A DNA stretch of 52,090 bases from a virus: positions 1 to 52,090 of the IMG/VR virus record IMGVR_UViG_3300025697_000033, one strand, 5' to 3'. Position numbers and translations under genes: made by a program. The notes below the pieces were generated by a model that was given only the letters and a program-made list of their open reading frames with translations, was not told the origin of the DNA and did not search any database. This document shows, piece by piece, positions 1 to 52,090 of the stretch. The first letter of the stretch is position 1; each line of letters begins with the position of its first letter.

Positions 1-68
1 GCCAATTGTCCATTGTGCATAATTAGCGGCGCGATGCCTTTCACTTGGAACGTCTTTTGTTTCAACAT
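1..68 (-). CDS. Partial second copy of the start of the 51026-51589 gene
   Basis: The first 22 codons (beginning MLKQKTFQVKG) of the gene at 51026-51589 are repeated here because the contig ends overlap. The gene runs off the left edge and is intact only at the right end. An AGGAGAA ribosome binding site precedes the ATG. It should not be counted as a separate gene if the molecule is circular. Confidence 0.85.
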   Translation of the reverse strand, partial: MLKQKTFQVKGIAPLIMHNGQL

Positions 69-128
69 GTCATTTCTCCTTGTATTGCCTAACCTATCCG
101 TAAACCGCACAATGCGGAATATACCCTT

Positions 129-478
129 GCCTCGCCCCGCCACGCCATGCCCCGCCTAGCCTCGCCCCGCCACGCCGCGCCAGGCCTTGAGAAAAGTCTT
201 TGTTGCATCCTTGCCTCGCCTTGCCTTGCCCTGCCCAGCCGCGCCTCGCCGCGCCTTGCCAAGCCACGCCTTGAGAAAGTCTTTGTTGTATCCATGCCTT
301 GCCTTGCCTCTCCAGTCCTGGCCGTGCCTCGCCTATCCGAGCCTCGCCACGCCAAGCCTTGCCTTGCCCCTCCAGGCCAAGCCTTGAGAAAGTCTTTGTT
401 GTATCCATGCCTCGCCCGTCCATGCCAGGCCGCGCCTTGCCATGCCTCTCCGCGCCCATCCACGCCGTGCCTCGCCAT
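129..478. repeat. Pentamer (KCCNN)n array, left allele
   Basis: On the plus strand the sequence is a nearly unbroken series of five-base units, GCC or occasionally TCC followed by two variable bases. It is interrupted by a conserved element (starting GAGAAAG, ending near GTATCCAT) at 189-212, 273-295 and 386-408. The blocks hold about 12, 12, 17 and 15 pentamers. Read on the minus strand the unit is NNGGC, which leaves every reading frame open. The array lies between terminator 479-528 and the gene beginning at 68 (51589). Confidence 0.95.
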
Positions 479-528
479 AAAAAAGCCCCAACTACGCAGA
501 GACCGGCGAAGGAATGCGCAATTAGGGC
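479..528 (-). terminator. Rho-independent terminator in attenuator element E1
   Basis: On the minus strand a 14-bp stem (528-515 with 498-485, including three G-U pairs) closes a 16-nt loop and is followed by six T residues (484-479). The loop carries a 12-nt segment (499-510) complementary to the 5' end of the predicted transcript (566-577). The right-end copy is 51969-52018. Confidence 0.85.
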
Positions 529-579
529 TAAACAGGATCGCTCCTGTAAAAACTCGCTATGTGATTTCGCCGATCTCAT
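479..579 (-). ncRNA. E1 leader RNA with loop-complementary 5' end
   Basis: The predicted transcript starts at the A of an ATG at 579, seven bases after the -10 box. Its first bases (577-566) pair over 12 nt, with one G-U, with the loop of the terminator (499-510), directly next to the terminator 3' arm. Between them sits a perfect 6-bp hairpin with a GCGA tetraloop (532-547). An ORF from the ATG (MRSAKSHSEF...) reads through the terminator into the pentamer array. The architecture matches E2 (33756-33913) and E3 (47692-47825). Function as attenuator or small RNA is inferred. Confidence 0.65.
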
Positions 580-585
580 ATTCAA

Positions 586-614
586 ACTATACTAGAAAAA
601 CCTTTGGATGTCAA
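586..614 (-). promoter_or_regulatory. Sigma-70 promoter of E1
   Basis: Minus-strand -35 TTGACA (614-609) and -10 TATAGT (591-586) are separated by exactly 17 bp. Six bases later an ATG begins at 579, at the expected transcription start. The promoter overlaps the 3' end of the small membrane-protein gene and drives the terminator, the array and, around the circle, the gene at 51589. Confidence 0.8.
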
Positions 615-892
615 GCGCTCTTTTCCGCCGCCGCCCGCGCCTTGCATGTGGCCTCAAGCGCGGCAACCCGTTCCGACACCTCGTGGCCCCGGTCGCTTAT
701 CGTGTTTACGTTTTCCCATATCTCTCTGATTTGGTTTGCCATGCTATTCACGGAATCGCCAACATTTCCAATTGCGTCTCGGAGCCTGCCGATATGCAAG
801 CCGAGCGCCCACCGAAACGTCCCCAGAAGGGCCAGGTAAAAGGCAATGCCTATTCCCCCGAGTTTTGCCGCGTCTGCCAATCCGATTTCCAT
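611..892 (-). CDS. Small membrane protein with coiled-coil tail, holin-like
   Basis: This 93-residue protein has one hydrophobic segment near the N terminus (about residues 5-27, IGIAFYLALLGTF) followed by an amphipathic helical region with heptad character (IREIWENVNTISDRGHEV). It is the last gene of the long structural transcript, next to the tail-fibre-like gene. One-TM coiled-coil proteins at this place are often lysis or holin-associated, but other small membrane proteins at 47.9-48.5 kb also compete for that role. The ATG at 892 is chosen because AAGGAA lies seven bases upstream; an upstream GTG at 919 is possible. Confidence 0.6.
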   Translation of the reverse strand: MEIGLADAAKLGGIGIAFYLALLGTFRWALGLHIGRLRDAIGNVGDSVNSMANQIREIWENVNTISDRGHEVSERVAALEATCKARAAAEKSA

Positions 893-930
893 GTCTATTT
901 CCTTATTCACTTTGATCACTCCGCCCCCGG

Positions 931-2130
931 TTAATTCGAGATTCTGTTCACACGCATATTCACCGAGACGATCTTAATGTCATCATTTCCAGCCGTTGCG
1001 CCGCCCACAACCCCCACAAACAAATCACCAGCAACTACAGTGTCGGTGCCTGTAATTGAGGTCGCGCCGACATCGGTGCTATTCGAAAACCGCCGAGCCT
1101 TCATGCAGCTTCCGTTGATGATGTGCGTGATTGTTCCTGCAGCGCCAGCCCCGCCGCCAGTTCCGGCAACGTCCGCGCCCGCCAGATCTCGGACAGAGAA
1201 AGTCGTCGCATCCACCCATGTGACTAGGTGCGATGCGTTCAGCGCCGTATTCGTCGTGTGCCCGGCAATGACAACCGCATCGCCCGTTTCCAATCCATGC
1301 GCCGCCGCCATGGTTACGACGATAGGCGTTTCATCCGTCGAACTAGTGATGACCGGCTCCGTTGCAACCTCGTTTGCAACGGCGATCCAGTAGTCCTCGT
1401 TGGTGCCAGTGCCAACACCCGATGCAGACAGATAAATCTCATACGTCCCGCCACCATTTGCGCCGATTGTGATAACATCCGGGGTCAAAGTTGCAACGGC
1501 GTTTCCGTCTGAATCTTGCGCCCCGATATGAACGAACTCAGTGATGGGAGAGAACTCGTTCGTGTTGGTGGTGTGCGTCACGCCCGTACCCGTGCCTGTG
1601 TTCTGCCAAAGCCCAGCATAGGATCGCTCTTCGCTCGTTTCCAGCGCGGACGCAAGCACTTGCCCCGCTGCATTCGTGATGGTGGTCGGCCCGGTTCCCG
1701 CCGTAAGGATTCCGTCAATGTCCGTAGTGGCGCTCTTGATCGTGGTGGTGCCCGTCGCCGCGCCGATGTCCACCACCGTCGCCGCGCCGCCGAAGTTGAT
1801 CGTTGTGCTCACCGTATCAAGCAAGTCTTGTGTTGCCGCGCCTATGATGTCGTCGGCCACGGTCGTAACGCCCGTTACGCCCAACGTGCCGCCTACTACC
1901 GCGTCGCCGTCCATTGACAGATCGCCATCTCTGGTAAGCGTGATCCCGCCAGCGGGGCTTTCACCCTCCGCCGCCGATCCGTAGCCGCCGCCGACTTTGA
2001 TTTGCTCCTTGTAGAAGGTGGCGACTTGGGCATAGGCTTCGGGCAGGATGCCGTAAATCATTATCACAATCATAACGGCTACTATAGGCAGCCCTATCCC
2101 GAGTGAGATTTTATCTTTCCAGTTTCTCAT
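931..2130 (-). CDS. Putative tail fibre / virion surface protein
   Basis: This 399-residue protein starts with a hydrophobic segment (about residues 10-35), unusual for a fibre. A long Gly/Thr/Ala-rich beta-repeat region follows (GVTGVTTVADDI and similar), like phage fibre shafts. Around residues 270-330 the stretch VVTMAAAHGLETGDAVVIAG resembles the FCCH-like module common in phage structural proteins. It is the last large gene of the tail operon, where adsorption proteins often lie. The start has AGGAGAG at good spacing. The N-terminal hydrophobic segment could be a signal or anchor. Exact role is inferred from position. Confidence 0.6.
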   Translation of the reverse strand: MRNWKDKISLGIGLPIVAVMIVIMIYGILPEAYAQVATFYKEQIKVGGGYGSAAEGESPAGGITLTRDGDLSMDGDAVVGGTLGVTGVTTVADDIIGAATQDLLDTVSTTINFGGAATVVDIGAATGTTTIKSATTDIDGILTAGTGPTTITNAAGQVLASALETSEERSYAGLWQNTGTGTGVTHTTNTNEFSPITEFVHIGAQDSDGNAVATLTPDVITIGANGGGTYEIYLSASGVGTGTNEDYWIAVANEVATEPVITSSTDETPIVVTMAAAHGLETGDAVVIAGHTTNTALNASHLVTWVDATTFSVRDLAGADVAGTGGGAGAAGTITHIINGSCMKARRFSNSTDVGATSITGTDTVVAGDLFVGVVGGATAGNDDIKIVSVNMRVNRISN

Positions 2131-2184
2131 TTCTATCTCTCCTAAAGGCCGATGGTTCCGCCTTGGTTGTTCGTTGTGACAACT

Positions 2185-3237
2185 CTATCTTACTAAATAT
2201 GTTTCGCCGTCGAACCCTGCCTTGAGGGGATAGCGCTCTGCGGCGTCTGATATTCGCACCCCCGCAAACGAATATCTATAGGTCGCTGATAGGCTTCTCA
2301 ATATCAAGCCATGATCATCTGATAATAGAGAATATGGGCCTTCCTCCGGTAACGTCGTCTCCCATCCACCGAACAAAAACAACCCCGGATTTGTCATGGT
2401 TGATGTCTCGCCGATCCTCCACTGCACTTCAGATGCCACATACAATGCGCTGTCATAAAAGGTCCACGCAAGAAACCGCCTTTGCGTAACACTAAACCCC
2501 GTAAGAAGCGGCTGCACCGCGCTTCTTGTGTTTCTGTAGGGTATCGACGGATGCCCTGGCGATGTAGTGACGACACCAATTCCAGGAGTCTGATATCCCG
2601 GAATCGTTAAACCGCCAAACCCGCCTACCACAGAATGGCTTCTGTTAAACCAATATCCATCATTCGCTATTGGTGACCATATATATTGCTCACCCGTTCC
2701 CCACCGAATGCCTTCAGGGGATGAACGATTTGCAGTGAACGCATACACCAAGTCTCTGCCTAAAAACTGGGCGGAACCAGCAGCAAGCCCAAAAGACCCA
2801 AAACGCGCAAAGTTGACATTTAAAACGGAGAATACAATTGATCCTGATTCATCCAATTCAATATATCTAGCATAAGTATCACCCCAAGGAGAAATGCAAA
2901 TCATGCAACCGCCATCGGGAGAAGCCACTACGCTGGATACTGTGTCGCGTGTGACAGCCACCCCGGGATTTATATAAACCGTCCATAAAAGAGAACCCGC
3001 CATGCTGAATTTGCGGACCGTCGCCGATATCAATGTCACATTGCTTAGAACGAAAATATAATCATCAACAGAATAGTACCATACGCCCTCATCTGCATCT
3101 ATGCTCAGAATCAACGTTATAGAACAATCTACCTCAAGCCTATAAAGCCCACGGCCCGATCTGTTAGCACCAAAAGCCTGCACCTTGCTTCTTATTAGTC
3201 CTTGGTTTCTGCCTTTGTTTAGTGACTGGATGCTCAT
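2185..3237 (-). CDS. Unrecognised tail-associated protein, beta-propeller-like
   Basis: This 350-residue protein starts at the ATG two bases after the stop of the tail-tip gene, which points to translational coupling. An upstream ATG at 3255 would overlap that gene. The sequence is rich in short beta-strand patterns with repeated aromatic and Gly-Gly turns (WTVYINPG, YIWSPIANDGYWF), reminiscent of propeller blades, and has no clear catalytic motif. Its place between the tail tip and the fibre-like gene suggests a distal tail or receptor-binding component. I do not recognise a family. Confidence 0.6.
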   Translation of the reverse strand: MSIQSLNKGRNQGLIRSKVQAFGANRSGRGLYRLEVDCSITLILSIDADEGVWYYSVDDYIFVLSNVTLISATVRKFSMAGSLLWTVYINPGVAVTRDTVSSVVASPDGGCMICISPWGDTYARYIELDESGSIVFSVLNVNFARFGSFGLAAGSAQFLGRDLVYAFTANRSSPEGIRWGTGEQYIWSPIANDGYWFNRSHSVVGGFGGLTIPGYQTPGIGVVTTSPGHPSIPYRNTRSAVQPLLTGFSVTQRRFLAWTFYDSALYVASEVQWRIGETSTMTNPGLFLFGGWETTLPEEGPYSLLSDDHGLILRSLSATYRYSFAGVRISDAAERYPLKAGFDGETYLVR

Positions 3238-3239
3238 GG

Positions 3240-6200
3240 TTATACCGCCGCCCATCCTCGGGCCTCTTGCGTGATTTCAACCCACGGCACATTCGGGAAA
3301 TCTGTGAGTCGCCGCGTAACAGCAAGCCTGTCGCCAATATAATATCCTGGCGTGATGACCTGATCCTCCGTCACCCCATCAAGCACCGCATCACGATGGC
3401 GGAGCGTGGTCGATGTGTATTCCACCGAATCGCCGTTTTCAAAAACCCGCGCCACTCCATTGTATGAGTCTATCCATATTCCAAGAGACGGTGCCACATT
3501 CATCACGATTCCGGTTGCCTGCTCAAGCTCAACGTCATACCTAACGCACTCCAAGTATTGCGTCTGGATGCCTGTAACAATCGCGTACTCGATGCCGCGC
3601 TCCCACCAGTCACCGTTCCAAAACTCAAAGCCGTTTTCCGTGATTCGCGTGCTCCCCGTTGCTGGCACGTCCGGGTCAGTTGGGTCATCCGGGTCATTCA
3701 GCGTCACGCCGCCCTCGCCGGTGTTATAGATGCTGGTGATGTCGCCCGGCTGGCTGCGATTTATAAGCGCCTCAATGATGTCTTCCATGGTTCCGCGCCG
3801 ATTGTCCAATTCCATTTCGATTGGCAACGGATTCCCGCCGATGTCATACCGCACCTTGAGCACCTGCACCTCCGTGTCTACGTCTTGATCCGCGTCGAGC
3901 ACTTGCACTACTTGGCCCTTGTACAGCCCGTTGAATCCTAGATCCCATGCCGTGTTGGTGCCTGTCAAATCGACGGCGATTGTCGTGCCGGTGCGCCCCG
4001 GTACGTCGTTCGCCAGCATGCTCAAATCAAGCGTGTTCAATCGATACGAGATAAACGGGTCTTTGAACTCTTCAAGCGCCCGCAGAACGGCGGCCTCCAG
4101 TATGTCGGGGTCGGTGATTTGGGAGTCGGTCAAGATGAATTCGCGGATGCCATAGGCCGCAACGCTCGTATCATCCTGAATGTAACCAGTTGCATATCCA
4201 GCGTCCACCAAAGAGAGCCGCTTTTCAGGGATGTCGCCCTCGCCGAATCCATGGATCCGGTTTGCAAGCTCACTACGATCCTCTCGCGCCTCAAGCCCCA
4301 CAAGCCGCTCCCCGGCTGCGATTGCATCCGGCCCGCCGATAACCTCAATCTTGCGCCGCCAATTGAATTTGTTTTCCGCGTCCACCCACCAGACGCCCGC
4401 GTTTTCCTTGCCGATGGATTTCTGCATCTGCCTAATCACGGCGAGTATGTTCGTGTCCACCAGCTTCACGTCCGCAACCTGAGCCTCGATTTGCGGGTCA
4501 ATAATGCCAATTGAAACAGGCCGCTCATGGACTTGATCGGCTATGATTTCTTCCAAGACGCTTTGAACCGTGCCGGATGTTTCAATAAACGGGATAACCT
4601 CCCGCCCCATTTGCACAACCGCGTTGGCCGCGTAAACGTCAATGAAGAAAGCATCGCCCTCATTTGACCGCATGGGCTGTTCAACCGTGAATGCTCCAAG
4701 CGCAAGCCCCCAGCGGTCCCTCAGAACCAGCCGCGCATTGGGGTCCATGAGCGCCTCTGTTTGCGAAGCGTCTTTGGTGGGATCAGCGGTGACTCGAAAC
4801 TGAATATCACTCGCCTCATTCACGCGGTCGGTGAAGGTGCCATTATCCACTTGATTGATTTCCGCCATGAGTCCGTCAGTGCCGTATACCTCAATCTTGT
4901 AGAGCAGAACATCGCTTTCCTGGTAGGTTGTGGAGGTCGGCGGAACGCCGTCGAAGTCGGTCCCAAACACAACGCCATCGCTCGTTGTGGTGGTGATCGA
5001 AAGATCGTCGTTGAACGTCAGCGGCGTGGTGATGGTGTAGCTGCCCTCTTCGCCCGAGATGGTCCAGGTCGAAAGGCCCGCTGAATCAAACGCCGTTTGC
5101 ACCGTCGCCACGGAAGCATTATCCAAGAATTCCACACTGTAAAGCGTCCGATCAATTCGGATGCTCAGCGTCACCGTGTCGCCGCTTTCGTCGGTGGTCA
5201 ACGTATAGATCCGCGTTTTGGGCGTGGTGCCGCTGGGCGCGGACGGATCTCGCTGCCATGGCTCCCGATTCCAAAACTCTGTGGTATTCTGCACGCCGTT
5301 GGTGCCGTCGCCGTGAATGCCGCCGCCGATAATAATGCCGCCGCCCGCCACGCCGGGAGAGGATACCCCCACACTTGGAAGGTGCATGCCAATCCGCGCC
5401 GTGCCGACAAAGCCCGACATGTCGAGGACCGCGTCGGCGACGTACCCCACCGTGATTTGCCGCTCTTCACCCGCGCTAAGCTCAACGAAAATAGGCTCAG
5501 GCGTTCTGTAGCCGGCCACCGGCAGGAACGTCACCCAATACTCTCCCGCGTCGAGCGTGATCGCCTCACCGGAATCGCGCCACGCCTCATTGGCTACTTG
5601 CCACGCTGAACCCGATGGGCCGGAAATCAAGACGTTCAAGCCCACTTCCGCCGCCGTGTAGGTGATGGTTTCCGAAAGTAGATCGCCCGCTGGAACCGTC
5701 ACGAATTTGGAGGCGGGTTCGATCCATCCTGATTGTGGTTTCGCGGAAAGGGAGTATTGCGCGGCCAGCACAGTGATGGTTTCGCCTGAATCCGTGAAGG
5801 GCGCCGCGCCGGTCAATGTGTAGCCGCCGCCCGCGATTGCGCCAGCCGGGGCGATGGTGCCCTTGAATTGTCCATTGATAGGCGTGTAGGTTCCGGTGAC
5901 TTCGGTATCCACGCCGTCCGTCAAATTGGTGTCGAAGTCTTCCGGTGCGTCATAGGTCGAAAGATTGCTTGAGAATGCGATGGTGTATGGGTTCGCAGAA
6001 ACAGGCAATGCCACCGTCGCGCCGGATGCCCTCGGTGTGACTCCCGCGTCAACGCTCCATGTTTCTCCCGTCACAGCCGCCGCCGGGGAAAGCGTCACTG
6101 TCAGATTGCCATTGCCCGCTGCAAGAGGCACCCAGATCGCGGTATGCGTCACGGTGGTATCGCTTGACACCTCCACGTTTTCGCCCGTGGGGGTCGTAAA

Positions 6201-8081
6201 CCCCGCCACCGCGCCATAGGTGACGGCATAGGTGCCAGGGGTAAGTATAGCCGTCTGCCCGTTCGTGTAGGCCACACTGTCCACCGTGGCCGTGGCGGTA
6301 GCTTGCGCGTCTGGGGGTTGCAGGTCGAAAAGGATTTGTCCAGGCGGATCGGTCGCGTCGGCAACGTAGGTTCCCGTGACAACATATTCCTTGTCAACTT
6401 CGACTTCAACCGTTTCATCGGCGGGTTTCGTGTATCCCGCCTGTGCGGAGAACACCAGCGTCTTGGTGCCTGCCGCCAAGTCTTGAGACGCGCCTGTCAA
6501 TGGGTTTGTCGCGCCGCCGTCCACCGTCCATGTCGCCACGCCCTGCAGCGCAGACGGAAGAGCGTTGACCAGCAAATTTCCAGTGGTGCCGTTTAGGGTG
6601 TAAACGACGTTCAAAACAGTCGTGGTGCCAGCCTCCACGACGTTGCTGGTGTGCGGCCCGGTTGCCGTCCATCCTGAGATAGGTTTGAGGTAGACCGTGT
6701 ACGTCGCGTCCGCAAGATCGACTTCTTCGCCGTCAGCGTAGGGATAGGTTGCTCCGTCCGTGCCCCACATGCCCCCAGCCGTCACCGCCGCCGCAGGGTC
6801 TATGTTGACCTTGAGTACGCCCACCGACGCCGTATACGTCCCTGTGGCGCTGTCTGTTGCACCCGCTGAAACTACCGGGTTTTCGTCGGCGGGCGGATCC
6901 CAGCCGATCACATTCTTGTATTCGACCAGATGCGCCCCCGCGCTGAGATTATTCACCGTGGCAGTGGATGTCAACCACGCGCCGCCATCCACGCGAAACC
7001 GAGCGCCCGCCGTGATCGCGCCCGCAGGGGCCAGGGTGCGGGTGATATTTCCATGCGTCAAAACATAAGTGGTGTTGACCGTCGTGTCTTCGCCCGCCTC
7101 CAGCATGACCGTCGCGGGGGTGGGCGTGGTGTAATTCGTCGCGTCGTGGTAAATGGGGGCCGTCCGCAGATCCCCTACATCACGCTGCGCTTGATCGCCG
7201 TCATCGCGCCATGCGGTTTCATCATTCATCCGCCATTGAGCGCCCGCCGTTATGGCCGCTGGGTTCGGCAAAAGATTCACGATCAAGCCGCCCCGCGCCG
7301 CAGTGTAGAGCATGGGCGCGTCAACGTTTTTCCCGAGGGAGACAACCACGTCCAGGCTTTCCGGTGAATCCCAAAGCAAGTTCGGAACATCCACCGGATG
7401 GACGGTGTGAGAACCCGTGATCACGGAAATTGCAACACCGGTCGGATATTCCGTGAGGCCAGAATCGATTGTCACTTTCGCGCCAAGCGTAGCTGCGCGG
7501 GCGGGCGTTATGAGCGGCGTAATGAGCCCCACAGGGCCGGATGTGTGAGTAAGCACCAAACGCGGGAAGTCTGTTACGTCTGTCCGCAAGGTCCAGTCTA
7601 CAAAATCCGTATCGGCATTTCCTAACGTTGCCTCGATGCTTGTATTATCAACCGACACCGCCGCGCCGTCCGGGTTCTCCCACTCTATGCGGATCGTAAC
7701 ATGAGTAGCGCCGTCCGCATAAGCCTTGATGAGCCCTTTGGAAAAATCGCCTGTAATGTCGTAAAGCTGCGTTCCGGTTGCTGTGGACTGTTGCCCAGTC
7801 AATAGCGTTCCATTGAAGCTCAGAGCCTCCATGGCCGCGTAGCCTGTAACCTCGGTCCACGCCCCGACGTCATCAGCCTGCACGTCATATTCTACGGTTG
7901 CATTCGCGGCGGCAACTTCAAGTTGTAGTTTGGCGTTTGTGAGGTTGTCCGCGCCGATGCTGGGAAGGGCGAAGCGGATAAAATAGTGCAGCACCCCATC
8001 TTCCCCCGGCGTGGTGTAAGAATCCTCATAAGTAATGAGGTTCGCCGTCACATCCCCGATAACTGTGGTCGTGATGCTCAT
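3240..8081 (-). CDS. Giant tail-tip protein with N-terminal Ig-like/PEGA-type repeats
   Basis: This 1613-residue protein is the largest in the genome. Residues 1-175 look like a DNRLRE-type beta-sandwich (RFALPSIGADNLTNAKLQL). Residues about 257-884 hold eight repeats of roughly 75 residues with the pattern AP.GAITAGARFRVDGGAW followed by GW..P.....V, typical of surface repeat domains. A Gly-rich linker follows. Residues about 1050-1500 resemble siphovirus tail-tip/prophage tail endopeptidase or gp37-like hub proteins. The gene lies downstream of tape measure and small distal genes, as expected for the tail hub. Carrying the adhesin repeats before the hub domain is unusual. Start directly abuts the upstream stop. 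Confidence 0.8.
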   Translation of the reverse strand: MSITTTVIGDVTANLITYEDSYTTPGEDGVLHYFIRFALPSIGADNLTNAKLQLEVAAANATVEYDVQADDVGAWTEVTGYAAMEALSFNGTLLTGQQSTATGTQLYDITGDFSKGLIKAYADGATHVTIRIEWENPDGAAVSVDNTSIEATLGNADTDFVDWTLRTDVTDFPRLVLTHTSGPVGLITPLITPARAATLGAKVTIDSGLTEYPTGVAISVITGSHTVHPVDVPNLLWDSPESLDVVVSLGKNVDAPMLYTAARGGLIVNLLPNPAAITAGAQWRMNDETAWRDDGDQAQRDVGDLRTAPIYHDATNYTTPTPATVMLEAGEDTTVNTTYVLTHGNITRTLAPAGAITAGARFRVDGGAWLTSTATVNNLSAGAHLVEYKNVIGWDPPADENPVVSAGATDSATGTYTASVGVLKVNIDPAAAVTAGGMWGTDGATYPYADGEEVDLADATYTVYLKPISGWTATGPHTSNVVEAGTTTVLNVVYTLNGTTGNLLVNALPSALQGVATWTVDGGATNPLTGASQDLAAGTKTLVFSAQAGYTKPADETVEVEVDKEYVVTGTYVADATDPPGQILFDLQPPDAQATATATVDSVAYTNGQTAILTPGTYAVTYGAVAGFTTPTGENVEVSSDTTVTHTAIWVPLAAGNGNLTVTLSPAAAVTGETWSVDAGVTPRASGATVALPVSANPYTIAFSSNLSTYDAPEDFDTNLTDGVDTEVTGTYTPINGQFKGTIAPAGAIAGGGYTLTGAAPFTDSGETITVLAAQYSLSAKPQSGWIEPASKFVTVPAGDLLSETITYTAAEVGLNVLISGPSGSAWQVANEAWRDSGEAITLDAGEYWVTFLPVAGYRTPEPIFVELSAGEERQITVGYVADAVLDMSGFVGTARIGMHLPSVGVSSPGVAGGGIIIGGGIHGDGTNGVQNTTEFWNREPWQRDPSAPSGTTPKTRIYTLTTDESGDTVTLSIRIDRTLYSVEFLDNASVATVQTAFDSAGLSTWTISGEEGSYTITTPLTFNDDLSITTTTSDGVVFGTDFDGVPPTSTTYQESDVLLYKIEVYGTDGLMAEINQVDNGTFTDRVNEASDIQFRVTADPTKDASQTEALMDPNARLVLRDRWGLALGAFTVEQPMRSNEGDAFFIDVYAANAVVQMGREVIPFIETSGTVQSVLEEIIADQVHERPVSIGIIDPQIEAQVADVKLVDTNILAVIRQMQKSIGKENAGVWWVDAENKFNWRRKIEVIGGPDAIAAGERLVGLEAREDRSELANRIHGFGEGDIPEKRLSLVDAGYATGYIQDDTSVAAYGIREFILTDSQITDPDILEAAVLRALEEFKDPFISYRLNTLDLSMLANDVPGRTGTTIAVDLTGTNTAWDLGFNGLYKGQVVQVLDADQDVDTEVQVLKVRYDIGGNPLPIEMELDNRRGTMEDIIEALINRSQPGDITSIYNTGEGGVTLNDPDDPTDPDVPATGSTRITENGFEFWNGDWWERGIEYAIVTGIQTQYLECVRYDVELEQATGIVMNVAPSLGIWIDSYNGVARVFENGDSVEYTSTTLRHRDAVLDGVTEDQVITPGYYIGDRLAVTRRLTDFPNVPWVEITQEARGWAAV

Positions 8082-8804
8082 TTAGAGAAACGCCCTTTTG
8101 TCTACAATATAGCCGTCGCCTCCGTCACTGTCTTCAATGATCGTTTCGCCCACGACGTGATAAATCCAGGCCAGCAAGAGATTGCTGGCGCTCACAGCGC
8201 GCGCGGTGGGGGAGCCTGCCTCTACCCCGGTGAGGATGGAGATCGTGCCGTCCTGGGCAACCTGGACCGTATCAATGCGCGGATTGACCGTCGGGGCCAC
8301 CATAAGCGCGGAGGCGAACTGCGAAGCCCCCCCCACGGGTTGCCCGTCAACCATGGCGAAGCCCGCGCCGACGATCACGCCCATAGTGGCGGTTCCCGTG
8401 GTCTCTTCGGTGAGCAGGTCCGTGCCAGAAGCGCTACGCTGCACCCCGTCATCACCATGAATGAAGAAGAAGGCCGTCCGCAGATTATCAAGCTCGGTTT
8501 TTAATTCGTTGAACAGCGCCGCCGAAACTACATTAGAAACCGCCGCGTCTGCAAGGTGCGTGGATGCAGCGCTCCCGTCATAGGCGCGTTCTATCGTGAG
8601 CGTGTCCAGGCCCGCGCTAGGCGTGTCTGTGGCTACGACGGAGACCAGAACGAACTCACTATCGATCTTGGCAATGAACGGCGCGTCCGGCGCTCCTGTG
8701 GCTCCGCTCGCTTTCAGGATAGCGGTAAGCTGCCCCGATGTCATATTGGCGTTGAGCGCCGCCTCCCAGTTGTTCGCGGTGTTGTTCAGTGCTGTCTTAG
8801 CCAT
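8082..8804 (-). CDS. Unrecognised tail-tip region protein
   Basis: This 240-residue protein has an N-terminal part with patterns seen in phage baseplate/fibre-attachment proteins (FVLVSVVATDTPSAGLDTLT, IERAYDGSAASTHLADAAV, which look like a 'value plus validity' beta domain). A helical segment (LFNELKTELDNLR) follows, then a Gly-rich C-terminal half. TAGGAG lies before the ATG. It sits between the tail tip and a 149-residue gene that follows tape measure, so a distal tail or fibre-base role is likely, by position only. Confidence 0.6.
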   Translation of the reverse strand: MAKTALNNTANNWEAALNANMTSGQLTAILKASGATGAPDAPFIAKIDSEFVLVSVVATDTPSAGLDTLTIERAYDGSAASTHLADAAVSNVVSAALFNELKTELDNLRTAFFFIHGDDGVQRSASGTDLLTEETTGTATMGVIVGAGFAMVDGQPVGGASQFASALMVAPTVNPRIDTVQVAQDGTISILTGVEAGSPTARAVSASNLLLAWIYHVVGETIIEDSDGGDGYIVDKRAFL

Positions 8805-8814
8805 TGCTCGGCTC

Positions 8815-9264
8815 CTAAGATGTTGGCGCGGTTTCGAGAAAGTTCAGCGTGAAGGCGATCCCGGTCAATGCTTCATCGCCCCAGATGGGATTTCCGTCAG
8901 CCAATCGCACAGAGGCCGTGCGCCCGGTCCAGATTTGAACGGTCAATAGTTCCTCGACATTGCTCGCGTGGTGCGCTGCCAATACGGTCTCGATATTCGT
9001 GATGAGGGTTTCCAGCGCGTCATCGGCGCCGCTGCCGCCGTGCGCCACATCCACAGCCACAGCCATGCACTCCAGGACAATGAGCTTCGCGCCCACCGTC
9101 GCGCCCTGGGCCACTATGCCGTTTGCTTGGCTCAGGTTCGCAGTGTTGAGCCGGATCGGCGCCGATGGGGGGACGCTGGTTCCTTCGTCCAAAATGACGT
9201 TGTAGCTGTCACCCCAGAACTCCACCGCGCCAAGTTGAAATGAGACTGCTTGCCGGACTGCCAT
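8815..9264 (-). CDS. Putative distal tail component
   Basis: This 149-residue protein directly follows the tape measure gene, the usual place of the distal tail protein. That family is normally about 200-270 residues, so this is short. The sequence is a mixed alpha/beta protein with conserved-looking WGDSYNVILDEG and a C-terminal IAFTLNFLETAPTS that could be a beta strand. The start has GGAGG at good spacing. No family motif is clear, so the function comes only from gene order. Confidence 0.5.
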   Translation of the reverse strand: MAVRQAVSFQLGAVEFWGDSYNVILDEGTSVPPSAPIRLNTANLSQANGIVAQGATVGAKLIVLECMAVAVDVAHGGSGADDALETLITNIETVLAAHHASNVEELLTVQIWTGRTASVRLADGNPIWGDEALTGIAFTLNFLETAPTS

Positions 9265-9266
9265 AG

Positions 9267-11081
9267 CTACAACCTCCGCCCGCGCCGGCCAAGCCCGTTC
9301 TGGATCCTGTCAGCGAGAATATCACCCAGCATGTTAGCGTCCATCGGGCTATTGACCGTCATCCCCGGCATGTTGACCGTGACGGGGTTTCCGCCCCCGC
9401 CGCCTGCTCCGCCCCCGCCGCCTGCTCCGCCCCCGCCGCCTGCTCCGCCGCCGCCGCTTAGTGCTGGAGCTGGACCACGCAGAAGCCCAGCGCCAGCCCC
9501 CGCACTCAAAATAGATCCGAGAGGTCCAGGCAACAGAGCGCTCCCTATGCCAGCAAGCAAGAAAGGCAATTCGGCGGCCTTGGAAACAAGGAAGGAAATC
9601 ATTCTGAGTATGTCATTCGTGATGTTGTTAAAAATATTCAACACGCCAAGCCAGATATTGATAAACGCATTCCCCGCCGCGATCCAGTTTCCTTCCCATA
9701 GGTTGGAAAAGATGGCGAAAAAATCTTCCGTGAGAATGATGATTTCATTCCAATTTGAAGCGATAACCGCCACAACCGCGCCTATCGCAACGCCCACGCC
9801 AGCAATGGCCGCCGCCACGACAAGCCCGCCGGACGTGATAGCGCCAAAGAGAGCAATAAGGCCGGGAAGCGCAATCAGTAAAGGACCAAGAACAAGCATT
9901 AGAGCGCCAACGGCACCAACAATGACAATGATGGTTTGTGTCAACATCGGATTTGCTTTTGCCCATTCGGCAATACGGCCAAGAATTGGCGCGATAAACC
10001 TCGCAATAGCCCCAAGTGCGGGAATAAGCGCTTGGCCTATAGGGATCATGACAGACTCAATAGCGCTTCCAAGAAGTTTTAGCTGCCCCTGCAGGGTGTT
10101 TAGCTGCTTCTCGGCTGTCTCTTTTGCCGCACCGCCCGCGTTGTTCAGGCTTTCCGTCAATCCATTGATCTTGCCTATATCTTCAGTTATCGACGCGGCC
10201 ACAACGCCATTCCGCTTTCCAAACGCTTCCATTATTTGCGTGGCCGTTGCGCCTTTTGAACTCAAAAAATCAAATGATTCCGCTACTGTTCGGTTCTCAA
10301 AGTCCAAGTCTTCCAGAGTTAGCCCAAGATCACTAAGCAGCGTGTTTAGCCCGTTAGAGCCTACAGCAAGCTCTAACATAATGTTTCGTAAAGCTGTTGC
10401 TGAAGTGCTTGCGTCGATCCCCTTGTCGAAGAGGCTAGACAGTATCGCCGTCACCTCTTCAAGCGGCACGTTCAACTGCTTTGCCGCCGTGGCAACAATA
10501 GGCATTGCCACTGAAAACTTATCCATGCTTGCGGCGCTGCTGCCATTTGCCTTCGTGAAAACATCCGCTATCCGGGCCGTCTCCACATTCGCAAGGCCAA
10601 AGCCCTTTAGTGTTGCTGTGACGATTTCCGTGGTTGTGGCGAGGTCAAATTGAGAAGCGGCTGCAAGGTCAAGGATGGGTTGCAACTCAGCCACGCTCAT
10701 GGATGCAACATCAAAACCCTTGCTACTCAGATCAAAGAAAGCATTTGCGGCCTCTGTGGCGCTGAAAACGGTTGTCTGCCCGAGCGTTTGCGCGAGAGCT
10801 TCCATTTTCTTCTTCGCAATCTCAAACTCATTCCCTGTCTTGCCCGTCACCGCAGCCGCGTTTGTGATGGCTTGCTCAAATGTTGCAGCGGCTGATACCG
10901 CTTTCCCCAATGCGCCCGTAATCACCGCCCCCGCAGCCGTCATCGCAAGCCCGACCTTTGGGCCAAGATCGGCAAGCTTTTTCGTGGCCCCTTTGACGGC
11001 GTTGTCTACACTGCGCAAAAAGCCTTTTGAATTGGCGATGATCTCCCAGAAAAGATCTCCGCCTTTTACATCATTCGCCAT
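9267..11081 (-). CDS. Tail tape measure protein
   Basis: This 604-residue protein sets tail length and lines the tail lumen. The N-terminal half has the TP901-type tape measure signature (FEQAITNAAAVTGKTGNEFE, LGQTTVFSATEAANAFFDLS). Two strongly hydrophobic stretches follow at about residues 385-445 (IIVIVGAVGALMLVLGPLLI). The C terminus has a Gly-rich tract made by an 18-bp tandem repeat. The ATG at 11081 overlaps the TGA of the frameshifted chaperone ORF (TGATG); a TTG at 11093 is less likely. It is short for a tape measure, so the tail should be fairly short. Confidence 0.93.
   Translation of the reverse strand: MANDVKGGDLFWEIIANSKGFLRSVDNAVKGATKKLADLGPKVGLAMTAAGAVITGALGKAVSAAATFEQAITNAAAVTGKTGNEFEIAKKKMEALAQTLGQTTVFSATEAANAFFDLSSKGFDVASMSVAELQPILDLAAASQFDLATTTEIVTATLKGFGLANVETARIADVFTKANGSSAASMDKFSVAMPIVATAAKQLNVPLEEVTAILSSLFDKGIDASTSATALRNIMLELAVGSNGLNTLLSDLGLTLEDLDFENRTVAESFDFLSSKGATATQIMEAFGKRNGVVAASITEDIGKINGLTESLNNAGGAAKETAEKQLNTLQGQLKLLGSAIESVMIPIGQALIPALGAIARFIAPILGRIAEWAKANPMLTQTIIVIVGAVGALMLVLGPLLIALPGLIALFGAITSGGLVVAAAIAGVGVAIGAVVAVIASNWNEIIILTEDFFAIFSNLWEGNWIAAGNAFINIWLGVLNIFNNITNDILRMISFLVSKAAELPFLLAGIGSALLPGPLGSILSAGAGAGLLRGPAPALSGGGGAGGGGGAGGGGGAGGGGGNPVTVNMPGMTVNSPMDANMLGDILADRIQNGLGRRGRRL
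9391..9456. repeat. 18-bp tandem repeat encoding Gly-rich tract
   Basis: About three and a half copies of an 18-bp unit on the plus strand (CCGCCCCCGCCGCCTGCT) encode repeated GGGGAG on the minus strand near the end of the tape measure protein. Length could vary between isolates by slippage. Confidence 0.8.
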
Positions 11082-11739
11082 CAGTTTATCCAATCATTGT
11101 AGTTCATGGTTGTGCGGTTCTGGGTCCGCTGGCCGCCGCTCTTTTTCTCCGCCTTCTTCTTCGCGGCCGCATAGGCGGCTTCGTCATCTTCCGTCAACTC
11201 ATTGCAGACCTCCAGCGCGGCCCAATATTGCGGCCACGTCCAGGTGTTTAGGATTCGGAAGGGGTCGCATCCGAACCGTTCCCCAAGACGGAAGACATTT
11301 TTGAGGAGACCATTTCTTGAAGCTTGTCCTTGCCCATGATCTTCTCGGCGGCTTCGAGTTTCTTCATGTTCCGATCCGTCTCCGCTTCCTCTTGCGCCTG
11401 CTTCTCGGCGCGGGCTTCCGCTAAAGGGTCGTTCAGCCTCAAGATCGCCTTGAACGCATTGACCACCTGCACGCCGCTTGCGCTCTTCTGGATCGCCTCG
11501 GTCGGCCAATCCTCGGAGTACTCCAACAAACAATCCATGATTGCCCGCAGGCTTTGGGCGGTGCCCGTTTCGGTGTAATCGCTAAACAGCTTTTCAGCCG
11601 CTTCAAACCATTCCATCCCTTCGATCATGGGAAGCGCCTTGGCATTAATGGGCGTGTCTCGATTGACATGGCCGTCGTGCGCTGAAATGTTCATGATCAC
11701 AACGGGTTTGTTCGTGGTTTTCGGCAAGTCAATGGACAT
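11081..11739 (-). CDS. Tail assembly chaperone GT fusion by -1 frameshift
   Basis: The 163-residue upstream frame ends at 11248. An ORF in the -1 frame overlaps its end and continues to 11081 with a well-formed protein tail (FGCDPFRILNTWTWPQYWAA, then an acidic/lysine-rich helix). This lies exactly between tail tube and tape measure, where lambda G/GT-type chaperones use a programmed -1 shift. Candidate slip sites in the overlap are A AAA ATG (11298-11302 region) and G GGG AAC (11281-11284 region). Neither is a classical heptamer. The fused product is inferred. Confidence 0.75.
11248..11739 (-). CDS. Tail assembly chaperone (G-like)
   Basis: This 163-residue protein is the short, unshifted product. 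It has an N-terminal globular part (MIEGMEWFEAAEKLFSDY, RAIMDCLLEYSEDW) and a highly charged C-terminal helix (EARAEKQAQEEAETD), typical of tail chaperones that bind the tape measure. AAGGAG precedes the ATG, and the gene follows the tail tube gene by 11 bp. Family assignment rests on gene order, size and the overlapping -1 ORF. Confidence 0.75.
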   Translation of the reverse strand: MSIDLPKTTNKPVVIMNISAHDGHVNRDTPINAKALPMIEGMEWFEAAEKLFSDYTETGTAQSLRAIMDCLLEYSEDWPTEAIQKSASGVQVVNAFKAILRLNDPLAEARAEKQAQEEAETDRNMKKLEAAEKIMGKDKLQEMVSSKMSSVLGNGSDATPSES

Positions 11740-11750
11740 TCAAGTTCTCC

Positions 11751-12305
11751 TTAGCTTTGGTCGTAGTTGTAGCGCCACCAGCCGCCCGCAATGGTTGCGG
11801 TCGCGCATGGGGTCACAATGAAGTCCGTCTTGTTCACGGAGCCTTCATCGCCCTCGTAGTCGCCGGTGAATCCCGTGATGGCAACATCGCAGTTCGGGAA
11901 GTAGTCTACCCACAGACCATTTACCTCCACCCACACGGTGCGCTTGGTTAGCGTATCTAAAAGTTTCGTGATGTGAGAATCGACCTCCACGGAGCTTGCC
12001 ATTTCAAAAAGCTCTTTCCTCCCGTCATAGCATGAAAAGGTGAGTTCATCCACGCCGTTCCGAAAGAGCACAATGTCTTCGCGTGTCAAGCTCCTGGGCG
12101 GCATCACTTGGCCTTTTTCATTCATAAAGCTGACCCCAACGCTTCCGCCGTCCAGGTCCGCGTCATCGTCGCCCTGGGACCGCCCGATTGTGACATAGCC
12201 GCTGGTGTCCGCCATGTTGGATCCGACTTCCGCCGGGATGGACGGGATAGCTGTTTCGGCTGTCGTGTGGATGCCGATTCGGTTGATAAAATTCGTTCCT
12301 GCCAT
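11751..12305 (-). CDS. Major tail (tube) protein
   Basis: This 184-residue protein has the size and position of a siphovirus tail tube subunit, after the tail-terminator gene and before the chaperones. The sequence contains features often seen in tube proteins: an acidic loop (GRSQGDDDADLDGGS), a beta-rich middle (LTFSCYDGRKELFEMAS) and a C-terminal domain ending in GGWWRYNYDQS. TAGGAG precedes the start. No direct motif identifies it; the assignment rests on order and size. Confidence 0.75.
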   Translation of the reverse strand: MAGTNFINRIGIHTTAETAIPSIPAEVGSNMADTSGYVTIGRSQGDDDADLDGGSVGVSFMNEKGQVMPPRSLTREDIVLFRNGVDELTFSCYDGRKELFEMASSVEVDSHITKLLDTLTKRTVWVEVNGLWVDYFPNCDVAITGFTGDYEGDEGSVNKTDFIVTPCATATIAGGWWRYNYDQS

Positions 12306-12311
12306 TTGCCT

Positions 12312-12740
12312 CTAGGCTCCTATTTGAGTTGTGATTCTGTATCTCGCGATGGCGACCGGCCAACCCGTCACCGGTTCCGGCGGCCCTTGAAATGAGCTTG
12401 TCATTTGCGCCATGCACAATAATCCGCTTGCCGTTTCTTTCAACCGCGCATTATGCAAATACTGGTAGAGCGCCTTGCGCACGTTCCGCGCCGCCGTGTA
12501 TCCAATTTCGCCGCCGTAGCACTTGAACACCACCGCGATGCTTTCCAGTGCTCCCGTGATGTGGGAGCTTCCGGTTTCCGCATGGAACACGATGCCTTTG
12601 TGCTCGTTTTCAAATTTCGGCGGAGCCACGGGCGTGCTGAAATAATTGCCGCCCATGAAGTCCCGCAAGTTCACACCGTCAACGCCGAGAAAATCCGGGT
12701 CTTGCAGATATTCATCCACTATGTCAATCGGCTCAGTCAT
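12312..12740 (-). CDS. Putative tail terminator / completion protein
   Basis: This 142-residue protein starts in an ATGA overlap with the gp10-like gene and ends six bases before the tail tube gene. Its pattern, an N-terminal acidic helix (DIVDEYLQDPDFLG), then VFHAETGSSHITG and a C-terminal strand with TGWPVAIARYRIT, fits small tail-terminator proteins that cap the tube and join it to the head. The order connector, gp10-like, terminator, tube is standard in siphoviruses. Sequence-level evidence is modest. Confidence 0.65.
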   Translation of the reverse strand: MTEPIDIVDEYLQDPDFLGVDGVNLRDFMGGNYFSTPVAPPKFENEHKGIVFHAETGSSHITGALESIAVVFKCYGGEIGYTAARNVRKALYQYLHNARLKETASGLLCMAQMTSSFQGPPEPVTGWPVAIARYRITTQIGA

Positions 12741-13050
12741 CGTACAACTTCCCGCGACTTACAAGGTCGTTCACTGTTTCCTGGACTGCCGGTGCTAGGA
12801 ACGGTTGCGCGGCCATCTTCGAGGTGCCGAGTTCAACGTAGGCGCCATAGCCCGCCGTGGTTTGAATAACCAAGCCGCCATCTTTTACTGTCCTTTTTAT
12901 GTTTCGCTTCAAATTTCCCGTATCAACCACAACAAGATTTCGCGCCCGCAACACAACCCGTTTTGCAAATTCGTCCATGTTGGTGCCGACAATCTTCTTC
13001 ACCGCCTTCATCATGTTTCGATTCGGGCGTATTTTGACATTACCTGCCAT
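12733..13050 (-). CDS. HK97 gp10-like tail/connector protein
   Basis: This 105-residue protein matches the HK97 gp10 family in pattern: VVVDTGNLKRNIKR, then GYGAYVELGTSKMAAQPFLA, the hallmark 'YA.YvE.GT....A.PFl.PA' motif near the C terminus. The family works at the head-tail junction. It overlaps the next gene by eight bases. Confidence 0.85.
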   Translation of the reverse strand: MAGNVKIRPNRNMMKAVKKIVGTNMDEFAKRVVLRARNLVVVDTGNLKRNIKRTVKDGGLVIQTTAGYGAYVELGTSKMAAQPFLAPAVQETVNDLVSRGKLYDD

Positions 13051-13052
13051 GG

Positions 13053-13544
13053 CTAACCGAAGATCATTTCGTACTTGAACGGCTGAACAGCGGTTCCCGC
13101 AAAGTCAATTTCATCCGCCGATCCCGCCGCCACATCCGGGGTTGCGTCGTTGCCGTAATACATCACATACTGTCCAGGACTAAGAACCGTAGTCCACCCC
13201 GCGCCGCCCAAAAGATAGGGGTTGGAGGCCCCAAACTTCACCGTGATGGTGTTGGCGTTCGTGCTCGGGTTCTCGAATCGCGCCACTTGGCATTTCAGTC
13301 CAGTGGCGTCAATCACGCCGCCATTAGTGCCTTCTGCGAGCGCAGTAAGATCAAGCGTTTTTGCTCCGCCGGAAAGCGCCACGGAACCGCCCGCATATAA
13401 GGTAATGGGCGGCGTTGAGGCGGATGTAAGAGCCACCGTTTTGTCAAGACCGGTATGATTGACGGTATTATTGGAGCCGATGCTGTCACCGGTAAATGTT
13501 TCGGTGCAATTGATCGTGCTCGCCACTGTTGCTGTTACGCTCAT
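13053..13544 (-). CDS. Unrecognised virion protein in the head-tail junction cluster
   Basis: This 163-residue protein is Thr/Ser/Gly-rich and predicted to be beta (VALTSASTPPITLYAGGSVA, TITVKFGASNPYLLGGAGW), with a phrase like phage decoration or small fibre proteins (SPGQYVMYYGN). It interrupts the usual connector-to-terminator order between the head-closure gene and the gp10-like gene. A decoration or neck-fibre role is possible. I recognise no family. Confidence 0.55.
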   Translation of the reverse strand: MSVTATVASTINCTETFTGDSIGSNNTVNHTGLDKTVALTSASTPPITLYAGGSVALSGGAKTLDLTALAEGTNGGVIDATGLKCQVARFENPSTNANTITVKFGASNPYLLGGAGWTTVLSPGQYVMYYGNDATPDVAAGSADEIDFAGTAVQPFKYEMIFG

Positions 13545-13555
13545 AGTTCAAACTC

Positions 13556-13948
13556 CTATTCGGCGCTTGTGCCGATGATTCGTTTCAAATTCACCACGAA
13601 GGCGCTTACCCCAAGCCGGGGCGTGCCTTCGATCTTGTAGTCTTCTTCCGGGCTTATCGCCGTCCCGAACCGCTCTGTCATCCTGATTCGGTCTATGTGG
13701 ATCAAGCTGCTCGCCACGGGCAAGCGCAATGTCGCGTCGAAGTCGGGCACCTGCGTCCCGTCCGGTATTTCGCCCGAGCGCGTAGGCTTGAACCCGCATG
13801 AGATTTCATCGCCGAAAGCATAGGTGCTGCCGCCCGGATCGTCACTCCATTCTGCTTTTGTCGCGACCCCGATCTTGCAAGAGTCCAGCATGGTCTCTTC
13901 GGCTGCCGCCGTGATGCCCGTCTTTTCGCATGTGCTCAAAGGATTCAA
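13556..13948 (-). CDS. Putative head closure / head-tail joining protein
   Basis: This 130-residue protein begins with a helix (ITAAAEETMLDSCKIG) like the 'AAAE...tDtc.i.r' start of head-closure proteins, followed by a beta-rich body (EISCGFKPTRSGEI, ATLRLPVASSLIHIDRI). A TTG at 13948, overlapping the upstream TGA and with AGGGGA eight bases before it, is preferred because it keeps this helix; an ATG at 13891 would remove it. Gene order capsid, adaptor, closure, gp10 supports it. Confidence 0.65.
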   Translation of the reverse strand: MNPLSTCEKTGITAAAEETMLDSCKIGVATKAEWSDDPGGSTYAFGDEISCGFKPTRSGEIPDGTQVPDFDATLRLPVASSLIHIDRIRMTERFGTAISPEEDYKIEGTPRLGVSAFVVNLKRIIGTSAE

Positions 13949-14445
13949 TTGGCATTCCCCTGGCTCTCTAATTCAAGACTCGGAAAAATCCGAGTTTCTT
14001 GGAATATGGTTCCGTTTTGGTCTCTATAGCGTTCCACCGTTTGCAACTCAACCGAGCCGATTCTTGCTCTGGCCCGGAAATGCGCGGCGCGGCTTTCATA
14101 ATGCTTTGTCAATTGACTGCGTTTCAGGTTGGAGCCGTCGGCGGAAAAGTCATAATTGCACCCAACCGCCGCCGCCTTTTCATCCCAGATGTCCGCCGCC
14201 GCCGCGTTCAAGTCATAGGTCGGAATCCAATTGTCCTGCTGCGTCCGTGTCGGCGGTTCCGTGCTCGAGTCGAACCAATAGGGATCAAGCCCACGATCAT
14301 CCGTCACGGCCCGATCCGATATTGCGGCTTCAATCAATGTGTCGGTGTAGGGATCGGCGGTCGATTCCGCAACCATGCGCCGCAACTTTGCAATCGTGTC
14401 AGCGTCAATTGACGGCGTGGTGATTGGTGTGCCTGTCGCGCCCAT
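13945..14445 (-). CDS. Head-tail connector (adaptor) protein
   Basis: This 166-residue protein has the adaptor signature of helical gp6/gp15-type connectors: an N-terminal helix set (DADTIAKLRRMVAEST, PYTDTLIEAAISDRA), then DLNAAAADIWDEKAAAVG followed by YDFSADGSNLKRSQL. The last part is the frequent 'A..iWeekAa..a..yDFSaDG.s..rSq' pattern. It docks on the portal and carries the closure protein. Confidence 0.8.
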   Translation of the reverse strand: MGATGTPITTPSIDADTIAKLRRMVAESTADPYTDTLIEAAISDRAVTDDRGLDPYWFDSSTEPPTRTQQDNWIPTYDLNAAAADIWDEKAAAVGCNYDFSADGSNLKRSQLTKHYESRAAHFRARARIGSVELQTVERYRDQNGTIFQETRIFPSLELESQGNAN

Positions 14446-14472
14446 GCGTCCACCTGTTCCTGTTTTTACTTA

Positions 14473-14504
14473 GGCCCGCCGCCACGGGAGGATAGCGGCG
14501 GGCC
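14473..14504. promoter_or_regulatory. Perfect 10-bp hairpin between head genes
   Basis: GGCCCGCCGC and its exact reverse complement enclose a 12-nt loop in the 65-bp gap between two head genes. No T-run follows on the minus strand, so it may be a processing or stability element, or a weak terminator that lowers expression below the capsid gene. Confidence 0.55.
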
Positions 14505-14510
14505 AAGCGG

Positions 14511-14918
14511 TTAAACTCGGACGTACTCCAACAGGAGCTTTCCGGTGAGCCCGGCGGTAGTCGCCGAACCTGTAAGGGTCAGTTTTAGGGCCGCAGTCCA
14601 CGTTGCAACACCCGCGTCGGCAGTTTTCGCCGTCACCTGGACGGTATTGCCGTTGTAGATGGTGCCGGAAGCGTCGGCGTTGACGTCCAAAGCATTCAGG
14701 ATGTCGGTGGCCGCAGCCGCCGCCGTGGTGATGCCTACGCTCAACGTCGCAGCGCCTGTGGACTTGGTGGTCATGATGAACGTGGACTTGATGATTTTAA
14801 GACTCACGCCCTCGGGGTTGTCGATAGAGCCGAGTCCCGCGTTTGCAGCGGAGGCTGCACCAGTAATGTCATACTGGAGGCAACCGCCGTTCGGTGTGTT
14901 ATTGATTGCGGTAGTCAT
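14511..14918 (-). CDS. Putative capsid decoration protein
   Basis: This 135-residue, Ala/Thr/Gly-rich beta protein lies two genes after the major capsid gene. Its pattern (ITGAASAANAGLGSIDNPEG, NALDVNADASGTIYNG, LTGKLLLEYVRV) looks like small decoration or head-fibre proteins. It may cover the capsid surface. No family is certain, and the neighbour at 14935 is a beta-helix protein that could also be head-attached. Confidence 0.55.
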   Translation of the reverse strand: MTTAINNTPNGGCLQYDITGAASAANAGLGSIDNPEGVSLKIIKSTFIMTTKSTGAATLSVGITTAAAAATDILNALDVNADASGTIYNGNTVQVTAKTADAGVATWTAALKLTLTGSATTAGLTGKLLLEYVRV

Positions 14919-14934
14919 GTTCAGCTACCTCCTT

Positions 14935-15882
14935 TTAGGTTGTGGGTGCGGTGTCAACGCCAGCGCCCGCGTCAGGTGCCGGAGCAGTCAGGTGAAGGTG
15001 AGTTACGGTGTCGGCCCAGCCATCAATTCCGACAAGCTGATTAAGCCCGCGCAGAATAATGTCATAGGTTGCGGTGCCGCCAATCTCAAACGCATTGGCC
15101 AAGGTTGCGGCCCAATTCACGCTCTGGTTGTGGAAGACGCAATCATCAAACTCAAACCATCCAGCGGCCCCGGCATCCTGAGACACCATGAACTTGCCCG
15201 CTGTTTCGCTTGCACTGGTAAAACGACAGTGGATAAACAGCGCCTTGGAAGCAGGCGAGGCAAGCCAAAGCTCAGCATTCGCAGCGGCTCGGACAATGGT
15301 GTCCAGGCCAATCGCGCAATCCTTGAAAACGCATTCAGAGCTTGCGACCTTGAGTGACCAACTTCCCGCTCTCGCCGCAGGGGTCGCATGGCCCATGCCC
15401 GCGATGAAGCAGTTCTCGAAGTAGTTGCGATGCCCGGTCACAATCACCGCGCCGCTGTCAACGTCCGCGTCTGACTCATTCATAAACTGGATGTTCTTGA
15501 CGATGCAACCGTCGCCGGATAGCGTCATCACATTCACCAAGTCGCCAGCGGCAACCGCGTTAAGGCGGCAACGCTGCCCAATGCCGGGGATCGGCGCGGA
15601 CATGCCCACAAGGTGGGTGTAGTCCTTGGCCCATGTCAGGATCGCGGACTGCGTGTCAGCGGTAGGCCCGCCAACCATCACAACCGCGTCATTTTGATTC
15701 GTTGTGCATTTGGCGTAAGCAGCGGCGACAGTCGCAAGCGGGCGCTCAAAGCTGGTGCCGGGATTGTCGTCGTCACCATCCCCGCCTGTAAGCGGGTCAA
15801 CGATGTAGATTTGTGAGTTAGGCCCGCTCGGAATGCCGAGGGCATCCAGGTATTGTCGGGCGGCTCGTGGGAAAAGCCCCAT
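14935..15882 (-). CDS. Right-handed beta-helix protein (pectate-lyase-like fold)
   Basis: This 315-residue protein shows the rhythm of a parallel beta-helix: CIVKNIQFMNESDADVDSG, RNYFENCFIAG, SECVFKDCAIG, ALFIHCRFTSA, each about one rung apart with stacked hydrophobics. The family includes tailspikes and polysaccharide-degrading proteins. Its place directly after the major capsid gene, inside the head cluster, suggests a head-attached surface protein rather than a tail spike. A second beta-helix gene occurs at 28466-29587. Confidence 0.7.
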   Translation of the reverse strand: MGLFPRAARQYLDALGIPSGPNSQIYIVDPLTGGDGDDDNPGTSFERPLATVAAAYAKCTTNQNDAVVMVGGPTADTQSAILTWAKDYTHLVGMSAPIPGIGQRCRLNAVAAGDLVNVMTLSGDGCIVKNIQFMNESDADVDSGAVIVTGHRNYFENCFIAGMGHATPAARAGSWSLKVASSECVFKDCAIGLDTIVRAAANAELWLASPASKALFIHCRFTSASETAGKFMVSQDAGAAGWFEFDDCVFHNQSVNWAATLANAFEIGGTATYDIILRGLNQLVGIDGWADTVTHLHLTAPAPDAGAGVDTAPTT

Positions 15883-15910
15883 GATTCATGTCCTTTCTGC
15901 GGTGACTGGC

Positions 15911-15928
15911 CGGGGGTTTTCACCCCCG
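15911..15928. promoter_or_regulatory. GAAA-tetraloop hairpin after the capsid gene
   Basis: On the minus strand CGGGGGT-GAAA-ACCCCCG forms a 7-bp hairpin in the 65-bp gap after the capsid stop. There is no T-run, so transcript stabilisation of the capsid message is more likely than termination. Confidence 0.5.
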
Positions 15929-15947
15929 ACTCTGCCCGCAATATTGG

Positions 15948-16931
15948 TTAAGCCGTCAACGTGGCGAATTCACAGCGAGTGGTGTCGTCCTCGTTGACCA
16001 TGTTGATTTGATTCGGAAGGCTCACACCGAGCCGCATAGTCACCTGCAGGGCGATCATGCCGCGCTGCGCAAGGTTGAATGTCACGTTACCCGCAGCGTC
16101 GGTTAGTGTCGCTTCCTTGAGGATGTTGACATCAACATCTTGCCGGATGCTGTACACCAATCGAGACCAGTCACCCGCGATAAGCAGGCTTGAGGCTGCA
16201 ACGACTCCGCCGTTTCTGGGATACAGAATCGGCATGCCGTCCAGTTCGCCCGTCACAAATGTGTCGTTTACCTGATTCCCATTGTGGAAAATGGGCTGTC
16301 CGTTCGCGTCGCGGGTGTTGCGGAGCTTGCCTTTCATCGTAAGGTGCCCGACGTAGCCGGTGGCAAAGAACCCGTCCGCTTCGAGCAGCATGCTCAACCC
16401 GTCGTCGCCGTTTGCTTTCTCGCCGAGAATAGCTTCGTATTCGTCGGTGTACTCGGCAAGACTGATGGTATGCCCAGCCGCCGTGCATCGCGCCACAAGT
16501 CCAGCGGCGCCGATATTCGTGGTCCACGACGCGGGAATACCCGTACCATAGTAGACAGCCCGGTCAATGGTTTTTCCAATCGCCGCGATGATTCGGGGTG
16601 TCAACATTCCGATCATGTCGAAACCGGTGTCAGCCAAAACCTTTTTGGGAATTGGGACGATGACCGCCACTTCTTCCGCGTCAACGTATTTGTTGGTCCA
16701 GTCCGCGTCATCCGTCTGTTGAAGGCCCGTGTCGCCGTCAACGAAATATGCTTCGATAATGCTGCCCAAAACGGGGAGCCTTGTTTGATTCGTCGGCATG
16801 TCCGCCAAGCGCTGGGCCATGGCCAGGACAGTGCTATTTTCAGGCAAGTCTTTGAGCATCACGGCAGAGACGTTTTCCGCAATGAGTGCCTCGGCTTCGC
16901 TCCTACTAATTGATTCGTTAAATCCGGCCAT
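15948..16931 (-). CDS. Major capsid protein, HK97 fold
   Basis: This 327-residue protein has the sequence pattern of HK97-type capsid proteins: an N-terminal helix with SRSEAEALIAENVSAVMLKD, the E-loop/P-domain segment WTNKYVDAEEVAVIVPIPK, KTIDRAVYYGTGIP, then GELDGMPILYPRNGG and the C-terminal strand LRLGVSL-like TMRLGVSLPNQINMVN. GGAGGG precedes the ATG. It follows the scaffold gene and precedes the head-tail genes. Confidence 0.92.
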   Translation of the reverse strand: MAGFNESISRSEAEALIAENVSAVMLKDLPENSTVLAMAQRLADMPTNQTRLPVLGSIIEAYFVDGDTGLQQTDDADWTNKYVDAEEVAVIVPIPKKVLADTGFDMIGMLTPRIIAAIGKTIDRAVYYGTGIPASWTTNIGAAGLVARCTAAGHTISLAEYTDEYEAILGEKANGDDGLSMLLEADGFFATGYVGHLTMKGKLRNTRDANGQPIFHNGNQVNDTFVTGELDGMPILYPRNGGVVAASSLLIAGDWSRLVYSIRQDVDVNILKEATLTDAAGNVTFNLAQRGMIALQVTMRLGVSLPNQINMVNEDDTTRCEFATLTA

Positions 16932-16949
16932 TATTTGGCCCTCCTTTGG

Positions 16950-17501
16950 CTATCCAGCAAGAATTCTCAACGCAGCGTTGGGATCGCTGGTAGCGTTTGT
17001 TTGGTCCGTGCCTTCGCCCGCATGCGCTTGCGCGGACTTGGTGGCGAAGAACAGAGGATAATCTTCCTTGAATTTTGCGAGTTGAAGCCGCCCGCCCTTG
17101 ATGTAGCCCTTGGCTGACGCAACCAAGAAAGCAGCGTCCATACTCTGGATTCCTGATTCGTGCGCATCTTGTGCGAAATTGGCTTTCATTTCAGCCTCGT
17201 CAATTCGCGCCTGCGACTCTTCGGTCTGTTTCTTGGATTGCGCAGTGAGTGCCGCGATCTTTTCATCCGCGCTTTTCGCGGCGTTGGCTATGATCGCGTC
17301 GTGCTCTTTTTTGTAAGTCGCTTGCATTTGCGCAACGCGGCGGTCGGCCTCGCTTTCCACCTTCTGAGCTACTTGCTCAGCGGTGAACGTTTCAACTTTC
17401 TTGTCGGCTTTGTCAGTCTTTGGCGCGTCTTGTCCGTCTTTGGCCCCGGTGCTATCCGTTGCCGCGTCGTCCTTGTCGCCCTTATCCTGTGCGTCTGCCA
17501 T
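16950..17501 (-). CDS. Capsid scaffold protein
   Basis: This 183-residue protein is acidic and lysine-rich with a long helical, coiled-coil-like core (KVESEADRRVAQMQATYKKE, AEMKANFAQDAHESGI), typical of phage scaffolds placed just before the capsid gene. The C-terminal part (EDYPLFFATK... ending LRILAG) may contact the capsid. ATG at 17501 with GGACC upstream is chosen; a TTG frame start at 17582 lies inside a terminator hairpin. Confidence 0.8.
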   Translation of the reverse strand: MADAQDKGDKDDAATDSTGAKDGQDAPKTDKADKKVETFTAEQVAQKVESEADRRVAQMQATYKKEHDAIIANAAKSADEKIAALTAQSKKQTEESQARIDEAEMKANFAQDAHESGIQSMDAAFLVASAKGYIKGGRLQLAKFKEDYPLFFATKSAQAHAGEGTDQTNATSDPNAALRILAG

Positions 17502-17530
17502 GATCTTGGTCCTTTTCTTTTGGTGTCTTA

Positions 17531-17572
17531 AAACAAAAAACGCCACATCCCGGCAAATACCGGTCTGTGGCG
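17531..17572 (-). terminator. Terminator T2 upstream of scaffold
   Basis: On the minus strand CGCCACA and TGTGGCG (7 bp) enclose a GA/GA internal loop and a CCGG/CCGG stem with loop TATTTG, followed by TTTTTTG. It lies 30 bp before the scaffold start, so readthrough would set scaffold and capsid levels. Confidence 0.75.
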
Positions 17573-17580
17573 TGACTCTC

Positions 17581-17623
17581 AAAAAGAAAACGCCGACGGT
17601 TAGCTTTCGCTAAACATCGGCGT
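17581..17623 (-). terminator. Terminator T1 upstream of scaffold
   Basis: On the minus strand ACGCCGA and TCGGCGT (7 bp) flank an internal loop and a 5-bp stem with a GAAA tetraloop (TTAGC-GAAA-GCTAA), followed by TTTTCTTTTT. It stands in tandem with T2 and shares the flank GAGAG(C/T)CACGCC with it. Two more small stems lie between 17630 and 17680. Confidence 0.8.
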
Positions 17624-17684
17624 GGCTCTCGTGGTGGGGAGTATGAACCTCCTCACAAGCGGGTTTCCCCGTCTCAGGTGTGGC

Positions 17685-18131
17685 CTATTTCTTCAACTTT
17701 GAATTGTGGTGTGAAACCATCTTGTCGATGTATTTCAAAGCCGCGTCGAGCGTCCTGCGCAAATTGCCCAAATATTGTCTTGAGGGCAACGGCATGTCCG
17801 CTCCTGTTTCTGAGTCTAACACGGGTTCCGCCAGTTTGTCAAGAGGCATGTTGGCAAGTTTCTTTTCTTCCACTTTCTCACGAAACTGCGAAGTGTAGCT
17901 TTGAGGGGTTTCCTGCTCGCTGTCGTTCGCGGGCGAAGAGGCTTTCTCCGGCTCGGTTTGGATTGCGCCGCCCACGCCCGCAGAGACTTCGGTATTCGTG
18001 TTTGCTTCGTCCTCCATGCCGCCATCAACGGCGGCGCCCTCCATCGCTGCGGGGGTTGTAGCTTTCGACGGTTCCTTGGCCGCCGCTTTCTTTTTCGGTT
18101 TCTTAGGGGTTGTCTTGCGTGATCGTACCAT
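17685..18131 (-). CDS. Unrecognised lysine-rich head-region protein
   Basis: This 148-residue protein has a very basic N terminus (TTPKKPKKKAAAKEPSK), an acidic low-complexity middle and a helical C terminus (RRTLDAALKYIDKMVSHH). Its ATG overlaps the TAA of the upstream gene (TAATG). It lies between head morphogenesis and scaffold genes. The basic start suggests DNA or capsid-interior contact. No family recognised. Confidence 0.6.
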   Translation of the reverse strand: MVRSRKTTPKKPKKKAAAKEPSKATTPAAMEGAAVDGGMEDEANTNTEVSAGVGGAIQTEPEKASSPANDSEQETPQSYTSQFREKVEEKKLANMPLDKLAEPVLDSETGADMPLPSRQYLGNLRRTLDAALKYIDKMVSHHNSKLKK

Positions 18132-18688
18132 TATTCGCCTCCCTTGGGTTGGTTGTTTCGTTGTCTATTAGCAGTATGGTTATCCACGGCTTCTCGCCAG
18201 TTTCGCAGGGCTTGGATCTCAGTATCTCCACGCGCAAGCGGCGCGGTGAAATCATCCAATACGGCTGCGGCGTATTGATTGCCATAAGGAAGTTTCATAA
18301 CGTCTGGACAATAGCCTTGATACTCCTGAAGTAGCCCCCAAAGCTCCCCTTTGGGCTTCTCAGCGGCTTTGTTGCTAAATTGCTCAACAAGCTTGTCGGC
18401 TGCCTTGCCTTTCCTCCCTCTAAAAATTGATTTCAGCGCATCAACCATATCGCGTATTTTACTCATGCTTCGTCTCCCTTGGGTTGGTCTTCCAATTGCA
18501 ATCTCAAGCTCACTTAATATCTTGTCTTCCCCCGACTCCCATGAATAAACGCATCCTTCCCCAGATATAATATCAGAGGCGTCCCTAATTTCATCACACA
18601 AAGCCTCATCGTCTTTTGCAATGCATCTATGGCATGCACACCATTTCCCTATCAATACACCCTTGGATGTCTGGATAATATTCATCAT
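18131..18688 (-). CDS. Unrecognised protein with Cys pairs
   Basis: This 185-residue protein starts at an ATG overlapping the TGA of the head morphogenesis gene (ATGA) with AGGAGGA upstream. It contains WCACHRCIAKDDEALCDEI, a possible metal site, followed by helical regions (SKIRDMVDALKSIFRGRKGK). An internal ATG at about 18464 has its own GGGAG-like site and could give a shorter form. Located between two head genes; function unknown. Confidence 0.55.
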   Translation of the reverse strand: MMNIIQTSKGVLIGKWCACHRCIAKDDEALCDEIRDASDIISGEGCVYSWESGEDKILSELEIAIGRPTQGRRSMSKIRDMVDALKSIFRGRKGKAADKLVEQFSNKAAEKPKGELWGLLQEYQGYCPDVMKLPYGNQYAAAVLDDFTAPLARGDTEIQALRNWREAVDNHTANRQRNNQPKGGE

Positions 18689-19470
18689 GCTTCCTCCTTC
18701 GCTTCCGCCGTTTCGTCCGCCCATTCCTGGGTCAGTGGTTTCAGGAACGCCGCCTCCCGCGCATTCTTGATGTAGGTTACTGAGCATCGACATCCTACAT
18801 GTTGCGGGTTTTCCATCGCACCACTGACGAACGCTTCCTTTATTGGTATCGGCCCTTGCGCCTCATTGGCTTGGCATTCGTCCGACACGCGCCTGTCACC
18901 GGAGCTTTGCCATATCTTAAACTGGTCGCCATTTTTTTCCGCATCCAGCCGCTCGCCTTTGCTCAATGCAATAGCCGTCTCCGTTCGCGCAATAGTGGTG
19001 CGCCGATCTCGCAGCAGGCTTTGGAACTTCGCCTCTACGCTGGCCGTTATCCGCGCATCCGACAGGTCGCTGGCCTCCGCCTCCGCCACGAATTTCAGAA
19101 ACGTCTTCGCCCTCGGCGCGTCCAGCCCTTGCACTTGGTCTAGGCGCGTGGCTATCTGTCGCGGCCCTAAGCCCTCCAGGAGGCCATCTGATATCGTCTG
19201 TCCCATGCTGGCAAGGTTACTGGCGGCAACAGTGCGTAGAAGCGAGTCTGCCGCCGTCACAGCCAAGTCCTCGGCGGCCACCAACACGTCAGCGCCCACC
19301 ACGCCGGTTAGTTGGCTCTGGATCGCCGTGTAGTACTGCTCCACGATTGCGGCCCGTTGCGCGTCGTTCTGTGTGAAGAGGTAGGCGGATAGCGCGTCCA
19401 CGTCAGCCTGCTCAAACAGGTCAAGCGCGGCCACCATTTCAGCGAGTTCCGCTTGGGTCAGTTCAGCCAT
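18685..19470 (-). CDS. Head morphogenesis / minor capsid protein (SPP1 gp7, Mu F type)
   Basis: This 261-residue protein carries the Mu F/SPP1 gp7 C-terminal motif: TTIARTETAIALSKGERL, then QSSGDRRVSDECQANEAQG and PQHVGCRCSVTY, the typical 'd.rvr..H......G' and 'P..C.C....' positions, although H is replaced by an E/C-rich segment here. It directly follows the portal gene, as in many siphoviruses. The family aids portal incorporation and DNA ejection. Confidence 0.85.
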   Translation of the reverse strand: MAELTQAELAEMVAALDLFEQADVDALSAYLFTQNDAQRAAIVEQYYTAIQSQLTGVVGADVLVAAEDLAVTAADSLLRTVAASNLASMGQTISDGLLEGLGPRQIATRLDQVQGLDAPRAKTFLKFVAEAEASDLSDARITASVEAKFQSLLRDRRTTIARTETAIALSKGERLDAEKNGDQFKIWQSSGDRRVSDECQANEAQGPIPIKEAFVSGAMENPQHVGCRCSVTYIKNAREAAFLKPLTQEWADETAEAKEEA

Positions 19471-20900
19471 TAGTTGTCATTCCTACGCGCCACAGTGCGG
19501 GCCAGTATCCCTGTCCGCGCAATCTCTCCCGCAATATCTGGCGTTTGAACCACACCCTCAAACGCAGGTTGCACGTCACTGGCCGATGGGGGAACGCCAG
19601 CGCGGGCTTGTGGAGCCGGGGTGCCCACGACATTCGCCGCCATGTCTTTCTCAAGCTCTTCAAGTTCCGCCTCTGTGACCCCTTCCTTGCGAAGCAAAGT
19701 CTTGAGCGGATACCCTGCCTGGGTATTAAGCACCAGCGTCCGCGCCTTGGTCTCGGGCTGCATCGTGTGCGGATCTTTCCACACCACGTCGATCAAGTCC
19801 TTGTCTGCCGCCGTCTCTTTGATTTTGAGCGCGAACGCCATCGCATCCACCCATGCGCGTTCAAGGTCTACTTCGTAGTTTTCCACCTTGGCCACGAGCG
19901 GCCCATCCTTCACACGCAATGCTTCCCCACTTAATGCACTGCCTGCGCTGCCTGCGCTGCCCTTGAACACATAAAGGGGTGTGCCTGATTGAGAGCTCAG
20001 AGATTCCTCCATGCTTTCAATGGGTTTCAGGTAGGCGTTTGGATCTCCTGAATCAAACGTGCCGAACGCGGACGCTTGATCGCCTTGAGCGCTTGGCGGA
20101 ATCTTTACCATTGTACCTGGGCTGACTTTTGTCTTTCCGTCCGCAAAGTTTCCAATCGCCCACCGCTGCGGCCATCCTGTGTACTCTGCCGACACCATCA
20201 TATCGTTGAGGAGTTTGTTGATCGCGTCTTGCAACGAAATCACACCCCGCGTCAAATCGCCCACAGGTTCCCGGTCAGTTAGCCGGAATTGAAACAGCGG
20301 GATTGTCTCGAACTTGTTGTCATCGGTTTCGCCGAGCTCGAATCCGCCGCCGTCGGAGTTCGGCGCTTTGGATGCGGAGTAATGCTCAATGCGGTCCGTG
20401 TAGTAGAGGTTCAGGCGCCACACCTCGCCCGCAGGACCATGTTCAATCCAACGTTTGCAACCTAAGCGCGGCGTGTATGGATCGGCGCCCTCATAAAAAA
20501 CGTGTGCCTGGGAAGCGGCTTGGCAAAACGCTTTCACGTCGCCCTCTTCATCCGGCCACACCATGAGATAGCCTTCGCCTGTCACCAAGACAGATTGATG
20601 GATCTTTGTCATAGAGCGACTAAACACGTCTTTCCAGATTGTCCCGATTTCGTCCCGGATTGTGTCATCCTTGGGGTACTTCCACGCATCCACGGCGATC
20701 CGGTTCTGCGTGGTGTCAACCACCACAATGCACTCGTTGCGGACGAACACAGCGCCTTTTTTAACCACTTCGCTGAACTTGTCGTTTGTCCAAGCTAGGG
20801 GCTGGTCGCCGTCGTAATAGTTCCACAGCATGGAGTTTTTGCTGCTTTTCGCGTTCATTGTGTCCACGCAAAGCGCAACGTCTGAATTTTGATGGGCCAT
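19470..20900 (-). CDS. Portal protein (SPP1 gp6 type)
   Basis: This 476-residue protein matches SPP1-type portals in length and order. Visible features are LWNYYDGDQPLAWTNDKF near the N terminus, NRIAVDAWKYPKD, then the wing region and the stretch SLQDAINKLLNDMMVSAEYT, a conserved portal helix. The segment SSQSGTPLYVFKGSAGSAGS, SGEALRVKDGPLVAKVENYE fits the stem/crown transition. The last base of its stop is shared with the ATG of the morphogenesis gene. Confidence 0.92.
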   Translation of the reverse strand: MAHQNSDVALCVDTMNAKSSKNSMLWNYYDGDQPLAWTNDKFSEVVKKGAVFVRNECIVVVDTTQNRIAVDAWKYPKDDTIRDEIGTIWKDVFSRSMTKIHQSVLVTGEGYLMVWPDEEGDVKAFCQAASQAHVFYEGADPYTPRLGCKRWIEHGPAGEVWRLNLYYTDRIEHYSASKAPNSDGGGFELGETDDNKFETIPLFQFRLTDREPVGDLTRGVISLQDAINKLLNDMMVSAEYTGWPQRWAIGNFADGKTKVSPGTMVKIPPSAQGDQASAFGTFDSGDPNAYLKPIESMEESLSSQSGTPLYVFKGSAGSAGSALSGEALRVKDGPLVAKVENYEVDLERAWVDAMAFALKIKETAADKDLIDVVWKDPHTMQPETKARTLVLNTQAGYPLKTLLRKEGVTEAELEELEKDMAANVVGTPAPQARAGVPPSASDVQPAFEGVVQTPDIAGEIARTGILARTVARRNDN

Positions 20901-20912
20901 TGGTCTATCCTT

Positions 20913-21200
20913 TTATTCGGCAGAATTCTTTTTTCTTCCGAGAATCTTATAACGCTTATTCTGCCAGTCAATTGCTAACTGATATTCCCCTGGAGGCAAA
21001 CTCGGCCTTTCGTCAAGTGCCATCCATTCTGTCTGGTGCTCGATGTTTCGGTGCGCCACTCGTTGCGGCACTCGTTGCGGCGCCTCCGGTTCTGTGGGGG
21101 CAATGTCTTGAGGCACAGGCTCAACCGCTTTCGCAACCGGCACCACCGCGCCAAGCCCTAACGCGGCCATGCAGCTTTGGATGAATGTTCTGCGTTTCAT
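20913..21200 (-). CDS. Small protein with Tat-like signal peptide
   Basis: This 95-residue protein begins MKRRTFIQSCMAALGLGAVV followed by PVAKAVEP, a twin-arginine motif (RRTFI), a hydrophobic stretch and an AKA cleavage site. The remainder is Pro/Glu-rich with a short C-terminal beta segment (PGEYQLAIDWQNKRYKILG). AGGAGA stands before the start. It sits between the large terminase and portal genes, where exported proteins are not expected. Possible superinfection exclusion or envelope role; unproven. Confidence 0.65.
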   Translation of the reverse strand: MKRRTFIQSCMAALGLGAVVPVAKAVEPVPQDIAPTEPEAPQRVPQRVAHRNIEHQTEWMALDERPSLPPGEYQLAIDWQNKRYKILGRKKNSAE

Positions 21201-21203
21201 GAT

Positions 21204-21272
21204 TCATCGATCTCCTTTTGGTGCCATTGCGTCAATTTTGTTTTCGATTGTTTCTGCGTCTTGTCCGCTCAT
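21204..21272 (-). CDS. Candidate 22-residue microprotein
   Basis: A short ORF (MSGQDAETIENKIDAMAPKG...) begins inside the end of the terminase gene with GAGGA seven bases upstream and stops just before the Tat-like gene, whose RBS overlaps its last codons. It could be a coupling peptide. Weak evidence. Confidence 0.35.
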   Translation of the reverse strand: MSGQDAETIENKIDAMAPKGDR

Positions 21273-21283
21273 ATCATTCCTCC

Positions 21284-22534
21284 TCAATCGCAAACCATCG
21301 GCTGTGGAGACCGTTGGTGCAATTCCAATATTGCGTACACAAACCAGTCGAGCCTGTTCGGGCTTGCGCCGTAGCCCTCGTAGTTGCAAAGCTCATCTTC
21401 AAGTTCGGGAAACACGCCGACATGATGTATCCGGTGCTGCTCTGACAGCGTGGCCACCGGCTCAGCGCGAACAAGTTTGCCTCGGCTGGCGTGAATACCT
21501 CTACATGGTACGGTAGCATCTGCCGTTTTAATTGTCAATCTCACCATTTCGCCGCCCTGGTTTGTTTCGTAGACCATCGCGTCCGCTTTGTGCTTGTGGT
21601 ATAGCGCACACGCCGCCCGCGCCCAGGTCAACGGGGAGCCTTGAAGCGAGTCGTCATCCAGCACATAGTAGTCGCCATCCACGCCTTTGCCTGCCGCGCC
21701 TATGCCCGCCTCGTCGCCCTCCGTGGTGCAGGACGGGTCTATCGCAACCACGATGCGCACAAGCTCGGGCAACTTGTCTTTGGTGATGCGGTCCCGGTCA
21801 ATCTGACTCCGCTTCCAGAGCGCGGTGTCTGAATCCTCCAGATACTTGCCCTCCAGAAACCGCATGCGCTTGCGCCGTGGCAGGCTGCCGAGCCGGTTCT
21901 CGATGTAGCCCTCGGGCAGGTTCTCCGCGTTGTGGATTGGGTTCATCAGCATGCAATCATACATAGCCCGGTCAAGCGGCGTGTTCGTCTCGGGGTCGAT
22001 GTGTTTGATAAACATCGCATAGGACCAGTGTTTTTTCGTGCTCGGGTTGCAGTCGAAGAAGGCGCGGAGTTTCAGCCCGCAGTTTTGTGCAAGCCGGGTC
22101 AGGGCGGTAGTCATGGAATCGTAGGAGATCTCGGTGCATTCATTAAAATGCATCGAGACGTATTCCTTGCCGAGGATCTTGTCGGCGCGATCCTTGTCGT
22201 CCAGGCCGCCGATCCAAAGCTCGGAGCCATTGGCGAAAGATACGAACCAATCTGACTTATTGATCGTGTAGGGAACCCTCGGGAATGCAAGCGCCATCAT
22301 TTTGGGAAGCGTGTCGAAGGCAACTGCTTGCTTGGCCGCGCTGAACGTCTTGCGCAGAACGACATGCCGGGAACCCGGCGCCTTGAGCGCCCTATACACC
22401 ATGAGCCACAGGATGATGAACGTCTTGCCGCTGCGAGAGCCGCCGTAAAGCAGGATGTTCTCAGCTTGCGCCTTGGCCACGTCCACCGCGTCCTGCTGGC
22501 GAGTTGTGCGCTTATAGGGCATTTGTAGACTCAA
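21284..22534 (-). CDS. terL: Terminase large subunit
   Basis: This 416-residue ATPase-nuclease pumps and cuts DNA. Walker A GGSRSGKT lies at residues 31-38. A Walker B/DE-like region (YVSMHFNECTEIS) lies near 125-137, and the coupling segment RAFFDCNPSTKKHW follows. The nuclease domain begins at VVAIDPSCTTEGDEAG (about 257) with a further acidic position in DAMVYETNQGG and the C-terminal RLDWFVYAILEL. A TTG at 22534 is favoured, since GGAG stands six bases upstream; the ATG at 22522 lacks a site. Confidence 0.95.
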   Translation of the reverse strand: MSLQMPYKRTTRQQDAVDVAKAQAENILLYGGSRSGKTFIILWLMVYRALKAPGSRHVVLRKTFSAAKQAVAFDTLPKMMALAFPRVPYTINKSDWFVSFANGSELWIGGLDDKDRADKILGKEYVSMHFNECTEISYDSMTTALTRLAQNCGLKLRAFFDCNPSTKKHWSYAMFIKHIDPETNTPLDRAMYDCMLMNPIHNAENLPEGYIENRLGSLPRRKRMRFLEGKYLEDSDTALWKRSQIDRDRITKDKLPELVRIVVAIDPSCTTEGDEAGIGAAGKGVDGDYYVLDDDSLQGSPLTWARAACALYHKHKADAMVYETNQGGEMVRLTIKTADATVPCRGIHASRGKLVRAEPVATLSEQHRIHHVGVFPELEDELCNYEGYGASPNRLDWFVYAILELHQRSPQPMVCD

Positions 22535-22943
22535 TGGTTTCTCCGCGCAGCATGGCGCTGAAGATTCGGGTGGCTTCGGTTTGCGCCCCGTCTATATCTT
22601 GCCCAACATTCCTTCTGTTAAATATCTCAATTTCAAAAACGCTTACACTAAAACCCCACCCGCCGCCATCTAGTGGCATTAGTTCTGTTTTAAATTCTCC
22701 CCAGCTTGCTTCCCTCGATATTTCGCCGCCATAGGGATCTTTATGCTCATCCCACTCCAGCTCAACATCCTTCGGTTCGGCAAGATCAAGAAGCACCGAC
22801 AAAACAGGCTCTAAATCAATGCCATGCTCCGCTTTTATGTCGCGCAAGAATGCAAGGCCCGCCTCACCTTGCCATTGGTTGCGGAGGTATTTTACTATCC
22901 ATTCTGGCGTCCGCTCTTCCGCTCTTTCCTCATCTGTTTTCAT
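22512..22943 (-). CDS. Unrecognised acidic protein before terL
   Basis: This 143-residue acidic protein overlaps the start of the terminase gene by 23 bp. It shows a helical N terminus (AEERTPEWIVKYLRNQWQGE), PVLSVLLDLAEP and a beta half (FKTELMPLDGGGWGFSVSVF). No motif recognised. Close coupling suggests co-expression with packaging genes. Confidence 0.6.
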   Translation of the reverse strand: MKTDEERAEERTPEWIVKYLRNQWQGEAGLAFLRDIKAEHGIDLEPVLSVLLDLAEPKDVELEWDEHKDPYGGEISREASWGEFKTELMPLDGGGWGFSVSVFEIEIFNRRNVGQDIDGAQTEATRIFSAMLRGETIESTNAL

Positions 22944-22960
22944 TGCATTTAGCCCTTCGT

Positions 22961-23944
22961 TTATAGATTATCGTCATCATTCAAGCATGCCTGCTCTTGT
23001 GCCTCAGCTTCGGCCACTTCGGCTTCCCATTCTGCGTCTTTGGCTTGGGTTTTTAGCCGCCTATAATCCTCCATCGGAATGATGGCATATCCATCAAGCT
23101 GAGGATGAATATAGTCCCCGTCTAATTCAAAGATAGTTTCGCGGTCCCGCCCCACAATTAGGCAGTTCCTGACATACGCCTTTTCGCTCTGCATTGATTG
23201 ACCCTCATTGTTTGGCATTGATCGATCTCCCTGTTGGTGCTGGTTGGTTAATGTGTGCTTGTCTTGCTCCGCTTTCGGCGTCGTCCACACGGCAGGAGAT
23301 TCTGGATCTCCTGCTAGATCTTTGATGTAGGCGACATATTCTGAGTCTGTTTCCCCTTGGCGGTACACCTTACACCCTGCAGCAATCGCCTCTATAGCCG
23401 CCGGGTTCAACGCTTCGCCACCAACTCTTTTTTGCACAGGGTTTTTGCTGTTTGCCTTGTCAGTCCCTTGCGTTGCGCCTTCCATTGCCCGAATCGCGGC
23501 GTTTCGCATATTCCCGAGGATCCATTCTCCACGCACACTATTGCACTTGGCCTTAATGATGTTGTCCACCCCAATCATTTGCCCAGGCCTGTCTGTTTCC
23601 TCCAGGATGTCATAAACGTAGCTGACAAGCATGATGGCTTCGGGTATGTCCGTCGGGCTCTCTTTCACAACCCTTGCAATGTCCGCGCCTTTGCTGTTTG
23701 CTTTATCAGTCTCCTCCACTACCCCTTCCCTCTTGATCGGCGGGTTCTGCTCAAACCAAAGCAGTTTGGCCTTACACAGCAACTGCCTGTATATGTGAAT
23801 TCTGTCGGTGCCCTCTTGCGTCCATCGATCCCTTAACCCTCCGAGCTCTCCGTCGATCCATCCCCGGATTTCTTCGATGTGTTCTGCCAGCGTCTGTTGA
23901 TCTTGGCTCGGCTTTGCTTGTTCCGCCTCTTTCCATTCAAGCAT
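22961..23944 (-). CDS. Unrecognised composite protein, internal modules repeated
   Basis: This 327-residue protein appears built of modules. The segments KAKLLWFEQNPPIK and GEALNPAAIEAIAAG resemble MLWFAQNPGK and KAINPAAIDEIGRR of the protein at 30813-31130. TDKANSK occurs twice. An internal in-frame ATG near 23219 with GGGAG upstream could make a separate C-terminal product starting MPNNEGQSMQSEK. It lies between the terminase genes. Function unknown; it may be a fusion of early-gene fragments. Confidence 0.55.
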   Translation of the reverse strand: MLEWKEAEQAKPSQDQQTLAEHIEEIRGWIDGELGGLRDRWTQEGTDRIHIYRQLLCKAKLLWFEQNPPIKREGVVEETDKANSKGADIARVVKESPTDIPEAIMLVSYVYDILEETDRPGQMIGVDNIIKAKCNSVRGEWILGNMRNAAIRAMEGATQGTDKANSKNPVQKRVGGEALNPAAIEAIAAGCKVYRQGETDSEYVAYIKDLAGDPESPAVWTTPKAEQDKHTLTNQHQQGDRSMPNNEGQSMQSEKAYVRNCLIVGRDRETIFELDGDYIHPQLDGYAIIPMEDYRRLKTQAKDAEWEAEVAEAEAQEQACLNDDDNL

Positions 23945-24095
23945 TTGGTTTCTCCCGCGATATACGCCGGTCGTAGTCTTCCTTGAGCTCTACAGTGAAT
24001 GTTCCTTCCTTGGCGTCGGCGCAGACATGGTGCTCTCCCACTCTTAGGGCAATCGCTTCCCCGGCCTTGTGCTGCTTCAAATAGATAGTGCTCAT
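23937..24095 (-). CDS. Small protein (52 aa)
   Basis: A 52-residue ORF starts at 24095 with a perfect AGGAGG before ATG and ends with TGA overlapping the start of the next gene. The sequence starts MSTIYLKQHKAGEAIALRV and ends ISREKPNA, suggesting a small beta domain. It fills the gap between the small terminase gene and the 22961 gene with no other explanation. Confidence 0.7.
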   Translation of the reverse strand: MSTIYLKQHKAGEAIALRVGEHHVCADAKEGTFTVELKEDYDRRISREKPNA

Positions 24096-24104
24096 GCTTC
24101 CTCC

Positions 24105-24500
24105 TTAGATGTCATCGTGATCCGGGTCTTTCCACACGACGGTTTGCGTGGCGTCAATCTTCGCGGGCGCGTCGAGGCCCATCACCTTGGAGCGGCGCTC
24201 CATGATGCGCACCACGGTATTAGCCGCTTGAGAGTCCCCGCCCTTAGCCCTTGCCCATTGGCCCAGCAACAGCCCATCCAGGCGCTCCAACTCCATCTCT
24301 CGCACGTCTTCAATGGTTTGCTCCATGTCTTTGCGCATCTTGCCGAGGTTCTTGGTGATGCACTCATATGCGTATTGCGGGCTGAATCCAAGCGCCGCGC
24401 CTATCTGCTTGTAGGTCGCGCCCGCCTTGCGCATCTCGAAAGCCTTGTGCGCTTTCTCTGCCGCCTTCACGTTGCGCGGCTGCGTCTTTGACTTAGCCAT
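24105..24500 (-). CDS. Putative terminase small subunit
   Basis: This 131-residue protein has an N-terminal helix-turn-helix (FEMRKAGATYKQIGAALGFS) followed by a long helical region (EMELERLDGLLLGQWARAKG) and ANTVVRIMERRSKVMGLDAP, a pattern frequent in small terminase or packaging DNA-binding subunits. It would bind the pac/cos site and recruit the large subunit, which is two genes downstream. ATG at 24500 is chosen, with AGGAG before a run of C. Confidence 0.75.
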   Translation of the reverse strand: MAKSKTQPRNVKAAEKAHKAFEMRKAGATYKQIGAALGFSPQYAYECITKNLGKMRKDMEQTIEDVREMELERLDGLLLGQWARAKGGDSQAANTVVRIMERRSKVMGLDAPAKIDATQTVVWKDPDHDDI

Positions 24501-24672
24501 GGGGGGGCTCCTTTCGCCAGCTTGTCCGTTGCGCATACCTTATTCCCTTTGTCCGCAAAAGCTGTTCCACTCTTTTTCTTGCTGCATCATTCCCTTCCCT
24601 CATTCTCGAGGTAAAACACCTTATCAGCATCCATGGAATTCCGAATAGCGCTGCTATGACTAAAATATCCAT
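24493..24672 (-). CDS. Small membrane protein (59 aa)
   Basis: A 59-residue ORF starts at 24672 with GGGAGA upstream and ends overlapping the small terminase start. Its N terminus (MDILVIAALFGIPWMLIRCF) is a single membrane segment; the rest is a basic helix (RMREGNDAARKRVEQLLRTK). It fills the gap to the methyltransferase gene. Function unknown. Confidence 0.65.
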   Translation of the reverse strand: MDILVIAALFGIPWMLIRCFTSRMREGNDAARKRVEQLLRTKGIRYAQRTSWRKEPPHG

Positions 24673-24694
24673 TCAGTGTCTCCCTGTCTTTGAC

Positions 24695-25951
24695 TTAGCC
24701 ATGAGCGGCCTCCAATACCGGGGTGCCTTTAGTTGCATCCGCCCACCGCTGCAAAGTCACCGCGACATAGCCGGGATCAATCTCGATACCCCTGCACTTG
24801 CGCCCAAGGCGCTCACAGGCGATGAGCGTGGTGCCGCTGCCGATGTATATGTCAGCCACCACGTCACCCGCCTTACTGTTGTTTAGTAGCGCATTCTCCA
24901 CCAATTCAACAGGCTTCATGGTTGGGTGCTGCTTTGCTGCCCGAGGCCTGTCAATCTCCCACACGCTGGTCTTGTGCTGTCCTTTGCCATAATAGTGATG
25001 CTTTTTGCACCAAGTGAGCAGAATGGGTTCATGTTGATAATCGTAGTCGAGCCGCCCCATAGAAAACGTGGGTTGGTTTTTCTTCCAAATAAGCACATGT
25101 CTGACTGTTAGGCCCGCTTCTTGCATCATCATCATCATCATGCCAAGGTCGCCGCCCTGCGGGGCCGTGGTAAAATAGGTGCATTCGGGAGATGCTGCCA
25201 TGCGCAGGTTCTGGAATGCAGGCACCAACATCTCTTTGAGCTTGGCTGGCGATAAAGCATCATCCTTGATGTCTGTTAAACACCTTCCAGAAGGCTGGAA
25301 AGTGTTTAACATTCTATTCTTCGCGCCTATATCCACCCCATACGGAGGGTCTGTAAATACCATCAGCGGCTTGTCCTTGCTCATCACCCGCGCCATGTCC
25401 TCCTGTTTCGCGCTGTCCCCACATAGCAGCCGATGCTCCCCGAGCGTCCAAAGTTGCCCTTTTTTCGTCTTCCACTTCTTTTGAAGCTCATCGGCGATGG
25501 TTATTTGCGGCTCCGCGTCCTCGCACGTCGGCTCAAGCCCATCCAGCACGCCCGCTTCTTCCGCCAGCCCCTCCAGCATTTCCTGCACCGCCGCGCTTCC
25601 GCTGTTCACGTCCTGCAACAAAGCGCCCAGCATTTCCGCGTCCGCCTCGGCTAAAGCACCTAATGGGTCAACCGTCGCCAGCAGGTATTCCGCTTCTTTT
25701 TCGGTGACATCCAGCACCAACGCGGGGATCTCCATATCCGGCGTGGTCTCTGCCCGTAGGTGCCCGTCGATGAGCATGTAGCCTTTGCGTGTCTTGCGCA
25801 CCAGCACGGCCCCGGCGAAGCCTATCTCGCTGAGCACGCCTCTAAGCGCGTCCTGTTGCGCCTGGGGATGCTTTCGCCAGTTCTTTGGGTGCGGTATAAG
25901 CTCCCCGGCCTTGACGCGCTTGAATTCCTTTACGCGGTCTTTGATCTTCAT
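24695..25951 (-). CDS. ParB-like / DNA methyltransferase fusion
   Basis: This 418-residue protein has a ParB/sulfiredoxin-like N-terminal domain (residues about 1-100, PHPKNWRKHPQAQQDALRGV, then YMLIDGHLRAE) fused to a beta-class N4/N6-adenine-type methyltransferase. DPPYGVD is near residue 200 and the SAM motif IYIGSGTTLIACERLGRKC near 370. This combination is well known in phages. It should modify phage DNA against host restriction. The ATG at 25951 has GAGGGGG upstream; it overlaps the upstream TGA. Confidence 0.9.
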   Translation of the reverse strand: MKIKDRVKEFKRVKAGELIPHPKNWRKHPQAQQDALRGVLSEIGFAGAVLVRKTRKGYMLIDGHLRAETTPDMEIPALVLDVTEKEAEYLLATVDPLGALAEADAEMLGALLQDVNSGSAAVQEMLEGLAEEAGVLDGLEPTCEDAEPQITIADELQKKWKTKKGQLWTLGEHRLLCGDSAKQEDMARVMSKDKPLMVFTDPPYGVDIGAKNRMLNTFQPSGRCLTDIKDDALSPAKLKEMLVPAFQNLRMAASPECTYFTTAPQGGDLGMMMMMMQEAGLTVRHVLIWKKNQPTFSMGRLDYDYQHEPILLTWCKKHHYYGKGQHKTSVWEIDRPRAAKQHPTMKPVELVENALLNNSKAGDVVADIYIGSGTTLIACERLGRKCRGIEIDPGYVAVTLQRWADATKGTPVLEAAHG

Positions 25952-26451
25952 GCACACCCCCTCGAGAATTCGATAGCGCCCGTGCTTAGCGCATACGTCG
26001 CCGCATTCCGCGCATGTGGGCAAACTGTTTCTCGGACTATTAGGCGCAAGATGTCGCCTCGAAACTTATCCTCAAGGCTGTGTGCCGCCTCTGGGTCGTC
26101 GGCCACTGCGGATATGCCCTTCAATTGCTTTTGCGCCCATTCTTTCACGCCTACTTGTCGCCTAAGCATATCCATAACACCAAGCAGCCTGAACGCTTCC
26201 TTGTCGAGCCAGTATTGCGCCGCCCGCTTCGCCTCTTCCTCAGAATCGTAGTAAGGCCACTTCCCGACTAGATTGTCGCCGCATTCAGAACAGTACTCGC
26301 GCTTAAGACGGCATTCCACCGTCCATTTGTGCCCCCTCGGAATCACCAGAACACTGTCGATCAGCTTTGAGCCTTTCACCTCCGCGCTGATTTGAACCAA
26401 TAGCGAATGCCCTTCACGCTCTCTGATTTCATCTTTCCAGGTTAGCTTCAT
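25948..26451 (-). CDS. Unrecognised protein with Cys pair
   Basis: This 167-residue protein contains EYCSECGDNLVGKWPYYDSE, a possible zinc site, and helices such as AKRAAQYWLDKEAFRLLGV and DILRLIVRETVCPHA. Its ATG overlaps the upstream TGA (ATGA) and its stop overlaps the methyltransferase start. Function unknown. Confidence 0.6.
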   Translation of the reverse strand: MKLTWKDEIREREGHSLLVQISAEVKGSKLIDSVLVIPRGHKWTVECRLKREYCSECGDNLVGKWPYYDSEEEAKRAAQYWLDKEAFRLLGVMDMLRRQVGVKEWAQKQLKGISAVADDPEAAHSLEDKFRGDILRLIVRETVCPHARNAATYALSTGAIEFSRGCA

Positions 26452-26627
26452 GCTATCGCATCCCTTATCTCCCGATCTCTGTGAATCTCCCACATGACGA
26501 TCTCTTGGATGCACCGTTGCAACTCAACGACGTGCCCACTGTCAACTTTGCCGGGGTTCTGCTTCATGTGGACAATCGCGTACCGTAAGTCCCGTTCAAG
26601 TTTTTCCTTGTATTCATTCACATCCAT
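26448..26627 (-). CDS. Small helical protein (59 aa)
   Basis: A 59-residue ORF (MDVNEYKEKLERDLRYAIV...) starts at 26627 with GGGAGGAAAA upstream and ends in an ATGA overlap with the next gene. It is charged and helical, without clear motif. Good RBS and coupling make it real. Confidence 0.7.
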   Translation of the reverse strand: MDVNEYKEKLERDLRYAIVHMKQNPGKVDSGHVVELQRCIQEIVMWEIHRDREIRDAIA

Positions 26628-26668
26628 CTTGTTTTTCCTCCCGTCATCTTCCCTTGGTTTCAGCTTAC

Positions 26669-26848
26669 CTACTTCGCTTTCGGCGTTTTAACCCACACAT
26701 AGCCGCCTTGCTCCACGAACGGCGGCCCACAAACAAAGTCCACAATGACCTCTCGCCGCTGCCATGTAATCGTGCCCACCAGCACAACCAACAGGACGGC
26801 ACAAACCCACTTCGCCATTTTGTTGAGCCTATTCATCATGCGCCACAT
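26669..26848 (-). CDS. Small membrane protein (59 aa)
   Basis: A 59-residue ORF starts at 26848 with a perfect GGAGGA upstream. Residues about 13-28 (WVCAVLLVVLVGTITW) form a membrane segment, followed by a short C-terminal domain (CGPPFVEQGGYVWVKTPKAK). Function unknown. Confidence 0.7.
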   Translation of the reverse strand: MWRMMNRLNKMAKWVCAVLLVVLVGTITWQRREVIVDFVCGPPFVEQGGYVWVKTPKAK

Positions 26849-26939
26849 GCAATATCCTCCGTGCGCCCTGTTTTATGAAACAAACCACCACCCGAAACGC
26901 GGCGCGTGCGACCCTGACCAAGCCTGTGAGAATTTCCAT
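26829..26939 (-). CDS. Candidate 36-residue protein
   Basis: The ORF starts at 26939 (MEILTGLVRVARAAFRVVVC...) with GAGGG upstream, 13 bp after the fibre-gene stop, and overlaps the next small gene. An amphipathic or membrane helix is likely. Weak but it covers an otherwise empty gap. Confidence 0.4.
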   Translation of the reverse strand: MEILTGLVRVARAAFRVVVCFIKQGARRILHVAHDE

Positions 26940-26951
26940 TATGCCCTCGGG

Positions 26952-28466
26952 TTACGCAACAATCTGCTCGTCCGGGTTGTCAAATGTGAAATTGTCTTTT
27001 AGCGTGACGAAGTAGTACGTCCCCGCCTCAAGATGGAAGGTGGCGATCCCGAGCGCGTTGCTCACTTGCTGGTCAAGCGCCACCGCAAGCGCGGAGGTTG
27101 GATACACCGTCACTGTGGCGTTTGGGATCACGGTGACGTCATCATCTTCTGTTACTGGATATTCATAGATGATCTGCCCGTTGATGTCGCGCTTAGAAAG
27201 TTGCGCCACGCTGCCGTCCACTGGAGAGCTTAAGGTGGTGTCCGTGTCAATAAACTCATTTATTAGAGGCAGCGCGTCAACACCCGCGATAATTAGAACT
27301 TGGTTTGCCGCCGTGGCATCGCCTCCGGTGCCGCTTGGCGCTTCTTCAAGAGCCTTCTCGGTGAGCCTGTCGCCCGTGCTGTCTTCAATAAGCGCATCCA
27401 TACGCTGCGTGTCCACATACACGTCCGCGATAGCCGCGTCTGTCGCAGTGAGGTCCGTGTTAGTCGTCGTCGTCGTCACCAACGTTACCACCGCCACGTC
27501 ATCATTGGCAGGATCGAAGTCCTTCAACGCGCCAATCAACCCCGGCACGTCATCCGTCTGCAATTCGTTCGTGTCTGCCACAATGGCAATTAACTGCGTC
27601 GAATTGGAATCCATCTCCTGGCGATTCTGCACCGCCGTCGGGGGCTCTGTCACCATGTCCGTGTTAGTCGTCGTCGTCGTCACCAACGTTACCACCGCAA
27701 CGTCATCATTCGCCGCGTCAAAATCGTTCAACGCCGCCACCGTCGCCTCAAGCGCCGTATTTGAAGCCAACGCCGCGCTATTCGTGCCCACCATGTCATC
27801 ATTCAGCGTGCATTGATCTACAAGGTCAATGCTATGGGTGACCGGGTTGTATCCCGTATCCACTAAATCTTTGAGGTCAGTAACGGAAGTCGCGTCTGTC
27901 TTTATCTTCGTGAGGTTGGCTTCTACTTCGCCTGTAGTTACCGCAACCGCCAAGTCGCCGAAGTTCGTCGGCTGGTTTGCATAGGCATCACCGGTCTGGT
28001 CTACGCTTGCAGCCGTGAACACCGGGGATGCCACGTCATAGAACTTCTTGAACGCCGCCGCCAGATAGCCGCTCACAGACTCCGTAAGCGCAGTCCCGTG
28101 AATCTTTGTCAGGTCAGATGTCACCGCGTCCACATCCAGAGCGCCCGTGCCAGCCGTCCGCACCAACACGCTTCCGCAGAAGCCCGCCGGGTTGACGGTG
28201 GAGATCGTCAACGTGCAAAACACGGCGTATTCACCCGCAGCATAGCCGGTGGTGTCAATGGCTATCTCGTGCAGGCCATCGGTATAGTTGGCGCCCGTCA
28301 ACAGCGTGGGCGTTCCCGAAGCTGTAGGTGCAGCCCCAGCCGCCGCTCCAGCCAAGCGCACATCATAAAGAGGAGTCGCGCCGTCGCCCGCAGCGCCCGC
28401 CGTGGTGTTGGCTGCAAACCAGAAGTAGACTGTATCGGCAATTTCTGCGTATTTATACTGAGACAT
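26952..28466 (-). CDS. Virion fibre-like protein with internal duplication
   Basis: This 504-residue protein starts with a beta domain (YAEIADTVYFWFAANTTAGA), has a TALTESVSGYLAAAFKKFYD segment common in environmental phage structural proteins, then two copies of FD.ANDDVAVVTLVTTTTT that are nearly identical in DNA (27453-27506 and 27657-27710). It ends with a carboxypeptidase-D-like or Ig-like beta domain (VTVIPNATVTVYPTSALAVA, FHLEAGTYYFVTLKDN). The gene lies upstream of terminase rather than with the tail. A fibre or head-appendage role is likely. Confidence 0.6.
   Translation of the reverse strand: MSQYKYAEIADTVYFWFAANTTAGAAGDGATPLYDVRLAGAAAGAAPTASGTPTLLTGANYTDGLHEIAIDTTGYAAGEYAVFCTLTISTVNPAGFCGSVLVRTAGTGALDVDAVTSDLTKIHGTALTESVSGYLAAAFKKFYDVASPVFTAASVDQTGDAYANQPTNFGDLAVAVTTGEVEANLTKIKTDATSVTDLKDLVDTGYNPVTHSIDLVDQCTLNDDMVGTNSAALASNTALEATVAALNDFDAANDDVAVVTLVTTTTTNTDMVTEPPTAVQNRQEMDSNSTQLIAIVADTNELQTDDVPGLIGALKDFDPANDDVAVVTLVTTTTTNTDLTATDAAIADVYVDTQRMDALIEDSTGDRLTEKALEEAPSGTGGDATAANQVLIIAGVDALPLINEFIDTDTTLSSPVDGSVAQLSKRDINGQIIYEYPVTEDDDVTVIPNATVTVYPTSALAVALDQQVSNALGIATFHLEAGTYYFVTLKDNFTFDNPDEQIVA
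27453..27710. repeat. 54-bp direct repeat inside fibre-like gene
   Basis: The segments 27453-27506 and 27657-27710 are identical except for one base. They encode the repeated VVTLVTTTTTNTD peptide. The repeat is a likely recombination point for shortening or lengthening the fibre. Confidence 0.85.
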
Positions 28467-29587
28467 TAGAGGTTACTCCCTCTGATTTCGGGCCTACCGC
28501 CCGCGCTCGGTTCGCGCTGATACGCGCCGATGTCTTCATAGGCTGTCAGTCCCGCGCCCGCACCCGGTGCGTCTTCAATTAGGCGCAGGTTACCCGTAGG
28601 AGCGTTCTCATAATCAGTCGCCCAACCGCCGGTGTCAGTGCTCACTTCACCTATCAGAACCCCATCACCAAGAGTGGTTCGCGGGTCAACCGTAATGTCC
28701 CGAAGACGATTGTTGATCTCAATAACAGATTGCAGTGCTGTGCCTGAATACAGGTTGTCGATCCATTTAGTGCTGTCTGTCGCGTGATTGTTGATGAGAA
28801 CCGGAGTAGCAGACCACGCGAAGGCGGGAAAAGTGACACACGTTCCCAAATCATAAAATGTATTATTTTTAGTCAAACAGCCACCATACTCAGACACATT
28901 GATCCACGCAACACCAACGCCAGTCACGGTCGTTCCGATAAACGTATTATCTTCAACAGCCCCGCGAGGTAAGGATACGCATGGATCTGAGTCCGTGGTG
29001 ATTACTCTATTCCCGACAAAACTCGCGGTGTATGACATACTTACAATGATCCCGTGAGAAGCGCCGGAACACTCAATATCTGAATTTGCAACCATCGCGC
29101 TTTTTGCTAATACAGCGCACTGGATCTGAGTACTTCCTGTTGCAGAATTGGTAATAGAGCAAGATGTAATGGTGGTATTGTCTCCCCCACCGTTGATAAG
29201 TACATCTGTGATGCTACCCGCGAAAACCAACGACTCAAGATCGACATATGCGGCGGCAGTCAGTTTTCCTGTCAGTGTGATTGCCGGAAAATCAGTCGTG
29301 TCAAGCGTAGTATCTTTATTCCGGCCTTGCCCCTCCAGGTCGCCTATCGAGGTATCATATCCGCGATATACGGTGTGTGCTTGCTGGGTTCCTGCTTGTG
29401 CAATAGTGGTCGCACCTATGGTGTAGTCGCTGTCATTCTGGATGTTGCCCCGCACCCCTGCGCCGTCCGTATGAGCAAAGCCCTCTGCAAGCGTCCATGG
29501 GCCAACGCCGCCACCCGCATCTATTTCCTGAGTGCCATCGTTGCCGCCTGCCGCATCACTGCGAATATATCGCTCAACAAATGCCAT
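28466..29587 (-). CDS. Right-handed beta-helix protein (second copy of the fold)
   Basis: This 373-residue protein shows an N-terminal YIRSDAAGGNDGT start typical of pectate-lyase-like fibre proteins, a coil with rung-like repeats (SLVFAGSITDVLING, TTITSCSITNSATG, SYTASFVGNRVITT, GAVEDNTFIG) and a C-terminal closing part. ATG overlaps the next stop by one base. Probably a virion surface or polysaccharide-binding protein, adjacent to the fibre-like gene. Confidence 0.7.
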   Translation of the reverse strand: MAFVERYIRSDAAGGNDGTQEIDAGGGVGPWTLAEGFAHTDGAGVRGNIQNDSDYTIGATTIAQAGTQQAHTVYRGYDTSIGDLEGQGRNKDTTLDTTDFPAITLTGKLTAAAYVDLESLVFAGSITDVLINGGGDNTTITSCSITNSATGSTQIQCAVLAKSAMVANSDIECSGASHGIIVSMSYTASFVGNRVITTDSDPCVSLPRGAVEDNTFIGTTVTGVGVAWINVSEYGGCLTKNNTFYDLGTCVTFPAFAWSATPVLINNHATDSTKWIDNLYSGTALQSVIEINNRLRDITVDPRTTLGDGVLIGEVSTDTGGWATDYENAPTGNLRLIEDAPGAGAGLTAYEDIGAYQREPSAGGRPEIRGSNL

Positions 29588-29901
29588 CAGCTAACCTGCT
29601 TCGCCCGCACACAAGGCTTTTCAACCACGCCCGCCACGCCGCCCGCGTTTAGATCCGTTTGAAACGCGGTAATCACGGCCATCATGCTGTTGATGTCGGT
29701 CCCAAGTAGTCGGCTAACGCCCTTGGGGCCGCGTCCGTCTTCAAGCGGTGACGCATCATTAGGCACCTTTAAATTAATGCTGCCATACCACTTGTCAAGA
29801 GCTGAGTCGCACATGTCTTTGAGTGCGCGGAACTTCTCAGCCAAAGGCCGGACCTGCTCGTTGGTGAATTTGATCGCCTCTGGGTTCGTGATGTCTGCCA
29901 T
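29587..29901 (-). CDS. Small virion-operon protein
   Basis: This 104-residue protein is the first gene after the promoter at 29923-29951, with AAGGAG upstream of ATG. It contains NEQVRPLAEKFRALKDMCDS and LGTDINSMMAVITAFQTDL, seen as helices. It overlaps the beta-helix gene. Possibly a chaperone or attachment protein for the fibres; function unknown. Confidence 0.6.
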   Translation of the reverse strand: MADITNPEAIKFTNEQVRPLAEKFRALKDMCDSALDKWYGSINLKVPNDASPLEDGRGPKGVSRLLGTDINSMMAVITAFQTDLNAGGVAGVVEKPCVRAKQVS

Positions 29902-29922
29902 AAGTCAAACTCCTTTTTTTAT

Positions 29923-29951
29923 ATTATAGCCCTGCCGGCCAAAAAACACAA
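29923..29951 (-). promoter_or_regulatory. Sigma-70 promoter for the late/structural operon
   Basis: Minus-strand -35 TTGTGT (29951-29946) and a perfect -10 TATAAT (29928-29923) are 17 bp apart, only 22 bp before the ATG at 29901. It would transcribe fibre, packaging, head and tail genes. Confidence 0.7.
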
Positions 29952-29954
29952 GGG

Positions 29955-30233
29955 TCATTTCTTGCCCTCCATGGACTGGGCGCCCATAATCGACCGCGCC
30001 CGCTTTACCGGCGGCCCAACGCACACGCGGCATTTGCCGGATCGCGGATCAAACGCGCCAAGAGGGCGAAACTGAAGACACCCCATGCAATACCGGCCTT
30101 TCGCTACTTTTGCTTTGAACGTAAGCGCTATCGGATCCGGCATTGGCGTTGAAACGCCTTTCTGTTTTGCGCTGCCTCGGGTGGTGGGAGCGCCCGACGG
30201 AACCATGTCAAATGCGTCCTTGTGCTGCATCAT
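29955..30233 (-). CDS. Small zinc-ribbon-like protein
   Basis: This 92-residue protein has two Cys pairs (RYCMGCLQFRPLGAF and GKCRVCVG) forming a probable zinc ribbon, with basic ends. Proteins of this type bind nucleic acid or regulate. It overlaps the upstream gene by four bases and ends near the late promoter. Confidence 0.6.
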   Translation of the reverse strand: MMQHKDAFDMVPSGAPTTRGSAKQKGVSTPMPDPIALTFKAKVAKGRYCMGCLQFRPLGAFDPRSGKCRVCVGPPVKRARSIMGAQSMEGKK

Positions 30234-30811
30234 GAGGTGGGGTCTCCGCTGTCCTCCGGCTCCGCGTCGGCGATAATCTCATCCAGCGCGTCGGCGATCT
30301 CTCGCTGGCCGCCCTGGCATAGGCTCGCGCTCAGCCTGCGCAGCGCTGACAGTTTTTCATCACTTACGCTCTCCGGCTCCGCGTCGGCGAGAGGGTTGAC
30401 TGATACCGAGCAGATGCAATCCCATTCATCCAAATACGGCCATTCTCCGTCCGGGTAGTTTTCTTTTTTGTCGGTGATGGGAAATTGGACTTCGTGTGTC
30501 CGTTGGTAAACGAAGGATTCCCCCATTTCGTCTTGAAGTCCATCTTCGAGTTGGTCTTTCAGCGTCGCCTTGAGATCTTTGACGGCATCCTCTAATGAGT
30601 CGAACTCTATGTGCTCACCATGCAGCGCGTCGTAAACGCCATACTGGCCTTTTGTTGGCTCCGGCTCTTGGCCATAAAGCGCCTGGAGTTCTTCGGCAAT
30701 GCCTTCGAGCTGCACCGCTTGATCGTTTAGTCCTCCGTGTTTGACGTGGCGGGCAACTTGCCCAATCGCGCTTGCATGCACTTGCAACTCCGCTTTTTCA
30801 TTCGTGTTCAT
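30230..30811 (-). CDS. Unrecognised acidic protein
   Basis: This 193-residue acidic protein has helices (AIGQVARHVKHGGLNDQAVQ, LEDAVKDLKATLKDQLEDGL) and a strong acidic C terminus (EIIADAEPEDSGDPTS). The phrase SALRRLSASLCQGGQREIAD may be a helical hairpin. Tightly coupled to its neighbours. Function unknown. Confidence 0.6.
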   Translation of the reverse strand: MNTNEKAELQVHASAIGQVARHVKHGGLNDQAVQLEGIAEELQALYGQEPEPTKGQYGVYDALHGEHIEFDSLEDAVKDLKATLKDQLEDGLQDEMGESFVYQRTHEVQFPITDKKENYPDGEWPYLDEWDCICSVSVNPLADAEPESVSDEKLSALRRLSASLCQGGQREIADALDEIIADAEPEDSGDPTS

Positions 30812-30812
30812 G

Positions 30813-31130
30813 TCAATCTCCTAGCCGTTGTGTTTCGTTGTCAAACTGTTCAATGATTTCCGTGAAAAGCCCCGGAATCGCTTTTCCGGGATTTTGCGCG
30901 AACCAGAGCATTTTGGCGGCATCCGCTCGGCGCCCGATTTCGTCGATAGCTGCCGGGTTAATCGCTTTCCCGTTGACAAATTGGGCGACAGCATGCGCCT
31001 TTACCGTTTCAAGTTCGAGCACAAATGCCTCGAGCGACAAATCCTCGTGCATGGCAAACGGCCATATAGTCGTTTTGCCGTCTTTGCGCTCAATCGTAAA
31101 CTCAAACAAGTGTAGGTTTTTGGCGTCCAT
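30813..31130 (-). CDS. Unrecognised small protein, paralogous to part of 22961-23944
   Basis: This 105-residue protein has an N-terminal beta part (LHLFEFTIERKDGKTTIWPF) and a helical C-terminal part with KAINPAAIDEIGRR and MLWFAQNPGK. Both last segments recur in the composite protein at 22961-23944, in a different order. It lies directly downstream of the helicase gene. Confidence 0.55.
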   Translation of the reverse strand: MDAKNLHLFEFTIERKDGKTTIWPFAMHEDLSLEAFVLELETVKAHAVAQFVNGKAINPAAIDEIGRRADAAKMLWFAQNPGKAIPGLFTEIIEQFDNETQRLGD

Positions 31131-31150
31131 GTCAGGCTCCTGGGTTGTCC

Positions 31151-32614
31151 CTAAATCAGCGTGTCGTCTTCTTCGTACTCCGGCATCGGCACCGGATCGT
31201 CATCAAACGCCGTCTGCTTCTTCGGCTCAGCGCGTTTGGCGCGGGCCGTGTTTTCCTCGTACTCGTTTACGTCTCGAAAACGCTGCGTTACCTTTTCAAA
31301 GTAGAGCGCGATTTCACCCGTGGGGCCGTTGCGCTGCTTAGCAAGGTGGAGTATCACGTCGCCCTGTAGCGTCATGCCTCGGGCCTTTGCCGCCGCCCTG
31401 TGGTCGTCGTCGATGAGCGCCAAACAAATCACCACATCCGCGTCTTGCTCCAAGTTGCCGGATTCGCGCAAACACGAAAGCAGCCGATGCCCGTCCATGA
31501 CACCATCCGCTTCCCGGCTCAGTTGCGCCAGCACGACGAACGGAATGTCCGCCTCCCGTGCCAGCGCCTTGATCCCGACGCTCATGTCACCCACGATCTC
31601 ATACCGCTTCTGGCCCGCCTTGCCGCCGCCCCTGAGTAGCTGGATGTAGTCGAGCACCACCAGCCCGCCCGGATGTTTCGCCGCCCATCGCCGCACCGCT
31701 GAGCGCATGCGCGGGAAGGTGAGCCCCGGCGTATCCAGGACATGTAGGTTTTCTTTCGTGATCCGCTCCTCTGCACTCAGGGCTTTTGTCACTTCCTGGG
31801 GCGCGAAGGTGCCTTTCTTGGATGCTTCCTTGATAACTTGCACGTTTACCCCGCATTCGATGCTGAGGATCCGCGTCCACAACGCCGAGGCCGACATTTC
31901 AAGCGAGATAAACAAGACTGGCACACCATCGCCGAAGGCAGCCTGTGCCGCGAAATTCAGGGCGATTGCAGTTTTTCCCACGGAGGGACGGGCCGCCAGA
32001 ATGATAAAGTCACCCTTCTGGAAACCGCCTGTGAGGCCGTCTAAGGCGTTTATGCCGCTTTGTACTCCCATCACACCACCCACGGCCTGGGTTAGCCGTC
32101 CAAGCCATTCTACCCCCAGCGCGAAGCCTTTTGGCGTTTCTATGACTTCCTGCTTTGCGCCGGAGCAGTTCGCCAATGCCAAAAGCTGCGTATCAATGAA
32201 GGCAGATGCTTCCTCTGGGCTTGGAAGCGTGTCCGCCGTGGCTATCCGGTTTAGGTCCGCGCCAATGCGCCCAAATTCACGGAGCAACCAGAAGCGGCGG
32301 ACGTGCTCAGCGTAATGCAGGACGTTCGCCGAGGTCGCAGCCACGCCGAGCATCTCTGAAACGTAGCCCACCCCGCCCATGGCATCGGAATTGGATTCGT
32401 CGGCGAGTATCAGTGATGGGTCAACCCGGCGGCCTTTGCCGTTGATGTCTTGGATCGCTGCGTAGAGCGCGGCATGGGGCGCAAACTCAAACATGGCGCC
32501 CGTGTCGCCCAAGAGCGCGAAAGCGTCCGCCGCAGCGTCGCCCGCGCCCTCGCAGATCATGAAGCTGGAAAGCACGGCGCGTTCGGCTTCGGTGGTTTGT
32601 TCGTGGGTGGTCAT
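31151..32614 (-). CDS. dnaB: Replicative DNA helicase, DnaB family
   Basis: This 487-residue protein unwinds DNA at the fork. The N-terminal DnaB domain (residues 1-140) starts EAERAVLSSFMICEG. The RecA-type ATPase has GGFQKGDFIILAARPSVGKT near residue 208-215 (Walker A) and LVVLDYIQLLRGGGK (Walker B), plus VVLAQLSREADG and LRESGNLEQDADVVICL typical of DnaB motifs 3-4. AAGGAGG precedes the ATG. It follows the initiator-like gene. Confidence 0.95.
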   Translation of the reverse strand: MTTHEQTTEAERAVLSSFMICEGAGDAAADAFALLGDTGAMFEFAPHAALYAAIQDINGKGRRVDPSLILADESNSDAMGGVGYVSEMLGVAATSANVLHYAEHVRRFWLLREFGRIGADLNRIATADTLPSPEEASAFIDTQLLALANCSGAKQEVIETPKGFALGVEWLGRLTQAVGGVMGVQSGINALDGLTGGFQKGDFIILAARPSVGKTAIALNFAAQAAFGDGVPVLFISLEMSASALWTRILSIECGVNVQVIKEASKKGTFAPQEVTKALSAEERITKENLHVLDTPGLTFPRMRSAVRRWAAKHPGGLVVLDYIQLLRGGGKAGQKRYEIVGDMSVGIKALAREADIPFVVLAQLSREADGVMDGHRLLSCLRESGNLEQDADVVICLALIDDDHRAAAKARGMTLQGDVILHLAKQRNGPTGEIALYFEKVTQRFRDVNEYEENTARAKRAEPKKQTAFDDDPVPMPEYEEDDTLI

Positions 32615-32678
32615 CTCGCTTCCTCCTTCTGCCCCGCAAGCCGCTCAAGCAGCCCGTCGGGGAGTTCGGTTTGGGTTA

Positions 32679-33554
32679 TTACTTCATCTTCTGATTCGCT
32701 GCAAGCCGGTCATACATTGCGTCGTTGTTGGTGTTTCCATTTCCGTTTCCAGGGGCACTGTTTCGTGCCTTCCATTTATCGTGCATTTGTTCAAACTTGG
32801 TAATCCCTGATTTTCCTGTTGAACGGAGCCGCACCAAAGACTTTACAACGGCCCGCCAAAAACCCGTGGGGTCTTCTTCGCCCGTGAATACCCATGTGAT
32901 AGTGTCCACCACATCCCGCTCGCTGTAGCCGTCAATACGCACCAGCCGGGAAAGGGTCAGCCTTGAAGCGTCATCCACCTTACTTTCGGGCTTCGGGGTT
33001 TTCTTCTGGTTGTGCGCCGCGTCAACCAGTGTCCAAATGCTCCAATATTCAGCCTTGAGTATCGGGAGTTTTTTAAGGGGATCCGAAAAAGGAAGGGAAG
33101 GGATCTCTTCTTTATCCTCTACTCTACTCTCCTCTACTCTATGGCCTAGGGCTTGAGTGGGTTGAGCCTCGGGCTTAGCCATAGGCTCAGAGCTTTTAGC
33201 TATGGGCTTAGCCTTAGGCTTAGCCTCTTGGGCTTCTTTGCGCTTCTTTGCCTTGCTCTTCGTTGCAGCCCCGCCCTTAACATAGTTTGGCGCATGTTGC
33301 CAATAGTCGTGTATTTCAACGTATTCGCCACACTCGTCCATCCACCCAAACATCAAAAGCGCACCAAGAAATTCGCCTTCTATCCCATTCCACTCAGCAT
33401 GAGCCTCAACATCTTCACGGGACATGCGCGGATTGGCGTCTATGTTTGCCTGGTTCCATAAATACTCAAGATGCCCCAAAACATGCGGCGCTGGAATATC
33501 TAGCGCAAGCCGCAATTTTTTGAATTTTGTTAACATCGTTGTGTCTTTACGCAT
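32679..33554 (-). CDS. Putative replication initiator / helicase loader-like protein
   Basis: This 291-residue protein shows an N-terminal winged-helix-like part (FKKLRLALDIPAPHVLGHLE, YLWNQANIDANP), a Lys/Ala/Pro-rich linker and a C-terminal helical part (GYSERDVVDTITWVFTGEED, PTGFWRAVVKSLVRL). This arrangement is common in phage O-type or DnaD-like replication proteins encoded next to DnaB. ATG at 33554 has AGGTGA upstream and overlaps the previous gene by eight bases. GTG at 33563 is possible. Confidence 0.75.
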   Translation of the reverse strand: MRKDTTMLTKFKKLRLALDIPAPHVLGHLEYLWNQANIDANPRMSREDVEAHAEWNGIEGEFLGALLMFGWMDECGEYVEIHDYWQHAPNYVKGGAATKSKAKKRKEAQEAKPKAKPIAKSSEPMAKPEAQPTQALGHRVEESRVEDKEEIPSLPFSDPLKKLPILKAEYWSIWTLVDAAHNQKKTPKPESKVDDASRLTLSRLVRIDGYSERDVVDTITWVFTGEEDPTGFWRAVVKSLVRLRSTGKSGITKFEQMHDKWKARNSAPGNGNGNTNNDAMYDRLAANQKMK

Positions 33555-33759
33555 GGCCGTCACCTGAAACGGAAAGCGCCTTTTGTGCTATTTTTCCTAG
33601 AGTGTCTTTTCTGCCTGAATACATCTTCAATGCAAACTCGAAAAGCAAATAGCCTTCATGGTAGCCGCCCGATTCACCGCTTGTTTTCATAGATGCAAGC
33701 ATCTCGCCAATTTCAACGCCAACGAAGTCATCAAGTTCTTTTTGCACATTTTTGTTCAT
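33547..33759 (-). CDS. Small protein coupled to E2 leader ORF
   Basis: This 70-residue protein (MNKNVQKELDDFVGVEIGE...) is helical. Its ATG overlaps the TGA of the leader ORF 33756-33878, and its end overlaps the replication initiator. It is thus the first gene whose translation depends on passing the E2 attenuator. Function unknown. Confidence 0.65.
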   Translation of the reverse strand: MNKNVQKELDDFVGVEIGEMLASMKTSGESGGYHEGYLLFEFALKMYSGRKDTLGKIAQKALSVSGDGHA

Positions 33760-33878
33760 GGTGTCACCTCAAAAAAGAAGCCCCGATCACGAGACACTCG
33801 GCCAAGAGGGTGTGATCGGGGCTTTAGCCATCCGAAGATGGTTTTTGGTTTTTGCTTGTCTTTGGCCGTGTGTCTCAT
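33756..33878 (-). CDS. E2 leader ORF, leaderless ATG (40 aa)
   Basis: The ORF starts at the ATG at the predicted +1 and encodes MRHTAKDKQKPKTIFGWLKP and a basic C-terminal half containing GRVSRDRGFFF, where the last residues come from the terminator stem and T-run. It stops in an ATGA overlap with the next gene. There is no RBS, so translation would be leaderless. It is likely a leader peptide of a translation-coupled attenuator rather than a functional protein. Confidence 0.55.
   Translation of the reverse strand: MRHTAKDKQKPKTIFGWLKPRSHPLGRVSRDRGFFFEVTP
33772..33822 (-). terminator. Terminator in attenuator E2
   Basis: GCCCCGATCAC and its exact complement (11 bp) enclose a 21-nt loop, followed by TTCTTTTTTG on the minus strand. 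The loop includes 33791-33805, complementary to the transcript start at 33862-33876. Confidence 0.9.
33772..33878 (-). ncRNA. E2 leader RNA with loop-complementary 5' end
   Basis: The predicted RNA starts at 33878 (A of ATG). Its bases 33876-33862 pair over 15 nt, with one A-A mismatch, with the terminator loop 33805-33791, adjacent to the 3' arm. A UUCG-tetraloop hairpin CCATC-GATGG (33828-33841) lies between. A finished terminated RNA would be about 105 nt. Attenuator or small RNA role is inferred. Confidence 0.7.
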
Positions 33879-33884
33879 GTCTCT

Positions 33885-33913
33885 ATTTTATCCTATTTTC
33901 CGTGGGCTGTCAA
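33885..33913 (-). promoter_or_regulatory. Sigma-70 promoter of E2 (replication operon)
   Basis: TTGACA (33913-33908) and TAAAAT (33890-33885) are 17 bp apart on the minus strand. Six bases follow before the ATG at 33878. The promoter lies in a 207-bp gap after the 60-residue gene ending at 33967. Confidence 0.85.
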
Positions 33914-33966
33914 TAGGGTCAATACGCATCTGGGTGTTCCTGCGGCGTTGTCTCAGCGATGTCTTG

Positions 33967-34149
33967 CTAAGTGATACCGTGGCTGTTTAGTTCTTGCTCG
34001 TATTTTTCCGCGTGTTCCTTGCAGAGAAAGTGCCGCGAATCTGACCACCGGGCGCATTGCACAAGCTCTTTGTAGCCGGGAATGCATGTCACCTTCGTGC
34101 ATCGGCGGCGTTTCATTTGTAGATCTTTTCCTGTTTTTCGCTTGCTCAT
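33967..34149 (-). CDS. Small Cys/His protein
   Basis: This 60-residue basic protein has MKRRRCTKVTCIPGYKELVQ, a CARW and FLCKEHAEKYE pattern, likely a small zinc finger. ATGA-type overlap with the upstream gene. Function unknown; nucleic-acid binding is plausible. Confidence 0.6.
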   Translation of the reverse strand: MSKRKTGKDLQMKRRRCTKVTCIPGYKELVQCARWSDSRHFLCKEHAEKYEQELNSHGIT

Positions 34150-34352
34150 TTTACACCAACTTTCCGCACGGGTTGCAGACGTTTCGCCAGCCCGCGCCGT
34201 TCATTGAACTCGTTTAAGCGGGCAAGTTGGTTGTCAGGGAGTAGCGCCACTTTGTAGTCTGTCAAGAATTCTTTTTGTAGCTTGATCCATGGCGGATTGC
34301 GCTTGCTGTAATGTTGGTGCTTTTCCCACGACGGGATGGTGAGGTAGTTCAT
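34146..34352 (-). CDS. Truncated phage replication-protein-like N-terminal domain
   Basis: This 68-residue ORF starts MNYLTIPSWEKHQHYSKRNP and continues PWIKLQKEFLTDYKVALLPD, resembling the N terminus of larger phage replication organisers ('iPnW.k.q.Y..r.PPWIKlhr..L'). Those proteins are usually 150-300 residues, so this looks truncated or reduced to one wing domain. It could act as a regulator. Confidence 0.55.
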   Translation of the reverse strand: MNYLTIPSWEKHQHYSKRNPPWIKLQKEFLTDYKVALLPDNQLARLNEFNERRGLAKRLQPVRKVGVK

Positions 34353-34353
34353 G

Positions 34354-34536
34354 CTACATTGCCTTCCAGGGCATCCAGCGCTTAGGCTCAATCCTTAAAT
34401 ATGTTTCGCCCGCAACTTGCTGAATAACCCACTCTTGACTATCTTCAAACCAGTAAGTTAGGCCGACAATTTCCTTGCCGAAATCTGCCAATATTACACG
34501 TCCGTCTTTTGGGGCTTTTGATGTTTTCCAGTCCAT
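34354..34536 (-). CDS. DUF551-like small phage protein
   Basis: This 60-residue protein has WKTSKAPKDGRVILADFGKE near the start and a final PKRWMPWKAM, the 'W....aP.dG..vLv......' and 'HWmPlP'-like pattern of short phage proteins. Its ATG overlaps the upstream TAA. Function of the family is unknown. Confidence 0.6.
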   Translation of the reverse strand: MDWKTSKAPKDGRVILADFGKEIVGLTYWFEDSQEWVIQQVAGETYLRIEPKRWMPWKAM

Positions 34537-34760
34537 TACACACCCCACACCAGAAGAGGGGCAACGATCTTTCTAGCCCCTCGCCGTGTTTTTTGTAGCC
34601 TTCTATCAAGGCGTTTCCGACCATTAAAGCATGACAAACGAGCGTCAACACGTTGGCGCTCCTCTCGACACACGCGGCATAAGAGCTCCGGGGTATCGGT
34701 CCACACTTTAGGCTCGCGCATCTTCTTGCGACACTCCGGGCATCGTGTTTTGTTTTTCAT
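34536..34760 (-). CDS. Small zinc-ribbon protein
   Basis: This 74-residue basic protein has CPECRKKM and LLCRVCREERQRVDARL, two Cys pairs about 20 residues apart, a classic zinc ribbon. Overlaps both neighbours. Likely nucleic-acid binding. Confidence 0.65.
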   Translation of the reverse strand: MKNKTRCPECRKKMREPKVWTDTPELLCRVCREERQRVDARLSCFNGRKRLDRRLQKTRRGARKIVAPLLVWGV

Positions 34761-35284
34761 GTCGCCTCCAACTCCGCGATCCGCTTCACCAGCGGATTAT
34801 CCGCGCAAGTCAGGACATGCTCTTTCAGCGGGCCCGTCTTAGTATACGGCTCCCCGCAATAGGCGCAAACGCCGCCGATGACCGGGCGGTTATCGCTCGA
34901 CGATCTCTTAATTTCGCGCACCTTTGCCACAAATTCAGCGGCCTCGGTGGCGTTGCCGAGAAGCTCTTCCAACTCCGCGATCCGGGCGGTGGCCGCGCTG
35001 TTCACCGCTCGTAAATGGGCGTTTTCGACCCAATACGGCATGGCCGAAAACTCCGTTGTCGGAGGGTCGCCCTCCCATACATAGCGGAAATCCTCGCCCT
35101 CCTTTCCGTTATTGCCGACACCCGCCGCCTCACAGTCATCGGCGCACCCGCAGTGGTAGTCTGTGAGGTCGTCGGCGCACTCCTCGGGGCATGTTGCGAT
35201 AAATCGAAGGCCGTCGCTTGTCAATATTCCAAGGTCCGGATCATCCAACCACCACGCTGTTATCTTCCATGTTTTTTTGCTCAT
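34757..35284 (-). CDS. Unrecognised protein with C-terminal zinc finger
   Basis: This 175-residue protein opens with a beta part (WKITAWWLDDPDLGILTSDG), has a Cys cluster (CPEECADDLTDYHCGCADDC), then a coiled helix and ends with CAYCGEPYTKTGPLKEHVLT plus C, a C2HC finger. AGGAGAGGTGATCAA precedes ATG. Function unknown. Confidence 0.6.
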   Translation of the reverse strand: MSKKTWKITAWWLDDPDLGILTSDGLRFIATCPEECADDLTDYHCGCADDCEAAGVGNNGKEGEDFRYVWEGDPPTTEFSAMPYWVENAHLRAVNSAATARIAELEELLGNATEAAEFVAKVREIKRSSSDNRPVIGGVCAYCGEPYTKTGPLKEHVLTCADNPLVKRIAELEAT

Positions 35285-35288
35285 TTGA

Positions 35289-35390
35289 TCACCTCTCCTT
35301 CAATTCCAAACACTGCAAGATTTGCCGCCACAACTCGCCGCCGCCCTTTGCTGTGCAGTGGCCGTAGCGCACGGTGTAGAGTTTGCTCAT
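35289..35390 (-). CDS. Small protein (33 aa)
   Basis: ORF starting MSKLYTVRYGHCTAKGGGEL begins in an ATGA overlap with the upstream gene and ends four bases before the next ATG. It fills the gap in a fully coupled operon. Confidence 0.55.
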   Translation of the reverse strand: MSKLYTVRYGHCTAKGGGELWRQILQCLELKER

Positions 35391-35554
35391 CGTTTCTCAA
35401 GCCCCACAATTTCCGCGCCGCCGAAAAGGCAATTCCCGGCAGCACGGGCGCCATCCATAAACGCCTCCAGAACGAGGTCGGCCAATTCGTCACACGCCAT
35501 GCCTTTCGCCTCTTCGTCGTCCGCATCAATTTCCATAGTTGCCTTGAGTTTCAT
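35387..35554 (-). CDS. Small acidic protein (55 aa)
   Basis: ORF starting MKLKATMEIDADDEEAKGMA has AGGAGAGAG before ATG at 35554 and stops overlapping the next small gene. Helical, acidic, with FMDGARAAGNCLFGGAEIVG at the end. Real by RBS and coupling; function unknown. Confidence 0.7.
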   Translation of the reverse strand: MKLKATMEIDADDEEAKGMACDELADLVLEAFMDGARAAGNCLFGGAEIVGLEKR

Positions 35555-35569
35555 GTCTCTCTCCTTCGG

Positions 35570-36337
35570 TTAACACAGCCGGTGGGCCGCGTCTTTGATT
35601 CGGTTTTCCGCGATGGCGAAGTATTCCGGGTCGCGCTCGATCCCGATGAAGCGGCGATCCCAGTACTCACAAGCCACGCCCGTGGTACCGCTGCCGCAAC
35701 AGAAGTCGAGAACCGTGTCGCCTGCGTTCGTGTAGGTGCGGATCAAGTACGCCATGAGCGCCACGGGCTTCTGGGTGGGGTGTGTGGTTTTTTTAAAAAT
35801 CACATTGCTAAACTCTATAACCATTTTTGGAAATCCAGACACAACGCTTATGTATTCATTGGTCTGGCTCTTTCTTTCCATCGCCCCATTAAACCCTTTA
35901 GATGCCCTCTTGTTTTTTCGCTCACACCCAAAGATTCCTTGTGGATTGTAGTTCATGCGCTGGCTACCAAGTAGAGCTGCATGTCCAATAGGAGCCTTGG
36001 AAAAGACTACGATATCCTCGTAGTCTTTTAAAGGCATGTTTTTAGAATGCGAAAAGCCCGTTGCTAGTATCTTTTTCCACACCCAACAATATTTGAACAT
36101 CTTCATGTTGCTCGCGATCAGCGTCGTGGTGAATGGCTGCGAAGCCGTCATCACGATGGCCGCGTTCGGCTTGGTGACGCGCTTCAGGTGCGCCCACATC
36201 GGCTCCAGCGGGATCATGGAGTCCCAAGCACAGGCGGTCAACTGATAAGGAGGGTCACTCAAAACAAGATCGATACTCCCATCCTCGATCTCGCTCATGC
36301 GCTCAAGGCAGTCGCCAAGTAGTAGCCGGGGGGTCAT
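35570..36337 (-). CDS. DNA methyltransferase (N4/N6-type)
   Basis: This 255-residue enzyme has the catalytic motif SDPPYQLTACAWD at residues 28-31, a substrate region and the SAM-binding CCGSGTTGVACEYWDRRFIG near residue 215, followed by ERDPEYFAIAENRI. Motif order is beta class (DPPY first). Target sequence unknown. It is the second DNA methyltransferase of the phage. ATG at 36337 overlaps the upstream TGA, with GGAGGA upstream. Confidence 0.92.
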   Translation of the reverse strand: MTPRLLLGDCLERMSEIEDGSIDLVLSDPPYQLTACAWDSMIPLEPMWAHLKRVTKPNAAIVMTASQPFTTTLIASNMKMFKYCWVWKKILATGFSHSKNMPLKDYEDIVVFSKAPIGHAALLGSQRMNYNPQGIFGCERKNKRASKGFNGAMERKSQTNEYISVVSGFPKMVIEFSNVIFKKTTHPTQKPVALMAYLIRTYTNAGDTVLDFCCGSGTTGVACEYWDRRFIGIERDPEYFAIAENRIKDAAHRLC

Positions 36338-36660
36338 GTCAACAAGTCCTCCAGTCGTTCCACCTCGGCCCCAAGATACCCTACGGCGATCCAAGACGGC
36401 ATCGGGTACATGTCGCGTTCGCGGGCGGGCGGCATCACTCGGAAATCGTAAATGTGGCATTGATCCGGTCCAAGCCGAACGCCTGCATCGTGGAAGCCTT
36501 GCGCGGTTTCTTCCGTCAAAACGTCAAACTCCGCTTGCTCCGATTCCGTATCCGACAAGCAACCGAATTCAATCCCGTCGCTGGTGATACAGTCCATCAC
36601 GTTTATTCTGTTGCGCCCGGTGCCTTTGCGCCGCCAGCCTGTTACTCTCCATGTGCTCAT
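36334..36660 (-). CDS. Unrecognised early-region protein
   Basis: This 108-residue protein (STWRVTGWRRKGTGRNRINV, FHDAGVRLGPDQCHIYDFRV) looks like a small alpha/beta domain. It is coupled on both sides through ATGA overlaps. No family recognised. Confidence 0.6.
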   Translation of the reverse strand: MSTWRVTGWRRKGTGRNRINVMDCITSDGIEFGCLSDTESEQAEFDVLTEETAQGFHDAGVRLGPDQCHIYDFRVMPPARERDMYPMPSWIAVGYLGAEVERLEDLLT

Positions 36661-36836
36661 TGCTCTCTCTCCATTTCATGCCCACGCGGACACACCCTTT
36701 GCATTTCCGCGTCTGAGGCGTTGAGGTCTGACCCATCTTCCGGCATGATCGGGTGGGCGGTATATCGCCAGTTCTGGTGATGCTCTTTGCACACCGGGCA
36801 ATACGTCGTGTTTGGCCCTGGATTTTCCCATTGCAT
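36657..36836 (-). CDS. Small zinc-ribbon protein (59 aa)
   Basis: A 59-residue ORF starts at 36836 in a TAATG overlap and stops in the ATGA overlap with the next gene. It has YCPVCKEHHQNWRY and RVCPRGHEMEREQ, suggesting a zinc site with two CxxC-like parts. Confidence 0.65.
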   Translation of the reverse strand: MQWENPGPNTTYCPVCKEHHQNWRYTAHPIMPEDGSDLNASDAEMQRVCPRGHEMEREQ

Positions 36837-37261
36837 TAGTCCAACTCCCTTCCGTCGATAATCGCCTCGAGGATCTGGCGGGCTTCGATCTTGCAGAGTC
36901 TATGCCTCTTGGTGTGCATCAAAGTATGGTAAAGAGCACCAGTGACACCTGTTCTGTAGAAGGTGGCAATTCGCGTCCTTCGCCCTCGCATGTCTAACAC
37001 AATCTCCCATAGCCCGCTCTTAGCGTACCATGTGCATCCTCGTTTCTCCCACCGCAGCCGGATACGCTTTGGCGGCGGGTTGGCGAGGACGAAGATGCTG
37101 TGGGCGCATGGGGAGCTTATGCCGCCCCTTCTGGCCGCGTTGTTTAGCTTTTGGCATATTCCCATTTTTTCATCGCCTGCACAACCTGTGCATCCGTTGC
37201 CTCCATCTGGCACATGCACATACGTCTCCTCACCCATTTTTACAATTACCTTGCCTTTCAT
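36836..37261 (-). CDS. Unrecognised Cys-rich protein
   Basis: This 141-residue protein contains GGNGCTGCAGDEKMGICQKL and SSPCAHSIFVLANPPPK, a likely metal or zinc site near the N terminus, then KIEARQILEAIIDGRELD at the end. ATG at 37261 has GGGAGGA upstream and shares a base with the previous TGA. Confidence 0.6.
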   Translation of the reverse strand: MKGKVIVKMGEETYVHVPDGGNGCTGCAGDEKMGICQKLNNAARRGGISSPCAHSIFVLANPPPKRIRLRWEKRGCTWYAKSGLWEIVLDMRGRRTRIATFYRTGVTGALYHTLMHTKRHRLCKIEARQILEAIIDGRELD

Positions 37262-37818
37262 CAATCTTCCTCCCAGTGTTGCGAATTCGCCCACGCCGCG
37301 ATACAGACCGCCGCTGCTTCGTCTTCGTTGAGATCATCCCGGCCCGTGACGCGCTTGGCATATTCCATGTACACGGGCTTGCGCTGTTTGCTGGTCGCCT
37401 TTATCCCAAGCCCGCGACACACGCCGCTCTTGCCCACTTGCCAAGTGTTGGGCGCGACAAACCGAGACTCTTCACATGCGATTTCAGCAGCCGCCTTTAT
37501 TTCCCCGCGCACCACAGCAAGGTCAAGGCAACTCTTGTTCACCTTCGTGCGGCCATCCTTGCCAAGATAGGTGCCGATATAGCCGTCCTCGATAACCACG
37601 AGCACGTCGTCTTCGTGCGGCATGGCGGCATCTATGCAGCAATAGAATTCATGCGCCGTATTCCAGCTTTCGACGTGCCACTCTTTCGGGCCAGCAATTT
37701 CCCATTTCCGTTGATCTTCATTCCATTTCCATGGATGACAGTGCCAAGCGAAAACACTAGGCTTTGCGCTCGCCGGGTCCGCGCCGATGCAGTTTCGTTT
37801 TCGAGGGGTGTCAACCAT
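37261..37818 (-). CDS. RuvC-like Holliday junction resolvase
   Basis: This 185-residue protein has an RNase H-like pattern: CIGADPASAKPSVFAWH at the start (Asp14), VLVVIEDGYIGTYLG with a Glu after strand 4 and NEDEAAAVCIAAWA near the end, giving the D-E-D acidic set of RuvC-type resolvases. It should resolve branched phage DNA before packaging. Start overlaps the previous gene by eight bases. Confidence 0.75.
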   Translation of the reverse strand: MVDTPRKRNCIGADPASAKPSVFAWHCHPWKWNEDQRKWEIAGPKEWHVESWNTAHEFYCCIDAAMPHEDDVLVVIEDGYIGTYLGKDGRTKVNKSCLDLAVVRGEIKAAAEIACEESRFVAPNTWQVGKSGVCRGLGIKATSKQRKPVYMEYAKRVTGRDDLNEDEAAAVCIAAWANSQHWEED

Positions 37819-38398
37819 CGCTTTGATCCTCCGCGCCGGTTGTGTTTATGCGTTTGCGTTCATCCATGAGCATTTTCCTCGTAATTTTGAAGCGCTTAGC
37901 TATGCATTTATCGCCGTTTTCATCAAACTCGTAAGCACAAGCAATCAAACTTTCCTGGTCATCCGCAAAAGAGGTGCATTCAACCCGATATTTTTTGTGT
38001 TCCGGACACCACCAGTCAAAGGCCGAACCCACCGCGATTCGTTGCGTTCTTTCCCACGAAAAGCGCCCGTGCCCAATTCTGCTTTCTACTCCTACAAAAA
38101 TAAACGGCTTGCGCCCAAGGTATTTTTCGATTGAGATTGCGGCACGAATGTTTTTCATTCCAACAGCCACGCGATAGAGATCGTCAAGGTCACATCCGAA
38201 ACGACCGCCGTGATAGCTGACAGGCTTGAATAGTGTTTCGATGTCATTCTCTTCAAAATAAAAACCGTGCTCCACGGCCAAGCGCAATGCGTCACGCCCT
38301 GGGTAGCCCGAACGTTCTCGGGAGTATTCCACAGAACAAAAAGCCTCACTAATCGCCATGGCTACAAACTCTACAACTTTGCTTTTCTTTTCCATCAT
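37811..38398 (-). CDS. Unrecognised protein
   Basis: This 195-residue protein has FAFCSVEYS-like and YRVECTSFADDQESLIACAY segments, and WWCPEHKKYRVEC that may bind metal. Its ATG overlaps the upstream TGA. No family recognised. Confidence 0.6.
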   Translation of the reverse strand: MMEKKSKVVEFVAMAISEAFCSVEYSRERSGYPGRDALRLAVEHGFYFEENDIETLFKPVSYHGGRFGCDLDDLYRVAVGMKNIRAAISIEKYLGRKPFIFVGVESRIGHGRFSWERTQRIAVGSAFDWWCPEHKKYRVECTSFADDQESLIACAYEFDENGDKCIAKRFKITRKMLMDERKRINTTGAEDQSDG

Positions 38399-38601
38399 TC
38401 ATCCTCCGCGCCGGTGTCGGCGGTTATACCTCGATAATGCGCCATACGCGCCGTATGTTCGTCCGTAGCGGCTTCTACCGCCGCAGGTTGCATATCACCA
38501 CGACGTCGCGCCCGTATCGCTGCACGACCCACAGCCGCTTGGCTCTCAGTGCGCAAACGCCGCTCGATGTTCGCTACGCGCTCCCAGCCGAAGATGCTCA
38601 T
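38395..38601 (-). CDS. Small basic helical protein (68 aa)
   Basis: MSIFGWERVANIERRLRTES opens a helical, Arg-rich protein with GGGAG upstream. ATGA overlaps on both sides. Possibly a DNA-binding accessory protein; unknown. Confidence 0.6.
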   Translation of the reverse strand: MSIFGWERVANIERRLRTESQAAVGRAAIRARRRGDMQPAAVEAATDEHTARMAHYRGITADTGAEDE

Positions 38602-38879
38602 GGCTTTCTCCCTGCTAACACAGCCGGTGAGCCGGAGTTTCGAAACAGATCCCCCTGTTGCTCGACGCAGGCAAACAACGCCCGAAACGCGGTGGTTTTG
38701 TCTTCACGCACATTCACCCACGTCTGATCGCTGATGCGCGTCTGTTCATTTTCCGCGCCCTCCACCACTAGCAGTGTGAATTCATCACAGCGCGGAGGTT
38801 GTTCCGGGCCCGTGAGCGCAAAGCCGATCACGCCGTCGCGCTCGTAAAATTGCAGTGGTCGTAGGTTTTCAGCCTTCAT
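38598..38879 (-). CDS. Unrecognised small protein
   Basis: This 93-residue protein has LRPLQFYERDGVIGFALTG, then DEFTLLVVEGAENEQTRISD, an alpha/beta domain. Coupled by ATGA overlaps. Function unknown. Confidence 0.6.
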   Translation of the reverse strand: MKAENLRPLQFYERDGVIGFALTGPEQPPRCDEFTLLVVEGAENEQTRISDQTWVNVREDKTTAFRALFACVEQQGDLFRNSGSPAVLAGRKP

Positions 38880-39724
38880 GTCACCACCCCCGCGTCTTTG
38901 CGGACAGGGGTAAACCGTCGCGGGTGCTTATGCGTGCAGGTGCCCATTAGCCCAATGTTGTTGCAGGATTTCTTGGCCCCATAGCAAACATTTTCGGTGC
39001 CAAAACCACACGAACCACCTTCCACCTCGCACACCACGCCGTCCGGCATTTCCACGATCTCGCCGACTGCATATTCGTGATTCGGTACCAGCTTCTGGGG
39101 CGGTGGTTCAAGTCCCTGCTCAGGGAATCCGCCATGAGCGGGCCGCCGCTGGCCGCTGTGGGCCGATGGAAGGGGCGGGTCTGGCACGATCTCAAAGGAG
39201 GCATCCACTTCTTCGCCTTCTTCGGCGGGCGGGGAGAGGGTGGCGATACGTTCCCAGTCGTGGCATTTGCCGGGGTAGCGGATCGAATCGCACGCGCCTT
39301 CCACGACTCTGTAAATAGTTCCTTCTGCGTCATCCATCAGTACTACCGTTCCTACTGGTGGATGTTCTTGATCCTCATACGCTACCACCGGCTCTCCCGT
39401 CAGGTGAGTAGCGAGAGCGAGGCGGTTTATTTGCAGGTTTACATCGTGCTTGTCAGCCGTAGCCGCGTGTTCTTCGGCCCATTCCCTCTCGGCTTCTATC
39501 CAGCCTTCCTGCAACTTGATGTCTTTGCGGATTATTTCCTCCTGATTCGCGTGGCGCTTGTCGTGGTGGGCGGCGCGGGCTTTGTTTACCGTTCGCGCCT
39601 TCGCGTTGTAGACGTCCAGAATTTTGCGCAACCCTGAGCCATTAAAGCTCTCCCATATCGCCTGCCGCAGCGGGTCTTTTGACTTCCTTAGCGAGTTTAG
39701 TGTCAATTCTTTCCGCTTCTTCAT
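38876..39724 (-). CDS. Unrecognised Cys-rich protein with helical N terminus
   Basis: This 282-residue protein has a long charged helix at 30-90 (IIRKDIKLQEGWIEAEREWA), a beta region with GTVVLMDDAEGTIYRVVEGA, a Pro-rich linker and a C-terminal domain with six Cys (CEVEGGSCGFGTENVCYGAK, CNNIGLMGTC). GGAGGA stands upstream. The two Val/Gly-rich beta segments look like a repeated small domain. Confidence 0.55.
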   Translation of the reverse strand: MKKRKELTLNSLRKSKDPLRQAIWESFNGSGLRKILDVYNAKARTVNKARAAHHDKRHANQEEIIRKDIKLQEGWIEAEREWAEEHAATADKHDVNLQINRLALATHLTGEPVVAYEDQEHPPVGTVVLMDDAEGTIYRVVEGACDSIRYPGKCHDWERIATLSPPAEEGEEVDASFEIVPDPPLPSAHSGQRRPAHGGFPEQGLEPPPQKLVPNHEYAVGEIVEMPDGVVCEVEGGSCGFGTENVCYGAKKSCNNIGLMGTCTHKHPRRFTPVRKDAGVVT

Positions 39725-39758
39725 TGTCTAATCCTCCGTTAGTTTGGTGTTCCACGCG

Positions 39759-40715
39759 CTAAAACAGCAATTCTTCTTTTGGGGTTATGCCTTCTGCGAC
39801 ATCCCACGACGGCCACCGCAACGCCGCAGCGCGGACGATGGCTCTTGCTTTGGCGATGTTTTGGTCTTGGGCATGGTTCGCGTCCGCGCCTAAGACAATG
39901 TTTTTCCCTTCCCATTCGTCAATGGCCGCCATGCCGCCCGCTTCGCTCCGTGTGGCCTTAAAATGTTCCAAGCCGATATGGGCGACGTTGCCGATGAAGA
40001 GCGCGTCTCCGTCGTCCTGGCGCTTTGATTCGAGCAGTTCCTTGTACTGCAGCTGGAACTTCTGCTCACACAGTGCCAAGCAGGATGCAGAGGAAAAGGT
40101 GATCGTGTCACCGTCAACTTTGCCGAGTTCGGAATGCTTATGCTCCTTCTTCTGATATCGCTCAGCTATCACGTCGTGAACATCGCCGCCTTGCGCGTCA
40201 CACAAGCAAAGCGGGAGAAAGGGGCATTCCTTGAACCAAGCATTACAGCCATGCTCATTGGTCAGATATCCGTGTTTTTCACAATGGAGGATCCGCTTGT
40301 GAATGCTCCAAAGCCATTCCCGCGCTTGCTTCATTCGCGCCGGGTTGATGTGGTGGACGTGCTCAAGGGTCGCGCCTTCCTTTTGGAGCAGCCACTCCAA
40401 GCACCGATCCTCGTACATCTTCCGATTCGGTTTGCCGTCCTCGTCTTTGTCCTTGCCGCAAAACTTGATCGTCGGACGCATGATGAGGCGATATTGGATC
40501 TCGCTTATCGGCACATCGGCTGCCAGCGCATAGAGTTCGCCTTGATAGCTTAGGGTCCGCTGGTCCAAGAACTTGCGCGGGTCGGTGCATGTCTTCCAAT
40601 CGCTGAGCACGCCATTTTCGATCAGGTCCAGCTTGCCCGCGAATTTATGCGCCTTGGCCGGGTGCCCCGTTTCGGGGTTTAATATCGGCATCGTCACAAT
40701 TTGTTCTGTCTTCAT
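39759..40715 (-). CDS. PD-(D/E)XK nuclease, RecB/Cas4-like, apparently permuted
   Basis: This 318-residue protein has the core active site near its N terminus: FAGKLDLIENGVLSDWKT (Asp, then DxK). A Cys cluster follows (HGCNAWFKECPFLPLC). The C-terminal third has SSASCLALCEQKFQLQYKEL and DALFIGNVAHIGLEHF, which in RecB/Cas4-like nucleases normally form the N terminus, before the core. It may degrade or process DNA ends with the neighbouring SSB and Sak4-like ATPase. ATG at 40715 with AAGGAG upstream is chosen. Confidence 0.75.
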   Translation of the reverse strand: MKTEQIVTMPILNPETGHPAKAHKFAGKLDLIENGVLSDWKTCTDPRKFLDQRTLSYQGELYALAADVPISEIQYRLIMRPTIKFCGKDKDEDGKPNRKMYEDRCLEWLLQKEGATLEHVHHINPARMKQAREWLWSIHKRILHCEKHGYLTNEHGCNAWFKECPFLPLCLCDAQGGDVHDVIAERYQKKEHKHSELGKVDGDTITFSSASCLALCEQKFQLQYKELLESKRQDDGDALFIGNVAHIGLEHFKATRSEAGGMAAIDEWEGKNIVLGADANHAQDQNIAKARAIVRAAALRWPSWDVAEGITPKEELLF

Positions 40716-40735
40716 GGCTGCGTTTCTCCTTCGCA

Positions 40736-41200
40736 TTAAAACGGGATGTCATCTTCCTTGATGGGCGCTTCTGCAACAGGGGGCGCGACAGGCGGCGGCG
40801 CGACAGCACCGGGAACCTCCGCATTGAGCGCCCAGAAGTCCACGACGTTATTGTAGACCTTGCCTTCCTTGTTTTTTTCAGGCGCGACACGCACCATGAG
40901 GCGCATGTTGAGCATGCCCTGGTGACATTGGAGGTCGTTCGGCTCGTAATTCCGGCAATCATCTTTCGATACGCCGCAAGCCTTCACGAAGGAAATCAGC
41001 TTCCAAAGCGACTTAGCAGTGAGCGTGATCGTGACGGTGTTAATCTGCATCGTCGTCGCGCTCTTTACTTCAAACTCCACAAAAGGATAGTTATTTGCGT
41101 TGGGGAAGCGCCCCATCTTCGCGCCCGACACAAAGACTTCATGGTCGCCCGCGCCCAGATAATCCCCGCCCGTTTCGTCCCAGTGATCTGCAAGTGACAT
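40736..41200 (-). CDS. SSB-like single-strand DNA-binding protein
   Basis: This 154-residue protein ends with the acidic tip EDDIPF, the partner-binding tail of bacterial-type SSB. The body is beta-rich (DHEVFVSGAKMGRFPNANNY, PFVEFEVKS, LNMRLMVRVAPEKN). It lies between the nuclease and the Sak4-like ATPase, an ssDNA recombination module. The body is not a typical SSB OB-fold sequence and may belong to a phage-specific family. AAGGAG precedes the ATG. Confidence 0.7.
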   Translation of the reverse strand: MSLADHWDETGGDYLGAGDHEVFVSGAKMGRFPNANNYPFVEFEVKSATTMQINTVTITLTAKSLWKLISFVKACGVSKDDCRNYEPNDLQCHQGMLNMRLMVRVAPEKNKEGKVYNNVVDFWALNAEVPGAVAPPPVAPPVAEAPIKEDDIPF

Positions 41201-41201
41201 G

Positions 41202-41996
41202 CTATTTCTCCTTCTTGGTTGTGGTGGTTTTGGTGCCGAGAATCTTTCCGAAGATCTTCGTCCAGTTCGTTTCTTCATATTTCTCAAGCGCAGCGGTTGC
41301 GTCCTTGGCAAGCACCGCGCCCGTGTTGATGGTCTGCCAAACCCGGTCGCCCGTTTCGTTGCTCTTCATGTACAGAACAAGGTCAAAGTAGGCCGCGCAT
41401 TCAAGCGCAAACTTGCCAGCGAGGTTCGGGGTGCGCATCACCATCCCGGTCTTCTTGTCTTCCTTCCAATCGCTCAGAGCCGTGAAAATAGTATGAACTG
41501 GAAGATGATTGACGGCAGAGATAAATGAGACCATCCGAGTCCGAAGAAGGTTATAGTCCTCCATGGTCATCAAATCATCATAGGCATTTAACGCCGTTTC
41601 CCTCTCACCCTCCGTGCGCTCTTTGATGAGGGCTGGGCGGTCAACCTGAACAATATTTTTCTTGCACAACTCATTGGCCTCAGAAAGCGAATCGATAGCG
41701 AGAATCTTTATGCCCTTCAACTCCTCCCCCTCAAAAGTCAACGTTAAGGAACCGTCTGTTTCTGACTTTGCACACACAAACACGCGCATCAATTCGCGCA
41801 GATCGTCCCACTCTTTCACCACTGCAACATTGTATTCTTTGTCTCGCAGCGGAATAAGCCCACGCTCCATGGTCACAATCAGCGTGTTTTCAACCGGCAA
41901 AGTGCCGAGGCTGGTCGTCTTGCCCACGCCGCTTTCTCCATGCACAAGCGCATGAACAAGCGTCAATTCGCGGGAATTTGATTTCGTTAACTTCAT
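41202..41996 (-). CDS. Sak4-like RecA-type recombination ATPase
   Basis: This 264-residue ATPase has Walker A GESGVGKTT at residues 20-28, the Walker B-like strand GIKILAIDSL at about 95-104 and a polar strand-end region HTIFTALSDWKEDKKTG. It fits the Sak4/AAA-24 group of phage single-strand annealing-type recombinases, which pair with an SSB encoded next to them, as here. AGGAGG-like site upstream. Confidence 0.85.
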   Translation of the reverse strand: MKLTKSNSRELTLVHALVHGESGVGKTTSLGTLPVENTLIVTMERGLIPLRDKEYNVAVVKEWDDLRELMRVFVCAKSETDGSLTLTFEGEELKGIKILAIDSLSEANELCKKNIVQVDRPALIKERTEGERETALNAYDDLMTMEDYNLLRTRMVSFISAVNHLPVHTIFTALSDWKEDKKTGMVMRTPNLAGKFALECAAYFDLVLYMKSNETGDRVWQTINTGAVLAKDATAALEKYEETNWTKIFGKILGTKTTTTKKEK

Positions 41997-42026
41997 TTTT
42001 CCATTCCTCCGTTTCGTTCAATCAGG

Positions 42027-42143
42027 TCAAAAAATCCATTGCAGCAAACTCGGCAAGCTGAGCCCGAGAAAGACAATCACGCCAATTGCAATCAGGCACC
42101 CGTACTGCGGCGGCTCAGGGTCGGTGTAGTGATCGCGGGTCAT
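42027..42143 (-). CDS. Small membrane protein (38 aa)
   Basis: ORF starts MTRDHYTDPEPPQYG and continues with a strong membrane helix (LIAIGVIVFLGLSLPSLLQW). GGAGGA precedes the ATG and it overlaps the upstream gene by ATGA. Function unknown. Confidence 0.7.
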   Translation of the reverse strand: MTRDHYTDPEPPQYGCLIAIGVIVFLGLSLPSLLQWIF

Positions 42144-42268
42144 GGGGCTTCCTCCGTTTCGTCTTCGGTTTCAGGCTCCGGCGTGTAGAGCTCCCAGTCA
42201 GGCGGGAATTCCTGCATGCGCTCGAAATCGCTGGGGCCGGTTATGCCGGGAGTGCCGAGGCCGCTCAT
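42140..42268 (-). CDS. Small acidic protein (42 aa)
   Basis: ORF starts MSGLGTPGITGPSDFERMQE and ends with a run of acidic residues (EPETEDETEEAP). ATGA overlaps tie it to both neighbours. Function unknown. Confidence 0.6.
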   Translation of the reverse strand: MSGLGTPGITGPSDFERMQEFPPDWELYTPEPETEDETEEAP

Positions 42269-42765
42269 GACGCGGCGTCTTTGTAGACGCGCTCGGCCTT
42301 GATGGTGACGTTGGCGGCTTCGATGGTGTGATCATCCCAGTCGTCTCGCAGTATGGTTGCGAACTCTCCAGTCGTGGCATCCCTAAAATGATACCTCTCC
42401 GGGGAGATGTGGGTCATGCTTAGCAATGCTACAAACTTGCCGTCCGCGAAACAGTGCCCCCCGATCTTTATCTGGCCACACGCCACCGTCTCCGCCATCG
42501 GCGCCTCCTCGGGTTTCTGCGCGGCGAGCCATTCGTCGATGTCGGGGCGGGGGTGGACTTTGGCGGACTGGTCAATTTCGTGAATAACCCCTTTGCGGTC
42601 AACTCCACGCCTTGGCACATTGGCGGCCTCGTGGACGCAGCTTATCTTTTTGAGAATGTCGCCGCCCAACTGAAAATGTTCACCTTCTATTACGCTTGTT
42701 ATTCCCATCATCTCCAGCCCCTTCGGCTCCACAATCTCAACCGTCACATTCGGTTTCTTGTTCAT
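42265..42765 (-). CDS. Unrecognised early protein
   Basis: This 166-residue protein (NKKPNVTVEIVEPKGLEMMG ... ERYHFRDATTGEFATILRDD) is coupled to the regulator gene by ATGA. A C-terminal beta domain with HFRDATTGEFATIL is visible. No family recognised; it is translated with the regulator. Confidence 0.6.
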   Translation of the reverse strand: MNKKPNVTVEIVEPKGLEMMGITSVIEGEHFQLGGDILKKISCVHEAANVPRRGVDRKGVIHEIDQSAKVHPRPDIDEWLAAQKPEEAPMAETVACGQIKIGGHCFADGKFVALLSMTHISPERYHFRDATTGEFATILRDDWDDHTIEAANVTIKAERVYKDAAS

Positions 42766-42992
42766 GTCTCTTTTCTCCCTTCGCCGGTCCGCACCCATTC
42801 CATCCTCACGCCAAGCGCGGCGCAGACTGTTCCAAAGGCTTCGATCTTCGGCTCGCATGGATCGATGTCCCTGACCCAAGTCCGCACGGTAGTCCCCGCC
42901 ACATCAGTAGCCCTGTCAAGCTGTCGAAAACCCCAGCCTTTGTCGGTCATGGCCTCCAGCAGTCGGCCTCCGAGTGTTTTATTTTCTGCCAT
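42762..42992 (-). CDS. Cro/CI-type HTH transcription regulator
   Basis: This 76-residue protein is a compact XRE-type regulator: MTDKGWGFRQLDRATDVAGT is the helix-turn-helix, followed by TVRTWVRDIDPCEPKIEAFG and a C-terminal helix. AAAGGAG precedes the ATG. It lies at the divergent promoter pair (43024-43052 minus, 43158-43186 plus), the classical place for a phage switch. It is small and Cro-like, without a cleavage domain. Confidence 0.85.
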   Translation of the reverse strand: MAENKTLGGRLLEAMTDKGWGFRQLDRATDVAGTTVRTWVRDIDPCEPKIEAFGTVCAALGVRMEWVRTGEGRKET

Positions 42993-43023
42993 CGAGTTAA
43001 CTCCTTTTGTTAAATACAATTAC

Positions 43024-43052
43024 ACTATATCTTATTATATAGCATTTGTCAA
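43024..43052 (-). promoter_or_regulatory. Minus-strand early promoter of the regulator operon
   Basis: TTGACA (43052-43047) and TATAGT (43029-43024) are 17 bp apart. A second TATAAT-like box lies within the spacer. It drives the regulator and the early operon. Confidence 0.85.
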
Positions 43053-43157
43053 GAGGTTTAGTAAATTTCTTTTCGTCCACAATAGCCTATGGATAAAGGG
43101 TTTCGTGCGATTCGCGGCCCCGTCGCCGAAAAAAGATTGAAAAAGATGGAAAAAGGC

Positions 43158-43186
43158 TTGACATCCTGTTTAGCATGTGATAAACT
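43158..43186 (+). promoter_or_regulatory. Plus-strand early promoter
   Basis: TTGACA (43158-43163) and TAAACT (43181-43186) are 17 bp apart. It diverges from the regulator promoter and drives the plus-strand island. Confidence 0.8.
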
Positions 43187-43204
43187 AAAATTGAAAGTTG
43201 AGAG
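43171..43204. repeat. 34-bp direct repeat, copy 1
   Basis: The segment from the promoter spacer and -10 box through the leader (starting TAGCATGTGATAAAC) is identical to 44142-44175. It carries the -10 element and ends in GTTGAGAG. Confidence 0.9.
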
Positions 43205-43255
43205 AAGGCGGGCAACGAGGCCCGGAACCGAAACCACAAACGAAGGAGAAAAACG

Positions 43256-43405
43256 ATGTCACTTTTCACACAAATGGCGAATGCAAAAAATGGTTCGGAA
43301 TTTCTGAATTCAGCACTTAAAGAAATGGGGCGCAACGGTGCAGCGCAAAAACATCTTCGAGAAGCAAAGCAAGCATTGAAACTTGCAAAGAAATTGGGAA
43401 ACTAA
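43256..43405 (+). CDS. Small basic protein (49 aa)
   Basis: ORF starts MSLFTQMANAKNGSEFLNSA with GAAGGAGAAAA upstream and ends KQALKLAKKLGN. Basic, helical, first gene of the plus-strand operon. A small inhibitor or DNA-binding protein would fit; function unknown. Confidence 0.7.
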   Translation: MSLFTQMANAKNGSEFLNSALKEMGRNGAAQKHLREAKQALKLAKKLGN

Positions 43406-43455
43406 TCTTCCCTTTCCCGCTTGAAATTTTCAACACCAAACCAAGGAGAGAAACC

Positions 43456-43791
43456 ATGAACACGAATATCGATGAACTGAAAAGTGAAGACCACGCAGTC
43501 GAAGCAATGGCGCTTGTCGGCTGGACAAAGGACACTAGCCGCGGAATGATTACGGCTGACCAGCTTGACGCCTTGGCAGAGATTGATGACGCAGAGCCCA
43601 CGAGTAGGTGTATGCCTGCTGGAGAAGAAGATAATGTAGAGTGGAAATCCAGCGTTGCCCTGCCGTTAGCAGACGGGACGCTCGTTGACCTGTACATCTA
43701 CTGGGGGTTCGATAGCCGAGTATGGGGCGACACTGACCCGGAGAACTACAACTGGGACATCAACGACGTGGATCATGTAGATTTCTGGTAA
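43456..43791 (+). CDS. Unrecognised acidic protein
   Basis: This 111-residue acidic protein (SEDHAVEAMALVGWTKDTSR, DLYIYWGFDSRVWGDTDPE) has AAGGAG upstream and ends just before a terminator. The compact acid-rich form and early position recall phage inhibitors of host or DNA-mimic proteins; unproven. Confidence 0.6.
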   Translation: MNTNIDELKSEDHAVEAMALVGWTKDTSRGMITADQLDALAEIDDAEPTSRCMPAGEEDNVEWKSSVALPLADGTLVDLYIYWGFDSRVWGDTDPENYNWDINDVDHVDFW

Positions 43792-43805
43792 GCTAACACC
43801 CCCAC

Positions 43806-43830
43806 GCGGGCGGCCCGGTCGCCCGCTTTT
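43806..43830 (+). terminator. Plus-strand terminator
   Basis: GCGGGCG and CGCCCGC (7 bp) enclose a 7-nt loop, followed by TTTT. A related hairpin without T-run is at 45276-45297. Confidence 0.75.
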
Positions 43831-43864
43831 GAAACCGAAACCACAACAAACAAAGGAGAACATC

Positions 43865-44080
43865 ATGAAAACATCCGCCGAACTAAGAGCGAGAGAGATA
43901 GCCAGCATGGAAAAGGCCCGCAATGAATACATAGGCCGCATGGTAAACGTGCAGACCATGCTCGAGCGGATCAAGGATCTCACTGATCACGCCATCGATC
44001 CCGAGGACATCCATTGGGGCGACGTTGCCAACATGGGCCGCGTAGAAATGTCTCTCACTGAAATTTGCGAATACCTTTAG
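43865..44080 (+). CDS. Small helical protein (71 aa)
   Basis: MKTSAELRAREIASMEKARN starts a charged helical protein; AAAGGAGAA lies upstream. ATG at 43865 is favoured over an earlier one that lacks an RBS. Function unknown. Confidence 0.6.
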   Translation: MKTSAELRAREIASMEKARNEYIGRMVNVQTMLERIKDLTDHAIDPEDIHWGDVANMGRVEMSLTEICEYL

Positions 44081-44091
44081 GAATGGACACC

Positions 44092-44151
44092 ATGAAAAAC
44101 AAGCATCAAGAATTCCGCGCCGCCCTCGCCCGTTGCGTTTCTAGCATGTGA
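44092..44151 (+). pseudogene. Truncated copy of the HTH gene at 45310
   Basis: The first 14 codons (MKNKHQEFRAALAR) match MKNHHQEFRAALAR of the gene at 45310-45516, then the copy breaks off into the 34-bp repeat and stops at 44151. It marks the junction of a duplication. Confidence 0.8.
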
Positions 44152-44175
44152 TAAACTAAAATTGAAAGTTGAGAG
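44142..44175. repeat. 34-bp direct repeat, copy 2
   Basis: Identical to 43171-43204, including TAAACT, but without the TTGACA -35 box, so it is a half promoter. It is fused to the broken HTH copy. Confidence 0.9.
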
Positions 44176-44197
44176 ATGGCAACCAAGGAGAGACACG

Positions 44198-45268
44198 ATG
44201 GACATCATGGAACAAATCAGGGCAGAGCGAAGAGAAGAAAACGCGAAGCTCAAGCCCATAGTAGAATCGACCATACTTGAAGTGCTTGCAGACTTTGCGG
44301 CCCTGAACCGTCCAATGCCAACCACGGCCACACTGATCGCTGATTGCCTCATCGATCACAGGATTGGGCGCGAATATCTCAGAACGAAAAAGGAAATGGT
44401 AGCGTTGACTTCTGGTGCCTTGAAGCGGTTGCAGAAAAAGGGCAAAGTGCAAAAGCTGCAAGGCATTGGATTGACAGGAAAGATCGCCTATGTGTGGGAG
44501 GTTAAGCCAGTGACAAAAACCGCGTATTCTGGAATGTATAACGCTATCTTTTTGCTGAGAAAAAATGAACCCAAAGATGGTTATTATGGCGGATTCTCGG
44601 GCGGAAAAGATTCTTGTGTGATCAAACACCTTGCGAAGCGTGCAGGCGTTCAAGTGGAATGGCATTATCACATGAGTATAGACCCTCCGGAATTGGTGCT
44701 CTTTGTGCGTGAAAAGCATCCCGATGTTATTGTTGACCGGCCAGAAATGCAAATATTCAAAGAGGTGGAGAAGCGCGGTATGCCATGGGTAAAAGCGCGG
44801 TGGTGTTGCTCTATTATTAAGGAACGGCACGGCAAAGGCTACACCAAGATCCTTGGAGTCAGAAAAGAAGAGTCACCCCGCCGCATGCGGACATGGGACG
44901 AAGTTACGGGCGATGTGGTTGCTCCGATTTGCCTGTGGTCAACAGACGACGTATGGGAATACATTCGAATGAGTAACGTTCCGTATTGCGCTCTTTACGA
45001 TGAAGGGTTCGAGCGTTTGGGGTGTGTGGGTTGTCCGTTGGCAGGCAAGAGAAAAAGGGATAAAGAGTTCAAGCGCTGGCCGAAATTTGAGGCAGCATGG
45101 AGAGCAGCATGTAAGCGCCTATGGGACGCTCCCGGAGACTGGGCACACAAAAAGCGCCACGACACGGAGCAAGAATATTGGGAATGGTGGCGCTACGAGG
45201 CCAGAAGCACCGACCAGAAAAAAGTAATCCCTTGCGGCGACGTACCTATGGAAAACGTGCAATCATAA
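44198..45268 (+). CDS. PAPS-reductase-family PP-loop protein with N-terminal winged helix
   Basis: This 356-residue protein has an N-terminal helical/winged-helix-like domain (residues 1-110: TTATLIADCLIDHRIGREYL, TSGALKRLQKKGKVQKLQG). A PP-loop ATP pyrophosphatase domain follows with FSGGKDSCVIKHLAKRAG, a Cys pair in KARWCCSIIKERHGKG and LGCVGCPLAGKRK, a set that can bind an iron-sulfur cluster as in CysH/DndC-like proteins. It could act in sulfur-based DNA or tRNA modification. ATG at 44198 with AAGGAG is chosen. Confidence 0.8.
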   Translation: MDIMEQIRAERREENAKLKPIVESTILEVLADFAALNRPMPTTATLIADCLIDHRIGREYLRTKKEMVALTSGALKRLQKKGKVQKLQGIGLTGKIAYVWEVKPVTKTAYSGMYNAIFLLRKNEPKDGYYGGFSGGKDSCVIKHLAKRAGVQVEWHYHMSIDPPELVLFVREKHPDVIVDRPEMQIFKEVEKRGMPWVKARWCCSIIKERHGKGYTKILGVRKEESPRRMRTWDEVTGDVVAPICLWSTDDVWEYIRMSNVPYCALYDEGFERLGCVGCPLAGKRKRDKEFKRWPKFEAAWRAACKRLWDAPGDWAHKKRHDTEQEYWEWWRYEARSTDQKKVIPCGDVPMENVQS

Positions 45269-45275
45269 CCCCCAC

Positions 45276-45297
45276 GCGGGCGGATTCGGTCGCCCGT
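45276..45297 (+). terminator. Weak hairpin after the PP-loop gene
   Basis: GCGGGCG with CGCCCGT around loop GATTCGGT, preceded by the same CCCCCAC as at 43800 but without a T-run. Probably a degenerate copy of that terminator. Confidence 0.45.
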
Positions 45298-45309
45298 AGA
45301 AAGGAAAGC

Positions 45310-45516
45310 ATGAAAAACCACCACCAAGAATTCCGCGCCGCCCTGGCCCGATTCGTCGCGGCGGGACACCAAGAGCAAGAGGCCGCGAAGCTGCTCGGCT
45401 ACGCGGCGACTACGCTCTCGGCGCTCAAGAATGGCCTCGGGCAACAAACGCTCAATCCCCGTCACGTCTTGGCGATGCAACGGCTGGCGGACATGGCCGA
45501 GGCGGGCGAACTGTAG
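45310..45516 (+). CDS. HTH regulator (68 aa)
   Basis: A Cro/CI-like helix-turn-helix (EQEAAKLLGYAATTLSALKN) in a 68-residue protein, with GGAAAG upstream. It is the intact partner of the truncated copy at 44092. It may regulate the plus-strand island. Confidence 0.75.
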   Translation: MKNHHQEFRAALARFVAAGHQEQEAAKLLGYAATTLSALKNGLGQQTLNPRHVLAMQRLADMAEAGEL

Positions 45517-45548
45517 CGAAACTGAAACCGGAAGCAAAGGAGAGAGAC

Positions 45549-46196
45549 ATGAAAAACACAACCACACAAGACAAAGACAACGAAAAAATCGTGCAGGCGT
45601 GGCCTTCAAACTGGAGGCGTGAATGCGCTGCGTTGTTTGCAGGCAGAATAATCAAGTACGCCCCGTGGCACAAGATGTTTGAGGCCGTCCAAATAGCGCG
45701 AAAATACGCAAGGGGTGAGGTCACAATTGAGCAATTAAAGGATGCGTACATAGAAATGCAGACAATACGGGATGTCCTCTTGACGGACTTGAGCGACGTG
45801 GAAAAGGCCATCAAAATAGATGTCCGTTATTTCCAGTTCGTGCAAGCAAGGATCCTCGCTTTTCATGGTGGTCGATGCGCTGTGGAAAATTGCTTACAAC
45901 CCGAAGGAGCGTCTGGGTTCCGGTTTAGTGCATGGCCCGCATGGGAGACGGATGCCGTTGCTTTTGGGGAGCAAGCAAAAGGGCTAGGGAAGCGCGAAGG
46001 AATGTCCAGACTTCGCAGATTCTTTGCCGATTTTAGGCTGATTAAGAAACTTGATCTACAATATGAGCAAGAGCTAGAAAAGGAAGGAAAAGAACAAACC
46101 AAGATTGTCAATCAGCTTCTTGTTCTTTATGAGCGGTCCCCGAATATCCCCGACATGCACGTTGTGGATAGTCACATGCGCAAGTTAGGCCAATAG
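45549..46196 (+). CDS. Unrecognised protein of the plus-strand island
   Basis: This 215-residue, helical protein (WPSNWRRECAALFAGRIIKY, LLVLYERSPNIPDMHVVDSH) has AAAGGAGAG upstream of ATG. It is the last plus gene, facing the minus operon at the 46.2-kb terminator. Function unknown. Confidence 0.65.
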   Translation: MKNTTTQDKDNEKIVQAWPSNWRRECAALFAGRIIKYAPWHKMFEAVQIARKYARGEVTIEQLKDAYIEMQTIRDVLLTDLSDVEKAIKIDVRYFQFVQARILAFHGGRCAVENCLQPEGASGFRFSAWPAWETDAVAFGEQAKGLGKREGMSRLRRFFADFRLIKKLDLQYEQELEKEGKEQTKIVNQLLVLYERSPNIPDMHVVDSHMRKLGQ

Positions 46197-46200
46197 ACAC

Positions 46201-46256
46201 AAAAATGCCCGCTCGGCGTGCGAACCGAGCGGGCTGGGCGGCGAAGGATCCGCCCA
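46201..46256 (-). terminator. Double hairpin terminator, copy 1
   Basis: On the minus strand TGGGCGG...CCGCCCA (7 bp) is followed by GCCCGCTCGG...CCGAGCGGGC (10 bp) and CATTTTTGTG. It ends the minus operon where it faces the plus-strand island. Copy 2 is at 47831-47886. Confidence 0.85.
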
Positions 46257-46287
46257 GGGGATAGGGGTGGGGGGTGCCCCGAGGGTG

Positions 46288-46755
46288 CTATTGATTGCTG
46301 GCTTGTGAAACTAGCATTGCCTCGCGGACGGTGATCTCTGGGGTGTTTTGCATGAGGGGTGCCATCATATCTTTGAATTGCTGAAACTCATCCAGCTTCT
46401 TAGAGGCATTTGCCACGTTGTCAATACGGACAACCTCGGCAGAACACACGTCGGCCCACCGCGCATCTTCAAGAAATTTGTAAACGGTATCACCCTCCAG
46501 CCCTTTTACGCAGAGGATGCCGGGGAGATCAAGCCCCGGCAGAGACATCTGCTGGTCAAAGTCCGAAGATGGAGAACGTGAGTTTAGACGGGTGCGAACA
46601 TATGCCGCACACCCGTACTCTTGGAAGTGCTCACCAGCCTCAATCGCCTCGTCAGGATACCATTCGCGGAATCTTTCAACGATGGTAGCCACATGGCTAC
46701 CGCCGCCTTCAAGACACCTATCTATGGCTTTGCTTATTGCTTCTTTCCACTGCAT
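46288..46755 (-). CDS. Unrecognised protein downstream of ParB-like gene
   Basis: This 155-residue protein (MQWKEAISKAIDRCLEGGGS, VATIVERFREWYPDEAIEAG) overlaps the ParB-like gene by 22 bp. AAAGGATAG precedes ATG at 46755. Probably a partner of the ParB-like protein; function unknown. Confidence 0.6.
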   Translation of the reverse strand: MQWKEAISKAIDRCLEGGGSHVATIVERFREWYPDEAIEAGEHFQEYGCAAYVRTRLNSRSPSSDFDQQMSLPGLDLPGILCVKGLEGDTVYKFLEDARWADVCSAEVVRIDNVANASKKLDEFQQFKDMMAPLMQNTPEITVREAMLVSQASNQ

Positions 46756-47681
46756 TTTTCTATCCTTTCTTTCCATGCTAAAGAGAAATCAAGCACCCAC
46801 TGTAGCTGCTCTTTTATCTCTTGAAACTCTTCAATATCCCAGTCGCTCATTTCTTCCACAACCTCATACGGGTCTGGAAGATCGACAAGCCGTCGAATTG
46901 CAGATCGCACATTAGATGCGCGGCCTCGCCGTTCCCACTCGTCAATGCCCATGGCATCCACCATGGCGTTCCCGGCTTCTTGTAGCCGCTGCACCGATTC
47001 GTTGTGCTCCTTGATCTTCTTCTTCTTCTTTTCGTGTTTCGCTACCTCCTGCCGGGCAACCTTGCCGATCACACCCGGTTCGTTTTTCAGTATGTCCATT
47101 TCTTGCTCTGGGGTCAGGTCGGCTACCTTGGCTGCAACCGAGACGGGGAGGATGCCGTCTTCCACTGCCTGCAACAATTCGGGCGTGCCGTCTTTGATCA
47201 CCTTGCGGGCACGTTTGATGGACCCAGTTGAAACGCCCACGGCATTTGCTGCGTCTTGGATGGAAGTGGATGGATCTTGAGATCCCTCCACTTTTTCATC
47301 TGCATATTGATTGGTCCCGTGCTTCAAATTCGCCACCTTCGCCCCCACCACAGAACATTGGCTCTCGCTCAGATGCCGCCGCTTCAGGTTCAGGCTCACC
47401 ACGAACGCCGCTATGCTCTCTTCGTCGCCATTGTACGTCCTAGCCTCGACACTGCGTCCAAGCTCGGCACAGGCCAACACACGGTGCTTGCCGTCGATAA
47501 CATGCCCATCTCCGTTCACCCACACCGGCTCCCGCTGCCCGTGTTGCCGGATGTCCTCCACCAAGTCGGAAAACTCCGTCTCCGTCATTTTAGGAAACAA
47601 GTCTGCCGCCGGGTGCATGATCGCATCTTCAGCTATTATCCGATTCATTTGTACGCCCCTTCCTTTGTCTTCGAGTTCCAT
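46734..47681 (-). CDS. ParB/RepB-like DNA-binding protein
   Basis: This 315-residue protein has the ParB N-terminal nuclease-fold box: MTETEFSDLVEDIRQHGQRE, then WVNGDGHVIDGKHRVLACAE, followed by an HTH (IQDAANAVGVSTGSIKRARK) and a basic coiled C-terminal region. No ParA is nearby, so regulation of transcription or replication is as likely as partition. AAAGGATAAAC lies before ATG, behind attenuator E3. Confidence 0.85.
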   Translation of the reverse strand: MELEDKGRGVQMNRIIAEDAIMHPAADLFPKMTETEFSDLVEDIRQHGQREPVWVNGDGHVIDGKHRVLACAELGRSVEARTYNGDEESIAAFVVSLNLKRRHLSESQCSVVGAKVANLKHGTNQYADEKVEGSQDPSTSIQDAANAVGVSTGSIKRARKVIKDGTPELLQAVEDGILPVSVAAKVADLTPEQEMDILKNEPGVIGKVARQEVAKHEKKKKKIKEHNESVQRLQEAGNAMVDAMGIDEWERRGRASNVRSAIRRLVDLPDPYEVVEEMSDWDIEEFQEIKEQLQWVLDFSLAWKERIEKCSGKKQ

Positions 47682-47691
47682 GTTTATCCTT

Positions 47692-47790
47692 TCAAAAGAA
47701 AACCCCGCCCGCGCATGAACCGACAAGAACAAATGCGGGCAGGGAGATCCGGCTTTCGCCAAAAGATTTTATGTTTGGGTGTCGGTCCAT
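47692..47790 (-). CDS. E3 leader ORF, leaderless ATG (32 aa)
   Basis: From the ATG at predicted +1 the ORF (MDRHPNIKSFGESRISLPAF and on to CAGGVFF) passes through the E3 terminator and stops ten bases before the ParB-like ATG. There is no RBS. Same design as E1 and E2. Confidence 0.5.
   Translation of the reverse strand: MDRHPNIKSFGESRISLPAFVLVGSCAGGVFF
47694..47744 (-). terminator. Terminator in attenuator E3
   Basis: CCCTGCCCGC with GCGGGCGGGG (10 bp, one G-U) around a 22-nt loop, followed by TTTTCTTTTG on the minus strand. The loop contains 47715-47725, complementary to the transcript start. Confidence 0.85.
47694..47790 (-). ncRNA. E3 leader RNA with loop-complementary 5' end
   Basis: Predicted RNA starts at 47790 (A of ATG). 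Bases 47790-47780 pair over 11 nt, one G-U, with terminator loop 47725-47715. A GGC-GAAA-GCC hairpin (47751-47760) lies between. Function inferred from E1 and E2. Confidence 0.65.
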
Positions 47791-47796
47791 CTTCTT

Positions 47797-47825
47797 ATTG
47801 TATAACAAATCGTCCGAGCTGTCAA
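47797..47825 (-). promoter_or_regulatory. Sigma-70 promoter of E3 (ParB-like operon)
   Basis: TTGACA (47825-47820) and TACAAT (47802-47797) are 17 bp apart; six bases follow before ATG at 47790. It lies immediately after the terminator copy 2. Confidence 0.85.
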
Positions 47826-47830
47826 TGCAC

Positions 47831-47886
47831 AAAAGCGCCCGCTCGGCGTGGGAACCGAGCGGGCCGGGCGGCGAAGGATCCGCCCG
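47831..47886 (-). terminator. Double hairpin terminator, copy 2
   Basis: Same two hairpins as at 46201-46256 with small changes and a T-run TTTTG. It ends the lysis operon just upstream of promoter E3. Confidence 0.85.
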
Positions 47887-47914
47887 TGGGATGGGGTGGG
47901 TGGCCCCGAGGGTG

Positions 47915-48172
47915 CTAAACGTTGTGCTTGGCTTGATCTTTCAAAAAGGTGAGCTTCCCGGAAATCAGCGGGGCAACAACAGTCGTAATCACGGTTGCGA
48001 TGGCCGCGTCGCCATCAATGCCCCAGGGGATTTTGTCACCAAAAAAACTGCGGGCGAATGTGAGAATGGCAACCACCGTTCCGCCGCCGACAACCACGCC
48101 GCCGATGGTGTGTTTTGCGGTAGTTCTCGCCTTTTTGCTCGACTTCTCTTTGCTTCGATTCCAGATCGCCAT
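47915..48172 (-). CDS. Putative holin with two membrane segments
   Basis: This 85-residue protein has a basic N terminus and two hydrophobic stretches (IGGVVVGGGTVVAILTFARS; AAIATVITTVVAPLISGK) joined by a polar loop. This fits class II holins that permeabilise the membrane for endolysin release. AAGGAG precedes the ATG at 48172; an upstream ATG at 48250 lacks a good site. Last gene of the lysis cassette. Confidence 0.65.
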   Translation of the reverse strand: MAIWNRSKEKSSKKARTTAKHTIGGVVVGGGTVVAILTFARSFFGDKIPWGIDGDAAIATVITTVVAPLISGKLTFLKDQAKHNV

Positions 48173-48233
48173 ACCATTTCTCCTTCGGGCTTTCACCCAT
48201 TTGTGTTGCGCTCTATGGCCGCGCCACACGGCC

Positions 48234-48329
48234 TTAATTAGTCGCCACATTATCCAACCAACCGAGGCCGATAATCATGGTCAACAGTGCCACCAACGCT
48301 TCAAACAGTCGCATCAACTCTTCTATCAT
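48234..48329 (-). CDS. Tiny membrane protein (31 aa), lysis cassette
   Basis: ORF starts MIEELMRLFEALVALLTMII and forms one membrane helix. RBS-like GGCAGGAAAA precedes it; ATGA overlap with the gene before. May be a holin partner. Confidence 0.55.
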   Translation of the reverse strand: MIEELMRLFEALVALLTMIIGLGWLDNVATN

Positions 48330-48418
48330 TTTTTCCTGCCTTTCTGGCGTTTTCCGCGCCACTTGAAAGTGTGTCCAATCTTCACGCCACGGCCCAATAG
48401 CCATTTGATGATATTCAT
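48326..48418 (-). CDS. Tiny basic protein (30 aa), lysis cassette
   Basis: MNIIKWLLGRGVKIGHTFKW opens a very basic peptide with ATGA overlaps to both neighbours. Too short for motif analysis; amphipathic and cationic. Confidence 0.5.
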   Translation of the reverse strand: MNIIKWLLGRGVKIGHTFKWRGKRQKGRKK

Positions 48419-48537
48419 CGATACGCCCTCGCCAGCCACCAACGCACCCGAACCGCCGCGTAGATCGCCCATAAAGCAAATAGGTGAAGACCAAGACCAA
48501 AGTCAGTGCAGATCTGGTCGAAGATGCTTTCCTTCAT
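48415..48537 (-). CDS. Tiny membrane protein (40 aa), lysis cassette
   Basis: MKESIFDQICTDFGLGLHLF leads into a membrane helix ending in a basic tail (RWWLARAYR). ATGA overlap with the endolysin stop. Possible holin or antiholin. Confidence 0.55.
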   Translation of the reverse strand: MKESIFDQICTDFGLGLHLFALWAIYAAVRVRWWLARAYR

Positions 48538-49058
48538 CGGTACGCCCTCGCCAGCCAGCCTTTCAGGAATCGCCCGTACTTGCTCCGGTTTTTCGTCGCC
48601 AACACGCGATAGAATCCGGCCTGCTCAGAACGCATCGCGCAAAAGAGAGAGAGCGCCGTCATACTATTGGCGGCCTCGGCTGTCTTGCGGCCTAGAATGC
48701 CATCCTCGACAAGCGGGAGCCCACACGCCCTGCACGCCCGCTGTAGAATTTTCACGCCTTGGCGGATGCCCATGTTGACCACGCAGTCGAAAGTCTTCTC
48801 AGCTACTGTGGCGTTCGTTAAATTGCAGAGTTTGGCGGGCACCCAGAAGCGGTCGAAATAAAGCTGGATCGCCTGCTCTTCGCTCAAACCCTTGATGTCA
48901 TCCGCGTCGATGTCTCCGTCGCCGTCCACATCGAGACAGGCTTCGCGGATTACAGGAATGGTGATACCATAATTCGTGACCCCCGCGTGATCGGTGGTTA
49001 GTCCGCCTTCGTTTTCCAGGACGGTCCTTATAGCAAGCTCGAAGAATGCGTGTCTCAT
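48534..49058 (-). CDS. Endolysin, GH108-like muramidase with EF-hand insert
   Basis: This 174-residue lysozyme cleaves peptidoglycan. The GH108 start motif ENEGGLTTDHAGVTNYGIT is at residues 15-33, with the predicted catalytic Glu17. Residues about 43-55 hold DVDGDGDIDADDI, a dockerin/EF-hand calcium loop, inserted before the usual SEEQAIQLYFDRFW helix. The C-terminal peptidoglycan-binding part has GRKTAEAANSMTALS. Calcium control of activity is possible. Confidence 0.85.
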   Translation of the reverse strand: MRHAFFELAIRTVLENEGGLTTDHAGVTNYGITIPVIREACLDVDGDGDIDADDIKGLSEEQAIQLYFDRFWVPAKLCNLTNATVAEKTFDCVVNMGIRQGVKILQRACRACGLPLVEDGILGRKTAEAANSMTALSLFCAMRSEQAGFYRVLATKNRSKYGRFLKGWLARAYR

Positions 49059-49183
49059 GCGTCCGCCGCTCCTCTGTCTTCGTCTGGCACGGATACCTCG
49101 ATATGCGGTATGCCGTAAATCATCACAAACGATCTGGGGTTATACGCCGCGCCGCCGGGTTGAACCTTAATCAATACGTTCAT
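49055..49183 (-). CDS. Small protein (42 aa)
   Basis: MNVLIKVQPGGAAYNPRSFV is followed by IYGIPHIEVSVPDEDRGAAD. GGAGG precedes ATG, ATGA overlaps tie it to the endolysin and the next gene. Function unknown. Confidence 0.6.
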   Translation of the reverse strand: MNVLIKVQPGGAAYNPRSFVMIYGIPHIEVSVPDEDRGAADA

Positions 49184-49524
49184 GCTCTCGCCTCCGCAAC
49201 TTCCTTCAAATCCAGGGCAAGCTCCGCCTGTGTGGCGTGGTGCTCTTCGAGGGTGGGGATCTCGGTGACTGCGGACCAACCCGCATCAATGATGTCGGCG
49301 GCTCTTGCTAATGCAACTGACATTGCTCTCGCCTCAACAGCCCCGCCAATTCTCCCAGGCGCATCCATAAAAACGAATGGAGGCTGTTCTTCCAGTCGAT
49401 AGGCTTCAAACCTTACCTGTATTCGGGTAGGTCCAGAAAATTCTTCCAACGGCTTTCCGGGGAATAGCGTCACTACATAGTTACTCCCAAAGTTCTCCCT
49501 AATCGCCACCACGTCATCGCACAT
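49180..49524 (-). CDS. Unrecognised protein near the lysis cassette
   Basis: This 114-residue protein (NFGSNYVVTLFPGKPLEEFS; RAMSVALARAADIIDAGWSA) has AAGGAGAA before ATG at 49524. Alpha/beta, acidic. It begins the lysis operon after the tRNA. Confidence 0.6.
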   Translation of the reverse strand: MCDDVVAIRENFGSNYVVTLFPGKPLEEFSGPTRIQVRFEAYRLEEQPPFVFMDAPGRIGGAVEARAMSVALARAADIIDAGWSAVTEIPTLEEHHATQAELALDLKEVAEARA

Positions 49525-49611
49525 GATTTTCTCCTTCGTTTTGTAAAAGGCGGGCGCGTTTCGTGGTGCCAGCATTCTATGATGCTGCCCAGGTGGCCTG
49601 CGCCCGCTTGA

Positions 49612-49631
49612 CCGCTGGTTAAACCAAGCGG
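49612..49631. promoter_or_regulatory. Inverted repeat between tRNA and lysis operon
   Basis: CCGCTGGTT and AACCAAGCGG form a nearly perfect palindrome with one bulge. No T-run follows. An operator or RNA-processing site would fit. Confidence 0.4.
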
Positions 49632-49735
49632 CGCGGTTTGGTTTCGGCCACTGAAAAATGTACGGGGATTTCGGCTTTCACCTCCACTTGCCGCCAAGAA
49701 GCTATCAAGGCCGACGCAGCGTCTATCCCGAAAAA

Positions 49736-49812
49736 TGGTAGCGGCGACGGGACTCGAACCCGTGAACTGCTGCGTATGAAACAGCCGAGATGACCATCTT
49801 CTCCACACCGCG
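49736..49812 (-). tRNA. tRNA-Met (CAT), initiator-like
   Basis: The 77-nt sequence folds into a full cloverleaf with encoded CCA. Acceptor CGCGGTG/CGCCGCT has an unpaired C1-U72, D stem is GAGA/TCTC giving A11-U24, anticodon loop TTCATAC has anticodon CAT, and the T arm is ACGGG-TTCGAGT-CCCGT. The first two features mark initiator tRNAs, but the anticodon stem (GCTGT/GCAGC) lacks the three G-C pairs. A promoter lies upstream at 49911-49939. Confidence 0.9.
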
Positions 49813-49910
49813 CCAAAACTGATTCAACTTTTCCCTTCCAGAGCGACGGGCCGGGGTTTCATCGACCCGCCGCCAAACGAAGGAGAAACGCCATGAAACG
49901 CTTCCCTTGT

Positions 49911-49939
49911 AGGTTAGCATGAATGGGGCGGGGTGTCAA
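49911..49939 (-). promoter_or_regulatory. Probable promoter for tRNA / lysis operon
   Basis: TTGACA (49939-49934), 17 bp, TAACCT (49916-49911) on the minus strand, overlapping the end of the preceding gene. Downstream, GTTTCAT and ATGAAAC can form a stem before the tRNA. Confidence 0.55.
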
Positions 49940-50444
49940 TAGGTGCTGGCGCTTCTTCGGTTCTACCCGCCAATACATTAGGCGTTGTTCGTTGCGCCGC
50001 TATCATCCTCCTGGCGTCATCTTGGCCCGCCTTCGCCCCCATGATAATTTTGCCTTGCTTGAATAGTCGGTGCTGATGCGCCCGGACATCGGGATCGTCG
50101 AGTTGAGATTCGTCCACTCCCATCTGTCGAAAATGCGCCTTCAACATGCCCCGGAATGATGACCTGAATCGGCGATCATTGTATTCGGTGGCCTCTATGT
50201 CCGTCAAGACTTGCAGGCCGTCCTGGTGGATTTTCACGGTGTAGCTTTTGCCAAGATCTTCAAGTCCCAAGCTCATTGCTGCTTGCAGCCCCATCAACGC
50301 AAACTGGTATTGCACGGTTCCGCGCTTTTTGTTCGTGATGGTTTCAATTTCAGAAGCCGGGAACAAATCGCCCTTTTCGATAGACTCATAGTCGAACGGA
50401 ACTCTGCTTGCTATTCCGTCTTGTGTTTCTTCTGTGTCGCTCAT
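49914..50444 (-). CDS. Unrecognised protein downstream of the pentamer array
   Basis: This 176-residue protein (SDTEETQDGIASRVPFDYES; FALMGLQAAMSLGLEDLGKS; RRFRSSFRGMLKAHFRQMGV) starts at 50444 with AGGAG upstream, 38 bp after the middle array. Mixed charge, helical, Arg-rich middle. Translated frames of the array upstream are open but are probably not part of it. No family recognised. Confidence 0.65.
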   Translation of the reverse strand: MSDTEETQDGIASRVPFDYESIEKGDLFPASEIETITNKKRGTVQYQFALMGLQAAMSLGLEDLGKSYTVKIHQDGLQVLTDIEATEYNDRRFRSSFRGMLKAHFRQMGVDESQLDDPDVRAHQHRLFKQGKIIMGAKAGQDDARRMIAAQRTTPNVLAGRTEEAPAPIDTPPHSC

Positions 50445-50482
50445 GTTTTTTCTCCTGTTTTTCCAAACCAAAATATACCCTC

Positions 50483-51015
50483 GCCATGCCTTGCCAGTCC
50501 AGGCCTTGCCTGTCCAGGCCATGCCTCGCCTTGCCCAGCCTCTCCATGCCATGCCCTGAGAAAGTCTTTGTTGTATCCATGCCTTGCCCGTCCCGTCCAT
50601 GCCAGGCCTTGCCTCGCCACGCCTTGCCGCGCCCCGCCGAGCCTTGAGAAAGCCTTTGTTGTATCCATGCCTTGCCAGTCCAGGCCTTGCCTATCCAGGC
50701 CTTGCCTAGCCCTGCCTTGCCCAGCCGTGCCAAGCCTTGAGAAAGTCTTTAATTGCTACCCTTGCCTTGCCTTGCCTTGCCTTGCCTAGCCTCGCCCCTC
50801 CAGGCCAAGCCTTGCCTTGCCCCGCCTCGCCTCGCCACGCCGTGAGAAAGTCTTTGTTGTATCCATGCCTTGCCTATCCCGTCCATGCCTATCCAGGCCT
50901 TGCCGCGCCCCGCCTTGCCTTGCCCCTCCAGGCCTTGAGAAAAGTCTTTGTTGTATCCATGCCTTGCCTTGCCTGTCCCGTCCAGGCCAAGCCACGCCGA
51001 GCCCCGCCACGCCAT
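50483..51015. repeat. Pentamer (KCCNN)n array, middle copy
   Basis: Six blocks of about 12-17 pentamers, separated by five copies of the conserved 23-25-nt element at 50558-50580, 50646-50668, 50739-50763, 50844-50866 and 50937-50960. The copy at 50739 is changed at its end (TTTAATTGCTACC). On the minus strand the array starts with TTTTTTAATGGC after the upstream gene and ends GAGGGTATATT before the next gene's RBS, the same boundaries as the other arrays. Confidence 0.95.
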
Positions 51016-51025
51016 TAAAAAATCG

Positions 51026-51589
51026 TTACACCACCAAGAACCGCCCAAACTTCGGACGGAAATCACACACGCCCTCATACATCCCCGCCGCCTCAATCGC
51101 CGTCTCAAGTTGCTCCAACTCGATCACTGTATTGTCAAACTGGATGGCAAACTCCGCGCTCCACTCATGGAAGATGGGCCGCGTTCTCACAATCCGCGCC
51201 ATCCCAACCTTAACGAGCCGTTGGTCAACAAAACTCTTATCCGCCCACAGCGCGTCAATACCCTTCGGCCCGCTGTACTTCAGCGCCGCGTCGCCATCAC
51301 AGAAGATCGACGCCTTGAAAGCCTTCCCGAGTTTGCTTTTCTTCGCGCCCGACACCAAACACGCCTCGACATATTCGCTCGGGATGCACGGGTGTCCTTT
51401 GCCGTTAAGCAACAGGCTCCCGTACCATTCTACCTCGGCCATTTGCTCGTAGGTTTCTTCGGTCTTGTTTCGCTTGCCGCTGAGTTTTTTGAGCCGTTGC
51501 GTCCATTCGTTCATCGGGTTCGCCAATTGTCCATTGTGCATAATTAGCGGCGCGATGCCTTTCACTTGGAACGTCTTTTGTTTCAACAT
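51026..51589 (-). CDS. Unrecognised phage protein between two pentamer arrays
   Basis: This 187-residue protein starts MLKQKTFQVKGIAPLIMHNG and ends EGVCDFRPKFGRFLVV; its middle has PCIPSEYVEACLVSGAKKSK. The end motif 'G..DFRPKFGRF' recalls a conserved phage protein family I cannot name with certainty. AGGAGAA lies before ATG at 51589. In the right-hand allele the array upstream is in frame with it, but in the left allele it is not, so the array is not part of the protein. Confidence 0.75.
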   Translation of the reverse strand: MLKQKTFQVKGIAPLIMHNGQLANPMNEWTQRLKKLSGKRNKTEETYEQMAEVEWYGSLLLNGKGHPCIPSEYVEACLVSGAKKSKLGKAFKASIFCDGDAALKYSGPKGIDALWADKSFVDQRLVKVGMARIVRTRPIFHEWSAEFAIQFDNTVIELEQLETAIEAAGMYEGVCDFRPKFGRFLVV

Positions 51590-51649
51590 GTCATTTCTCC
51601 TTGTATTGCCTAACCTATCCATAAACCGCACAATGCGGAATATACCCTT

Positions 51650-51968
51650 GCCCAGCCTCGCCTCTCCCAGCCTTGCCTTGCCACGCCCCGCCTCGCCTTG
51701 CCACGCCGTGAGAAAGTCTTTGTTGTATCCATGCCTTGCCTCGCCTTGCCTTGCCAGGCCGCGCCTCGCCCATCCAGGCCAAGCCATGCCCTGAGAAAGT
51801 CTTTGTTGTATCCATGCCTCGCCTTGCCCTGCCCAGCCGCGCCGCGCCATGCCACGCCAAGCCGCGCCCTGAAAAAGTCTTTGTTGTATCCTTGCCTCGC
51901 CTATCCCGTCCCCGCCTCGCCTCGCCATGCCGATCCATGCCAAGCCGGACCACTCCATGCCGAGCCAT
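51650..51968. repeat. Pentamer (KCCNN)n array, right allele
   Basis: Four blocks of about 11-16 pentamers with conserved elements at 51710-51732, 51793-51815 and 51871-51893. Same place as the left array relative to flanking genes but different variable dinucleotides at nearly all positions. Confidence 0.95.
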
Positions 51969-52018
51969 AAAAAAGCCCCAACTACGCAGAGACCGGCGAA
52001 GGAATGCGCAATTAGGGC
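51969..52018 (-). terminator. Terminator of E1, right-end copy
   Basis: Exact copy of 479-528: a 14-bp G-U-containing stem, a 16-nt loop with the 12-nt pairing segment and six T residues before the array. Confidence 0.85.
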
Positions 52019-52090
52019 TAAACAGGATCGCTCCTGTAAAAACTCGCTATGTGATTTCGCCGATCTCATATTCAAACTATACTAGAAAAA

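Follow-up and report, generated by a model that had tools for sequence, protein, structure and literature searches.

In pT181 and pIP501 copy control, an RNA shifts folding of the nascent leader towards an intrinsic terminator, its codes define incompatibility groups, and the inhibitor is a separate counter-transcript made from the opposite strand. The lambda cI mRNA, a phage transcript, is leaderless and begins with its AUG. In P1 and P7, the C4 RNA (RF01695) is a same-strand antisense RNA located before an anti-repressor gene; according to its annotation it acts on translation, through short target sites of two types, a and b, located around the start of icd, and its stem has no T tract. The CI RNA of P4 also comes from the same strand, from the leader of the replication operon, where complementary segments lead to premature termination, as set out in PMC4825925, which cites Sabbattini 1995 and Briani 2000 on this point. 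For Gifsy-1, IsrK is presented as a terminated leader RNA upstream of an anti-repressor, whose target in trans is its own read-through transcript: pairing with orf45, which lies beyond the terminator, activates translation (PMC4825925).

The window analysed here, a stretch of 52,090 nt of viral DNA (IMG/VR record IMGVR_UViG_3300025697_000033), carries three elements, E1, E2 and E3 (Table 1), in which the predicted 5′ end of a transcript (S1a) and a loop segment (S1b) of the intrinsic terminator that follows it are complementary; we call their pairing S1. E2 had been described as a leaderless attenuator with the order TTGACA, 17 bp, TAAAAT, 6 bp and ATG, and this order is present as claimed, with +1 here and in E1 and E3 being a prediction from promoter spacing alone. 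The E2 segment GAGACACACGGCCAA (33876-33862) pairs at 14 of 15 positions with TTGGCCGAGTGTCTC of the terminator loop (33805-33791), adjoining the 3′ arm, and the pairing grows to 16 of 17 with one G-U and two bases of that arm. All 13 pairs of the terminator stem are perfect. The UUCG hairpin between the 5′ segment and the terminator and the 40-codon reading frame from the +1 ATG, whose stop falls within CCATGAAC, are likewise as originally reported. A DNA similarity search with E2 in phages found none.

Table 1. Positions of the elements and associated genes in the window
Feature	Position	Strand	Remarks
E2 promoter TTGACA-17-TAAAAT	33885..33913	-	11/12 consensus positions
E2 -35 TTGACA	33913-33908	-	
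E2 -10 TAAAAT	33890-33885	-	6 bp before the ATG
E2 ATG	33878-33876	-	
E2 S1a, predicted transcript 5′ end including ATG	33862..33878	-	pairs with S1b, 16/17 including G-U
E2 UUCG tetraloop hairpin	33828..33841	-	from sequence and predicted fold
E2 intrinsic terminator	33778..33824	-	13-bp stem, 21-nt loop, T-rich tail after
E2 S1b, loop segment complementary to 5′ end	33789..33807	-	2 nt into 3′ arm
E2 leader ORF, 40 codons	33756..33878	-	open through terminator; stop overlaps next start
70-aa orphan gene, first in E2-driven operon	33547..33759	-	no family match
Replication initiation protein	32679..33563	-	phrog_9474
DnaB-like helicase	31151..32614	-	
E1	47703..47825	-	
E1 promoter	47825-47797	-	
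E1 S1a	47790-47780	-	
E1 hairpin	47763-47748	-	
E1 terminator	47744-47703	-	
E1 S1b	47725-47715	-	
ParB-like gene behind E1	46734..47681	-	phrog_4715, phrog_21315
E3	484..614	-	
E3 promoter	614-586	-	
E3 S1a	577-566	-	
E3 GCGA hairpin	547-532	-	
E3 terminator	529-484	-	
E3 S1b	510-499	-	
phrog_4652 gene behind E3	51026..51589	-	whole only at contig right end, which repeats left
tRNA-Met (CAT) gene	49736-49812	-	

E1 and E3 were said to copy the geometry of E2 exactly. The order of parts is indeed the same in all three, with a sigma-70 promoter, S1a at +1, S1b in the terminator loop and a gene behind, but the lengths of loop, linker and stem differ. Pairing covers 11 positions in E1 (47825) and 12 in E3 (614), with one G-U in each. 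The layouts are thus alike and the pairing sequences unrelated, as the preliminary description held; global-alignment identities carry no information for segments this short, as they are inflated by gaps. None of the three codes pairs with either of the others (cross scores 13-16 versus self scores 25-34). Other strong promoters of the window (43052, minus strand; 43158, plus strand) have ordinary leaders with Shine-Dalgarno sites.

The simplest alternative is chance complementarity picked out by eye, and E1 taken alone is a weak case, since 370 of 20,000 dinucleotide-shuffled 5′ segments reach its observed score (p ~0.02). The same shuffling places E2 and E3 beyond chance (2 and 1 of 20,000, respectively; p ~1e-4 or less).

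The suggested likeness in logic to the P4 and P1 immunity RNAs is supported, and the anatomies differ. E2 stands before an initiator and DnaB and, as in P4, has same-strand complementary segments in the leader of a replication operon. In P4, however, the near-start segment (seqA-like, ~+20 to +40) pairs ~250 nt downstream and not in a terminator loop, with the nearest T-tailed hairpin between the two paired segments, and CI RNA, unlike the window elements, arises by processing and has two targets. Rather than an inhibitor in a separate processed hairpin well downstream, E1-E3 have their segment inside the terminator loop. Where C4 has two segments around the icd ribosome-binding site, each element has one segment pair whose target is the transcript 5′ end, and the RF01695 covariance model found no match in the window or in 16 loci of further members described below. 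Among all Rfam families, only tRNAs matched in the window (E <= 1) and these 16 loci, so that no family match to an IsrK-like dual RNA appeared there. The pT181 and pIP501 systems are alike in the shift towards leader termination and in their diverging codes and differ in the opposite-strand inhibitor; lambda cI has the 5′-end AUG in common and lacks both terminator and self-pairing. IsrK, as presented in PMC4825925, sets a precedent in that a terminated leader there acts on the read-through RNA of the same kind, and is set apart by that account, which describes no pairing between 5′ end and terminator loop. We found no description of this layout in the open-access literature, which is weak evidence of absence; the anatomy appears to be new and widespread, and of the same-strand antisense/attenuation kind.

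With no sequence common to the pairing segments to go by, we searched by layout. Viral contigs (IMG/VR) were scanned for promoter, spacing and T tract, and a script then required a terminator with loop complementarity to the first ~24 nt after the -10. Requiring a consensus promoter and a T tract of members biases the set, and the frequencies given here are those of samples. At least 41 distinct elements were collected, all those outside the window coming from metagenomic contigs. The notion of a three-member family was therefore too narrow, as was confinement to the window phage or to replication genes: elements occur in other contigs and before other kinds of gene.

Among the matches listed for the first loci, 14 of 54 ATG candidates scored >=20 versus 0.7 expected from swapped 5′ segments, a count for which an ATG was mostly required and which includes the window and overlapping fetches of it. 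When no ATG was required, 16 of 97 new candidates reached this score (1.6 expected from the same swap) and pairing was present in 21 of 99 promoter-terminator leaders of the whole set, both among the matches listed. Two control segments upstream of the start gave 1/101 and 0/102, and the 24 nt following the 5′ segment gave 4/61 with none at >=24, again among the matches listed. Bacterial genomes searched with the same ATG pattern showed no excess (2 of 44 at >=20 and none at >=24 among the matches listed). In a promoter-free scan of this same viral DNA, a -10-like motif ended 6-8 nt before S1a in 19 of 34 strong cases versus 18 of 226 weak ones. Given this strong excess in the scan without ATG and the shuffling results for E2 and E3, the probability that we leave to chance complementarity is close to nil, and the positional, swap and bacterial-genome controls rule it out.

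S1a begins at +1 ± 2 in 30 of the 41 collected elements. The comparison shows a common predicted anatomy: a strong sigma-70-type promoter, an S1a of ~10-20 nt, an S1b in the terminator loop ~60 to 100 nt further on, and a gene. Named phages with relatives of member replication genes (Moorella, Paenibacillus, Vibrio, Paraburkholderia, Porphyromonas and Flavonifractor phages) had no clear element upstream; relatives of the HNH genes in other contigs, isolate prophages included, had no clear element either, with a weak one in L365. No named, cultured phage carrying a clear element was found in these checks. A borderline element, with S1 from ~+9, lies on the reverse strand at ~343 of L400 (Moorella mulderi DSM 14980), a bacterial genome and the only plausible candidate in a named organism.

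The pairing persists while its sequence changes. Homologues were sought by a motif outside S1, TTTTTTAT..GCCC..TAGTATGC, which returned six contigs; five carry homologous elements, and S1 is kept in all five with several different sequences. Across 16 pairs in this small and partly related set of five sequences, 91% of cells pair, both sides have changed in 8 of the 16, and the covariation score is 0.531 versus 0.294 when shuffled (reached by 0 of 500), with all slid registers lower (at most 0.28). The window phage's own kind offers no covariation, since the IMG/VR relatives of the E2-operon initiator and helicase are only near-identical contigs of metagenome 3300023257. Symmetric mismatch scoring of the S1 helices of the 41 elements gave 482 Watson-Crick, 16 G-U, 5 A-C and 10 other pairs, and an excess of G-U over A-C fits RNA but would not be looked for in a repeat acting as DNA. 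Two-sided changes that keep the pairing and this mismatch bias both point to RNA as the acting form. By these sequence comparisons, maintenance of S1 pairing at the RNA level is shown.

The same evidence bears on a DNA-level inverted repeat, such as an operator or a site recognised by an endonuclease, in the region next to the promoter. The segments are inverted repeats in the DNA, and many downstream genes encode DNA-binding or DNA-cutting enzymes, but one of the arms starts close to or at the predicted +1 while its partner is part of a terminator loop, the mismatches lean towards G-U, and segments upstream of the start show no complementarity; we consider this explanation very improbable. 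In five contigs (L294, L310, L489, L490 and L492), the terminator hairpin has a conserved AGUA/GAA internal loop and TGCG/CGCA pairs, and the loop may resemble the loop-E (sarcin-ricin) motif. L489 (promoter ~385, reverse strand) and L492 (~4517, reverse strand) hold second elements in the same contigs, with an extra T-tailed hairpin between 5′ segment and terminator.

The +1 ATG, central to the preliminary description, is truly associated with the elements: an ATG at +7/+8 from the -10 occurs in 8 of 21 elements versus 3 of 84 other candidates among the matches listed (Fisher p 8e-5). It is not a defining feature, as most elements from the no-ATG scan lack it. Within the ATG subclass, the leader ORF stays open across the whole terminator in 16 of 18 cases versus 20 of 45 (p 0.0016), mostly ending 10-25 nt past it, near the next start codon. 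Open leader ORFs and ATG enrichment together make leader translation likely to matter in a subclass; the ORF that a leader-peptide attenuator would need is enriched in that subclass and absent from the majority. Both observations favour an attenuator acting in cis only, in which the 5′-end:loop pairing and the terminator would be alternative structures, a ribosome on the 5′ AUG, or another 5′-end ligand, would decide which of them forms, and no RNA would act in trans. This ribosome-read switch is the main rival to trans action, though on balance we think it rather unlikely: a ribosome as deciding agent is possible but unneeded for the ATG-less majority, and a cis need alone would not lead one to expect codes that are wholly replaced from one near relative, or one cassette of the same genome, to the next.

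Such code replacement is seen in near relatives. The L012 and L128 initiators are 97% identical and their promoters alike at 27 of 29 positions, with different pairing codes, and in L128 an HNH gene lies between the element and the initiator. Where one genome holds several elements (the window, L171 and L290), these do not cross-pair (cross 10-20, self 23-40). Replication initiators stand behind E2 and the L012, L186, L340 and L185 elements; in L290 the downstream gene is an initiator by resemblance to named initiators only. HNH endonuclease genes follow the elements of L128, L170 and L197, two in L294 and those of three L171 cassettes (one scanned); anti-repressor genes follow in L248 (Rha) and L263 (Bro-N), a methyltransferase gene in L183 and a ParB-like gene behind E1. 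These genes resemble the targets of P4 CI RNA (replication) and P1 C4 (anti-repressor). Genes for HNH endonucleases and methyltransferases do not belong to the classic targets of immunity, a point against the mechanism proposed below.

In most elements, a gene with a Shine-Dalgarno-like start begins 8-27 nt past the terminator stem. This is the position of an attenuator. What stands of the original proposal is that the start of the transcript pairs with the loop of the terminator, that this pairing is conserved although its sequence is not, and that it is placed as an attenuator before replication genes. The gene position also argues against a stable small RNA that acts elsewhere (on other phages, host RNAs or a rival's matching element), with gene read-through secondary and the 5′-end:loop pairing capping or dimerising the RNA. 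A strong promoter and terminator, long specific pairing segments, and the lack of a clear gene directly behind the L269 and L282 elements would suit such an RNA; together with the gene position, the absence from the window of any conspicuous second site for the E1-E3 segments makes it improbable.

We propose, with our confidence about evenly divided, that E1-E3 belong to a family of phage RNA attenuators that target themselves, combining cis pairing with trans shut-off. S1 would form once the loop is made, ahead of the terminator 3′ arm, and would trap the 5′ arm in the paired loop, favouring read-through at the onset of phage transcription. A fraction of the transcripts would terminate, yielding a ~90-110-nt RNA that displays S1b in its loop. 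Like P4 CI RNA, this RNA would act against transcripts of its own kind, pairing in trans with S1a of new transcripts and blocking the antiterminator and, where present, the leaderless AUG, so that the terminator folds and the gene is turned off. The predicted outcome is an early pulse, self-specific shut-off and immunity against elements that share the code. Members of the ATG subclass would in addition be coupled to the next gene by ribosomes reading the leader ORF through the terminator.

Predicted folds bear on this mechanism in two ways. S1 is present in 38 of 41 folds of the nascent RNA ending at S1b. With median lengths of 13 bp for S1, 11 bp for the stem, and 11 and 6 nt for the connectors, coexistence of full S1 and stem as a pseudoknot looks strained in many members because the connectors are short. 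The nascent fold and this strain together make S1 a natural first-forming antiterminator. Nested folding of the full leader, on the other hand, gives the terminator in 22 of 41 and S1 in 17 of 41, so that the modelled default state is not uniform across elements, which counts against the proposed mechanism.

That the terminated RNA, acting in trans, would decide occupancy of the 5′ end is the reading we favour, at a confidence of about one half, because codes in the same genome do not cross-pair, because the L012 and L128 codes differ and because the pairing is longer than a cis switch needs. Against it, compensatory changes would leave a cis-only switch equally free to alter its code. The broader claim, to which we give a little less than even credence, is that the terminated leader RNA is both the product of a promoter and a sequence-specific inhibitor of the transcripts from that promoter, in a widespread system, with hypervariable codes, orthogonal copies and immunity groups between related phages. 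If true, a small RNA code would govern replication initiators, homing-type endonucleases and anti-repressors in many phages, and a change in both segments of the pair would create a new specificity. RNA-based immunity and incompatibility would then be much more frequent than the handful of known examples (P4, P1/P7) suggests. The layout would give a simple search rule for elements missed by sequence-based family searches such as Rfam, and the elements a ready set of orthogonal transcription switches.

The surroundings of E3 and E1 in the window have features of their own. Between E3 and its gene (80-480, minus strand) lie degenerate GGC-type repeats (GGCATGG, GGCAAGG, GGCGTGG and others); the E3 leader frame stays open for 161 codons. 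Positions 1-569 and 51522-52090 are direct repeats that are ~84% identical, gaps included, and the contig therefore probably overlaps itself over the repeated region; a second copy of E3, without its -35, lies at the right end. The ParB-like cassette behind E1 (46205-47910, minus strand) is flanked by two copies of one ~80-bp stretch that end in the same terminator, which suggests that it was inserted as a self-contained cassette.
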